Source: Macrotrachela quadricornifera (taxonomy: Eukaryota > Rotifera > Eurotatoria > Philodinida > Philodinidae). Taken from it: 64,000 nucleotides of DNA. The stretch is from NCBI GenBank assembly GCA_022393335.1, contig JAJEKB010020049.1:389036-453035 (forward strand). Direction: 5' to 3'. The notes below the pieces were generated by a model. The model saw only the letters and a program-made list of their open reading frames with translations, was not told the DNA's origin and did no database searches. Position 1 is the first letter of the stretch. Each line of letters opens with the position of its first letter. Below are positions 1 through 64,000 of the stretch, one piece after another. The position numbers were made by a program, and so were the translations under genes.

Positions 1-646
1 CATTAAATAATTGACTATCTTCATCATCTAAATCTGAATAATGTTCTTCATTTTGTACATTTTCATCTTCAGAAAATGCATTTTGATTTGGTCGTTTTAT
101 TTGTGCACTAGTAGGAGGTGATGGAGCAGATGGACGTTTTATTGGTGATATAATACGATCACCAGGTGATGTATATGTTGCTGCACGATGTGCAGTATTT
201 GTAATACATTGTGGTAAATCTTCATCAAGATCCATAACATTTGACATTGTTGGTAAAACAGGACGTTTATTAAGTGTTGATAAATGACCACGTTGTATTG
301 GTGTAAAATGATTAAATATTTGTTTTTTTGTTTGAATTTGTTTTGGTGATGTTAAAATTGTTTCTGTACGAAAAAATGTATTATTAGTTGAATTAGTATT
401 AGGTATAGATATATCAGGTAATGGAGGATATTTTTTAACAGGTACATCAATATGATTTTGATCTGATATTGAATTATTTGAAATAATAAATGATTGTTCA
501 CGTGCAATTTCACGAAAATCATCAATTGTTGAACGAATTATAGGAATGGTAGCAGTTGTTGTCGTATTTGGATGATTTTGTTGAGATGTTGAACCATTTA
601 CAATAGTTAAACGTGGAGTAGTATTATTATTACTGTACATAGTCAT
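1..646 (-). CDS. Partial N-terminal part of a disordered, unrecognised protein
   Basis: An open frame reads leftwards from an ATG at 646 for 215 codons without a stop and leaves the window at base 1, so the 3' part is missing. The visible protein is low-complexity: rich in Asn, Thr, Ser, Pro and Gln, with two similar basic-proline patches (SPIKRPSAPSPP and QIKRPNQN) followed by an acidic stretch rich in Asp and Glu. No domain is recognised. Such composition is common in nuclear regulators, but that is only a guess. A good 3' splice site (a T-run ending CTAG) lies just upstream, so this exon may start at 656 and the frame stays open through it. The true start may therefore be in an upstream exon. 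Confidence 0.6.
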   Translation of the reverse strand, partial: MTMYSNNNTTPRLTIVNGSTSQQNHPNTTTTATIPIIRSTIDDFREIAREQSFIISNNSISDQNHIDVPVKKYPPLPDISIPNTNSTNNTFFRTETILTSPKQIQTKKQIFNHFTPIQRGHLSTLNKRPVLPTMSNVMDLDEDLPQCITNTAHRAATYTSPGDRIISPIKRPSAPSPPTSAQIKRPNQNAFSEDENVQNEEHYSDLDDEDSQLFN

Positions 647-656
647 ATTAGATAAT

Positions 657-883
657 CTAGAAAAAAAATAATAAAAGTCAAATGAATGATTTTATATTTA
701 TTGTAAAAGAAATCTATTTCAATTATGTCTATAAAAATAATCAGTACTTAGTTATGTTATTTTATTATATGTACAAATTTTTTTTTTCTTCTTTATAAAA
801 ATTTTTGTAATGAGTAAGTACCTTATGTTTGTATGTATACATATATAAACGTCAATCACCTAGCACATAAAAGAAAAAAAAAA

Positions 884-914
<31 letters not shown>

Positions 915-1329
915 TGAATTGGAATTCTTTTCTTTTTCTGCTTTTTTTTTGATTTTTCTTTAATGTATGTTATTTTTTTACGACAACTAGAAAAAAAGAA
1001 TAAGAAAAGAGGGTTACTAAAACAACAATAACAACATGTGCATAAGACAGAAAAAAATAAAGTGAAGTAAACAGGAAATCCGTTCATACATCTTGTCCTG
1101 AAAATATAAAAATTTAACAAAAGAAAAGTAATAAGAATTTAAAGCATATTTTTCTTCAACATATAAACATTTTCTTATTTTATATATATATATATATTAT
1201 ATTCGTAAATTATCTAAAACAATTCATATTATGTAAACATATATTAGAGAAGAGAAAAGAAACAATAATAATGACAATATAATACTATAATATTTTACTG
1301 AAGGCAGTCATATGATTGTTGATTTTAAT
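657..1329. other. Non-coding gap with a GAT microsatellite
   Basis: This stretch is AT-rich, with homopolymer runs and a TA run near 1180-1200. The short frames here are low-complexity and show no family resemblance. No gene is seen. Confidence 0.6.
884..914. repeat. (GAT)n microsatellite, about 10 units
   Basis: Roughly ten uninterrupted GAT units, directly readable. It lies between the partial gene at the left edge and the decayed gene that starts near 1330. Confidence 0.95.
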
Positions 1330-2290
1330 AAAAAATATGAAAGTATCGTCGAATAATCTTCTTGAATTGCTTGTCGGATTAAATTGAAAAAATGAGTTGC
1401 GTCCATTGATTGTATAAAATTAACATTTCGTACATAAGATGGTGTCAGTAGTTTTTGTCAAACATGAATATTAACATCGGTAAATGCATAAACAGTATTG
1501 ATAATAAGATTAAAATGAGCAAAAAAAGTGGATGCTCCTGCTTCATCGCATATTGGAAGATTTCTTTGATAGTACTTAACAATGAGTGTTAGGCAGGGAT
1601 TAACTTTACTAGTGATGCTATCGATGTAAAATGAATCATGAGTGACTATCTGTGCAGCTCGATCAACAAGAGTGATAGAAGCAAAATTAGCAGTGAGTAC
1701 AATGAATGCAGCTTCGAGATCAAAGGGAAGATTAATGACTGAATTTAAGTCGGTTTGATGAACTGAACCAATAACCTGGATATAAAGAAATTAATATTTA
1801 TTTGAGCAAGATTTGTATCTATATAGCCACCTTGTATAAAGATCTCTTTAACATTACTTGCAAATATTGAATTTAGTCTTATTATTAAAACAATATTTAT
1901 TAAACAGTCCTAAAGCCAAGATCAATACTTGACGAGGATGAATATGAATCTGTTCGATAAGAAAGTTGATGCATTCATATTTTGAGCTTTCGATGTTGGA
2001 AAACCTTCTGGCAAAACAGATAATACAATATGTGTTGGATTTCCACCTACTAGTAGATCTTGACCATCAGTTTCAGTTGTTAGATTTTGCTCTGTAAATA
2101 CTTCTGTTCATGGAATTTTGTCATGTTTCCATACGAAAGTGAGTGTTTTGAGAGTAGATAATTAGTATCTTTATCAACTGGAATTTTAGTACTGAGAGTA
2201 TTTAATTCAAGAAAACGTAATACATGTTATATAATATGATCCATCCAACTGTTACCAACTACTTCTATCGTAGCATCAAGTAAGAGTAAA
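1330..2290 (-). pseudogene. Decayed protein-coding gene of unknown family
   Basis: Read on the minus strand, this region gives long protein-like blocks in different frames. One block (about 1775 down to 1330) contains VIGSVHQTDLNSV, then DEAGASTFFAHFNL, and is broken by an in-frame TGA at 1460-1458, after which the same frame continues (LLTPSYVRN, FIQSMDATHFFNL). A second block (about 2110 down to 1890) includes GGNPTHIVLSVLPEGF and, after a frame change, EQIHIHPRQVLILALGL. Further upstream, near 2290-2220, is a short block with an in-frame TAA. The protein-like composition with stops and frame changes is typical of a recent pseudogene. Introns may account for some breaks but not the internal TGA. 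The family is not recognised. Confidence 0.5.
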
Positions 2291-2753
2291 ACAAAAATAA
2301 ATTAAGCTGAACCAAACTAATTGTTTAGACAATGTACAGAAGAAATATAGATATATATAAATAAAAGAAAAGCTGTCGTACACTTGTTTTATACATGAAG
2401 ACAATAAGTATTCGTTTTTTTCTTTTATGTTCCGCTCATTGTATATTCATATTTCTTTCCTATTCTCTTTCTTTTCGTTACATACTATTAATTCATATAT
2501 TTCACATTAAGAATTACACATAAATCAATTTCAATGAAAGAATTCATTGAAATGTTGCCTCTTTTTCTTCTTTTAAATAATTCTCAAATGATAAAAAAAA
2601 GATATATTACTAAAATATTATACCGATCATTCATGTAGAATAACGAACAACCAAATAAGTTTCTATTTATGATTTGTGAATAAACAGTTGATTTATCTTC
2701 TGTATCTTTTTATTATATTTAAATGAAAATTATTAAATTTATTAAATATTCTA

Positions 2754-5465
2754 TTAATCTGATAATTTAGAAAATCTTTTATTTGATTCAGGAAAATCTA
2801 CTCCTAGAACAAATCCAGAAAATAATCCAAATAATATTGATGGTATTATATATTCATATTTGCAAATAAAATTTAAACGAATATTATCATCAAATGGAAT
2901 CATACTAATAAAAATTCCAATGAATAAAAATCCTATTGACATCCATTGATAAATCTTTAATTTACACCAAATAATTGTTTGAATTTCACCTCGATATGCT
3001 TCTTCAACAAATCGACTAAGACCAATTAAAATAAAATAAAGACTAATTAATAAACATAATGCAACATTTGAATACCAAAGTCTCCATAGAATCATTCCAA
3101 TAATAATATTAGCGAGTATTGAATAACCTGCTGTTATATGAATATAAGTATTTTTTAATTGTGATAATGAACATACACGTGATTTTGGATTTGTAATTAA
3201 TATTCCAATAAATTTATTTGTTGATTTACCATGACAACATCCTTGTATAATACATCGTAAACGACCGATTGCTTGTATCCAAGGACTAGCTAAAGCATAT
3301 GCAGATAAAATTGAAATAATTGGAATATTAAATAACCATGAAGCAAGAATTGATCCAATAATACCACCTGTAATACAACCAAAATAACCAAATGGTCGAG
3401 ATAATCCAGAAGATTTTTCAATAAATTGTGCCCACATTGATGCAGTAATTAATGATAAACAACTTACGAGAAATAGAGCATAAACATGCTCAATAAGTGA
3501 ACATAAAATAAAAAAACCAATAAATCCACTTAGAAAACTATACAAACTATGATTGATAATACGAAATTTACCAAATCTATAAGCTGTCCATGAATTACCT
3601 AAATTTTCAAAATAATTTCTTATATAAATCCATAATATTTCTCTTTGAATACAAATAATAAATAATATAAAACCTGCTATAACATCAAGAATACTATGCA
3701 TTCCTGTTGTTATACAACTAATAGAAATAAATGTAGATAAAATATAAAATATAAATTTATATTTTAAAAATCTTAAAGAATAATAATAAGCTGATAAATA
3801 TGCCCATGATACATGAAATGATGGAAAAGCACCTGTTGGTCCATCAATATTTCGTTCATAAAATAATAATTTTCCTAAAATTGTTTTTGGAATAAATTCT
3901 CTTGGTATAGCAATAAATGGAAAAATAAATTGTAAATAAATACCAATACTAACATTTATTAAACCAGCAAAAATAAATGAACGAATTTGTTGTTTTGTTT
4001 GTAAAAAAAATGGTAAAAATATGATATATGGATAAGCAAAAAGATAAAATAATTCTGTTGATTCAATAACAGGAATATTATATTCAAATGTGAAATAAGT
4101 TGATATAGAATTTAATGGAATACCTATAAATATAATACATTGATAAAATATTAACCAAGGAATTAAAACTAAACAATAAATTGATATAATATCTTTTAAT
4201 TGAGATTTCATTTTAATATTTTCAGGTATAGTTATTAATGGTTTCCAAATATATTCAGGAAATCGTTTTTTTAAATCTTCATTTTCATATCCATATATAA
4301 GTGCAAACCATGATAATGTTAAAATAGGAGAAACTAACCAAAATCCACTTTTTGATTCATTATATACTGATAAACCAAAACTTAATAATGAACTTCCAAT
4401 ATATAATGGATGTGAAAATATTTTATATATACCTGTTGTAACTAATTTTGATGGTGGATAAGCATTCATTGGTAAACCATTACCTTTAAACCATAAATCT
4501 AACATTGATATAATCATTAAAATTATACCAAATAATATTAATAAAAAAGATCCAATAGAATTTATTGGTATAGGAAGATGAATATATTTTTCTGTTTGTT
4601 TTGACCAAAAAATTAATATTAATGGAAGTAAAATCATAAAAAATGAACCATAAAATATCTTTCCAAAAATATTTTTCTTTGGTTTCCAATTAACATTTTC
4701 ATGTATAGACCAACCTTGTGCAATTAAACAATTATTTTCATATAATTTACTCCAAGTTTGCCATTTACATTCATTTATATTAAAAAATCCTGATGGAAAT
4801 ATTTTTTTAATCCATGAAAATTTATCAAATACAGTTTTTATTAATGGTCCATTACGTAATGTATATTTTTCAGATAAAATTAAACGATAATTTTCAAATT
4901 CTAACATATTATCATTAATAATTCCATTAATATATTTGATTCCATTATAAAATATTAAAAATTTTTCTTCTTTACCTTCCCAACGAATCCAAATAATATA
5001 TTGATTTTCACATAAAAATCTTCCCCATCGTAATATATCAATTGGTATATGCCAAGGTTTTAATGTTAATGTTAATCTTTCAACATAACCAAAACCTTGA
5101 TATATTTTATCATCAATATTTATTTGTCCATATGCATTTGGCATAAAACATTCCCATAAAATATATCCATTTTTATTTTCATATAATTTTTCAATAATTA
5201 ATTCATTTTTTGATTCCCATTTACCGGATAATTTCATAGAATTAATATAAAAAATTTTATTATCTAATATTGGTGGTTTATAATTTAAAAATGTTGCTTT
5301 TGATATTAAATTACATTTTTCAAGAAATTGTAAAATATTTGTAAAACTAAGTTTTAAAAAGTTCCATTCAACTTCTCCTAAATAAATAATTGTTGTATCA
5401 CCAGTTTTTTCATCAATTATATCAGCATACCATTTATAAATATGAAAATTTTTTCTTACAGCCAT
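2754..5465 (-). CDS. Multidomain membrane protein: lipocalin-like / ICMT-PEMT methyltransferase / PAP2 phosphatase / Lgt-like transferase
   Basis: This is a single exon of about 900 codons. Residue numbers count from an alternative upstream ATG at 5504; the ATG at 5465 (residue 14) has the better context and is preferred. Residues 14-285 form a soluble, Trp-rich, probably beta-rich region resembling CrtC or tocopherol-cyclase style lipid-binding folds (tentative). Residues 285-430 carry membrane segments and the ICMT/PEMT signature (PPSKLVTTGIYKIFSHPLYIG, then E408 and the FPEY stretch), which implies SAM-dependent methylation of a lipid or prenyl substrate. Residues 480-620 look like a PAP2/inositol-phosphorylceramide-synthase type phosphatase, with PSFH at 561-564 and H603/D607. 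Residues 700-870 match prolipoprotein diacylglyceryl transferase: GRLRCIIQGCCHGK at 747-760 and RFVEEAYRGE at 831-840. About 15 or more membrane segments are expected. Lgt is a bacterial enzyme, so bacterial origin is likely (inference). Base composition matches the surrounding DNA, so the gene is not a very recent arrival or contamination. Confidence 0.85.
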   Translation of the reverse strand: MAVRKNFHIYKWYADIIDEKTGDTTIIYLGEVEWNFLKLSFTNILQFLEKCNLISKATFLNYKPPILDNKIFYINSMKLSGKWESKNELIIEKLYENKNGYILWECFMPNAYGQINIDDKIYQGFGYVERLTLTLKPWHIPIDILRWGRFLCENQYIIWIRWEGKEEKFLIFYNGIKYINGIINDNMLEFENYRLILSEKYTLRNGPLIKTVFDKFSWIKKIFPSGFFNINECKWQTWSKLYENNCLIAQGWSIHENVNWKPKKNIFGKIFYGSFFMILLPLILIFWSKQTEKYIHLPIPINSIGSFLLILFGIILMIISMLDLWFKGNGLPMNAYPPSKLVTTGIYKIFSHPLYIGSSLLSFGLSVYNESKSGFWLVSPILTLSWFALIYGYENEDLKKRFPEYIWKPLITIPENIKMKSQLKDIISIYCLVLIPWLIFYQCIIFIGIPLNSISTYFTFEYNIPVIESTELFYLFAYPYIIFLPFFLQTKQQIRSFIFAGLINVSIGIYLQFIFPFIAIPREFIPKTILGKLLFYERNIDGPTGAFPSFHVSWAYLSAYYYSLRFLKYKFIFYILSTFISISCITTGMHSILDVIAGFILFIICIQREILWIYIRNYFENLGNSWTAYRFGKFRIINHSLYSFLSGFIGFFILCSLIEHVYALFLVSCLSLITASMWAQFIEKSSGLSRPFGYFGCITGGIIGSILASWLFNIPIISILSAYALASPWIQAIGRLRCIIQGCCHGKSTNKFIGILITNPKSRVCSLSQLKNTYIHITAGYSILANIIIGMILWRLWYSNVALCLLISLYFILIGLSRFVEEAYRGEIQTIIWCKLKIYQWMSIGFLFIGIFISMIPFDDNIRLNFICKYEYIIPSILFGLFSGFVLGVDFPESNKRFSKLSD

Positions 5466-5504
5466 ATAGATAAAAATCTTAAATAAAAAGACTATGCAAT
5501 ACAT

Positions 5505-8500
5505 ATCAATGAAAGCAAATGTATTACTATTATGATATAATGATATAGAAAAATAAGATATTTAACACATTCGACCCGATTCAGTTTTTTTAGAAAATTT
5601 TTTTTGAGAAGTTAACTTCTAATAAATGTACTTAATGATCTTTTCATTATCTTCAACAGATTTATGTATCATTCTCTTTTTTATATCACTACATAACAAG
5701 TCACTTTTTTTTGACCAACTGAGTACTAGCTTGAGTTGCTTTTTTGTTCCTCTTCATATTATACAATAGAAAACAACAATCAAGAGAAACGAGCTCGACA
5801 ACAGCAAAACATAGTAAAAACCTTCTGTTTTCTTTTGTTTTGATTGTTTTAATAAGAAACATTTCGCTGTATAATAAATGATTCAAAAAATAGCTAAGGC
5901 AAAGCAGAAAGTACGTATTGTGTACGCTACTACGTAAGAAGAAGGAAAGAAAAGGTTTTCCTGTTTGATTTCTTGCTAAAATAAAGTACGACCCATCGGT
6001 AGGCTTCATTGGATCGAATATGTTAATGGTCATAATTGCGCCCGATCAAAATGGCAAAAAATCCTTTTTTCATATTTCAGTATCAAAGTTATTTCACTTT
6101 ATCTATTTATAACTACATTTCATTGTTACAGAATGAAGGTTTTTATTGAAAATCTAAAAATAAAGGACAGGCTAGGTAGCCTGCCTGACCTGAATAAGCT
6201 ATTGGTCGAATGTGCTTAATCTGTGCTAGGCTTAGAAACCTCGGCTTGTGCCTATCACTGATGGGCAGGTCCAGTGTTCTCTTTGAGTCTCGGATTTCTA
6301 GAGCGTCGAATTCTGGATATTTGAGAAGAATTTATTTTTGAAACGCTTCAATTTCGAGAGAAATAGACCCAAAATATCTTAAGCAGTAAAAACGTGGTAT
6401 TCCAGAAAATAGCTTTTGATAGTTTATACCATTCGAAGAAGGTCACAAATAGAATCCAAGACCATATTCAGATTCTTCGTGAACAGGTACGACAAACCAA
6501 ACTAAAACTGACTTTATTTTACGAAGATATTGACTATTACGTATGTATTCACTATTCAGCTTGAGTGACAAATCTTAGTTACGGCTAGAAATATGTATTT
6601 AGCGTAACTAAAATCGATGGTCAATCATTGTATTATGATGTAGAACAACCGACCTGAAAACAAATTATTTTTGCTATTTTCTCATTTTTAAGATAATTTC
6701 GTATCAGACCGATTCATACATGAATGACTTGATATAGTAATGTACATAATCGGCTAAATTAGTACTATACATGCTATTTACAGAAAAAAGTCAAGACTGC
6801 AAAATGATAAAAATCATGGAAATGGTCATGGTAGGTCAAGAAGTGATATTTTGTGGTCTCAAAAACCAAAATATCAACCAAAAGTCTTAGAATAGTGAGG
6901 TCTTCAATCGCTTAAAATTTCAGTTTGTCTGTTGAAGATCACTATAAACGTGGTAGATTTCTGATGGAAATATCTTACATGATTACTATAGTTTGATGTT
7001 ATGATATAAAACTGAATAGAATTTAATCAACTTGGATACTTTAAAGAATAGTTCTAGAGGAAAGATCTTGACGAAAACAATGTGAATATTTTTCGAGCGT
7101 TATCTGACTGTTCATAAATTTTAGTGATGATTCGAGGCCTGTGTTTTCTTTAAAGCAAATGCAAAGTTAGTGTTTATAGATGTTCGTGTATTTTACAAAT
7201 ACTCAATAAATTCAGTAGGCTCACGAAAGCCTCCAATAATACAATCCTTATTAATGGTTATTCTAAACCTTACCACTATCACTGGAAATTCAGCACTGTT
7301 CAGAAATTCACTTTTTCGTGAAATTTTTAGAAACTTAAGGATCAATGCGTCTCATATCCATTTTTATCTATTAGTTTTTTCTATGTAGCAGTAATCAGAA
7401 ATCAGAAATTTACTTTTCTCGAAAATCTCTGAAATTGATAGGCAAAGGAGAGTATAAGAAAATTCATTTCTAAAACTTTTTCAGCGTTTTTTTTCATCAG
7501 ACAAATTTTTTAAAAGTAGATTCATGGATTGAGAAAAGTGAAACTTACTGTCATTGGACTAACATTTTTTATGCTGATTTTTAGGCCCTTCCACTAAAAT
7601 GGACATAAAAAATCCATAAGATTGAATTTAAAAATTCTGTCTGATGAAAAGTTGTACACTGACATGTGTTTCAAATTGAAACGACTCCGAACTCGATACC
7701 TTGTATTGCGATGGAGTAATGTTTATTCCCCTAAAGGCCAGGAATGACCCTAAGAATCAGCTGAAACTTTGGTCTAGTATGACTAACTGGGCTGAAATTT
7801 TCAGCTCAAAAGATCCATTCTAAGTGAAACATCGCTTTTGAAAAGAGTGACCTGAATCAATTGTAATAATTTCGAACTATTCTGCATCGTTCTATTTATT
7901 AATTACATCCAGGAATAAATTTCTGAATTGGATTGAACAAAGAATTTTACTAAATTTCTGGTTAAAAAGCACAAATTAGAGGCAGGAATTTACTAAGAAT
8001 TGCCTACAATTTGAGATTTGCCAAGTTCTCACACTCTTAGTGAAGAGTTAAGATATTATGTAAACAATTGATCAGTAATTTCAAAATGTTAAATAAAATA
8101 TTCAGAATTCAACAGTTTATTATTCATCTGTTGAAAAATTTTAGAATCATTAATATGCTAAGTTGTTGAAGAACAGCTTTTCTTCTTCTATCTGATGTTA
8201 TTAATAAATTAAATTGATTAATTTTTCAAATGATATTTATAACATCTTCAATGAAATCATATATTCAAAGGAAGAAATAAATTTGTATGATAAAATAATC
8301 AATTTTTCTCATAAAATATGTCAAAATATAAGAAATATACTCTTTCTCATTTGACATTAAATAAATACATGAACAACTAAAATAACGTATTTTATTATTT
8401 GTGCGATAAAATATCATCAAAATCTTACCTAATATATGTAAAACAAATTGAAATGTCCTTCAGTCAATAAATATTCTTGGATATATGTATGTATCCTTCA

Positions 8501-10479
8501 AAAGCAGAAAAAAGAATCAATATACAAAACCGATTAATATTCGCTTATTCATGGTGAAATATAAGACCTTAGGCACCTTCCGACATCTCATACAATCGAT
8601 ATTCTTTTTTTTTATATATGTACAATGTATATAAAAAGATTAATGAATCATACAAAATATATGTACACAGAACATTTTATAACATATTCGATTAAAAACA
8701 GAACGACATTTTGTTGATACTTATTAAATTACAATCAATTTGTAATAGAAGGATAAAGTTATAATATGTAGGCCTTGATTAAAATAATTGTCATTTAGAA
8801 GACTAAAAGAGATCCAGAAAGCAAACAAGAATCTTTTACGTTAAAAAAAAATAACTAAATAAAGTTATGTAATATTTGAAAGTTTAGTCAATAAATAATT
8901 TCACATACGTGAAGATCTAATAGCGTATGATTAAAAAATCGAAGAAAAAAATAAACTTTTACATTTTGTTAATTTTCGTATTATTTTATTGAATTTTTGT
9001 ACAAGTTATAAATAAATAAAATATAGCAAAAATATCTTCGATTAAAAAAAAACATTCAATTTGAGATATCATATATGCATTTTTATAGAAGAGAACTAGC
9101 TAAAATATTTCTTTAATAATAATCCAATAATTGTGAAAAAACATGTTATTCATACTTCGATCTATTCATAATACAAGGACAATATTGATCACATTGAATA
9201 TATTTTTTTCTTGTTCTTCTTTTTTTTTTGTTATTTCTAAACTGGGTCGCTTCCACCTAAAAAATAACGAAAGGAATGATTCATATCTTAAATTTTCATT
9301 TATAAATATCCTATTAAGTTATATTAATCAATCATTCTATTTTAGTTATACTTATTTTCCTTTATTACTAAAATTATCCTATAATTTTTGTATTGTACGA
9401 TTGAAAGCATCGATTCAAGAATCTTTTTGTACACAATTGATCATTTTATATCGATGTAACAAATTGGAATTTTTTTATAATAGATTTTAAATCATATATC
9501 CTAAAAGATGCGAATTTTAATGGTGATTTCAAATATTACATTAAAATTCGAAGACTATTTTATCGGTAGATGCTAGTAGAAAACGATTTTCAGTTGTCAT
9601 CATCAGATGACCTAGTCCATCGCTAAATAGTCTAAAAAATACTCGGTCTTGTGCGGAACTCACATACTTTTCAAAGAAGAGCTGTGAGTGTGACCTTAAA
9701 TCAAGTCTTTTGCAATTCCTATCCCCTCTATCGGTCCTAGTAACCGAAGTTAAAGGTCAATAAGTGCCTTCTCTTGATTACAAGGAAGGATTCAAAGACT
9801 AATTGCTAGGTTTCCTCTAGCAAGGCGAAAAGGTATCTCAGATATAATAGCGTCTTGACCACTCTTGGATTCCCGGACCCTTTAAAATTGCTCTATGAAC
9901 TAAAATTTTCTGCCGAAAATTCTGACCGATGTGAATATTGCAAGTCTTAATATTCAATACAACGAAATAACTATTATAGATACCGATCACTGCGCCATAA
10001 TTGCATTGTTAATGTATCAGAATCACAATAGGATCAACACAAGAAGTGTTCACTGTTGAAATTCTAACTTTTGAAAATAATTAATGTCACACTTTATGTG
10101 TTTATCAGGATACATATTATCGTTTTCAGAGCTATTATAAAATTAAATGAATGAAAAAGAAATTAAATAATTATTGAACAACATTAGCATAATTGAGAAA
10201 TAAGGCACATTTCAAGAATTCGAGTAGAAGAAAAATATATTTAAAATGCAGAAATAAATAAGCTGGAGCAAATGATAGGCAATCAATTTTCATTGCAAAA
10301 CAACTATTATCTGTTAGAGTTTTGTCACTTATGGTATTTTGTATAAGCGTAATGATACTAAAAAGATAGACATGAGTTCTACATTTCAATTCTGTAAATT
10401 TATTATATTTTTTAGTATTTTTCAAATGATTTTTTAATCTTTCTATCTCATAAACATGGTTTAAAAGTTTTTAATATAT
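5505..10479. other. Long intergenic region without a recognised gene
   Basis: About 5 kb of AT-rich DNA. Open frames (5701-6033 minus, 7170-7388 plus, 9143-9490 plus, 10171-10425 minus) are short, low-complexity and match no family I know. A slightly GC-richer patch near 9590-9900 may be an old repeat but shows no clear ends. Confidence 0.5.
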
Positions 10480-10757
10480 ACAATTTTGTAGAGCATGGCA
10501 AGCTCTATGGAACAATGTAAAAATATCAAAACAAAATACTAAAATTCACTCTTGAATCATTCATATTTTACTTCGCTATCAGAGAAAAAGCATAAAATTT
10601 CTTAAATTCGACATGAAGAAATTTTCATAACTCTTATACAATTTAGTATAAAAAATTCCCATTTTTGATGCGCTTTCATTGGGTATAAAATTGGTTATGT
10701 ATGCTATTTGAAATTATAGTGTTATTCCTGTGGAAAAGTATTTTTACACACCCTGCA
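10480..10757. repeat. Diverged single-arm copy of the 38.6-39.5 kb foldback element
   Basis: The order of short matches follows the right arm of the foldback at 39255-39537: TTTTGTAGAGC, then an ATGTAAAAATATC block, then GCATAAAATTTCT, CCCATTTTT, GGTATAAAATT, and a terminal ACACCCTGCA that matches AACCCTGTA. The copy is heavily diverged. The opposite arm is not visible within the expected 0.9 kb on the left, so this is a half element. Confidence 0.65.
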
Positions 10758-13051
10758 CATTATCATTCTTGTACGTATTAGCTATGATTTATCGAATTAA
10801 TTTAAGATTTTCAATAAAATGAAAAGGTTTTTTGAAATATTTGATTGAAGACAGATTGAAATGTATCTGTCGATCAGAATCAATATTGCCTCACACAGTA
10901 CCTATTGGTTCTGTCATAGTTAGTATAGCGTCAGTTTTCAATCAATATCTTAAAATTCATGAGTATTATGTCACTGAAGAAAACAAAAGCGCATATAATA
11001 GGATATTCTGTATGTAATTCGACCTTATTTCATTATCATCTTTATTTGACTATGTTCCACACTTTTTTTCTGTTTTTGAAGTCATATTCGGAACGAATGT
11101 GACAAAATGCATCGATCTATGTATATATCTCACTCATTGATTTAAGATTCCATTATTCTATAATTTTAGGTCATAAGGTACCTAAACTCCAGTTTTTTTA
11201 CTAGGTTTTTTTTTGAATATTTCGCCCAAAACAATTCAGAAGCTTGACTTTAAATCGCTTTTTTTCATCTAAGTCTAATTCAAAAAGCAATTCCGTATAT
11301 GACTGAGTATTTGTTTTTGGGCTTTGTAGTGGTGTAATTGCTATGTCATCTAATGCATCCTGCTACATGTGACTAACTCCAGATCATCGGTTAGATGGTA
11401 ATAGAATAGAAATATACTTCTACTGCATTTCTGTTTATTCATGAAAGATCATCAGCTATATATAGAATGTAATATTATCCATCTTTAGGAAAGATTCAAT
11501 AAGAGATTGAGATAAAATGATCAGAAAAATCCTACACATAAATAATATATTACTTGTCAAGGAAAATATGACATATATACTATTTACGAGAAAGGAAAAA
11601 CTCCAAGTATATATGTTTTACAGAACAGGAAAATACCCAAACATAAATGAGTTAATAGAAGAACGAAGAAAAATACTAGATAATTATATGTGTGATAGAA
11701 TAGCGAACAAATATCGTATATGTCAAATTCCACATCTTTTAAAACATGTAATTTTTTTTTACAAATGCTTTGATTGAAAGAATTGTTTTATCGGCAGAAA
11801 CATACATCGATATCTAAGACAGAAATGCAGGCACCAAAATATCAATAAAAGTCCAATTTTTTCCAGTTTGACGATCAAAAAAAAAAGCAAAATTTTCAAA
11901 AGCAAAGGGGGCGTAACACCTCGCGTCTCCTCCCCCTATTTGCGCTCCTATCTATCAATATTTATCCTTTCTTTATAAATCTGTGTTTTTTCCAGTATCA
12001 ATTAAATTATTGATTTATTCTTTACTGGTATTGTCATATTTTCAATACTTGTTTTTGGTTATTTATCTGAACTTTCATTCATTTATATCTCTACTTTTCT
12101 TTTACAATGAAATAAATGTAAATATATTGTAATAAGTTCATAATAGATTTTAGTTCGTATAATAATATAAATTCAAAATATTTGTTAAAATTGAAGAAGA
12201 ATAAAAACTAGTATCATCTCAAGAGTCATTTGAATGAAAGATAAAATTTGTTAATAATCTACCTCTGTAACATCAATATGACAATTGTAATCTTCAATTT
12301 GATCATTGAGTTCTATTATCTTTTACAGAAACATTCTTTTTTTTTATTATTAATTCAGTTCTATACATTTTTTTTTTGTTTTTCGTTAAAAATACATACT
12401 TCCAATCTACGCCATCTCTTTTTCTCTTTCTTTATTCATAGGTGAAAATAAATCATGCTTTTTATCGTTCTTCCTTTTCATTTATTCTGTAAAAGTACTA
12501 TGCATTTAATTGACGATGTATGTACGTATAGAGTAAAAAAATAATGTCCGTAACAAACTTGTTATTCAATATGTTTATTTTTTTTTACGGCTTATGATAC
12601 AGAACAGAAATAAAAGTAATTCAACGAAAATTATATAAATTAATAAAAAAACATCAAGTCTGTAATATTAAGTATTCAACAAGGAAAAATTATTCCAGAT
12701 GAAATATTTAAGTAAAATCTCAAAATAATTTGGAAAAATTTCTAAGTTGATATATATTGGAAAGAATATTTGTCATAATAAAATAACATAGTAGGTAATA
12801 TCTATCATTTACCTAAAACTGAAAGGAATAAATGACAGCATTTTACGCAAGAATATTCTCCAACAGAAAAGAAAGAAAAAAACACCTTGAGTAATTTTTT
12901 TTCTTTCCTTTCCTTTGCTTTACACTAGTAAGAATCAACAATGACGCACTATTACAACGAAAGGGTTTTTTCCTATGTCACTGCGAGCAAATATTCATAT
13001 GGTTACTATGCTATTATAGAAGTTTCCCTCACATGGAGAGTAATTTGATCA
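10758..13051. other. Intergenic region upstream of the IAP gene
   Basis: AT-rich DNA with no recognised gene. Short frames at 10832-11017, 11517-11777 and 12248-12445 show no domain and no splice logic that I could follow. Confidence 0.5.
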
Positions 13052-13060
13052 TATATAAAG
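13052..13060 (+). promoter_or_regulatory. Probable TATA box of the IAP gene
   Basis: TATATAAAG lies 58 bases upstream of the IAP start codon at 13118. The spacing fits a TATA box with a short 5' leader. It is a sequence match only; in AT-rich DNA such matches also arise by chance. Confidence 0.45.
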
Positions 13061-13117
13061 GTAAAAAATTGTCATTTATATTATCACTTACATCTTATCG
13101 ATATAGCTTTTAGTAAC

Positions 13118-14284
13118 ATGAATCAAATTGAAGAATTTACAAAACCATCTTATATACAAAACAGTTACTCTCTTATAAGTAAGATAAATGAACAAAAAAA
13201 GAATCTCATTCCATTAGAAGATGTTTCAAAGCCAGAAGTTAGTGCTGAAAAAAAGAAATGTTATTTCAATGAATCTGAATCAGTTCGACAAATTCGAATT
13301 CGTAGTCTTTCACATTGGCCATATTCAACACCAAATTGTGAATCAATGGCATCTGCTGGTTGGTTCTCGTGTAATTTACATGATCGTGTTATATGTATTT
13401 ATTGCAATACAATTTGTCAGGAATGGACAATCGATGATGATCCAACTGAAGTTCATATGAGACTTGCTCCACAATGTCCATTTGTTCTTTCAATGACATC
13501 AGTAAAATGTTCACCAAAAATAATTAATGATAATTTTAATGAAAAATTTGAACCACATCATCCAACAATGGCTCAAATAAATCGTCGAGAAGCAACATTT
13601 ACTAATACAAATTGGACAGAAAATTCACCAAGTGTTGATAGTCTTGTTCGTGCCGGTTTCTTTGCTACTGGTATTTCAAATACAGTAACATGTTTTTATT
13701 GTAATGGTTCATTACATAAATGGAGTTCAAATGATAATCCTATGATTGAACATGCTCGATGGTTTCCTAAGTGTACTTATGCAAAACATTTATGTGGAAA
13801 TAAATTATACGAAAAAATTCAAATGTCAAAAAAACCAAAATCAACAGAACAAAAATTTACTAAAGATGAACTTTCTCGTTTAGTTTCAGCAAGACTTGAT
13901 TTACCTGTTGTTGAACGTCTTCGTTCTCAATATCAAATATCAATAATTAAACGTTGTATTGAAGATCAATTAAGAATTAAAAATGATGATTTTACATCGG
14001 ATAGTGATTTAACAATGGCGTGTCTTATACTTAAAAAACAAATTGATATTATAAAAGGTTGTAAAGATAATTTAATAATTCCATCAAAAACTCAACAATC
14101 ACAAACTTTATCTCAAACATCAAAACAATCATTTGGTGAATGTCTTATTTGTCTTACTGAAGAAAAACAATTAGCATGTATGCCTTGTGGACATTTATGT
14201 GCATGTGTACCTTGTGGATATTCACTTCAATCATGTCCAGTTTGCAGAGAGAAAATTCAATGTTTTATGAGAATTAATTCTTAA
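13118..14284 (+). CDS. Inhibitor of apoptosis protein (BIR-BIR-UBA-RING)
   Basis: A 388-residue IAP family protein in one exon. BIR1 spans about residues 57-124, with zinc ligands C93, C96, H113 and C120. BIR2 spans about 156-226, with C192, C195, H212 and C219 and the GFF core at 180-182. Residues about 247-315 resemble the UBA-like region of BIRC2/3/XIAP. The C-terminal RING (342-377) has the IAP spacing: C342, C345, C357, H359, C363, C366, C373, C376. By family, BIR domains bind caspases or IAP-binding motifs, and the RING acts as a ubiquitin E3 ligase in the cytoplasm. All zinc ligands are intact, so the protein is probably functional. It lacks the third BIR of vertebrate cIAPs and is closer in layout to insect DIAP proteins. 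A TATA-like motif lies upstream and AATAAA follows the stop. Confidence 0.93.
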   Translation: MNQIEEFTKPSYIQNSYSLISKINEQKKNLIPLEDVSKPEVSAEKKKCYFNESESVRQIRIRSLSHWPYSTPNCESMASAGWFSCNLHDRVICIYCNTICQEWTIDDDPTEVHMRLAPQCPFVLSMTSVKCSPKIINDNFNEKFEPHHPTMAQINRREATFTNTNWTENSPSVDSLVRAGFFATGISNTVTCFYCNGSLHKWSSNDNPMIEHARWFPKCTYAKHLCGNKLYEKIQMSKKPKSTEQKFTKDELSRLVSARLDLPVVERLRSQYQISIIKRCIEDQLRIKNDDFTSDSDLTMACLILKKQIDIIKGCKDNLIIPSKTQQSQTLSQTSKQSFGECLICLTEEKQLACMPCGHLCACVPCGYSLQSCPVCREKIQCFMRINS

Positions 14285-14391
14285 TTTTTCTTATAAATTT
14301 TTTAAGTTATTTATTTATTTATTTTTTGTAAAATAGTTTTATCATTGTGGTAAATTTGTCAAAAACCCAATTTTTAGGGTAGTTGTTGAAC

Positions 14392-14397
14392 AATAAA
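14392..14397 (+). terminator. Polyadenylation signal of the IAP gene
   Basis: AATAAA lies about 108 bases downstream of the IAP stop codon, in the expected place for a polyadenylation signal. Confidence 0.5.
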
Positions 14398-15783
14398 TAT
14401 TATATTTTCTTATATAACATATAAAATTGTTTTTCTTTATATTGAAAGCTGAATTATTAGATTTGCTAAATCTTCATGAATTAAAAAAATATCATTAATA
14501 AGTGTATTAGTTTTACTTATTATTACTGGATTAATACATATTTTTTTTAAAGTTATTCAAATATCAGAATTTTGAAAAAAATGTCATATATCCAAATAAA
14601 TGGATAGGAAAAAGGAATAATGATAAGAGTATCAATGACATATTCACCTTTGTTCCGTATTGTGTTTGCTTTCATATCTATGACGTATAAAATGTATGCG
14701 CGCACGCGTATAAAGTATAGAGAAACACATGAAATAATATCATGAAACCAACAAATGGTAAGAACAGAAGAGCTGATCAAAGTATACATTTATGTAATGC
14801 GTAGATTCATTTACAGTATCAATAAAAAAGAAGTAAAATAGGTATATGTCGAAAACAATAATAGAGCATATTTCATCATCTCGTTTATTAATGAAAATTA
14901 CAGATTGAACTTATTGAAAAAATAAAAAAGATAAATAAACATTACACGGATAGATTAATCTTTTGAGTGCAAGTACTCAGAATTCAGAACTCATTTTTAA
15001 GAATTTTGGTTTTCCAATAACTCGCCAATGCAAAAAGATAACGAGGTGCAGTTTTTGCTATAGCAACAATGATAATGCGAGGCATATATTTATATAAAAA
15101 TTGCAATGTCAATGAAATCATTACATTAAAAATATTAAAAATTCTTTAAAAAAACAGTATCTTTTAATCAAGACGTCGGTACTTAAAGAATTGAGATGGC
15201 AAAAGTTGACGATAAAGCAGATGCCTTCGGTGGATCACCAATTAATAGAAATTTGTTGGACAATAGTTTTGATAGTCCTTCTTTCAATTTTTTGTTTCAA
15301 CCTTTCATCACCTATTCTATATAAAAATTCTCCATATGATAATAATACAGTAAAATGTTGTTATGATTTTGATTTTAATACTGATTATCGATCGATTATC
15401 AATAAAATTATAGAAAATAATTTATATATAAATTTCTAATCGATCAAAAATATACGACTTACTAATAATTACCAAATGTATCGATTCGAATCTTAGTCTG
15501 TATATTTCCTACTAAGAAATATTGTTTTTAAAAACTATACAACCATCATTACATTTATGCATGTCTTTTTCAGATTTCACGCATTTACTAATGTTTATAT
15601 CAATGAGATTCAAAGAATCAAAAATCCAATGTATGATCTATTGCTATTGATGATTTTCACAATGTCATACGCTAACTTTTGCATAAAGAAATAAATTTAA
15701 ACAATAAAACTATAACTTTATTTTCCTGATTTTAATTAAATAACAAATCAAAAAAAAATATAATTATATATGTATAAATAACA
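14398..15783. other. Intergenic region between IAP and F-box genes
   Basis: AT-rich DNA with no recognised gene. A 36-codon frame starting at ATG 15196 (MAKVDDKADAFGGS...) has protein-like codon use and could be a small gene or first exon, but no continuation or family match was found. Confidence 0.45.
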
Positions 15784-17514
15784 TCACCGAATCCATAATC
15801 GAATAGCAGAAATTTCATATTGATCTCGAATAATTGAACAATTCGATGGTAAACGATATTTTAACCATTGAATAAGTTCATCTTCTAATAATAATGATTC
15901 ATTACTATCACCCCATTGATCATCTTGACATTGAAAAGTTAATGCTCGAAGATTAGACATTTGTTTAATTAAATCAAGAACAATTGATCGATTTTCAATA
16001 TTAATTAATAAAACTTCACATTGATCACCTAATAATGATTGTATTAATGATATACATTCTAAACCATAAAAATGTCCATCATTTGCTATTAAATTAAGTC
16101 GACGAATAGATTTATTTTTAATTTTTATTGAAGATAATTGTGATATGATTAAATAATCAATTGTTAATGAATAAAGTGATGTAGTTCGATCAAGTAATAA
16201 ACAAAGATCATTTATAGATTGATTATTTTCATCTGGATGAGTAATTAATATTATTTCTAATGATATTAATCGATCAAATTTTGGTATAATTGACCAAAGA
16301 ATATTATCAAATGGAAATGATAATTCAAGATGATGAATATTTGAAAATTGAAGTGGAAATTCTGATAGAAATTTTAATAATAAATAATCGAGAGCAAGAG
16401 TAGTCACATAATTTGATAAATCATATTTTTTATTAATTGAATAAGTAGATTTTGATATATTACTAGAAAGTGTATAAAATTTTTTAAATCCATATGGAAG
16501 TGTATAAAGATGAGTTGAACCATATTCTGTATGGTAATCACATCGAACAAACCATTGACGTTCCTTAAGCCAAAATTCTGTTTGAAATGATTCAAATAAT
16601 TGATCAATATCTTTATCGAAATTTTTTTCCATACTAAATTTATAATACATTAATAATCGAAATATTTTTAATTTATGTAAATAATTAATAATAATATCTT
16701 CCCATTGATAACCATCAATATAAATATTATTTGTTTCAATAATTAATTCTGATAGATTAGGCATAGTTTTTAAAAGTTTTTTTAAAGTATTTAATTCACC
16801 TTTAAAATAAATTGTTAATTTAGTTAATAAAGGAAGAATAAATGGTACCTGTTCATTATTAGATATATCTTCAATTCTAATATTAAAATTTTGTAAATTA
16901 GGTGTACATTTAAATAAAGTTGTTAAATTATTCAATGAAAATAAATCATTTTCAATAGATAAATATTGAAGAGATGATGATATTACTTTTGGTAATGGAA
17001 TATAAAAATCATTTAAAAATAATATATCCAAATGACAATATTGAAGATTTTTTAAACTCCATATATTATTTACGAATATTTCAGCTTTTTCTATATCATC
17101 ATCAAAATGACATTCATTGATATTAAGATAAGTTAAATAAGGACAATTTAATATAATATTATTAATTAAATCAATTGAATAAATATGATATAATGAAATT
17201 GATTGTAATTTAATAAATTGTTGAAAATGAAAATTATATGAAAAAAATAATTTTGGTTGATCAGGTGTATCATCATCATTTGAAAGATGAATTGAAGTTA
17301 TATAATTATATATTAATGGAAGACTTTTTTTACAAGTAATATCAAAATCTTGTTTAGATACAGATCGAAAATCAAGTGAATAAATTTCAAAATGAAAATA
17401 AAGTAATTCATTCAAACGAATATTTAATCCATGAAATGTATGAAGAAGTTGAATAGAATTAAAATATTTAAATATATCAAGAATTAATTCATTAGCTAAT
17501 AATTCAAAATTCAT
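15784..17514 (-). CDS. F-box/LRR-like protein
   Basis: A 576-residue single-exon protein starting MNFELLANELILDIF. The first 40 residues have the F-box pattern (LANELILDIFKYFNSIQLL) that in this family binds Skp1 in SCF ubiquitin ligases. The rest is a run of irregular leucine-rich segments, such as LTYLNINECHF, LQYLSIEN, NLSELIIET, LYSLTIDYL and IRRLNLIAN, which would form a curved substrate-binding solenoid. Bdelloid genomes hold many long, LRR-like F-box genes of this kind. No target can be named. A broken relative lies at 46975-47843 and aligns over its first half, showing that this is one member of a local or genome-wide family. No membrane segment is seen; cytoplasmic or nuclear action is expected. 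Confidence 0.75.
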   Translation of the reverse strand: MNFELLANELILDIFKYFNSIQLLHTFHGLNIRLNELLYFHFEIYSLDFRSVSKQDFDITCKKSLPLIYNYITSIHLSNDDDTPDQPKLFFSYNFHFQQFIKLQSISLYHIYSIDLINNIILNCPYLTYLNINECHFDDDIEKAEIFVNNIWSLKNLQYCHLDILFLNDFYIPLPKVISSSLQYLSIENDLFSLNNLTTLFKCTPNLQNFNIRIEDISNNEQVPFILPLLTKLTIYFKGELNTLKKLLKTMPNLSELIIETNNIYIDGYQWEDIIINYLHKLKIFRLLMYYKFSMEKNFDKDIDQLFESFQTEFWLKERQWFVRCDYHTEYGSTHLYTLPYGFKKFYTLSSNISKSTYSINKKYDLSNYVTTLALDYLLLKFLSEFPLQFSNIHHLELSFPFDNILWSIIPKFDRLISLEIILITHPDENNQSINDLCLLLDRTTSLYSLTIDYLIISQLSSIKIKNKSIRRLNLIANDGHFYGLECISLIQSLLGDQCEVLLINIENRSIVLDLIKQMSNLRALTFQCQDDQWGDSNESLLLEDELIQWLKYRLPSNCSIIRDQYEISAIRLWIR

Positions 17515-17519
17515 ATTTA

Positions 17520-18562
17520 TTTATTTTAAAATATTAAAGAAAAATCTTTCGTCAATTACATTTTATTTGTGATGAAAATGTATTGGATATTATTTTGAAT
17601 CAATTGTAATGTATGTATTTAGTCAAATGATGGTGCTAGTTGTCATGAATGATTATATGAAATAGAATATTTGTAATTTAATCACACTTAACCTTTAATA
17701 ATATGAATTAGGAATAAATTTTATTTATTAAATAAATATCGATGCAGAAATCATTGAGATACTTGAACATTCTTATGCATCATTTAAGTCATACGATTAG
17801 GAAAAGGACGATTTATCTTTCGTAATTTTTTTCTTGCATTCTCTTGTTTTTCGCAAGATTTTTCTTTTAGAAGTATTTACTCTAATTTAAATTGTTTCTA
17901 TCGTTTTTCTTTATAGATTATATCGTCTTGAATATTAATAAAATATTTTTGTGAATAAATATAAAAATATATCTATTATTTCAATTAATGTTTATCTTTG
18001 ATGTATTCATAGAATATGAGTCACGATAAAAAAAATCACGAGACACAATATTTTTGGTTGCTTGCACATAGATATATCGATTAAGCCTCGATTCCAACAA
18101 GTGTATACAAAAAACTTTGATTGATGTAGTAGCAATTTATGAAATATTTAGTGAATAACAACGCGAATGGATCATTAGTTTTACTGCTGTGTGTAGGAAG
18201 AATAAAAGATATATTTATTGATATTCATTCTGTACGCTTGAGATTACTCAGAAGAATTGATTGATGAATTTGAATAATATCAGTGAGATAGTTGTCCTAA
18301 TGTAGAAAGTTATTTTCAGAAAGTCAAGTTGTCGACTACGAAAAAATTTGTATTGAATATTCTTTATTTCAAGCTGCTGCTTGATCAATATGTTCTCTGT
18401 TAGTATGAGTTATTTTTCTGCTTGACATACAAATATCACTACTTCTCATATTTTTAATCAACAGTGCACGTTAGATAGAAGACTATAAATAATAAGTTGA
18501 AAGATTCCAATGATTAGTAGAAGAATCACCATAAAGAATAGAGTTATAGAAAGTGATATATG
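17520..18562. other. Intergenic region
   Basis: AT-rich DNA with no supported gene or RNA. Confidence 0.5.
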
Positions 18563-18860
18563 CAAGGAGGGAAAAAATGATACTCCGATACTCCACTCAT
18601 ATTCCATCCGTACTTTATAATACCATACGGTACTCCGTCAGTATTCCAATACTACTTCTTTTTTCTCAGCAAAGTGCAGGGGAATAGGAGTGAAGTTTCA
18701 ATGGAGTATGAACTTTAGCATTCCATCGCCATCCATTTGTACTACAGTCAACTCTTAATTTTTTACTCTATGATTCAAAGATACTCCAACCTTACTCCAC
18801 TATACTTCGATCGTATATATATATATGGGCGACGATGGATGTAGGTATGAGCATAGCGTA
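18563..18860. repeat. Dispersed repeat rich in ACTCC/TACT motifs (copy 1)
   Basis: The left end (CAAGGAGGGAAAAAATGATACTCC) and the right end (TATGAGCATAGCG) match those of the block at 37337-37625, in the same order and at similar spacing. The interior is rich in TACTCC, ATTCCA and similar words. It is a non-coding dispersed repeat of unknown class. Confidence 0.55.
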
Positions 18861-18964
18861 AGACTAACAACAAAAAAAGTGATGCAAAACTTTTGACGTC
18901 AACAGTATTTCCTTTAAGAAAAAAATAGATCGATCTGTTTTTCAATGTTAAAAAGTTTTTATTA

Positions 18965-20778
18965 TTATGAATCGTGTTTTTTCTCCAACTTTTCTAGTCT
19001 TCGTATTGTTTCTTGCATTTTCTTAAACATTTCAGTCAATTTACTGAGTTCTGCTGCGTTTGTATCTAGTGCTCGTTTCGCTTGTTTTTCAGCTTCTTTA
19101 GAAAAGTCTGCTGATCGTTCACTGTATCGACGTGCCTCTTCTGCGTCTGACAGCATTTTTCTTGATTCTGTTTTCTGAATTTGAAGTTGCTCTTTTGTCA
19201 GTGTCGTTACATCTCGAGCACGTGACATCGCATCTTGGGCAGCTTTTGATGACTCTTTAGCATTTGTGGCCAATTGGGTGGTTATTCGTTTAGCGTCATC
19301 AAGTTCTTTTTCAAACCGGGCACGAATTCCTAAGACATTTTGTTCAAACGAATTCTTCAGTTCTGTAATTATGGTTTCGACTCTTTGTTCGCACTGATTA
19401 ATAACTAATTGCAATTCCTGACGTCGTTGTTCTGTTGTTTCTACCAGTTGCTGAGAATATTTCGTATTTTCTTCGCTTGATTTTGCAGATTTTTCACTAG
19501 CCTGAGCAGCTTGCGTTGCTTGGATAAGTGCATGATCAGAATGATCTTTGGCTGCCTTTGAAATAGCTAATATCTCTTCCGTTTTATTTCGCATTTCAGC
19601 TTCAATTTTATTCATACGTTGATTGATCATCTCCTCCAAATTCATTTTCATTTCTTTCAATTGTTGAGATAGTTTGTTTATTGCTTGATTGTATCGTCCT
19701 TCATTATCATTCTCCATAGCTTTTCGATTTTTTATAGATTCTTGTTGAATCTGTTCGTGCGCAGCATTAATAGATGTTTGATAGAATTCAACTTTCTTCT
19801 GAATATCTTCTTTTAAAGCATCAACAGTAAAATCGATTACTTTTCGAGTTTTGTCAAGTTCAGCTTTTACATCTGACACATTAGCAAACGTCTTCTGCTC
19901 ACGCAATACATGTGCAACCTGTTTGATTGTGTCTTTGGTGATGTAGGATTGACTTGTTCTTTCCATTCCTTCAAAATTGAATACTTTTGCAAGCTGTTGA
20001 ATTTCGCCCAATTTTGTAATAATATCATTTTGATCATTTCTCATGGCTAGCTTCATTTTTCTTTCAGTGATAATAGATTGCAATATATTCTCATCAGAAG
20101 AGAACAGTGAAACATAAACATAACCAAAAACGTCGAGATCATCAAAATCCTGTTCGGTTGATTGTTCGAAGGAGACCGAGTATTGGTAGATTTCTCCTGT
20201 GAGACCTACGATTGATGCACAACCAATCAAATAACGTAATTGCACATACACGGAACTTTCTTCATTATTCATATTCTTCTTTTTCTTTTTTAAAGGAATT
20301 TTATTTTGTCCAGCTTTTATACTGACGATACCAAATGCTTCATTTGACGTTCCTTGTTCGATAGGATTTTTTTTAGCAACTAAATACCATAATTGTTGTG
20401 GTAATGGTTTGTCTAATTCGATCTCTTTTCTATCAGCTTTGAGTGCATGAATAATCCATGCTGTTACATAATCAGCAACGATGATGACAGGAATTTCCTC
20501 TGCTGTTTCATCAGAAATATTTATGAAAATATCTCTTATCCAATGGAATTGATCATTATAAGGATTAATTCCTGTAATTTTGCAACTTGCATCAATAGAT
20601 TGTATTTGTTCTTTATAGTATAATGTCATGAATCCAGCCGTATCTGATACGAGTCGATTAATTTCTCCAATAGTTCCTATAGTGGAAATATTATACCATT
20701 CTTGTTTCTGCTGTTTTTCATTTAATTTTGATAATATGTCAGCGAATGCTTCTTTCACTGCGCTCACGATCACGTCAC
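18965..20778 (-). CDS. Coiled-coil C-terminal exon, probably the last exon of the ankyrin gene
   Basis: A roughly 604-codon open exon with no in-frame ATG near its 5' end. It begins right after a good 3' splice site (CATCTAG at 20779-20785) with GDVIVSAVKEAFADIL. The first half is globular and unrecognised. From about residue 290 it is a long charged coiled coil, with heptad-rich stretches such as MKMNLEEMINQRMNKIEAEM and a C-terminal RRLEKLEKK. The phase fits exactly with the donor GTGAGT at 22545 that ends the ankyrin ORF, so it most likely belongs to the same transcript. Alternatively it is a separate gene with an unseen short first exon: a TATATAAGCG motif (minus strand, 20903-20894) could be its promoter. 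Function unknown; a scaffold or filament-like role is only a guess. Confidence 0.65.
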
Positions 20779-22545
20779 CTAGATGTACAAAGAAAAGTAA
20801 CAATTTGTAATGGAAGAGGTGTTAGCACTGATAGAACTATGCCGTTATTGATTTCTTTCTCTCAAGAATAGCATTGCTCTGTTATAAATCACACGCTTAT
20901 ATACTTGTCCATCAAAGAGAAGGAGAGGAGAGATAATACCAAAGTACATCAAACTGTATTAAGTACGGACATAAAAATACTAATCGATCAAATAAAACTC
21001 GAAAGGACAGAAGCCATGCATATAGTGTATGCAAGCGAGAGTGTTACAAGAACCATATGAAATGTCGATTGATTATAAAATCTATTTTGAACATGGGAGA
21101 TGAAGTTGTCTCGTGGATAACAATCGTCCTTTTGCATCTAACATTCAATTTGTTCTTAGATTGGCTCGCTTGAAATTAATTATAGAAAGCAGAATATTCT
21201 AGATTGGAGATGGGCACAATTTTGTTTAAAAATCGAACCGAACCGAACCTTCACAAATCAATGTTGGTTTCAATTCAGTTCGATCAAATATTCCACTAAT
21301 TTGTTTCAGTTTAGATTAATATCTATACTAACATATATGTAATTATCACTGAATTTACTTCAAGTCTTTGTTGTTTAATAAAAAAAACTACAATAATGAA
21401 ATAATGAACTACTTAGGAAAACAAAGGAAATCATAGTAAGATATATAAAACAATCGATGACTATGTACAATATAGGTTTATCACAAAATCGTAATCATTC
21501 GAAAATTTTTTGTCGACCGAATGGCAATTCTTGCTAAAAAATCGACAAATAAATTTCGTTTAGTAAGGTTTGATTATATTCTCGTCGTATTCACGCACAG
21601 TGTGATAGATTAAATCAAGTATTAGAGAAAAAAAATAAAATAATATAAGAATCTGTAATTTCTAAAGCAACATTTTCGCATTACTTCGACAAATGAATTA
21701 AAAGTCGTTTTTAGTGTTTTTATCAGAGAAAGATATTACGTGAAAAATTTTTTAAGCTTGTTAAAGAGTTACTAAGACCCGTCAGTTAGACGGTTTTAAC
21801 GGGTTTGGACCGAATCAGTTACAACTCCACTGCAGAACCAAAGAATATCGTCGATATTTCGGTAGCTACAATCTTTTCTACGAGTTGTGCTGTCGAAATT
21901 AATAGTTTTTGATCAAAAATTACAGAAAAGCTCATTGATACATATGAACTCTTTTGAAATTTGGAGCACCTATCGAAAAATTTCATGAATAGTTGAAGCA
22001 AAAATACAAATGTGTCGAAGTTTTGATGAAGTCATACTTTTGTTCGTGACATGGCTATCTATGTTACATTGATGTCGATTTCCGAGCGCATTTTTATTTC
22101 AGTAATATTTGATTCGGTGAAGTGTATTACATTGAAAACGCATAATATTACAGACCAAGAAACAACAAATATCTTCATGAACGAAACTATTCGTATGAAC
22201 AAGACGTATGAATTGCTTTTAATGTTAAATAATTTCATCTATCAATTAGAAAAAAAGTTTTAAATATATGTGATTAGATTCTATGTACTTTTGCAAGATT
22301 TCGGTTTCCATTTAAAAAATATCCGAACGTTGCCTATCTTTGATATCAAGTGTCATTTAGAGAGCAATATCTGTAGATCTTTAGATATACACATTGGTAA
22401 AACATTCAACTATATTTTAGCAAATTTCAAAGGCTAATCTATATAGTAAGAAGAAATCACATGTAGACATGAAGTGACACGTCGAGATTGTTCAACACAT
22501 TTCACTTCTATTCCTTCACAAAAAAATTAAATAACTTCTACTCAC
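20779..22545 (-). other. Candidate 1,767-nt intron, or intergenic spacer, between ankyrin and coiled-coil exons
   Basis: It is bounded on the minus strand by GTGAGT at 22545 and CTAG at 20779, and both flanks are phase 1. It contains no recognised gene. It holds a TATATAAGCG motif at 20903-20894 (minus) and a short repeated GAACC patch near 21235-21250. Its length is unusual beside the other introns in the window, which are 46-573 nt. Confidence 0.45.
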
Positions 22546-25500
22546 AAAATGCCAGAAGTGCCGATGATGGCACCTTCTTTACAGATCCTGTCGTTACCGG
22601 GTTTTTTGTTTGTATTTCACCCGATTGTGCAGCAAGAACACTGTGGAACAAGGATGCTAAACGATTTTCTATTGTACGATAGAATAAATACAAATTAGTG
22701 TCATTATGAATGAATTGAAGATTTTTTTGTCGATTTAAAATCGATTCTTCTTCACGTTGATACAGAGATATTGAACATTCATATACAACTAATTGTTGTT
22801 CAAATTCTTCTTTCTCCTCAAATAATGCTTTTCGTTGTAATGCAGATAAATCTTTTTGTTTAGAAAGTTGATCATCACGCTCTTGAATGCGAAGTATCGT
22901 TTCTTTTCTTGCTTCTACTAATTCTTGAAGTTTAGTTTTAATTTTATTCAACTTTTCATCCATAGTGACTGAGTCTTGTTGATAAACTTCCTTCGCATCT
23001 TGTTCATTTTTTACGTTTTTTAATTGTTTCAATCGTTTCATTAGTTTTGATCCCAGACTAGAAAAGAGTTTTTTGTAGGTATTTGGATCGCTAGGATCAA
23101 GTAAAACGGGACATTCAGCAACGACAGTACCTAATCCCGTCAAAAATCCTAGGAGAATTTTTCTGTTTGGTTTATTTAATGTGACCGCTTCGCCGATAGA
23201 AATGTCCGACGGTATATCTGGTTTGAGATCATGGTCAAAATACGGTTTTAGAATATCAATAATTAGAAACTGTTTGTGATTTTCAGCTATTTGTAGGAGT
23301 TGATAACATAGTTGTCGTTTTTCGTCTCTTGAATCATAACGATCTTCACGAAATTCTCGAATGATAGCGACTTGACCTTTCTGAGCAGCTTCTCGGAGCC
23401 GTTCAGGTGTATATTTTGGACCTTGCGGTTGTTTGTTGTCGTCAGGTGACAATACTGGTTTACCAGTTTCGATAAGCTGTACGATTGGTTTATAATTGAG
23501 TTTTTTCGCTATTTGTAAGGCTGTCAAACCACTTTGATTAGTTTGGTTTCTTGTAGCAGGATATCTGAGAATGAATAACTCGACAACAGGATAATCACCT
23601 AGAAATGAAAAGAAAAACGTTTCTTCTGTTAGATGAATATGTGTTATTTTATCTATTTGTTATGATACATATTCTTAAAAATCTCAATTAGATGATTATT
23701 ACAAGTGTCTCAAACATTAGTTAACAGAAAAAACTGAATTATTTGATCTTTTGCGTATTAATAATCATTTGTTCAAAAATTATAATAATATTGAAAAAAA
23801 TAAAATACCTTTTTGTGTTGCTAAAATAATTGGATAATCACCGTTGACATCAGCTGACATAGGTAAACTTCTACGATCACATAACCATGTTACAAGATCG
23901 ATACCATGATATTGTACAGCATAATGCAATGCTGTTCGTTTTTGTTCATCTTGATAATTAAAATCCACACCGAGTTCTTCAAACTTTTGAGCACTTTTTC
24001 GATCATCGTTTATAATTGATGCGATAAATTGAGTGTTTAATTCTTTAGTCAAATAGTTGGTAATTGTGTCATATTGTTTACTTTTAGCTATATCAATCAA
24101 CGACATTGGTTCATCATCGTTGCAGTGCAATATCGAAGCACCACATGAAACTAATGCGTGAACAATAGAAAAATAATTCCCATGTTGAATAGCACATAAT
24201 AGAGCAGTTGATCCATAGCAATTCATTGAATTAATGTCTGATCCTAGACGTTGACATCGAATAACATCAGTTAGGTTACCATTAGCTGCTGCAAAGCGAA
24301 GTCGACGATTGATCAAACATCGATTTATACAAGTGATAACATCAGATGACATTGTTTGAGCAACATCAACTGGTAGAATGATGTTTGGATTTTCTAACCA
24401 TTCCTTTGGCATTTTTGCACCATGAGCACAAAGAAATTCAATTAATTTGATATTTTCATGTTTCAAAGCGATTTGTAGATTATTTGTATCTATCGTATCT
24501 ACACTAGCTCCACTACGAACAAGTTGCTTCACATGTGATAGATTATTTTCCTTTACTGCTTTTGTACATTCGATAGACATTACATATTTGAGATATGATG
24601 CTACATTATAATGCTTGTTTCGTTTTGCTGTTTTATATGGTGATTCTGGTCGACTATACTTATAAATTGATTGAAAAATCTCTTTACTTTCCTGAGTAAG
24701 ATAATGAACGATTTCGACATTGTTGGATGATGAGCATGCACAATAAAGTAACTCACTCGTAAGTGGAGCTCCAGCGATATGATATGCGGCTACGTGGCCA
24801 GTATTGGATTGTTCAATTGCTTTGATCATTTTGGTAAGAGCAATCTGCGAAATAGTATTGGCAATCTGTTGACACCACTGCATTTTTTCCTGAAGCTTTT
24901 GACGATCACTTGGTGTAATATTTGTTGATTGTAGTTTGGCGTAACATTCGTGTGCTGTTTGTAATGCGACTTGATACGGTGTAAAACCGTTTTTTCTATA
25001 ACAAATATCGGCACCTTGAGCAATGGCTTGGTTCGCTTCAAATGCCAAACCTTTTCTAACGGCATCATGTAGATTATCGTTTGGTGTACCAAGGAGAAAA
25101 CCTAAATTTTTTACACCTTTTTTTAATGGGTCAGTATCTCCAATTTGGATTGGTTTAGTAGGAATAGTCATCACTAATTCACATGTGTCTTGATCAATAT
25201 TCGACTTTTTTGACACTGAATCTGATCTATTCTTTGAATTTTCTATTGAAGGACAAATAAGTTGTTCAAGAAAACTCAACAGTTTCTTAGCATCCAGTTT
25301 ATCCGGTCTATTGTTCGATACATCCATCTTTGCAATATCGAGTGCAGTTCTTTTCTTAAAATCTTGAGCTTGTGGATCAGCACCCCACCGAATCAGAAAA
25401 CGAACAATCAGCAGATGACGATTCTTAGTAGCTAAGTGAAGTGGTGTCTCATTATCCCTATTTGTTACATTCAAGTTGGATTCAGGTAGTTCCCGCAGAT

Positions 25501-27016
25501 ACTGAAGAATCGACAAATTTCCATGTTCAGCAGTAATAGCAATAGGATAGTTACCACTTCCATTTGGCATCAAATAATCGGCCTTCATTTGTTCGATGAG
25601 AAATTGAACAAAAGTTTTATTTGTTTTTTGACAGGCCAAATGTAAAACAGTCCATTCTTGATAATTCTTGTCGGTATGCTTATGATTAATTTGAGCACCA
25701 TAGTTAATGAGTTGTTTTATTTCGATAATGACATTTTCATTCGGCATATTTTTTATATCGTTCTCAATTACACAAGTCCATAAATGCTCATTCAACATCT
25801 GTTGAATCAAATCGACTGCACCTGTACACTTATTTTCAGCTGCGAACTGTAGTAATGTTTTATTCAATTTTGAATTAAAAAACATTGATGTCGTTATTTT
25901 CGACAGTTTGAAAAAGGTATTAAGTACTACAAACGGTTTTTCTTCAATCAGAATACATGTTTCAATAGCCCGACATCCTCTAGTATCCGTAATAGTAATA
26001 TCAGCATCGAATTCATTTACAAAAGCAGTTAACATTTCTGGTGTACCTTCATTGGCGATCAATAAGTGTAATAAAGAGCCATGATCGGTGATTGAAGCAT
26101 TGATATTAGCACCATTGCTTAATAGTGCACTGACCTCGATAATGGTAAGATGGGATTTCTTAGTTTCAATGAGCTTTCGTAATTCCATGTTGACACTTTG
26201 TGCTTGTAGAGCAGCGATAAGTAATTGATTTCTTGGTGTAGCTTTTTCTGCTATATCTAGTGCTGTAAGTCCCTCAGCATTCATATGAAATATGTTGCAA
26301 CCACAAGAAACTAGCATACGAACCAGCTCCAAATTGTTGGTAAGCACAGCGTTTGAAAGCACTGTGTTACCCTTTTCGTCTGTCATTTCAGTATTTGCAC
26401 CTCGACGAATCCATTTAGTCACTTCGTTGATACTAATTGGTGATCGAGAAAAAGGAACTTTATTGAGAATCTTATCAAACTCGAGCTGTAAATAATCAAT
26501 CACTTCTTTGCTACATTTTGGATTGCTTCTTGCAATTGACAAACATGTTTCTTTAGCATCGTTTTCAGCAGTTAAACCAGCATATGTACGTGGATCACTG
26601 GCAATCAGTATTTGTACTACTTCGAGTTGAATTGATATTCGTTCTTGCTTGAGAAGATCACCTAATAAACCGAGAGCACCGAAGGCATCTGATTGGTAAG
26701 TATTTGCTTGTAATTCGATTAATCGACGTATTTCATTGATGTCATTGCCATTCGGTGAAAGAACTCGTGCAGCAAGTAAACGAGAAGCTTGTCTCTGTAA
26801 GACTTCGATTAAACGCAAGCAGTTGTCAGCTTTCCAAATTAGTACTGGACGTAGTCGTCGTTCTTCATTCATCACAGCATGAATCATCCATCCATCTTTT
26901 GTCGGATATGTGATATCTGCTTCAGAATCGATAAACTGTTGTGCCTCGAGAAACGAATTCTGCTCTCCAGCTCGTCTCTCAACGAGTTTTCTTAAATTTT
27001 TCGTTGACCTATTCAT
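22538..27016 (-). CDS. Large ankyrin-repeat protein, two or three exons
   Basis: Exon 1 runs 27016-23809 and exon 2 from 23598. The 210-nt intron (23599-23808) has GT and CTAG borders and joins ATQK to GDYPVVELF inside an ankyrin repeat, in frame. Read to the stop at 22538, the protein has 1,422 residues. More than a dozen ankyrin-type repeats are spread over about residues 60-1130; clear ones include GNTVLSNAVLTNNLELVRML, NETPLHLATKNRHLLIVRFL, GSTALLCAIQHGNYFSIV and KRTALHYAVQYHGIDLVTWL. After the repeats comes a globular part and a charged coiled coil near 1,280-1,350. Ankyrin solenoids bind proteins; no enzyme domain is seen. The apparent C-terminus overlaps a perfect GTGAGT donor at 22545, which suggests splicing into the coiled-coil exon ending at 18965 (2,024 residues in all). 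Confidence 0.85.
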
Positions 27017-27337
27017 TTAACGTTTTTATTACTCTAGAAAGAATTTCCTACACTGTTTGAGAGATTTCTACAATGAAAATGTAAAGATAAAGTGGAAAAT
27101 TTAAAAATTCTGTGTGTCAAATTTTTAAAATTTCTGGGAGTTGGAAAGGTGCAAAGAAATTGTGACTAACCCAAATATAATTAAGTGCCCTGAAATTCCA
27201 ATATTTCAAAAATAGCAGCAGCTCAGAAAAATCCTACCAATATACATCCATGTCTTTCATTTAGGAGTCCTACCAAAAGGCAGATATCAAATATTTACTT
27301 TTCTATGAAATCTCCATGTTTTGGCTGACAAGAAATC
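27017..27337. other. Short intergenic stretch upstream of the ankyrin gene
   Basis: AT-rich DNA between the ankyrin start and the foldback repeat. No core promoter element stands out. A TTTCATTTAGGAGTCCTACC word near 27257 recurs in direct orientation near 27985. Confidence 0.4.
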
Positions 27338-27937
27338 TTCCCCAAGTGATTAAAAACTTTTGAAGTGATGTTTTGCCCATAAGCAGAACCTAGTAAGGCC
27401 AGAAAAAATCCAGTAGAATTAGTGCCAATATACTTTCCTTTAGAAGTCATGACCATTTTCCTAGATTTTTGGCCTATGGTAAAGTATTTATGAAAAATCG
27501 CGAATGAAAAAGTTTCGACCTGAAATTTTTCACATATGTAAGTCTTGTGATCCTTAGTATACACAAAAAAATTTATCGAAAACGGATATTTTTCTCTCGA
27601 GATATTTAATTGGTGAGAAATATTCACATTTCATACAGAATTCAGAAAAATCGGACTTTCTCATACATTTATTATATCGGAAAAAAATATTCATTTTTGT
27701 CTAAAACTTGTAGCATATACTACAAATCATGAGTCCTACATATAGGTAAAATTCCAGGTCAAAGTTCTGTTATGCGGTATTTTTTGTAAATATCTTGGCA
27801 TAAGCTGAAAATCCAGTTAAATGGTCATAATTCTCGAAGGAAACCGCATGAGCCCTAATCCTTTTGACCTTTTCTAATTCCACTAGGTCCTACTTATGGG
27901 CAAAATATCACTTCAAAGGTTTTTAATCGCTTGAGAA
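27338..27937. repeat. Foldback element with diverged ~225-bp arms
   Basis: The left arm (about 27338-27566) and the reverse complement of the right arm (about 27708-27937) share an ordered series of words: AAGTGATTAAAAAC versus AAGCGATTAAAAAC, TTTGAAGTGATGTTTTGCCCATAAG versus TTTGAAGTGATATTTTGCCCATAAG (the start of a longer match), TCATGACC versus TTATGACC, and GACCTG. About 140 bp separate the arms. No coding capacity is seen. It is probably an old MITE or foldback. Confidence 0.65.
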
Positions 27938-28416
27938 AGTTCCATCATGACACGTACCTGGAAGGTATATACTTGTCTCTTTCATTTACGATTCCTACCA
28001 GAACAGTATCCAACATGACATCCATATGATTGCTGACAAGTTTGGTTTGTGACAATAACAACTTCCTTTTCTTTATTCATTGTTCATTGACTTCGAAATT
28101 CAAATATTTGCCAAGTTTATGCATATAACACCAGTTTTTATAGTAGACTATAGATAATACGATAATAATACGTAAACTACATCATGTCACAGAGAATGCA
28201 GCGGGTATACTGCCCAGGCTGACGAATAAGGCCAGGAACTGGTCGATTCCCCGATATGCCGATACTTTCATAGAAGCAGTATTCCGCGTCGAATTTCTCG
28301 GAATATTTATGCGATCTTCCGCATAACTTCCCACCAGAAACGCGCCGAACATGTCTGGTAAAAAATACGGCAGTTTCCTTTCAAAACCGCATACGCGAAA
28401 CTACCAAGGAAGCAGC

Positions 28417-28506
28417 AGTGTCACACATCCAGGATTTTGGAGATGCCACCGCGTCTCCTGAGGGAGGGGCGATGGCATCTCCAAAATCCTGGATATGTGT
28501 GACACT
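28417..28506. repeat. Near-perfect hairpin with ~32-bp stem
   Basis: The sequence from AGTGTCACACATCC to GGAGATGCCA (28417-28448) pairs with 28473-28506, differing by one 2-nt insertion, around a GC-rich loop that includes CTCCTGAGGGAGG. It lies in the GC-rich block of 28.2-29.4 kb, just outside the larger inverted repeat. Confidence 0.8.
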
Positions 28507-28530
28507 ATCCCACGGAAGCAATTGAACACT

Positions 28531-29400
28531 GATCCAGGTCGCTGACTCCTGAAACAGTATTCCATGAATTTCCGGCGAAAATCCTCAGGAAACTCACCGT
28601 TTCGGACGGGAAACCCGTCGGAAAATGTCAGGAATTCGATCTAGGAATCGGTTTCGGGCGGAACCGGACAGATACCGACACTAGATCCGCTCAACGGGAA
28701 TACTGCTTCCATGAAATCTCTCGAATAACACGGAACTGGTCGTTTCCGTACCGGATTGTTCGACCTGGAGCATAGATTCCAAACAGTCCTATTCCATTTT
28801 ATTCCGGATCGATTCCTGCATAAGAAATTTCATAAAATCCGAGCTCATTCCTCCCCATACAGCCATTCCATATGATTAATATTGATTTGCGCCAAAGATT
28901 ACCAAAAGAAAAGAACTAGTCAAACAGTGCAATGCAGATTATCACGTAACCATACTCATGACTTCCGCCGCTCACCAAAATTGCTTAAAACTTAGTCTTG
29001 AGTGAATTCTCTAACTAACTCAGCAACAATTCCTTTCACCCGATTGACTTCCAACAAATACTACTCATATCCTCAATTAAGTTTCCAACCGGTTCATATC
29101 ATCAGCTTTCGAAAAACCTATTTTTCTTTCATATCAACTGACCTAAATTCGACATAGCCGAGATATTATGTTAGATGTCTCCAGTTCGAACAATCCGGCA
29201 TGGAAACGGTCGGTTCCGTGGTATTCCGGAGATTTATGGAAACAGTATTCCCGTTGAGTGGTTCCGGATCCGCCCGAAACCGATTCCTAGATGGAATTCC
29301 TGACATCTTTCGACGGAATTCTTGCCAGAAACGGTGAGTTTCCCAAGCGTTTTCGCCGGAAATCCATTGAATACTGCTTCAGGAATCTTCGACCTGGGTC
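28531..29400. repeat. GC-rich inverted repeat with ~230-250 bp arms
   Basis: Arm 28531-28784 and the reverse complement of 29174-29400 share long words: TTTCCGGCGAAAA, AAACTCACCGTTTC, ATGTCAGGAATTC, TAGGAATCGGTTTCGGGCGG, CAACGGGAATACTG and CCGGATTGTTCGA. The arms are clearly richer in CG than the host DNA. The interior of about 390 bp is AT-richer and non-coding. A related partial copy of one arm (CAGTATTCC, AACTGGTCG words) lies near 28215-28300. It is probably a non-autonomous DNA element; the class is not known. Confidence 0.7.
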
Positions 29401-29694
29401 GTATCGTCAATATTTTCAAAAACGGTCTCCATCCCGATCATACGCTAAGTTACATTTCACATGAATTAAAAATCATATTCCGTATAACTTGATCAAAATT
29501 TCAACAATATGACTTTTTTTAAAATCGATTAAAGCAATTTTTTACCTATCAAAAATCCTTACTCATCGAATATTCACGATCTTTTAAAAAAAACTTCTTT
29601 TCACTCGAATAAATTACATTACATTTCTCAGCGATGAAAAATGATTTTTCATCAAATATTATTGAAACCTCTCCGAAAAATTATTTTCACTAAG
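29401..29694. other. Spacer between GC-rich inverted repeat and LINE
   Basis: AT-rich and non-coding as far as I can see. Confidence 0.4.
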
Positions 29695-32600
29695 ATGTTC
29701 ATCATCATAAGTTTTCTGCTCTTGAGCAGGTTCTTAGGATAACAGTTATGACTCCTTATAGTTTTCTCCATTCCATCCTATCGCTAGCAAGCCTTTTCAG
29801 ATATGCATATCCCTTTTTCTCTGTTAAATCGTCTAGCATTTTCATCCTTTTTCTTCTCCTCTTTCTTTCACCATTTACTGTTCCTTCGATCATGTCTTTT
29901 AATAAATTATCTCCTCTCAATACATGGCCTATCCAATTTCTTTTCCTTATTCTTATTCTCTCTAGTAAGGTCCTCGCCTCTCCTATTCTTTCTAAAACTT
30001 TTTCATTGCTCACTTTATCCATCCAACTTATCTTTAACATTCTTCTCCATATCCACATTTCGAAACACTCGAGCTTTTTCTTTTCGTACTCCCTCAATGT
30101 CCAGGTTTCAGCTCCATATAATAGTACACTCCAAACAAAGCATTTTACTAATCTCTTTCTTAATTTTAGATTTAAAGATCCACAGAAAGCTCTCTTCATT
30201 TTTGTAAAAGCTTCTTTTGCAATTCCTATCCTTGTTCTCACATCTTTCTCGCATCTCCAATCCTCTGTTAGAAAGCTACCTAAATATTTAAAACTACTAA
30301 CTTTTTCTATCTTTATATCACCTAAATGTAACACGATATCTTCCTCATTTCCTACACTCATTACCTTAGTTTTCTTTGCATTAATCTTCATTCCATATGC
30401 TTTACATGCTTTTTCTAACATTTTAATTGATTTTCCTAAACTCTCTTGATCTTCTGCTAATACTGCCATATCATCGGCAAACCTTACACAGCTAACCTTT
30501 GTTCCACCAATCTTCACACCTTTCATTTTCATTTCTATTTCTTTTATCATTTCCTCTAGATAGATGTTAAATAGTGTAGGGGATAAACAACACCCTTGTC
30601 TCACTCCTCTACCAAGCTCTACCTTTTTAGATTCTCTGTTACCTATCCTAACTATCACTCTCTGATCTTTATATAAATTTCTAATCAGCCTTCTTTCTTT
30701 CCATTCTATTCCTCTATTTTTTAATATTTCAAGTAGTTTATCCCAATTTACTCTATCGAATGCTTTCTCTAAATCTATAAAGCAAATCACGAAACTTTTA
30801 CATCTTTCTGTTAATCTCTCTCCTATTACTCTCATTAGTCCTATTGCATCCCTAGTACCTCTTCCTTTTCTAAAACCAAATTGCTCTTCTCCTAAATACA
30901 TGTCTAGTCTACCTTGCAATCGACGACTTATTACTCTTAATAACACTTTTGCTGCATGTGAAATTAAACTAATTGTCCTAAAATCCTCACATTTACTAGC
31001 TCCTGCTTTCTTTTCTATGGGTATTAACATGGTTTCTATAAATTCTTTGGGCCACAAACCAGTCTCATAAATTTCTCTACACACATCCACTAAAGCTTTC
31101 TTTCCTTCTTCTTTCATACTTTTGAGAAACTCTATGGGTACACCATCTACTCCTACTGCTTTGTTACTTTTCATTTCTTTAAGAGACAGTTCTATCTCGC
31201 TTTCTAATATTGAAAACCCTATCTGTTCACTTTCTACGTCGTTTTTGTCCTCTAATGTACCTCCTCTGAAGCATCCTTCGTTCGGATACAGTTCTCTTAC
31301 GTATTCTTCCCATCTATTAATGATGTCATTCTCTTCTATCAACTTCTTTCCATCTCTTGATTCTACACATCTCACGCTTCCACCTTTTCTTTTCAACCAG
31401 ACTAGTTCTTTTACCTTTCCATACATCAGATCATATCTCCCATGCTTTTCTAATTCCTCTATTATTTCACACTCGTTTTCTAACCATTCTTGTCTCGCCT
31501 TTTCTGTCTCTCTCCTCAACTCATTATTTAACTTTCTATATTTTATCCTACCTACCTCACTATTGACGTTTTTCCATTTTCTTCTTTCATCCATCTTTTC
31601 TATCATTTTTTCACTAACCCAAGGTTTCCTAGCTTTTACATTTTCTTTAAATCCTACTACTTCTTTTGCTGATTCTACTATCACATTCTTCAGTCTATTC
31701 CACTTCTCATCGACATCCTTATCTCTACTCCATCTAGCTTCCTCTATCTTTTCTTCCATAATGTTTCCTAGATCATTCTTGACAACTTTTAGTTTTTCTA
31801 AGTCCCATCTCTTCCTTACTAAAGCTCTACTAATCTTTTTTAACCTGAGCTCCATCTCTACGATAACTAAATTGTGGTCCGAACCTATATCTGCTCCTGG
31901 ATGTGCATATGCTTTCTTTATACTGTTCCTGAACCTTTCTTGTATCATAATATAATCAATCTGATACCTAGCTCTATCCCCAGGAGCCTTCCAAGTATAC
32001 CTTCTTCTCAAATGATTTTTAAACCATGTATTAGTAACTATTAGTTTATTTTCTCTACAAAAGTTAACTAGCATATCTCCTCTATCATTCCTAACTCCAT
32101 ATCCAAAGCTGCCTACGATCTTATCTTCTTTTCCTTCACCTACGACTGCATTCATATCTCCCATCAATGCGATACAACTATCCTTCTCTTCTTTTCTTAT
32201 CAACTCTTCTATTTGTGAATATATTTCTTCTACTTCTTCATCTGTATGTGCACTGGTTGGCATATATACCTGAATAAGTACTACATCTTTTGGCTCTGCT
32301 CTCAACCTTACCATCATAAGCCTATCACTTATTAAATCTATACTCTTAACGCAATTTTTCACTCTTTTTCCTAAAACTATTGCTATTCCATTCTGACCCT
32401 TTCTTTTTCCCGAGAAAATCATCTTGATTTCGCCGCTCGTGATCTCACCGCTACCTTCAAACCTAACTTCACATAACCCAACTATATCTAACTTTTTCCT
32501 TTCTATCTCTCTCTTCAAATTTTCAAGCTAACCGGCCTGTATCATTGTTCGAACGTTCCATGTACCGATTATCAGCTTGTTTCCTTTGATTTGGGGATTT

Positions 32601-32950
32601 CGCTGGATGACGACCTGAGAAGCCCCTGTTCTCCTCCTGCCGGGCAAGACACTCATTGTATATTTCTGAGTCTCAACGCCACCTAATCTTGTGTCATTAT
32701 AACTGTTGTCCATATTTGCTGGGAAGAATCAGTTAGAGTGGTTTTTCCTTTGCCTGCTCTAACCTTTGGTCCACGGCTCCTTATTCATTATTCGGAGCAG
32801 CCCGTTAGGGCTTCCCTCATCCGCCACCCAAGGGACGCGCCTGGTCGGGGTTTGGTCCCCCTGTTTGATCTAGAAAGAGTAACTGCCCAAGTTAGTGTGA
32901 AGAGTGTCGGCCTTGATCTTACGGCGGAGCATCTCTTACAGCACTAACAG
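29695..32950 (-). mobile_element. RTE-like non-LTR retrotransposon, nearly full length
   Basis: The element lies on the minus strand. Its 3' end (near 29695-29755) carries GAGCAGAAAACTTATGATGATGA, the kind of short trinucleotide-rich tail seen in RTE-type elements. The coding region is 32713-29756. The region up to about 32950 is distinctly GC-richer and is probably its 5' leader (GGCCGACACTCTTCACACTA at the far end). The tandem repeat directly beyond the 5' end may mark the insertion point. Ends are estimated; no clear target duplication was found. Confidence 0.75.
29756..32713 (-). pseudogene. LINE ORF2: apurinic endonuclease plus reverse transcriptase, one amber stop
   Basis: One frame runs from ATG 32713 to 29756, interrupted only by TAG at 32530-32528, between the IIGTWNVRTMIQAG block and LENLKREIERKK. 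Both belong to the start of the endonuclease domain. Numbering from the codon after the stop at 32518, the endonuclease covers about 1-230 (GDMN at 120-123, catalytic SDH at 213-215) and the reverse transcriptase about 445-745 (GRGVRQGCCLSPTLF box, FADD at 680-683). The C-terminal part has the YGAETWTL and RIRKRNWIGHVLRG motifs common in RTE-like elements. By family it nicks DNA and reverse-transcribes its own RNA at the target. A single stop in about 985 codons means a young copy, probably inactive unless the stop is read through. Confidence 0.88.
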
Positions 32951-33044
32951 AAACAATTCTTCTTCCAGATCAAACACCAGGACTAAGATGTTATGGAATT
33001 GATTTTTCCTGTATCAAAAATTTAGAAAAAAAAACTTTTAGTTT

Positions 33045-33525
33045 CTAGCTAAGTTACATTATAATATGATGTGTGATGAGAAATAATTTTAAAATGATGA
33101 GAAGTCTGGAAAAAAAAGAAAATTTTATTTTCTACGTGTTTAGTATTTTAATATCGTGTGAGATGTGAAATCAATTTAAAATAATGAAACGTCTGGAAAA
33201 AATAAACTTTTATTTTCTATGTACTTAACATTATGATGCCATGTAGGATGAAAAATAATTTTAAAATGATGAAATATCTAGAAAAAAATAAGCTTTTATT
33301 TTCTTGGAAAGTTACATTGTAATATCATGTGTGATAAGAAATAGTTTTAAAATGATGAAAAGTCTGGAAAAAAAAGAAAATTTTATTTTCTACGTGTTTA
33401 ACATTGTAATATCATGTGTGATGAAAAATAATTTTAAAATGATGAAAAGTCTGGGAAAAAAGAAAATTTTATTTTCTACATGTTTATCATTATAATATTA
33501 TGTGAGATGTGAAATCACTTAAAAT
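33045..33525. repeat. 86-bp tandem repeat (minisatellite), about 5.5 copies
   Basis: The word TATTTTCT(A) recurs at about 33126, 33211, 33298, 33384 and 33470, a period of 85-87 bp. Each unit also carries GATGAAAAATAATTTTAAAATG-like (shown in part) and AGTCTGGAAAAAA words. Copies 4 and 5 are nearly identical. It sits directly beyond the 5' end of the LINE. Confidence 0.85.
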
Positions 33526-33529
33526 TAAA

Positions 33530-34444
33530 AAAAGTCGAAGCAGGTGATCATCTTGTAATAGGTTGGGTTTCGAGGAAGTGTTAAACATTTAACATATTAT
33601 TGTTGAGCCACTTGAGATTAGAAAGTTTTAAGAATAAATTATTTTAAAGTGTTTGTGGATTTTAGATTTAAAATCGATTTAGAATCAGAATAAAATTGTT
33701 TAGATCGTGGCTGTCTTCCTGGATCCGACCGGAATATATCGTTTGGTCATGGAGTTATCGGAAATCATTGCAGCCTGTGTGGATTTTCAGTGGAATACAA
33801 GTGATCTGATTTCAGCTTGTTACCGTTTATGAATGGAGCTGATGGGAAGTTATAGAAAGATGCAGGAATATTGTTTTTATTTCAAATGCAGGGTTCCGCT
33901 TATGTTTTCCGTTGATGTTCGTTGTATTCTTTCGAGAAAGTGCTATGTAGAAATTTTATGTAGCTCGTTTTCGGTAATTTTCCATGGTGATTCCGGCGAT
34001 CGGATTTCTCAGGATTATTTGGAGTATGGTATGTGATTTCCTCCCTGGAATGCTGTTTCTTTTTCGATAGATTTTACGGTGGGTTCAGGGGAAGGGAAAT
34101 GAGTGGGAACTAGATGGAATGAGTTGGAAAATACCCCGCTTCCACTGGATTCCCTTCGGTTCTGGAGGGTGGAAAGTTCCAACTGGGTGAAGATACGTAA
34201 AAGACAGTCGGATGATTCCATGCCGGTTCTACTATCGTTACACTAAACTTCTTCAAATTACGCCAAACTTTCAGGGCTTGTAGAAATTTTTACACTGATC
34301 AATTTCACTACAAAAAAGTTAAGACTTGCACATATAATAACGGAGAAAAAATGTGATGATTTTTACTAGAAAATGATGTTTTTTTCCGTGACACGACACT
34401 TCCGTGCAGTGTATCTGAGTGAGGGTGAGGGAGAATACATTCTA
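33530..34444. other. Non-coding stretch between minisatellite and foldback
   Basis: Mixed-composition DNA; short frames (for example 33833-34036) show no domain. GATTCC/GGAAT-type words link it to the GC-richer repeat family nearby. Confidence 0.4.
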
Positions 34445-34820
34445 TTCCGCGATGTTGCACATTGCGGAAGTAGTTCCGCCTCAGGAATCGATTCCACCGA
34501 TTCCGAAATTGGATCAAACTGTAACACAATATGATTCGGAAATTAGTCGAATCAATTCCAATTCCGGGATTACTCGAAATTACAAGGGATTCCTTGTGAT
34601 TTCGGAATTGATGGAATCAGTATCGATTCCGGAACCGTTTACCGCCTTCACCCTCATGTTTGGTAGTGCTGTTGCAGATTGATCTCACAGACACGCGAGC
34701 GATTCCGGAGTTGGTGGAATTGATTCCTAAATCGAAGTCTTTATAGATTACATGCAATTCTGAAACCGGTAGAATTAGTTCCCTAGGCGGAACTAATTCC
34801 ATAATGTTCAACATCGCGAA
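34445..34820. repeat. Inverted repeat rich in GGAATC/GATTCC words
   Basis: TTCCGCGATGTTGCACATT at the left matches the reverse complement of the right end (TTCGCGATGTTGAACATT); the next words AGTTCCGCCT and GGAATC...ATTCCACC also pair. The interior is filled with degenerate GATTCCGGAA-type words. It is non-coding and resembles the composition of the 28.5-29.4 kb inverted repeat, but no long shared word was confirmed. Confidence 0.6.
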
Positions 34821-35275
34821 ATAGGATGACTGCTCGGATGAGGACACACGAAAGTTTCGCTTTTAATTGTTGCGCAGAAAAGTCATGTGCGTAAATGTCA
34901 GGTAACCGTTTTCTCGAATTTAGACAATACATGACATTAGGATTTCTCAATCATAATCGGTTTTTAATTTGTCAATGTTAAAATTTCACTTACAAAATAA
35001 TGTAGCTCTTCTGAAAATGTATCGGAATATAAACTATTGTAAAATATTTTCATAGTGCAATGTGTGGATTCACAGCTCACTAGACTGATGACTATTGATA
35101 AAGAGTGTCGCTAAAAATTATATGCAAATTTGAGATTCTCGAAATCTGTGGTATATGGGAGTCGATAGCGCGGAATTTATTCTATCAAACCCTATATTTT
35201 TATTTTCTGGGAATGAGATTCGGGTGTGATAAAGGATCTACAAAAAAAAGATATACTTTTTCAAAGGGAGAAAAA
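34821..35275. other. Intervening non-coding sequence
   Basis: No gene or clear repeat end identified. Confidence 0.4.
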
Positions 35276-35698
35276 CCAGCAGTAGACAGATTTCCAAAAG
35301 AGGAAAGTTCTGCTAAAAGTTCGAATTTCAGAAATCTCATCTATAGAAAAAAAGGTTTTTTTCAGTAAATACTGAAAACTATCCTAACTACCGCAATGAA
35401 GCGTTAACGATTACCAATGAAACGAAAATCTCCGGAAACTTCAGAAATTACTAAGAAATTTCCGAAATTAACAAAATTACTACATCTTTTTTAGTAAGGT
35501 CCATTAAATTTATTTTATATATATACACGAAATCATAGAAATTTCCAAGTAATTTCCGAAAAATTTCTTTTCATTGTTAATCTTTAATGCCGAACTTCAT
35601 TGGGGTGTGTACTATAGTTTTCAGTATTTACTGAAATTTACGAAATTTAAACTTTTAGTAGGAAAATTTTCTTTTTTGAAAATCTATCCACTGCTGAC
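35276..35698. repeat. Foldback element with ~170-195-bp diverged arms
   Basis: The left arm starts with CAGCAGTAGACAGATTTCC and the right arm ends with the complement of GCAGTGGATAGATTTTC. Further paired words are CTAAAAGTT, CAGTAAATACTGAAAACTAT, CAATGAAG and AACAATGAAA/ACCAATGAAA. The two arms meet around an AT-rich centre near 35500-35530. It is non-coding. Confidence 0.65.
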
Positions 35699-35699
35699 C

Positions 35700-37336
35700 T
35701 GCACACGTAAACTCGACGTTTAGAGCTCACTTTCCCATTCATGCTTTACCATGAAATTGCGGCCCATGTTTTCTAATATGTAATAAAAACACTTTGTATA
35801 AAGTAACTATCCTTAAAGAAGAACAGGGGTACTCACTACCAGGAAGTTCCATCCTCAGGACAGAGCAAAAGCGTCCACAACCCGGAAGTGCTGTTCGCAG
35901 AACATAACGAAAGTACTCACAACCCAAAGATGCCGTGTCCAGGACAGAAAAAAGACACCCACAAACCGGAAGTATCATTCCAAAAGCAAAGGCACTTATT
36001 CTGTTTCTGGAAAAGTTATTCTCGGTAGGTGAGTGCTATTATCCTTCTTTGGGAAAGAGTTTCCGCGCGGTGATTACTTGGCAAATATTGTATTAGGGAG
36101 CACATTTTAATCCTTCACCACTACATTAGGACGTGTCCCATGCTCCTTAATAGAGGTCGACAAGTTCAGCCCTAGTTTAGAACCGATGAACTGATTCCAC
36201 GGTTCATTTTTAACGAACTGAATCTTTTCAGGCAGTTCTTCTCAAATGAACTGAACTACTTAAACAGTTCAGTTCTGTGAACTGATGCTGTGGTCTCCGA
36301 GTCCTATCATAAAAAGGTTTCTATAAATTCTCAAGAGCTATCATATAGAGGTACCCTCAGGTCCTCATAGGCTATTATATAGGGGCACCTATAAGTCTTC
36401 ACATACTGCATATTGGAGGTACCATAGGGTCATCAATAGGGAAGGCACTTTAAACTTTAATTTAAGTCGAAATTTTACAGTCGGTAAAGAGTAACTTACG
36501 TCTTGAAGCCTTATAGTGTCTAAGTACCCATCGGAAATCGCTGCTCACTTCGTCCACTCTTCTATTCGTTGAAAAATTAGCTAATCAAATGGCAGGAAAT
36601 TGTAACACGCTAATTTCACGAACAGCTGTTGGCGATTCTATGAGGACTTTTGTAGAGCACCTTTGATAACCGCAAATCAGCCCGAACAACCCTTTGTGCC
36701 ATCCTTATCTTTATGGAGAAAAATCACCTCCAAATGTGATTGGCTAAAACGCTTTTGTAACTAACTATTCCGAGGATTTTCGATACCAGGAATAACCGAG
36801 CCTGGGAAGCTCGTGCTCGGTGAATGCTTAGTTCCAGTTCTTCTCAAAAGAAATGGGTGATGAAACCAGCTCCACTCTCTGATCGGGAACTATCACACAT
36901 CTAGTTGTTACGTGAAACACCGCGATGGTACAGAGGTGTTGCTATCCGAGATATCAAAGATCAGGTGAATTGTTACGTGAACTACTGAGATGGTGCAGGT
37001 GAGTTTTCACTTGAACTGTTGAGATGATACAGATGAGTTCTGTCCTGAGATAGATAAGGTCACACAATCTGTTATCTGAACTACCTTGACGGCACAGATG
37101 AATTGTTAGCTGACGTACCTGAGATCAGTTGAGTTACTATCTTAATTAGTGCTCAGCAGGTAATTATTCATCATAATTAATATCAATAATATAGTTATGA
37201 AAAAAGGTCGCCAATACTGATAGGTTAAATATGGACTGTGGAAAATATGGATCGTAATTTATGCAGATTTGGAGTTTACGTCGTTTGGAGCTCACTTTCC
37301 TTGACTCTTGATAGATTAGTGAGAGTGTAAGGGTAC
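35700..37336. other. Non-coding repeats-rich interval
   Basis: No gene is seen. It holds a run of AGTTCAGTT/GAACTGA words (36190-36295), short GGTACC/ATAGG repeats (36340-36440) and a degenerate tandem of about 45 bp with GTTACGTGAACTAC-like and GAGATGGT words at about 36900-37140. Confidence 0.45.
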
Positions 37337-37625
37337 CAAGGAGGGGAAAAGTGATACTCCAATACTACATCTGTATTTTACTCATACTTCACTTTACCCG
37401 AACTATACTCCATCGTACTTCGAAAGTTTTTTTGGGATGAACTACGTTTCGTATCACCCTTTCCAAACATCCTGTTTTCTGTTATGAAGTCCATTCTGAA
37501 CACCCTCACTATTTGCTGTTCGGAATAGAAAGGTGGTATGAAATGTAAATTTCCCTTTTTTTGGAGTATGAAACTATCGCTTTTTCCCTTTGGTAGGTGT
37601 GAGAAGTATGGGCATAGCGAGCATG
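37337..37625. repeat. Dispersed repeat rich in ACTCC/TACT motifs (copy 2)
   Basis: Begins CAAGGAGGGGAAAAGTGATACTCC and ends TATGGGCATAGCG, matching both ends of the block at 18563-18860 in the same orientation. The interiors are diverged. Confidence 0.55.
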
Positions 37626-38439
37626 TGTAGTGTAGTAGATCAATATAAGCTTTTTATAAAATCTTGGGGTGAAAACTGAATCGAAACTTCAAGTTTGAAG
37701 TTTGACACAACTGTAAGCACATGATTGTCTTACCTTGCAGAGAGCCACATAAAAGAGAAAACAGCGCATCCTTAACTATTACATTTGATGTGGGTACGAA
37801 TGATTGTATTTCTACTTCTTGTCAAAATGGTGTAATTAAATACTGAACTGAACTTTTGTACACGTCGTGGATTTCATTTTTTTTAATTTTTTTGTTAACC
37901 TAAATGTGAAGATGACAACTGAATGTTTAAAAATAGTCATTGTAAAAGACTTTCTTTCCAAGTTGATTCGAAATATTCTTTTACATTTTTTTTCTTTTCT
38001 TTTGAAAACACTGTTCTACTTATACCAACAACAGTTTATCTTTATTAAAGCGTGGGTGTCCACTAAGAGTCTCTTGGGTAAATAATTTCATTTTCTATTG
38101 ATTGTAGCGAAAGAAAATTCTTTCACAAGTAGAAAGAAGAAGATTTTAGGGTGAGAAAGTAAACATTATCTTTTTATGATGTTGAATCTTGTGGTAGTGT
38201 TGAATTTTTTTTATTTTTGAGGTTGTTCAAATTTATCTTAAAAATATTGGATGAAATTTTCTCGATACGCTAGTCCAAATGCATTGTATGCATAGGATAG
38301 ACACACAACTAGAACTGTCTTATGAGATGATTTAATTAGCATTTCAATTGGATATGTATTTGTAAAACATAATAGATTTTTGCAAAAGCTATTCAATTCA
38401 TATTATCTGGTTGAGATAACAGTGTCATGCAAACTAACC
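37626..38439. other. Non-coding spacer left of the hAT-like element
   Basis: AT-rich; one frame at 37867-38085 is low-complexity and not supported. Confidence 0.4.
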
Positions 38440-40908
38440 CATAGGCGGCGGAGCCACTAGACCTTGGTAGGCTCAAGCCTATCCTAGGCTGGCGGAGGAT
38501 AGGCTTGGCTAGGCTCAAACTTAGACAGATCAAAGTTTTAGTAGGATTAGCCGTGTTAAAAAACTTCAATGAAAAGTTTTGGGTTTGTTGACTGTCTTGT
38601 CAACATGGACAGTTTGAAGGGAAAGTGTACAGGGTTGGAAAAAATGTTTTGCACGGAGGATATTGCTATTATTTTAAATAGGACAACTAATGAATTTTAT
38701 ACTAAAAGAAAGCCCGTGAAAAATGGGATTTATTGATATTAATTAGTAAGGGTTATGACAACTTTTTAATATCGAACTTTAGAAACTTTCAGAAATTTTA
38801 TGCCTTTTTTGCGGTAGAAAATTATGGTGCTAGCAATTCAAAACTGAAGGCAAGTGTTTTTCTTCGATATTTTTACATGGTTCGATAGAGCTCGTCGAGC
38901 TCTACAAAACTGTAGATATGAAAAATTTTCTGAATCATTTTTTGTGATATAAATCTTAAAAAACGTTAAAAGTCATATTTCTGTTATAAAAGAAAAATAT
39001 TTGATTTTTCAATAAAAATTAGCCTTTCTCATTATTTTTGCTATCTCAGACGTTTCGAAATGTACTTGATGGATGTAGTTTTTCACGCAGCATTAAATAG
39101 ACATATTTCGAAACGTCTGAGGTAGCAAAAATAATGAGAAAGGCTAATTTTTATTGAAAAATCAAATATTTTTCTCTTATAACAGAAATATGACTTTTAA
39201 CGTTTTTTAAGATTTATATCACAAAAAAATGATTCAGAAAATTTTTCATACCTACAGTTTTGTAGAGCTCGACGAGCTCTATCGAACCATGTAAAAATAT
39301 CGAAGAAAAACACTTGACTTCAGTTTTGAATTGCTAGCACCATAATTTTCTACCGCAAAAAAGGCATAAAATTTCTGAAAGTTTCTAAAGTTCGATATTA
39401 AAAAGTTGTCATAACCCTTACTAATTAATATCAATAAATCCCATTTTTCACGGGCTTTCTTTTGGTATAAAATTCATTAGTTGTCCTATTTAAAATAATA
39501 GCAATATCCTCCGTGCAAAACATTTTTTCCAACCCTGTACTAACCCTTTTCTGAAGATGGTATCAGATAGCGTAAACATTTCTCTTTAAAGTAGGATGTC
39601 GCTCTGATACGTGGCCTCTTCCAATTATGTGATAAGCTCGTTGCATGAAGAGCATACCAAAAACTAGTTTTTGATATGTTCTTCGTGTAAAGAGTCTAGT
39701 ATGAGATCTAAAGATCCTACGGACCTCGATGATGTTTCCTTGCAAAGAAAAATATTTGCACTATCTCATGTAATTGTAAAAAAATTTTACTTGTTCACTC
39801 CTTCTAAGTAGTTGATCAGTTTTATCAAAGGTAAAAAAGGTCTAGGCGTATACTTAAAGAAGACATCTTATCGAAAAATATTCACAACAATAAATATTCG
39901 ATATTTTTTTTACTACAATCGTAGAAAGATCTCTTATATATTGATAAGCCATATAATGTAGCAAGCCTGTCATAAAGACATTCTCTATGCCTCTCATGTT
40001 GTAATTTAGATATTTTTATGAGCTTATCGATATCAACCCACATTTTTTATGATTTCTTTACTCAGAATCGAAACACATTTTATGTCTTTGATTACTCATG
40101 TCTTTGAAACTAAATTTAAAAAAAAAGTTTTCTTCCCAGTTTCAAACTTCTACATCAATATGATGCGAAAACATGACACAAAGCGTTTCCTCAAATTTTA
40201 GTAGCGTTTTATCGAAGAAGCATCCTGCTGGACTCACGTTCATATTTTCGTCTAGACGCAACTTTCTTCGTTAAGTGTTTATCTACACCGAGTAGAGTAT
40301 CTTTATACTCATGTCAATATTTTTTGAATACAAACATGTCCAGACGCGATTCAAAATTGGACTGTGTTTGAACGCCATTTTAAAAAATTTTTAAGTCGCG
40401 TCTGAACGCGTTCGAAGAATGCCTTAAATAGAGTCTAGACGCGTTTCCGCAAATGCAATACATTGGCAGACGCATTCCTGGAATACGTTCATCAAGTGTG
40501 TCAATTAGAAGTGCGTACCCGAGAATACATAGCCTCTTTTAATTATTACATATGATTATAACGAATGAAGCGATGGGGATACATGCCAATGTATATTAAA
40601 CATAAATTTAAACACATGTAAATGCATTTATTTATGTTAATGTCTTCAAACTGTAAATGTTCTCTAAATGCATTCAAGAAAAACAATAGTGAGTGCGTTT
40701 ACCTGTATTTCCACCATGCTTCAATACCAAAATGTGCCAGAACGCCGGCATTTGTAATAAAAACACATCTATCTGCATTTAAAATGCGTTTCGTGATTAC
40801 ATGGTAGCATAGTATTAAAAAATTACCCTCTCTATTTTTAACCTGTCAGCAAGGGTCTTATCAAAAATGTTGAGCCTACCCTAGATTCAAAACGTTCCGC
40901 CGCCTATG
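38440..40908. mobile_element. Non-autonomous hAT-like DNA transposon, 2.47 kb
   Basis: The two ends are inverted repeats: CATAGGCGGCGGA at 38440-38452 and its complement TCCGCCGCCTATG at 40896-40908, with further inverted matches inside (TAGGCTCAA). The flanks form an 8-bp target duplication with one mismatch: AACTAACC at 38432-38439 and AACTAAAC at 40909-40916. An 8-bp duplication is the hAT superfamily hallmark. No transposase frame is present, so the element would need a helper in trans. A 908-bp foldback (38630-39537) is nested inside. The 40.2-40.5 kb part has repeated AGACGCG words. Confidence 0.75.
38630..39537. mobile_element. Near-perfect foldback MITE flanked by TA, nested in the hAT-like element
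   Basis: Arms of about 430 bp are nearly identical. They begin CAGGGTTGGAAAAAATG on the left and end with its complement on the right. TA lies on each side, the target of Tc1/mariner transposition. Only a short unpaired centre near 39065-39105 separates the arms. An internal AGAGCTCG...CGAGCTCT palindrome sits in each arm. There is no coding capacity. The high arm identity, compared with the decayed copies near 10.5 kb and 46.9 kb, points to a recent insertion or to arm conversion. Confidence 0.85.
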
Positions 40909-40916
40909 AACTAAAC

Positions 40917-41809
40917 ACAACGCATTTGAAATATATTGAGTTGTTTATTTATTATGAATACTTTAAAACTTTTCAAATCAATAGTTTTCTAAAAAAAGGA
41001 TCGCCTACCGGATGGACCATAAGCAAGCAAGCAGAGAAAAAATGGAATATCTCCATCATGGCTCGAATAAACGGACAGATTTTGTTACCACTAATAAAAG
41101 CATGTTCAAGCTTTGTACTCATAAAGACAAGCTTAGAGAGACTCTTTTTTAAGTGTCACCAGTAATCTCAATAAAAATATTTTGCTTTTTACAAATGGGA
41201 AAAACATATAATTTACATAACAAATGATCTCTCTAGGTAAGTCTTTACGTATAGAAAGCTTGAACATGTCTCTCTCATTGTTTCCCAGATCAGTTCATTT
41301 ACTCGAACCGTAATGAAGATATTCAATTTTTTCTATTTACTCACTTATGGACTACCGGGTATATGAAACCGCTATAAAAAAAAGTTGTTTCAAAATGCAA
41401 GAAAAAGGTATTTATTAAAGGAAAATGCTAAGTTTGGAAGGGATGATAAGTGAAAGCATTAAGCTTGTCTCTACCCTCCTTTTCACCCAATCGTGGTATT
41501 TTAGGCTTATAAAAAAAAGCAGGCACACTTCCCATAATTGATACCTTTCCTTCTTTATAACGAAGGGAACCATTTAATTATTGTGCTTGATTAAAAAAAA
41601 GTCGATCAACCATAGATTTAGAAGTGCTTTTTTTGATCATCTCTCATGTCGATGCGAGCGAGTATATTTTATTGATCCTCACTCTCAAAAGAAAAACAAT
41701 AAGACTTTTCAAATGAAATCGATTAGATTAAGTGGATAATAATCAACTATTCTATCTATAGTATTAAAATTTCTAAAATGAATATTGTTATTTTAGATCT
41801 TCTAATAAC
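40917..41809. other. Intergenic region upstream of the ART-NHL gene
   Basis: No recognised gene. No clear TATA element was found immediately upstream of 41810. Confidence 0.4.
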
Positions 41810-44790
41810 ATGACTAGACGTTTACTATCGAATAATAAACCTAATCCAAACAATCATGTAAAATGTCTTGAATTATTTCATCTTATTTGGCTCGACGATG
41901 ATAACTCGGGAAATAATCAAAATGTGGAAGATATTTTGCGCAGTACTACCACCCAGTTCACTAAATTTCAAGATGTAACATCATGTCGACAATATATTGA
42001 AAATGTACCAGCAGATAATCGGCTAGTACTTCTGATCAGTAATCATCTAAGTAACGAAATAATACCGATGATTCACAAGCTTCAACAAGTTTCATTGATC
42101 TACATTTACAATGTAAATGACACTACTAATAAACAATGGTTCGAGCAATTTAGCAAGGTAGAATTATGAACAGATATATCCTCACGGGTCACTTCTGATT
42201 TTAGGTCAAGATAATGATCACTAAACTTACGTACTTTGCTTCTACAGTTCGTCTTAACTTTAGAATTCATAAACAAGAAGAAAAGTCATCATCGAACAAT
42301 ATGTTTACTGCAAGTGCAGACAACTCAACTTTAGAAGTAGGAGGCGAGTTTGTTTTTCTTCAAACACTCATCGATTGTCTTCAACGAATGAAGCCCAATA
42401 AACAAGATATAAAAGAGTTAATGTCTTACTTGGAAAAACAGTACGAAAATAACACCACAACGCCCAACCGTCTTCACAATTTTCATAATACTTATTCGCC
42501 TGATAAAGTATTTTGGTGGTACAGTACTCAATCATTTTTCTATGATTTTATAAATACTGCATTACGCCAAAGAGATATCCATATGATGTTTCTTTGGCGT
42601 TCATTTCTTTTCGATATGTACCATCAGTTATATGAATCGCAATCGGAATATCAAATAAAAGTCTATCGAGGTCAAAACATTTCTAAGAGTGAGTTAGAAA
42701 CCCTAAAAAAAAAAATTGGTAAGCTTGTTTCTGTTAACTCGTTTTGGTCAACAACTAAGGACCGACAAGTAGCTGCTTTTTTTGCTGATTGTCAGGCAAA
42801 ATCTGATCATATGGCACCTGTGTTATTCGAGATTGAGGCTGATCCTGTCATGGTAGATACAAAACCATTTGCTGACATTAGTAAACGCAGTCAATTTGGC
42901 GAAGAAGAGGAAATATTATTTATGTTTGGTTCCATTTTTCGTGTGACCAAAGTATATCAGGAGATCGAACCTACATGGATCGTAGAAATGAGTTTATGTG
43001 ATGATGATGATGAAGATGTGCAAGAAATACTCAAATATATGCAAAAGCAGAATGGGAAAGGTGAAACAAATTTGCAAACCTTGGCTAAATTAATGTGGCA
43101 GATGGGATATTACGATCTAGCTAAGAAATACTACTATCGTTTTCTTGATGATCTTCAACCCGACGATGCGCTCAGGTTGAGAGTGTATGAAGATATTGCT
43201 ATGATTGAAAGTCAAAATGGTGATTTTAATAGTAGTATGAAATGGAAACAAAAAGCACTTGAGTTTGAACGATCAAATACAGCATACTATAGTACCAACT
43301 CAAGTAAGTAAACTGCAATGACAAAACGGAAACGTATTTTCATTGCTGCTCTTGTTATGACATTTTAAAATTACTTTATATACGATAGAGGAGAACATAT
43401 GAACGTGAAGAACAATAGAAAGAAAATAAAAATAAATAGTTAAATAGATTCGTCAAGGAAATATATCAACAATGTAATGATATGATTGACACATAAACTA
43501 AATCTAAAAGTTTGTTTCACGTTGGATCAATTATGATCTTACAAATTATTCAACTAATACTAATATCATCTAGCTATGAAGCTAATTGTCACCATAGAAA
43601 AGTGTTTCCCATACCTTTAAGATTTATTTCTGCAAAATAAGCACTCGATCCAAATGTAGCTTTCGTGAAATTTCCTGATACAATAAAAATCAGTTTAGAA
43701 GTATATATATTCTATACCAATTGTGATCAAAATATTCGAGATAATTTATTTTCATTTTCTATAACTGATCTTTTTGTCATCCTTTATAAATGTACTTGAT
43801 TAATATTAATTACCATAATCTGGATATTAATCATTATAAAAATCTTGTTTAATGTAAATTCTTTCTTTTATAATAGGAGTCCCGACAATTCATCCAAATG
43901 CTAGATGGGCTAAAAATGGAATTACCATTGCTGGTGGTCATGGACTAGGAAAAGAATTGAATCAATTATATCTTCCAGATGGACTTATCATTGATGATGA
44001 TGGGACGGTGTACATTGCTGATTGGTGGAATAACCGTGTTATGGCATGGAAACAAAATGAAATAGAAGGTCGTCTAGTGGTTGGTGAAAATAGAAATGAA
44101 TTGGAAGAGTTATTTCGACCAAGTGATTTGGTCATTGACAAAGAACTAAATTGTTTTATTATTAGTGATAATGGAAAACGCCGGCTGGTCCGATTTTCTT
44201 GTAGAAATACTATCATTTCTGTAGAAACAATATTGGACAATATTCTCTGTTGGGGATTAACAATAGATGACGAAGGATCTCTCTACATTACTGACATTGA
44301 GAAACACGTAGTACGACGTTATAGGAGAGGAGAGAAGATGACAACAGGAACGATAGTAGCAGGTGGAAATGAACCAGGCAAACTTAATAATCAATTTAAC
44401 AGTCCTCTCTATGTTTTCGTCGATTCTGAACATACAATCTACGTATCGGATCATGAAAATCATCGTGTAATGAAGTGGGTGGAAGGAGCTACAGAAGGAG
44501 TTCTTGTAGCAGGAGGCCAAAATTCGGGACAGGATTTAGCACATCTATGGTATCCCAGTGGGATAATTGTCGACAAAGAGGACACCATCTATATTGCAGA
44601 TTCTCAAAATCATCGAGTGATGCGATGGCGTAAAGGAGCACATCAAGGCGAGCTTATTGCAGGAGGACATGGCCAAGGAGAAAACGCTGACCAATTGAAC
44701 GAGCCCACGAGTTTATCTTTTGATAATAGTGGTAATCTGTATGTCTCTGATAAAAACAATCATCGTGTTCAACTATTCATTATTCATTGA
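41810..44790 (+). CDS. ADP-ribosyltransferase-TPR-NHL repeat protein, three exons
   Basis: Exons 41810-42157, 42205-43303 and 43877-44790; introns of 47 and 573 nt have GT-AG borders (the second donor is GTAAGT) and keep frame, giving 786 residues. The N-terminal 170 residues are unrecognised. The R-S-E type arginine ADP-ribosyltransferase domain (about 205-380) has R271 in VYRGQ, the SFWSTT serine motif near 298 and FGEEEEILF with the ExE pair at about 350/352. Residues about 397-472 look like TPR helices. Exon 3 encodes six NHL repeats (for example GTVYIADWWNNRVM and DTIYIADSQNHRVMRW), enough for one six-bladed propeller. By family the ART domain transfers ADP-ribose from NAD+ to a protein target, and the propeller probably selects the partner. 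No signal peptide is seen, so intracellular action is likely. Confidence 0.88.
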
Positions 44791-45879
44791 ATAAAATGAG
44801 AAATGTTGAAAAGAGGAGTTACGGAACAAATAATGTCAAAAATTGGATCGTTGAAAAAGAAAATTTGCATCCAAATAATAATGCTTATAATACCAATTTA
44901 ATCTTACATGATGAGAGCCAATAAAAATGTAATCACAGTTTAACTTTTCTTCTTCCAAAAAGAACCTTTAGAAATAAGATATGAGAATTCTTTGAGCATA
45001 ATTCTTCAGTATTACTGAGGGTAATCCAAAAGTAGTGAGAGAGATACTTTGTTTCTTTAAGAAGAACTCTACAAAGATTTCTTTTTTTACCAATAGATAG
45101 AAGGTGTCTCACTCTGTTTTTTCTATGCTATTTCATTATTCCCCGCCTCTAAATGAGTTAGAGAAATTTCGAAAAAAAGATTTTTTTGCATACGACTCCT
45201 TGATAGTAGAAGCTGATATTTTCGTATATACACTGTTCTTTCTTTTATTTCATTTTCTTCTTCTTATCATTTTTTGTGAGACAGGATCTGAAAGAGTGTT
45301 GAAGTGTTTAGGAGTAGAAGCTTGCACGCCCCCTCCCTCGTAGACGTGATAGACATCACAGACCGTGACCAACACACCAAGATAGCGTCACAGATCGTGA
45401 TCGTCAGGCTAATAAAGCATCATAGATCATGGCGGACAGAATATTAAAAGCCGTCACAAATCGAGATAGATGGTCTTTTGAGGCTATTATACAGCATGAG
45501 AAATGCAGTTAGGAACCTATCACTCATGATGACATGCGTCTTCAAGGACTATCAGAGGCCATGTATAAACAAAATCTAGTTAAAATATCTTTGAAATATT
45601 TCCTTGTTGAAGTTCGATGCTGCAAACAAAGGAACAATGGCCAAGTATGCCCGAATATATATCAAACACGGCTTTGAAGTACCTAGTAGGAATAGGCACA
45701 TCGTGTTTTACATTTTTAATCTTGTCAAGGATTGTGCTAACAGTTTTTTACTACCTGATTTCATATAAGCATAAAAAGGAATATGTTTGCGTTATGATCT
45801 GCATTATCACGGATTATCGTATATTTTCCTTCTTCTTTCCTTTTCCCTTCCCCGCTTTCTTGCTGGCTTCAGATGACTA
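44791..45879. other. Intergenic region
   Basis: No supported gene. A degenerate tandem of CACAGATCGTGA-like words is present at about 45345-45470. The 88-codon frame at 45617-45883 has no recognisable domain. Confidence 0.4.
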
Positions 45880-46233
45880 TTGAAATTTCGCTTTTACATC
45901 AAAGTACGTACGGCAATTAGCATCCCAGCAAGAGTTATCCATGACCAATTGAATTCTGTTTATGGTGACGAAGCTCCTGGTCTAAGCACAGTTGAATGAT
46001 CGTGAAAATTGTTTCGTGATGATCAGGAAGAAATTGCAGATAAAGTTCGAACTAGTAGAACTGTTACTGAAACATTAGCTGAAAATATCGAACAATTTTC
46101 TCCTCTCATTCCTAACGATCATTGTACATTACAATCGAAGATATCCAAGAACAAGCTAATAAGTTTAATATATGAAAATCATAAATATAAACGATGGAAT
46201 CTCGATAGCTTTCATGGATTGTTGATTTATTAA
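45880..46233 (+). pseudogene. Mariner-type transposase relic (N-terminal DNA-binding part)
   Basis: One frame gives about 117 codons resembling the paired helix-turn-helix region of mariner transposases: IHDQLNSVYGDEAPGLSTV, then two TGA stops (45997 and 46003) where the RW residues are expected, then KLFRDDQEEIADK and RTVTETLAENIEQ. The catalytic DDD/DDE part is absent downstream. It cannot make a working enzyme. It may derive from a relative of the element that once moved the TA-flanked foldbacks here (inference). Confidence 0.75.
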
Positions 46234-46415
46234 AAAATTTCGAACGGTTTTCAGAAATTTCAGGAATTTTTATGTCTCATCGATAGTTTCAGGATTCCAT
46301 GCTTTATCCCTTGCTTAAATATGAACTAATATTTTCTTAATAAAATTCTATCATGTGAAAATCTTAAAATAGCTTGAGAATAGAATAGTGGAAAACTATT
46401 CTACCCCTGTCATCC

Positions 46416-46516
46416 AAATCTTGGCGATTTTGACGATTTTATAGCGATATCTCGGCTGATTAATCGTGCCGTTCATCGGCCGAGATATCGCGTTAAAATC
46501 TTGGCGATTTTGACGA
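46416..46516. repeat. Hairpin with 17-bp stem between 21-bp direct repeats
   Basis: GCGATATCTCGGCTGAT (46444-46460) pairs with ATCGGCCGAGATATCGC (46475-46491) with one mismatch. The block is bordered by two identical copies of a 21-base sequence (TTGGCGATTTTGACGA is its right part) at 46416-46436 and 46496-46516. Confidence 0.85.
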
Positions 46517-46904
46517 CATGAGTAGAACAAAATAAAAGCGATGCGTACTTTTATGAGGACTAGTTGGATGAATCAAACGATATAAAATATTTGACTTTTG
46601 CACCTATCCAGAAAAACTAGATAGGTTTACAAAACTGACCTATCAAGATTGAATGGAAGGTATTCGAAGTGCCAACATGAAAAGAATTTTTGAGTTAACA
46701 GCACTTTCAGACTTTTCTAGAATCAGTTTTTAATGCTGAATTTGAAAATAATATTTTCTAAAAGTTTCAAGAACAGAAACGTAGCTATTTTTGGAGATTT
46801 TTAGTTAAAACTCCGTTTTTTGAACAACTAATGTTTCCAAGTTTTCGCAATTTTTGACTTGAAAATAGCATCCAGGATAGCTAAAAACTAGGTCTTCGTG
46901 ATTA

Positions 46905-46975
46905 TCAGCTCACGCTCTATCAAACCATGTGCAAAAAAACGAAAAAAAATTTCATTTGAATTTTGTATTCCCCGC
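46905..46975. repeat. Fragment of the foldback repeat family
   Basis: CTCTATCAAACCATGT followed by an A-rich CGAAAAAAA block matches CTCTATCGAACCATGT...CGAAGAAAAA at 39278-39310. Only this short part is recognisable. Confidence 0.45.
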
Positions 46976-47843
46976 AGCTTCAATATTCTTCGATAATTTT
47001 TTCCTATTCATATCTATTAAAAGTAATTCGTGATGATCTAATTGTTAAATCACATAAATTAGACATTTTTCTTAAAACATTTGTCATAACATATAATGAA
47101 CTTTGAAAAAATAATTTTTATCTATTTAATGAGTGAAGATTTAATGGTATTTGTTCAACAGAATGTAAATCCTATATAGATATTGTAAGATATTGAAGAT
47201 ACGGTGTGTATTAAAGCAGACGAACAAATTCTACTAAATTATAATTTTTATTATCAATTGTTGAATACGAAAGAGAGTAATATGTTATTGCTCATGTTGA
47301 AAGGAAAGTCTCATCATATACAACATTTTCTAGTTTGCAATGAATAAGTTTAGGTAAACTCCAAATAGTAGTAATCAGATTAATAATATTGTAAGAATCA
47401 TAATTTTAAAAAAAACATGTCGAAATAGTTAGATGAATAAGATTAGGTAATTGACTTATGATTTTATTTATCAATTATGCACAACAAATATTTAATAATG
47501 AAAGTGATTATAAGTAATTAAATTGATGAAATAAGGGAAATACGAACGAAAAATATCAAAGTGCTATGGAATATCATTACCATCCGAAAAATAAAGCGAT
47601 ATAATACGATTAATAACTAATGGAAGATATTTTTGACAAAAATAATCACAATTTTTTTCTATGAATTGAACAAAAATGAAAATCATAAACACGCGAATTA
47701 GACAAAATAAGATTATTAAAAGGTAATTTAAGCCTATAAGATGCATAAATAAGATCAACATCATTAAAATATTCAATATGAATAAACTCAAATGTTGTAT
47801 TCTATATGCTTTCATACATTTGATAAAACAATATAAAATTCAT
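46975..47843 (-). pseudogene. Decayed F-box/LRR gene, paralogue of 15784-17514
   Basis: Read on the minus strand from about 47843, the pieces align in order with the intact F-box protein: IEYFNDVDLIYASY against FKYFNSIQLLHTFH, then after a stop and frameshift LPLVINRIISLYFSDGNDIP against LPLIYNYITSIHLSNDDDTP, then IWSLPKLIHCKLENV against IWSLKNLQYCHLDIL, and LRKMSNLCDLTIRSS against LKTMPNLSELIIETN. Multiple stops and frame changes show it is dead. The C-terminal half is missing at the left, where a repeat fragment begins. Confidence 0.75.
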
Positions 47844-48229
47844 ATTTTTTGAAAGTTTTTCAAGATGAACTTAATAGCATTTTTCTGCTGTATTAATATG
47901 ATTCATACTGTTTTGATTTTTGGATATTTTAAATTCAAAAAGATGATTTTTTGTCAAGGAATATGTATTAACAATTTATTAGAAGAAATATTTTAATAAT
48001 ATTTTTACTTCAGTTAATAATTACATATGAAATTATATTCAATATAAAAATAGAATGGCATATGCATATTAAGTCTTCTTTCAAATAACAGATGCCCTCA
48101 GAAAATTTTTATTACGTTTCAATAAAAACAGTTCCTATTGAAATTTTATTATTATGATATTAGTTGGATAGTGAGCAAATAACATAAAAAAATAGAGCAA
48201 ACAACGCTCTATCTGTTCATAAAAAAGGA

Positions 48230-49000
48230 AAATTTTTCCAAATCTTTTATACGAAAATAAGGTGTCTGGGCCACTAGTTTTGGTATGATATAAGTAAAAT
48301 CTTCATATATTCCTATACATAAGAATATTAATATATTCATTAGTGCTTTACAAGTATCATTACAAAATCAAGAATGATCTAAACAACAATCTGCTAAACA
48401 ATTTAAATATTTTTGATTAGAAAAATTTTGAGATATCTAGTGTTTCATTTGATTGTTCTAATGCTAAAATTCGTACTGTCTCATCGATGAATACATCTCA
48501 TTTATTGTATCAAATCAAAAAATTAAACAGTTTTATTATTGATAAAGAATAAAACAAATATGCAGTTAAACCTGTACTGATACAAATTGAATTTATTATC
48601 TCAAAGGCAACCTATAGTAATATTCATAGATGGATGCAGTTAATGAATCATCCAAATTAATAAATATAATCTTTCCACATACGTAACATTGTAGAAGAAC
48701 TGATTAATATTAAGTTATAATATAAGTTTAAATAGTATTACACAAATATAAATCGAAAAAAAACTAAGATTAGAAATACTAAGTGTTGATATATATATAA
48801 TAAATTGCTCAACAAAACTAAAACATTAAATATGTGGAATTAAAGCCTTTATCGACCCATTTTATGTTTATATTACAACAAATATTCAATCATTTGTCAT
48901 CTAAGATTAGATAAAGACTACTTTGATATTTTACATCATTTATAAGAGATCCACAAAATATTATTATATTATCTCTTCTTCTCCTTTATTGTATACCATT
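48230..49000 (-). pseudogene. Degenerate coding-like segment, family uncertain
   Basis: Minus-strand frames give protein-like blocks (RILALEQSNETLDISKFF; QKYLNCLADCCLDH; INLDDSLTASIYEYYYRLPL) with stops between them. Leucine spacing and the position behind another F-box relic suggest a second decayed F-box/LRR gene, but no alignment to the intact copy convinced me. Confidence 0.3.
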
Positions 49001-50659
49001 CATATCAGACGATCATCGAGCCATGTACAGATTGAAATCAATATAACTTGATCAGTATTCGTATTATAAAAAGTCTTATTAATTGAAATAGTTATGTACT
49101 TCAGTTCACTTTAAATAAAGCTTGTAACATTGTTTCTATAATTCGTTCAAATCATAAATATGCGTGTGTATTAGATATCAAACAAATAGTATCCCTATTT
49201 CTGTTAGTTTTCGAGAAAAAATTTGAGAAGCATTTAGAAATTTAATGACACAATTTTCTAAAAAAAGAAAATGAAAATTATCGATTATTTAGCATAGGTG
49301 ATATAGATATAAGTTTTCTTTTACTGACTTATAAAGAAAATAAAAAATAAGAATATATATATATATATACATAATGTACATGTACCGTTTTTTATCAGTA
49401 TTTTAATTAATTATTTAGATTTTTTGCAACTTTCGTTATCTATCATCAGCATATCTTACTTTTATTTTCTTTATCTATTTAGAAAATTTTTTTTTTAAAA
49501 TAGTATGATTAATAAAAATAAATTAATAGTAAGTACTGAATTTGAAAGTAAATCAGTTTTTTTGTTTTTAATTATTTTGTTGTCATTATCTTTTTATAAA
49601 TTTTCTTTTTGTTTGTGTAAGAAAAAATTAATTAAAACACCTTGCAGCTCATTTTTTGAATTAAATTCTTATTATAAAGTACCACTAGCTTTGCTCTTCA
49701 TAGCCGAATGTATACTCTATTCTTACATTTGATAAAAACAGATATTAAATAAATATCAAGTCAGTAATTAGTTCTCTTTCGTCTAAAAAAATAGTTTTAC
49801 TCAAGAGTAAATAATGCATTTAACGTTAATCTATGCATGTTGAATATATATTGCCAAAATTATACATGTACTGTTTGTGATTATTTAACTGCAAACTGAA
49901 TAATTGAAAAGTGAATTATATACTTTGATATTTTTGATTATTGATAATTAATATTTGTTAAGTTAATAGATGAATTTTTATTCTGTTAGTTACAGTTAAA
50001 TTGATCAAAAATAACTTAACAAAAACCTGAAGATGTATTTTCTATTCAGAAAATGGTAATTCTCAAATAATCTAAGATGGTTTATTTTCTGCAGAGCCAA
50101 ATAATTATATTTCATTCATCATTAGAAAAAATGTCAATGTCAATTAGTTTAATGAAAATTTTATTAAAAAATTTTGCTCACAAACTTTTATAATAATCAC
50201 GAAAGCTAGCTATTTCTTGTTGTCATTATATCCTGTAGCTATAAAAAAAAATATCAATATATAATAATAGATTTAATATTGCTTCTTTTTTTGTATAGAG
50301 ATAAAAGGAGTTGAAATAATCTCTGTAAGGAAAGATTTGGCCGCTTAATCTTATTTTGATATATCATTGTTCATTGAAGTTTCTTTTTTTGCGATTCTAC
50401 GATCTTTATCATAATCCATATAGGTTAAAATTAATCACAAATATGTTTACATGTGTTGATTTCTTCAAAAATTTAGATTTATGTCTACTATAATTGATAT
50501 TGTGAGGTATTTCTAAATTTTCATACTATTTTATGTGATTCAATGAGAAATTTTTTCTCATGAAAAATAACCGTAAATAGTTTAAGTTGTTTGCGTTCTA
50601 CGTTAATAGGATAAAATTAGCCTTTGCAATTGTATTTAAAAAAGAGTTTATGAGAGAAT
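49001..50659. other. Intergenic AT-rich region
   Basis: A TA microsatellite lies near 49352-49370. No gene is supported. Confidence 0.45.
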
Positions 50660-52130
50660 AAAAGATTCAAAGCACTGGTAAAAATTTAAAATATTGATTT
50701 GATGTTCTCATTTTGTTCAGCATCATTGAAAACCTCTGAATCCAAACTTTTAACACATTTGGATGAGTTGGTGAAAAATTAACTCAATTTTCCGGTCGAG
50801 CACTCAAGACGCTATTTGAAAAATATGATCCAAAATCATCTCTATAAGGTTGAGTCTTCTAATATAACAATCAATTAATAAAATGTTTATTGTAATATGT
50901 CAGAAGATAGAGCATCAAACGTTGATAAAATCAGGTATTTACATATTGTGTTTTAATGAACTTATCCGGAGTTATATGTTAAATATTAGCCATGACTGCA
51001 TTTTGTTGATATGTTATGTAGCTTTTCATTCTTTACAAAGTGGCAAAAAAATGTTGGGAAAAAAGGTAATCATCGACGCGAAGCGAGGTTCACATGTCTC
51101 TCATTAAAGTGATTTTTCGACGGAAAATGAATATTTTTAGTAGTTTTTATTGATATAACATGATTATAAAGTAAAATAAATGTGATATTCAGAATCAGCA
51201 TAAAAAACTACATTTTCCAGAGTTTCATTTCCCATTGAAAAATCACTTTTATGAGAGACATGTGAACCTCGTTTTGTGTTGATAGTTACCTTTTTTCCCA
51301 ACATTTTTTTACCACTTTGTAAAGAATGAAAAGCTACATAAACATGCAAAAAAAACTGCACAGTCATGGCTAATATTTAACATATAACTCTGGATTAGTT
51401 CATTAAAACACAATATGTAATTACTAGGGGTATTACTTTATTTTTATTTTCTTTATAATAAAGCATAAAGATAAAGAAAATCTTTATTCTTTATTTTATA
51501 AAGAATAAAGAATATTTTTTCTCCCGAAACTTATTTTGTTTGTTCTGTTAGAATAACTCACAAAATATTATCGTATTATATTCTTAAATACCATGAAAAT
51601 AACATTTTTCGCATACATGGTTTCACGTGAAATCTTTATTTTTTGATGATAGGACATATGAAAGTGATGATGGTGCTTTGAAAGAATACCAATCAACGTA
51701 TTCTGCTTGTATATAGGGTATTTGCATATGTACCTATTATATGAAAAAATATGCCTTTATTCTTTATTTTATCTTTATTCTTTATAAAATAAAGCTAAAG
51801 TAAATCTTTATCTTTATTAATAAAGTAAAGATAAAGTAACACCCATAGTAATACCTCATTTTTATCAACATTTAATGCTCTATCTTCTGACATATTACAA
51901 TAAATATATTATTAATTTGTTGTTATATTAGAAAACTCAGCCTTATAGAGATGATTTTGGATTATATTCTTCAAATATTGTCTTGAGTGCTCGACAGAAA
52001 AATTGAGCTAACTTTTTACCAACTCATTCAAATGTGTTAAAATTTTGGATTCAGCGGTTTTCAACAATGCTGAACAAAATGAGAACATAAAATCAACATT
52101 TTAAAGTTTGATCAGTGTCTTGAATCTTTA
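50660..52130. repeat. Large foldback, ~470-bp arms, right arm split by a nested MITE
   Basis: The left arm (50660-51130) and the reverse complement of the right arm (51226-52130, minus the 425-bp insertion) share long ordered words: AAAGATTCAA, GTTCTCATTTTGTTCAGCAT, ATTTGTCGAGCAC-type words, ATCTCTATAAGG, AGAAGATAGAGCAT, TAGCTTTTCATTC and GTTCACATGTCTCTCAT. The arms differ at roughly one base in ten. Two short frames in the arms (50883-51107 plus, 51164-51367 minus) are mirror copies of the same repeat, not genes. Confidence 0.8.
51424..51848. mobile_element. MITE nested in the right arm of the foldback
   Basis: The ends are inverted: CTAGGGGTATTACTTTAT at the left and the complement of CTATGGGTGTTACTTTAT at the right. 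The uninterrupted opposite arm shows the empty site (ATGTAAATACC), which dates the MITE after the arms were formed. Flanking TA or TAAT fits a short target duplication; the exact length is ambiguous. The interior has runs of AATAAAG/CTTTATT that fold on themselves. Confidence 0.75.
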
Positions 52131-52134
52131 GTCG

Positions 52135-53717
52135 TTTAATAAATTCTCTCTTAATTGACATGAGTATTTTAAAAACTTTTTGAATGCTCGATTAATTCAT
52201 ACGGAAAAATAAAAAAATAAATAGATATTTTTAGTACGTAAAGCATCTGCGATCTCCTAAGAATAATTTAATAAGAATATGCAGCTGATAAAATGAGAAA
52301 TAATCATAAAACGTAGCAATTTAACAACCTCTTTTCTTAGGTCGACTTATTTTGCCATTTAGAAAGATATTATCATCTATATTAATGATCATGAAAAATA
52401 TTTTTAACTCTAAATTTAGCGTATATATTTTTATAATTAAGGTGCGATTATTGAATGTTATAAGACTATATACTGTCAGCACAAAAAAAAAACTTATTTT
52501 GAATAACATTATAATAAGTATAATATGAATATAGTTCTAAGTCTTCTTCTTGTGCTACATTTTGTTTGATTAATATTATGGAGCAGGTAAGATTACAAGC
52601 TTCTTTAACTTTATAAAATATTTTGCAAATTTTAAATGATAAGAAAATTAATATTTCCGATTGTTTGTATTCAAAGTGAAGTATCGTTTTATTTACTTAA
52701 TTTTTTTTTTAACAATAGAAAAAAGTAATCTGTTTTAGCATGTTATCTAAAAGTCTCGTATACTAAATATTAGTTAAATTTACGATGAAAAACTTTACAT
52801 TGGATAAGATAGAATTAATTTATTTAAATAATCCGTATGTTTATTCCTTTTGCATTGAGTGTATTATAATTATAATTTATTCTTTTTTTTTTTGTTGTTA
52901 TTAATATAACTTTGGTTGAATGTTTATTTGAGCATGAGTTATATGATATATTATTATCTCTCCTAGTCATATGTGATCATTATAAAAAACAAAGCAAAAT
53001 ATATTTCATAGATTCTTATGATAAGCGACACGATTAGACATCACTAATATTAAAAAATATGACGCACGTCTTTTCTTATTACAAAAATATTTCCGTGCTA
53101 GTAGTGAAATTTTCCTGGAGTTAATTTCCATTAAAGCGAATAATATTAAATAACTTCTCAAGTAATTATTGTCTATCACCTTTATTATGAGAAAAAAAAA
53201 ATAAACGAGTCATGGTTGTAAACATTTAGAAACTATACAAGATTTGAACCAATACATCTGTACAGTTTTTCGTTTTACTTTTTTTTTTATTGTATAAAAA
53301 TGTAGAAACAATAATGAGATGAATAGCAAAAATTTTAGACGTTTACTGATAAGTTAAATATCTTAGTTTTCTTCTAAAAGATATTTTTGAATTTGATACC
53401 TTTTAATAAAATAGTTCTACCGTATTACATATTTCTAGGTATTTAACTGAAAGCGTTTTTCTATTGACGTCACTAACAATTTATCCAAACTTTTTAAGAT
53501 TATTTCATGCGAATTATAGATCATTTTTTTTGTGTGTAAATATTTAAGCTCATACAGAGTTATGATTTCACATCAGTCTTATTGATAATTAATAGAATTA
53601 TACATATCTTTATTTCTTTTTTAATTGAAGATTTTTTTGGCATTATATTTAAAATAATAAGCAAGACTTGACAATTTGTGATTATTTTCAATCTATTGAA
53701 CATATCTTACTACAATC
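52135..53717. other. Intergenic region upstream of the GPCR
   Basis: AT-rich, with no recognised gene. The 62-codon frame at 52321-52509 is low-complexity. Confidence 0.45.
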
Positions 53718-54808
53718 ATGAGTGACAGTTATATTGTTACACTTAATGCAGTGATCGTTAAACTCACTTTTTATGTACCTTATTTTACTATTACATTGGG
53801 CACATTGGGAGGTTTATGTAATATACTTACATTTACAGCAAAACAATTACGTCATAATTCATGTGCCTTTTATTTTTTATGTTCAGCTGTATTTGATCTT
53901 CTTACATTATTATTTTGTGCTGTAATGAGATTGTTAGTTGATCATTATGATTATGTATTACCACAGAATTCTCCAGGATTTTGTAAAATGCGTACTTATT
54001 TAACTGGTGTTTTTCCAGCATTGTCAACATGTTGTGTTATGCTTGCATCAATTGATCGTTGTCTATTAACATCAGGTTCGGCACGATGGCGTAATTGGAG
54101 TACAATGAAAATAGCTTATCGACTTGTACCTATTTCAATAATCTTTTGGTTACTTTCTCCTGCTCATATGCTTGTCTTTTATGATTATTATACGATTAAT
54201 GGAGTTCCAAGTACATGTGCTTCTCGTCCAGGTACTTATGCAACATTTGCTAGCATTTTTTTTATTGTTTGGCTTACATTTATACCTTATATGATCATGT
54301 TTACAGCAAGTATTATTACAGTTATTCATATTAGAAAATCGAGACATCGTATTTTACCTCAACAACAGAAACAACAAGAATTACGTCGGCGTGTTGAACG
54401 TCATTTAATGTTTATGATGTTTACACAAGTTATTTTAAGTATGATATGCCTTTCAATGCGTACTGTTGTTTTAGGATATCAATTACTTACAAGAGATGTA
54501 CCAAAAGATAGTCGACGACGTGCTGCTGAATCATTTATTTCTCAATTTGGTATTATTCTTTATTATGTTAATTATGCTAAATCATTTTATCTATATACAC
54601 TTACAAGTCCGTTCTTTCGTGAAATATTTTTAAAAAAAGTTAGTGATTTTTGGAATTATATATATCAACCGTCAGACGGTAAGTTTTCTTATAATTCATC
54701 ACAAAAAAAAATATTTTAATTATTCTAGAACTTTCAGCAACCAACAATTCGGCTGTTGCAACTACAAAAAAACTTCGATATGAGAATGCATTGCCAAAGA
54801 AATTTTGA
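53718..54808 (+). CDS. Class A (rhodopsin-like) GPCR, two exons, probable neuropeptide-type receptor
   Basis: Exon 1 is 53718-54678 and exon 2 54729-54808; the 50-nt intron has GTAAGT and TTCTAG borders and removes an in-frame early stop. The protein has 346 residues with seven membrane segments at about 19-41, 50-73, 88-115, 134-155, 175-203, 228-255 and 270-298. Class A marks are N35 in TM1, D60 in TM2, C89 at the top of TM3 paired with C167 in the second outer loop, and D113-R114-C115 in place of DRY. TM7 has a divergent NPxxY region. The layout resembles the FMRFamide-receptor-like orphan receptors expanded in rotifers; the ligand is unknown. The final exon adds a 27-residue Ser/Thr-containing cytoplasmic tail. 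Confidence 0.88.
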
Positions 54809-56138
54809 ATACTTCTTTTAGCTATTGATCTCTATCAATATATTATTGCCTTCATATAGTTAGCCTAATCTTAAATACAAATTTTCATTACAAACTAAAA
54901 AATAAATATTTATTGTATGCTTTTATTGTACTAAATAAAATCTATATATTAATATTTTATTTATTATTTAAATAATTCTAATCAAAAATATGAATAAGAT
55001 AAATAACAGATAACTGTTGAGTTTTATATTAATATTTATCTGCTGAAAACTTTACCGTTAAAATACTTGATAAACTCGCTCCTCGAAAAGAACAATGAAG
55101 TTTATTGGCAAAACTTGATCTACATTGAAATAATACAAATATATTTAAAAATTCAACTTTTTATGATTGAACAAATAATAATTTTGATTGTCGATATAAT
55201 ATTGAAAATAGGATAGCTTTCTGAAGAATGACATCATCTAGTTTTCTTTAGAAATGAATAATGAGATCATATTTTTTTCTTTTCCTTTAGAAAAAAAATC
55301 TATTTCATTACATTAAGCCCTCCTTCCATTCAAAAATTCATTTGTGCTTTAGAATAAGATATGTGGCTGAAATTTTCAGGAAATATGTGTCCGAGTATGT
55401 GTAGCTCAAAGTAAAAATCTCAGTCCAAAATATTGAACCGTTCGAGATTTATTCTGGTATGAAGGGTCAAAAAACGTATGTCTTTGTATTTTAAGAATTT
55501 CTTCTCCAAATTTAATCATACAAATTTCGAGTTGGTTTTAAAATGTAACTAGCACCTGTGTCGACCACTTAACAGAGCTTAATTTTTCAAAATTTTGTTT
55601 CCTTACATCTAATGAAAACTTTCCTAAAAAAAAGTCTAAAATATGAGGGGCACTTGATCGAAAGAATTTCAAGTTTTTTTTAGAATTAAGCTAAAAAGCA
55701 AAAAATCCAGTTCATGAAAAACGCAAAACAAAGTTCAATATTGATTTTTCTGATTCTAAAACAATGGCGAATCCAATATGAAACGATTAGGGCAGTCGTC
55801 TTTATCTAAAAAGTCAAATTATCGTTTCTTACCAGCTATTTATCATAGAATCTGAACTTATTTACCACTGCTCTACAATATTTCTATGATAACTATGTGG
55901 AAGACATAAATCAAATACATTTCATTTACATACGTCTTACGTTTATAACAAATGTTCAATTAAATTTTTTAAAATTTAAAGAGCATACTATTAAAAGAGA
56001 TTCTTTTTTTTTAGTTTCAAGAATATTCAAACTACTCCTTCTTTTATACTAATGATTATTAAACAAAACAAAAAGAAAAGATATACTACCAAATATTTAA
56101 AAAGATAAATCTTAAAAGCTAAATCAATAAGATCTATT
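54809..56138. other. Intergenic region between GPCR and hydrolase
   Basis: AT-rich DNA. No gene seen; AATAAA-like signals near 54898-54938 may end the GPCR transcript. Confidence 0.45.
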
Positions 56139-57391
56139 CTATGCTTCGATTATACAATAAGAATGAAAATCTAAAAATTTTCGAATATTTTTTGCCGCGT
56201 CTTTTGGTTTGTCATATGATATAAAATGGCCACATTTATCAAAAATAACTACGTCGGAATCGGATATCAATTTGGAAAAGTATTCAGCACCTTCCACTGT
56301 ACATAACTAATTAATAATAATAATTAAAACATGAAAAATATATTTTTTTCTATAGATTACTTACTTGATCTTCACGACCCCAAAGAATTAATGCTGAGCA
56401 TTTTACATATTTTAATTCTTCATAACATTGTTCGAGATTAAGATAATCATATCGAAAAAATGATCTAAGAACTATTAATTAAATAAAGAATAATAATAAT
56501 AAAAATCATAATAAAAAATAAGATTTATTTACGTAGTTTTTGTGCATCCAATGTACGCAATCTTGATTTAAAATATTTATTTATAAATGTTTTTGGTAGA
56601 TTGACCTTTTTCGTTGTGAGTAAATCAGTCACTTCCTCAAATTGTTCAGATGTTTCTGGTAAAAGTATATGCTCCTTTCCTGAACGTAGTTCTTGTATTA
56701 AATCACTCTCATATTCTTTTGTAGCTATCAATATATATAAATTTTAAATATAAAAATATAAATTATTACTAGAATTTACGAGGTGGTGAAAGTAAACAGA
56801 TCATATCAACATATTCAGAATATTTAATAGTAAATTTAGCGACAATTGTACCACCTATCGATGCACCAATCATATATACAGGTTTAATTAAATTCATTTT
56901 ATCAAGAAACTAAAAAAAAATAAATAAAAATAAATTTAATTCAATCGATTAATTATCATACTAATTTAAGTTTATCAACAACTTTATCAATAGCATGAAC
57001 ATATTCATGCAATGCAACAGTTTCTCCATGACCTGGTAAATCAATTATAATAGAATGATAACTAGTAGAAATATTCTTAAATAAAGAAAACATTTTTAAT
57101 TTTTACAAATATATATATATATATTAACTGACATTCATAAGAGGAATCCATGCTTCTTTATTTGATGAAAATCCATGAATAAATATCATACTAGATTGAC
57201 CTGGAATTCTTGCACCTTTTTCATAATAACAAAAATTTGTTTTTTCATCATCATCGAGTAACAAAAAATGTTTTCTAACTCTAGCTTGCCAAGCACGAAT
57301 TCTATAAAATGTGTTTATTAATATAAACAGTATATGGTTGTACTTACTCATAATAAAGATTAAGAAGCCAATCTTTCTCACATAGACCCAT
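56139..57391 (-). CDS. ABHD6-like alpha/beta hydrolase, seven exons
   Basis: Exons (minus strand) 57391-57348, 57301-57133, 57075-56962, 56909-56780, 56724-56533, 56471-56365 and 56306-56139. All six introns are 46-61 nt with GT-AG borders, and together they give 307 residues in frame. The oxyanion motif HGFSS is at 57-61, the nucleophile is S126 in GASIGG, the acid is D251 in WGREDQ and the base H279 in CGHF, so the catalytic triad is complete. The sequence best resembles ABHD6-type monoacylglycerol lipases, which cleave glycerol esters at membranes. It lacks the N-terminal membrane anchor of vertebrate ABHD6 and starts MGLCEKDWLL, where a lipid anchor is possible (MGxC start, speculative). 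Substrate not determined. Confidence 0.88.
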
Positions 57392-59169
57392 TATAAATAA
57401 AGAGAAATATACTTCTATGATTATTTAACAATTATATATTATTATCAATTAAATTCATTAAAAAATAAACATGATGTTTATGTTCAATATTTAATAATAA
57501 TAATAATACTTCTATAAGTTTCATATCATATGTAAAAAAGAGAAAAAGAACAAGTCATGCATCAACTATTATAAGAAAAAAAAATAGTAGAACGAAAGAG
57601 TCTTATGTATGCATTAACAATAAACGCATGTTAGATACGAACATACACAGTCAATATTATTCTTATCGAATGATTTGTCGTTCTTTATAATGATTTCCTT
57701 GCTTAATAAAAAATGTATATGAAAAAAAAAATGTGTATATGTATGCACCGAGAGGCTTGCTTGCACATGTACAGTCACGTGTTCCTATCTACAGGTGTAA
57801 ATTTAGAAGACTTATTTAAAGCAAGGATTACTTGGTGCAATACTTTCATTTAATTCATATTATCTTCTAGCTTTTATGCAATCAGATATTTTTACTGCCT
57901 AAACTTATCAACACGTAATATCTCATGATAGAAGATCAAGCAATCATATTTTCAGTACTCATTGATCTTTGACTAATTAAACACTCGGTATTTCGGTTTC
58001 GATCATTGTATCGAAAATTTTCTACCCAGTCAATACCTCATTCTTGAAAATGTTTGCTAGATATGAAGATAAAAAATATGTTTCTTTACTTTGATGGCTT
58101 TAGCAAACGCTTTATCAGAACGGAATGATCAAGTTCATGTTTTCAGAAATCAAAATTTTTCTTTTTTTTTTTAAATAAACAATCGATAAAAACTGACTCT
58201 CAAAGTAAAATAACTATCACGTTATGTCTAATATGTATGCTGAAATCAAACATTCAAAGACAATATTAGATGATTGTATGCCAATCAAGAAAATACACTG
58301 CTTGGACAATAACAGAACTCTGAATATTTTAATAATTCAACTTCTCCCATTATATTACTCGTTGTCTCTAAGATAAAAAGATTACTTTAAATTTGATTTT
58401 TCTTGAAATCTGTTATCGGATACGGAAATTCATTCAATAGAAAGGTCAATCAACTATTTCGATCAGATGTTGATTTGGCCAAAACATTTTTTTATGGACA
58501 TAGTACTATGGATATTCTGTGTGTTAGTGTTGTTTCCAAGGTTAAATATTAAATGATAGACATAAATATTTATGATAAATTAAAAATGGATATTTGATCG
58601 AAAACTTTTGTTGATTTTCTTCGCATATCTATTAGATAGAATATAAATGGAAAATATTTGAATATCATGATGAATTTATTGATATTTCAGTAGATAAATT
58701 TATTGTGAAAAATTGTACTAGTCAATCTAAGTTATAGCTTCTGTTAAAACTCCATTCGTAGTCAAAAATTTGATCAGTAGTACAGTGGATCAAAAGAAAA
58801 TAGAAACGAAATGCAAATAAACAAAAAGAAGAAATACAGATAATATTATAAATAACCAGAATAATACGATCAAAAGCAAACATGTGTTGCAATGCATAGT
58901 CGTGACAAATTTAATTTGTTGGAAAGTGTACTTATTAAAGTGTATTGAAGCAGCAAAACGTTCCTGTGACATATTGATAGCAAAGTATCCATTTACATTT
59001 TTTGAACTCAGTATATTTAATAGAGATATAAATGTTTTGATGTGGATTAATTATTTATGCAAGACGATAATTGACAATTACTATGTTCATTTTAATAAAC
59101 ACAAATTATTCTATTCGTACAATACAATAGTTGCATGTTAATTTTAAAAGAGTAATCATATGATGTGTA
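57392..59169. other. Intergenic region
   Basis: AT-rich. Short frames at 58790-58972 (minus) and 58884-59141 (plus) overlap each other on opposite strands and show no domain. Confidence 0.4.
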
Positions 59170-59475
59170 AAAAACTCTCCTGTTGACTCATTAGTCGATC
59201 AAATTGAAGTTGATTTTAAAAAGTTTACAAAAAGACGATCAATATTAACAGAGATGATGTACTATAAAATGCATTTATCTTTAATCCTGAAATTCTGAAG
59301 TCAATAAATTTTATGTAAGCATCTTACGATTTTAGGATCTCTATCTGGAAAGTCTTTGATCAAAGATCATAAGATATCATTTGTCTGCTAGATTTAGAAA
59401 ATCATCGTTACCTTTTACGTAATCCAGTAGCAGATAGCCTTTTTGATACTAGTTACTTAATAACTTAATGGCAAT
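59170..59475 (+). pseudogene. Coding-like remnant, unrecognised
   Basis: Plus-strand blocks with protein-like codon use: SPVDSLVDQIEVDFKKF (about 59177-59230), then GSLSGKSLIKDHKISF and, after a +1 shift, LLDLENHRYLLRNPVADSLF (about 59335-59450). Stops and frame changes separate them. It could be a decayed gene or exons of one I could not assemble. Confidence 0.3.
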
Positions 59476-59871
59476 TTCTTTTCTTTGTTTGGCAAAGTAA
59501 TGACAAACTAACACCATTGCATGAGATATTTTGTTAGTATCATTTACCAATTCTCAGCTTTTTTAAGACTGAAATTTGCTGAATAGATTGAGTAATCGAG
59601 CATCTATTGATAATTTAAATATGAGATCGAATGACGCTAGTAAAGAGAAATAATCAGAAAAATAAGGTATGTTATTTATTTTAATCAAGGTGCTACATAG
59701 AATCATCATAAACCGACTTGAGTATTCTTCTCTATCTTGCTATTTTTTAATTGATTCTACATTCCCATATTTTCTGATCGTTTTCTCTGGAGTATCAATA
59801 CTAATTTAAATGTAAAGAGAAGATTTATCAATCACGAAAGAAAATTGAGATAGAAGTATCTTTGGTAAAGT
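59476..59871. other. Non-coding spacer downstream of the cGAS-like gene
   Basis: AT-rich sequence with no supported feature; it must contain the 3' end of the minus-strand gene that stops at 59872. Confidence 0.4.
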
Positions 59872-61989
59872 TTAGGTCTTGTCGGAATTGTCTTGATCCT
59901 TCAGGGATCTCTGAAGAGCAATGGAAATCTGTTCATCTTCTGTTAAACTGTTCAGCCACTGTTGCTGATATAGTTCTCTCAAGGTAAAATGTTGATCAGG
60001 CGCATTTTGACAAATGTCTAAGAGGAATCTGGAAAGACTTCTTTCTGCTTCGGTTGGATCACCTTGCATTGTTGGCCCATATGGATGATGATCAATTAGT
60101 CGTCGCCGTTCAAATGCTGCCACTGATTCATTGTATAAGTAAGCATATGTGGATTGTAGACTGGTGTGGAGTGTCTGCGGCTCTAAATATTGATGCATGA
60201 CATTTTGATAATTTTGAAAATCTTGCATATTACACTCTGCGCCTTGTGGAGATAATGAACTGGAAGGTGAAATGTGTTTGTTCATAAATGTGAGAATAAC
60301 ACCAATACTGAATATGTCTTCCGCAAAACTAACAGCACTTCCAATGTTTACAGTTTCGCCCCAAATCGGAGATAGAGGAGGAGTGTGAGTTAAAAATATT
60401 TCTCGAAATTTTTTCCAATTTTCATAATCTCCATCCATTCCGCGTAATGTATTGAGAATTGTTAGCGTTTCACTAATATCCTTTTCATCATCATCGATTA
60501 CCAACTGTGAGTCTAAACTGATCCAATTTCTTTTAAATTGTTGATAATCACGCAAAGCCTTAATGATATCAGTAGCTTTTAGTTGACTTAAAAAATAGGC
60601 AATATTCTGATTATATATATTTCTATAGAACTTTTGACCGGTAGCGGAAAACATTTGTATATCGTGGATTTCATGCACATCCACTTTTAATAAAATCTCT
60701 TCAGCTTTCTTTAACGATTCAGGAGAATATGGTTCAAGTATGTTGAGATCGGGGATGATGTAGTGTGAACAGTGGCGTCTTTTTAGTAGATCAATAGCAT
60801 ATTGAAGCCATTTTTTTGCCAACATCTCTGTATTGTCTCCACTAAAATCCATCGTTTCACACATCCACAATACCGTGGTTTTTATAAAATATGATGGTAT
60901 TACATTCTGTTTCGATACCTTTTCTTCTTTCAAAAACTTGTAATAGATACTTCGTGCGATTCCATTCAAGATTTGTTCATTAACGGAACGCTGTTGGGCA
61001 AGAAGTAATTCAATGGCAGAAAACGAATAACGAAATTCGAGTTCTCGATCGCATTGTGGTGTTTTTGTCGACCATTTTGGAATGACATGCATCGATGTTT
61101 TATTTTTTACTATTAAATTGTAGATTTTTGGACGATTGGTTTCGATTCGTTTTAGAAATGGTTGAATATCCTTCGGCCAAAATTTCAATTGAAGCGATGG
61201 AACCAGATCAACATCGACAGGAGCACAACTCTGAAAATAATCTGCCATATCAGTAATATTCGTGGGGTTTCCAACGTGAGAGTATCTATCATAGAAATCG
61301 AGGAGAGCTTTAATGCGAACTAGAGTCACTTTTGGTAAACTATGGTCATAGGCTGGACCTGCTAAAGTAAAGAGATCACGAAATGTTTGTTCATTAATAT
61401 TTTGTTCGTCAAACATTGATGCATTATTCGATGTTCGATACAATGGCAAAGCATATTGAGATATGGATTGACAAACCCCTTTACTGAATAAAACATAGTT
61501 TTTTCGAATTGTATCGAAATTCAGTTGATTGCGTTGTTGCTCTACGTGTACAAGGGCATCATGAAATTGTTTACTAATATCAATCGTTTGATACGTCATA
61601 GTTTGCGTTGCAGCTGCACCAGATGCGTCATCTGGCGTTTGTCCTGCTCGATGCACATGAGCTAGAGGAGCACCCATTGTTGTTTCGCTTGAACAATGTT
61701 GATTTTTTAGTTGGAATCCATTAACACAACGAAAGCCATTTGCGTCATTTGCAGTGGCGAATACTGTACTACCTGTGGGTTCTACTCCATTATCAAATCT
61801 GATTCGAACAAATCCTGGAACACCTGTTTGAATGAGATTTTCTGCAGATTTGACGATTCCACAATGAATAAGAATGTCAATATCTTGAATGTTTTGATTC
61901 GCCATATGACGTGCATAGGTTTGACCTTCTGCAGAACTTCCTGATAGAAGGGAAAGACTTCCACTGGTTTCCGTTGTCCCCGTTGCCAT
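59872..61989 (-). CDS. Mab-21 family / cGAS-like nucleotidyltransferase with C-terminal ubiquitin-interacting motif
   Basis: A single-exon 705-residue protein. The C-terminal Mab-21 domain signature is clear: VDLVPSLQLKFWPKDI (260-275), FRYSFSAIELLL (319-330), NVIPSYFIKTTVLWMCE (362-378) and HCSHYIIPDLNIL (406-418). In the N-terminal lobe, GSSAEG (17-22) and DID (36-38) resemble the Gly-Ser and DxD metal-binding motifs of cGAS-like enzymes, and D261 would be the third acidic residue. By family, active members make cyclic dinucleotides from ATP/GTP after sensing nucleic acid; many Mab-21 proteins are inactive, so activity here is an inference. The gap between DID and D261 (about 220 residues) is much longer than in cGAS and holds a Thr/Ala-rich stretch. 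Residues 684-698 (EDEQISIALQRSLKD) match the UIM consensus, including A691 and S695, suggesting ubiquitin binding. Confidence 0.8.
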   Translation of the reverse strand: MATGTTETSGSLSLLSGSSAEGQTYARHMANQNIQDIDILIHCGIVKSAENLIQTGVPGFVRIRFDNGVEPTGSTVFATANDANGFRCVNGFQLKNQHCSSETTMGAPLAHVHRAGQTPDDASGAAATQTMTYQTIDISKQFHDALVHVEQQRNQLNFDTIRKNYVLFSKGVCQSISQYALPLYRTSNNASMFDEQNINEQTFRDLFTLAGPAYDHSLPKVTLVRIKALLDFYDRYSHVGNPTNITDMADYFQSCAPVDVDLVPSLQLKFWPKDIQPFLKRIETNRPKIYNLIVKNKTSMHVIPKWSTKTPQCDRELEFRYSFSAIELLLAQQRSVNEQILNGIARSIYYKFLKEEKVSKQNVIPSYFIKTTVLWMCETMDFSGDNTEMLAKKWLQYAIDLLKRRHCSHYIIPDLNILEPYSPESLKKAEEILLKVDVHEIHDIQMFSATGQKFYRNIYNQNIAYFLSQLKATDIIKALRDYQQFKRNWISLDSQLVIDDDEKDISETLTILNTLRGMDGDYENWKKFREIFLTHTPPLSPIWGETVNIGSAVSFAEDIFSIGVILTFMNKHISPSSSLSPQGAECNMQDFQNYQNVMHQYLEPQTLHTSLQSTYAYLYNESVAAFERRRLIDHHPYGPTMQGDPTEAERSLSRFLLDICQNAPDQHFTLRELYQQQWLNSLTEDEQISIALQRSLKDQDNSDKT

Positions 61990-64000
61990 GACTACTTCTC
62001 TTTTTCTTTCTCAATCTTGATTTTTGAACGACATCTTAAATGATGATACAAAGAGGACGCATCTAAAACACGAAGAGATCTAGAATATAAACAACCACAA
62101 TGGTAATTCAGATTTATTTCCAATAACGGTAATGCTGCAAATAATCTTACAAGTGATTTTTTTTTAGATATGTGACAAGAATTCAGACAAAACCTTTATG
62201 AAACCATGCATCTTGACCATAAATACAGAATTATTAGACACAAAGGTTTCTGTTGTAAATTTTTTATCAAAATAGTTTATCTTCGATAGTCACAATCAGA
62301 GGGAACCGAAATTTTCAGCACGCGAATGTCCATCATGAGAATCTTAGCGTGGGTGATGGTATGGCTGTAGGTACCGGTAAGTGTAGATGAGGTAATAAAT
62401 GTAAATGTGGATGTGGATGTCGTTGTGGGTGACGCCATAGACGGGAATAAGGTTTTTGTGCGGTTTGGGTAGCAATCTGAATATAAATCTGACTGTGGAT
62501 ATGAACGAAAATGAGTCAGAAATACACTTCACTGACCTATACATTGAGAAAGGTATCCAATAGCAGGCCAACAAGCATTCAGCACCTCCGCCACCCTGTT
62601 ACCCACACCAAGAGTCTCATGGTGTGTCTTTTAATGGTAGACGTTCGCGTACTGAAAATTCATCAATCCTAATCAGCGATCTCTTTACTTGACTCTCTTC
62701 TATGCTCTCTCTCTCTGGCTGAAATGAATGTGAAACAAAAGCAAATCAGTTGCAAGACAGAATACAAAAATGAAGAATAAAAAACAAGAATGTGTATGAA
62801 AGCAGGAACACGAATAACAAAAAGAGATGTAAAAAGAGGGAGCCATGCGCGAATGACAGTCAGTGCATAGCAATACGTTTTTTTGTGTAAGAAATTTTCT
62901 TTGTTTCTAGATGCATTCATCATGGCTGAACAATGAAATATCCAGCTCAGTTGTGATTCTGTCATGTTCCATTCAATCTCATGTATCGAGTTAAACAAAG
63001 CCTGAAACGATGTAAATGTATAGCCTATTGATTCACAGTTATAGAAATTTTACTAAATTTTTATCTTATGGGGCAAGATGGCGAAAAAATTTAATTAAAG
63101 AGTTTTAACATGGAATTTTGTCTACAGATGAATCTAGTATTTATCAGAATTTGGTAGAATTTTCATCCAAAATAAATCTTTTTTTTCTCAAGCTATTGTG
63201 TTGTTCAATAAATTTGATTTTTGTGATTTGCCCGTAAAAAACAGCTATTTTTTGTGAAAATTTAATATCTCGAGAAAAAAAACATTGGTTTTTCCTCAAA
63301 CTTCTATGAAATTTTTCATCTGTGGACAAAATTTTATGTTGTAATTATTTATAGGTTATACATCTAAACTTTTTTAGGCTTTTCTTATTTCAGTATACTC
63401 AATAGAATGAAATATGATAGAGCCAAAACGGAGCTCGATGCTTTTCTCGTTAGTTATGATGAATATATCTAGAAACGCAAAGAGTTCATTTAAAAAAACA
63501 AGCATATTGCTACGTACTGGTTGTCAGAAATAAAGTATTTTGATTACAAATTTAAAAAAATGTCCCTAGTTCCTAATGACTTCATAAACTTATATGAGCT
63601 CTAATTAAATTCATATAACATACGAATGGACTATACTTTGTTGGAAAGAAAAAGTTGTGTCAACATTAACTATATGGTAGCAATGATTTTGTTTTTGAAA
63701 AAAGAAAGTAAATATGCCGAACAACTCGCTTTTATTGCCTATTTTACGTTTGAAGCAAACTACGAAGAAAGCCACGATACGAAAGGAAGAAAAAAATGAA
63801 GTATCGAAAATAACTTGATTTCACTTATTTTTATTCTTCTCGGCTGTGCCACAGACTTTTTTTCTGTTTCTGTAGATAACATGCTTCTTGTAAATTCAAC
63901 AAATTGATGAGATTGTTGAATGAGCTAGAGTGTACTCAGGCTGGCCAGATCTTCTGATTTTTCAGAAAATTTCTGATTTTGAATATTTTTTCTGATGGCT
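61990..64000. other. Upstream region of the cGAS-like gene and window end
   Basis: No gene is seen in the last 2 kb. A small foldback is present: ATTTTGTCTACAGATGAA near 63114 pairs with the complement of the stretch at 63316-63341. Degenerate GTGGATGTG words occur near 62380-62440. Confidence 0.45.

Follow-up and report, generated by a model that had tools for sequence, protein, structure and literature searches.

Among the closest described systems is Escherichia coli Lgt (PDB 5azb/5azc), the phosphatidylglycerol:prolipoprotein diacylglyceryl transferase. In excerpts of its structural report, R143 and R239 are located at the C3-O bond of the diacylglyceryl group, E243 and R246 belong to the same network, and the mutants R143A/E/K, Y26A/F/Q, E151A/Q and H103A/N/Q/R/Y are inactive (PMC4728403). 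PEMT and ICMT methyltransferases and the inositol phosphorylceramide synthase Aur1 (PDB 9vj4, 9ivc) are further points of comparison, as are proteins of double calycin fold: the carotenoid 1,2-hydratase CrtC, AttH (NE1406), 25-phosphosteroid lyase, kievitone hydratase and the Fsa2-CghA-Phm7 pericyclases. CrtC requires His239, Trp241, Tyr266 and Asp268, according to part of the text of the CrtC study (PMC4717167). A bacterial module, found for example in Hymenobacter (L018) and Minicystis (L019), has the same four domains in the same order as the rotifer gene reported here, with a CrtC-like protein and a PEMT-PAP2-LGT protein encoded by two genes and not one.

Bdelloid rotifers are known for their foreign genes. 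The gene reported here is a case of this known type, unusual in that a bacterial module of two genes is present as one gene. No published description of the protein or of the lipid module was found among the open-access papers listed, and the terms lipid, methyltransferase, phosphatase, fusion, operon and Bacteroid have 0 occurrences in the main text of Boschetti et al. 2012 (PMC3499245).

The gene and its rotifer setting

The window, the whole 64,000-nucleotide stretch of Macrotrachela quadricornifera DNA that was analysed, contains an uninterrupted open frame at 2754-5465 of the minus strand, with an ATG start and 903 codons plus a stop. Under independent bases at the window composition, 904 stop-free codons have a probability of about 10^-31.9, which excludes a chance origin of the frame. 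The gene is real and its sequence is intact. Its features are the following.

2754..5465, minus strand: whole gene, a 903-aa four-domain fusion protein (uninterrupted ORF, homologues, structure model)
4674..5465, minus strand: N domain, predicted CrtC/AttH-type double lipocalin-like (calycin), residues 1-264
4662..4700, minus strand: fusion junction, residues 256-268, the boundary between the parts that are upstream and downstream genes in bacteria
4260..4550, minus strand: PEMT (phospholipid methyltransferase-type) domain, residues 306-402, Pfam match
3642..4232, minus strand: PAP2_3/Aur1-like domain, residues 412-608, with PSFH (H551) and HSxxD (H590, D594) motifs
2883..3611, minus strand: Lgt-like domain, residues 619-861
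3228..3266, minus strand: Lgt signature segment, residues 734-746, GRLRCIIQGCCHG; E. coli counterpart GRLGNFINGELWG
2738..2743, minus strand: AATAAA, 10 nt past the stop codon, which may be a polyadenylation signal (AT-rich DNA makes the evidence weak)

The full-length AlphaFold2 model (106-row alignment; mean pLDDT 93.2, pTM 0.84) starts with a beta-rich N domain and continues as a long helical stretch. Compared with the PDB, residues 1-264 of the model match the CrtC/AttH fold, residues 412-608 match Aur1 and residues 619-861 match E. coli Lgt. A solved methyltransferase structure is absent among the 50 structure matches listed, and a PDB search by single sequence gave no match.

The initial annotation had placed the gene in a rotifer and read it as an old horizontal gain, and both statements hold. 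Open frames of the window carry BIR/RING, ankyrin, NHL and GPCR domains and a non-LTR retrotransposon. Full-length homologues (903-904 aa, 69-77% identity) are recorded as Rotaria or Adineta vaga. The GC3 of the gene is 0.065 (6.5%), inside the range of ten other open frames of the window (0.047-0.307, 4.7-30.7%), as would be expected of an old gain. Contamination by bacteria or an assembly artefact would agree with the bacterial homology of the gene, but animal-type genes share the window, GC3 is within the range of the other frames and the full-length rotifer copies form a rotifer-type clade; we reject this explanation and consider its probability negligible. Because the full-length Rotaria and Adineta vaga homologues exist, one of them on an 18.1-Mb A. 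vaga contig, an assembly chimera is excluded.

Other features of the window are recorded in their own right. A 923-codon frame at 29759-32527 (minus strand) has endonuclease and reverse transcriptase domains and is possibly an intact non-LTR retrotransposon ORF; GC skew is strong around it (-0.54 at 30-32 kb), and a tandem array with an 87-bp unit (258-bp higher-order unit) adjoins the retrotransposon at 33016-33536. The 411-codon frame at 13049-14281 (plus strand) has two BIR stretches and a RING finger, as in an inhibitor-of-apoptosis-like gene. At 59875-62010 (minus strand), a 712-codon frame matches the Mab-21 C-terminal domain above cut-off and the Mab-21 nucleotidyltransferase model slightly below its cut-off.

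Four domains and their catalytic-type residues

Three membrane-enzyme modules had initially been recognised in one exon, and Pfam matches all three in the 903-codon frame above cut-off: PEMT at residues 306-402 (36.6 bits, cut-off 25), PAP2_3 at 476-606 (42.8 bits, cut-off 27) with PAP2 at 535-611 (28.0 bits, cut-off 27.2), and LGT at 698-854 (58.9 bits, cut-off 24.9). The methyltransferase had been labelled ICMT/PEMT. By Pfam only the second name stands, because ICMT scores 13.7 bits against a cut-off of 24. Residue counts for these modules refer to 20 rotifer-type rows and 167 bacterial rows, the latter made up of 98 listed bacterial proteins and 69 core proteins of suitable length from 225 relatives.

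The PEMT domain shares the HPxY motif and a downstream Glu with PEMT and ICMT methyltransferases, and differs from them in a distinctive GxGLPMNAYPP segment. H352, P353, Y355 and E394 are conserved across rotifer and bacterial rows, with E394 kept in 20/20 and 167/167 respectively. The PAP2 part, correctly recognised as such, is more exactly Aur1-like by structure match. It belongs to the PAP2 superfamily by Pfam domain, by PSxH and HxxxD motifs and by its predicted Aur1-like fold, and H551, H590 and D594 are each present in 20/20 rotifer rows and in 161, 162 and 163 of the 167 bacterial rows. Unlike Aur1, the rotifer PAP2 part is bacterial in origin and belongs to a fusion. In two fused proteins (P0097 and P0242) the PAP2 core is lost or degenerate, with the N-domain fusion, PEMT and LGT kept, so the PAP2 step would be separable and the four steps would form no obligatory chain.

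The Lgt-like half has both the LGT domain and the predicted Lgt fold. Twelve residues (R735, R737, C738, G742, C743, C744, H745, G746, R763, R818, E822 and R825) are invariant in all 167 bacterial and 20 rotifer rows; among them R735, R818, E822 and R825 are the counterparts of E. coli R143, R239, E243 and R246. An HP(S/T)xxY-type segment is also shared with E. coli Lgt. The family, rotifer and bacterial, differs from it in its signature (GRxRCxxQGCCHG against GRLGNFINGELWG), in its fusion to further domains and at four positions, three of which (Y26, H103 and E151) are essential in E. coli. Position 103 is Phe in 19/20 rotifer rows (1 gap) and Tyr in 156/167 or Phe in 11/167 bacterial rows; positions 146 and 151 are Cys in 187/187 rows; and position 26 is His in 15/20 rotifer and 163/167 bacterial rows, with Tyr in 2/20 and 4/167. 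Six standard Lgt proteins have Y26, N146 and E151 in 6/6 and H103 in 5/6.

In a rival reading the Lgt-like half is a true prolipoprotein diacylglyceryl transferase, with which rotifers would lipidate cysteine proteins in the bacterial manner, and the initial annotation had described Lgt as moving diacylglycerol onto lipoproteins. This function does not carry over, because the Lgt-like part is altered at residues that E. coli Lgt cannot lose: H103, N146 and E151 are replaced throughout and Y26 in nearly all rows. Matches to NCBIfam are all sub-threshold, the best being Lgt. P0001 scores 42.5 against 334 for the NF000778 equivalog and has no match to TIGR00544 (lgt) at E 1, and two bacterial relatives fall short of the TIGR00544 cut-off of 118.9 (L018, 42.1 bits; L019, 29.2 bits). 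With essential residues substituted and equivalog scores below threshold, we judge a lipoprotein transferase in this animal very improbable, and diacylglycerol transfer to lipoproteins is not to be assumed. We conclude from the residue pattern that the Lgt-like half has retained the donor-lipid site and not the lipoprotein-specific parts. Plasmids searched with the Lgt-like segment gave no match.

The N domain differs from the CrtC/AttH group in having no Pfam match (residues 1-269; the window's N domain was scanned to E 10) and in being paired with a membrane partner. We aligned it with 61 of the 65 bacterial N proteins listed, and PF07143 (CrtC) is absent from the 11 Pfam families matched at E 1 by any of these 62 members. 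The family does match a profile of six CrtC proteins (score 43.2, P 1.5e-5, probability 79.6%, 64 columns), where 30 column-shuffled alignments reached a maximum score of 22.3; a single CrtC sequence gives a weak match (probability 7% in one setting, 43% in another), and the N-domain profile found one chance match only in the PDB. The predicted structure has the double calycin (AttH/CrtC-type) fold. The catalytic Trp, Tyr and acid positions of CrtC correspond to W104 (62/62), Y127 (62/62) and E129 (Glu in 61/62, one Asp), and R149 (61/62), E232, K234 and E256 (62/62 each) are also conserved. The position of CrtC His239 is I, V or L in 59/62 rows. With Glu in place of Asp and His239 replaced, the N domain, about 265 aa long, is CrtC-like yet outside strict CrtC.

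The N domain may be a lipid carrier and no enzyme, handing over a hydrophobic lipid to the Aur1-like and Lgt-like halves. It is in the same double-lipocalin fold class as Svf1, which we take to be a member of the PF08622 fungal survival family. This family is connected with PF09410 and PF07143 (CrtC) in a section of the NE1406 paper (PMC2954199), and an extract of the work on yeast Svf1 attributes to it two lipocalin domains and a role in carrying ceramide (PMC10583516). Ceramide is also bound by Aur1 (9vj4 is the Aur1-ceramide complex). The conservation of W104, Y127 and E129 at CrtC catalytic positions, however, exceeds what a passive pocket would need. We give the carrier somewhat less than an even chance; the N domain may be either an Svf1-like carrier or an enzyme.

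A bacterial gene pair and its fused form in bdelloids

A search of 5.8 billion proteins identified 866 homologues among the 7999 best candidates, and homologue details rest on the 120 that are listed. Twenty-two of these (P0002-P0023) are of a 900-aa type, or are its fragments or variant gene models, and named members of this type among the 120 are Rotaria or Adineta. Widespread vertical descent of the fusion in eukaryotes is thus not seen, as these are the only named eukaryotes among the 120 homologues listed of 866. The remaining 98 proteins have lengths of 635-674 aa, except P0097 (804 aa), and the organisms named among them are Hymenobacter, Bernardetiaceae, Bacteroidales and Bacteroidota. 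All three Pfam labels, PEMT, PAP2 and LGT, are present in 94/98; P0075 and P0092 are without PEMT, and P0097 and P0119 are without PAP2. Three-module proteins are thus bacterial, and we reject a fusion of these domains made in the animal. The initial description of a fusion in a single polypeptide stands, with the three-module part presumably acquired as such.

Scanning 84,980 species genomes gave 225 relatives from 251 pattern matches. Gene neighbourhoods were analysed for the best 80 of the 225 (145 left out), which span 11 phyla by record title or core-tree labels; the closest bacterial core proteins, P0024-P0027, are outside the loci with neighbourhood data. In 77/80 loci a profile search revealed the CrtC-like N gene as an ORF of its own, immediately upstream of the core and in the same orientation, a linkage that may be overstated because the ranking query contained the N domain. 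Clustering without a profile placed the N gene in 71 of the best 80 loci. Two of the three loci without it have the core at a contig end (L051, L056), and L048 is a genuine exception at that threshold. The N domain and core share one ORF in none of the best 80 of 225 bacterial loci. What had been described as a soluble Trp-rich domain therefore has a fuller identity: it corresponds to another bacterial gene, one that usually adjoins the core on its upstream side. We also rejected a virus-borne origin, as a scan of viral contigs gave 27 stretches that matched the pattern and none that was confirmed by tblastn.

Two gene pairs occur with the same neighbours on two contigs of one genome record, in Paenimyroides tangerinum (L060/L064) and in Neomarinimicrobiota NAT38 (L062/L066); these doublings are a duplication or an assembly repeat.

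Directly upstream of the pair, a UbiA-type gene is present in 6/80 loci, all Acidobacteriota (L038, L041, L044, L045, L055, L061; the Pfam UbiA scan covers the L045 member only), and no other neighbour recurs there in more than 2 of the best 80 loci. Two further neighbour types are shared by several loci at varying places, ABC-ATPase-like by eye (8 loci) and sensor-like by eye (6 loci). Scanned flanking genes (n = 10) comprise one UbiA and nine without a common enzyme theme, of which two have a Por secretion tail and two have no match. The UbiA neighbours would suit an isoprenoid or sterol pathway in which an isoprenoid chain undergoes hydration or elimination at the CrtC-like domain, a (pyro)phosphate is cleaved off by PAP2, the ICMT/PEMT-like domain adds a methyl group and the Lgt-like domain transfers the chain, as would the CrtC profile match of the N domain and its fold matches to 25-phosphosteroid lyase and kievitone hydratase. 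But UbiA is restricted to those six loci and its scanned member reaches no NCBIfam cut-off, the fold matches equally include Diels-Alderases with other substrates, the match to a single CrtC is weak, and His239 of CrtC is replaced. We regard this pathway as rather unlikely.

We placed the rotifer proteins in midpoint-rooted trees, so that nesting of the rotifer clade assumes a root outside it. In the core tree (187 rows, omitting P0003 and P0004 as near-copies of P0002, and P0023 as a fragment), all 20 rotifer-type rows fall in a single clade (SH-aLRT 100) within a group (99) that includes P0024-P0027, Bernardetiaceae and Hymenobacter. The N tree (205 rows) likewise unites its 18 rotifer-type rows in a single clade (99), which it connects (95) with Hymenobacter and Bernardetiaceae; the N tree and the small core tree additionally omit P0020 and P0021. 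For a matched set of 44 rows, the quick core tree groups rotifers with L018, L022, L025 and L029 (89), and the careful N tree places L022 beside the rotifers with moderate support (94/74), L018 without a resolved place and L029/L025 elsewhere, weakly. Co-transfer of the gene pair into bdelloids is favoured on these phylogenies, short of proof. With a rotifer clade nested among bacteria and integration into a rotifer chromosome, the gene qualifies as a horizontally acquired bdelloid gene.

The junction is at an identical position, within one residue, in 23/23 rotifer-type proteins, the window's included. A search of full-size proteins with the N region found 22 fused among 622 candidates, namely 21 rotifer-type proteins and P0242; the search was non-exhaustive, as it missed P0097. 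P0242 (874 aa), with a long branch, is placed as the sister of the rotifer rows (97). The donor may already have held the fused gene. P0097 groups with Minicystis, where the two genes are separate, and is therefore probably a further, independent fusion.

Proposed lipid chemistry and its meaning

We propose, as the probable explanation, that an old bacterial gene pair is now one bdelloid gene. In bacteria the pair consists of an upstream gene for a soluble CrtC/AttH-fold protein and an adjacent, often overlapping, downstream gene for a polytopic PEMT-PAP2-LGT protein. A Bacteroidota-type pair would have entered the bdelloid lineage, its two frames now meeting at a single point in all rotifer copies observed. 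We hold the bacterial origin and four-domain anatomy with high confidence. The fusion protein quite probably acts on lipids, and it would most likely be a self-contained enzyme that tailors lipids in an internal membrane. That one polypeptide modifies lipids step by step, as the initial annotation had it, may reasonably be inferred.

The steps themselves and their order are tentative. The Lgt-like half would grip the diacylglyceryl end of a phospholipid at its R143/R239-type site and activate the C3-O bond, and the diacylglyceryl or a similar lipid group would pass to an acceptor other than a lipoprotein cysteine. The Aur1-like half would strip or swap a phosphate-linked head group, and the PEMT-type half would methylate the product from SAM. 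At the face of the membrane the CrtC-like domain would hold a hydrophobic chain, possibly an isoprenoid, and would present it, or add or remove a group at a double bond.

The gene pair seemingly arrived together and gave one four-domain polypeptide, a cleaner case than single-gene gains, and catalytic-type residues are kept in the 20 rotifer rows examined. The bdelloid gene also points to an uncharacterised bacterial lipid module of at least 11 phyla, with its genes adjacent in 77 of the best 80 of 225 loci, and the rotifer fusion is evidence that the two bacterial products act in concert. For the Lgt-like half the concrete prediction is an Lgt-fold enzyme other than a lipoprotein enzyme. Speculatively, this half could represent a second catalytic class of the Lgt fold, one that would move diacylglycerol from a phospholipid onto an acceptor other than a protein, its invariant Cys/Cys-Cys-His cluster replacing the lipoprotein-specific residues, and bdelloids might then make a bacterial-type membrane lipid unique among animals via an operon turned gene. 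The bdelloid gene suggests the takeover of a ready-made bacterial membrane-lipid pathway.
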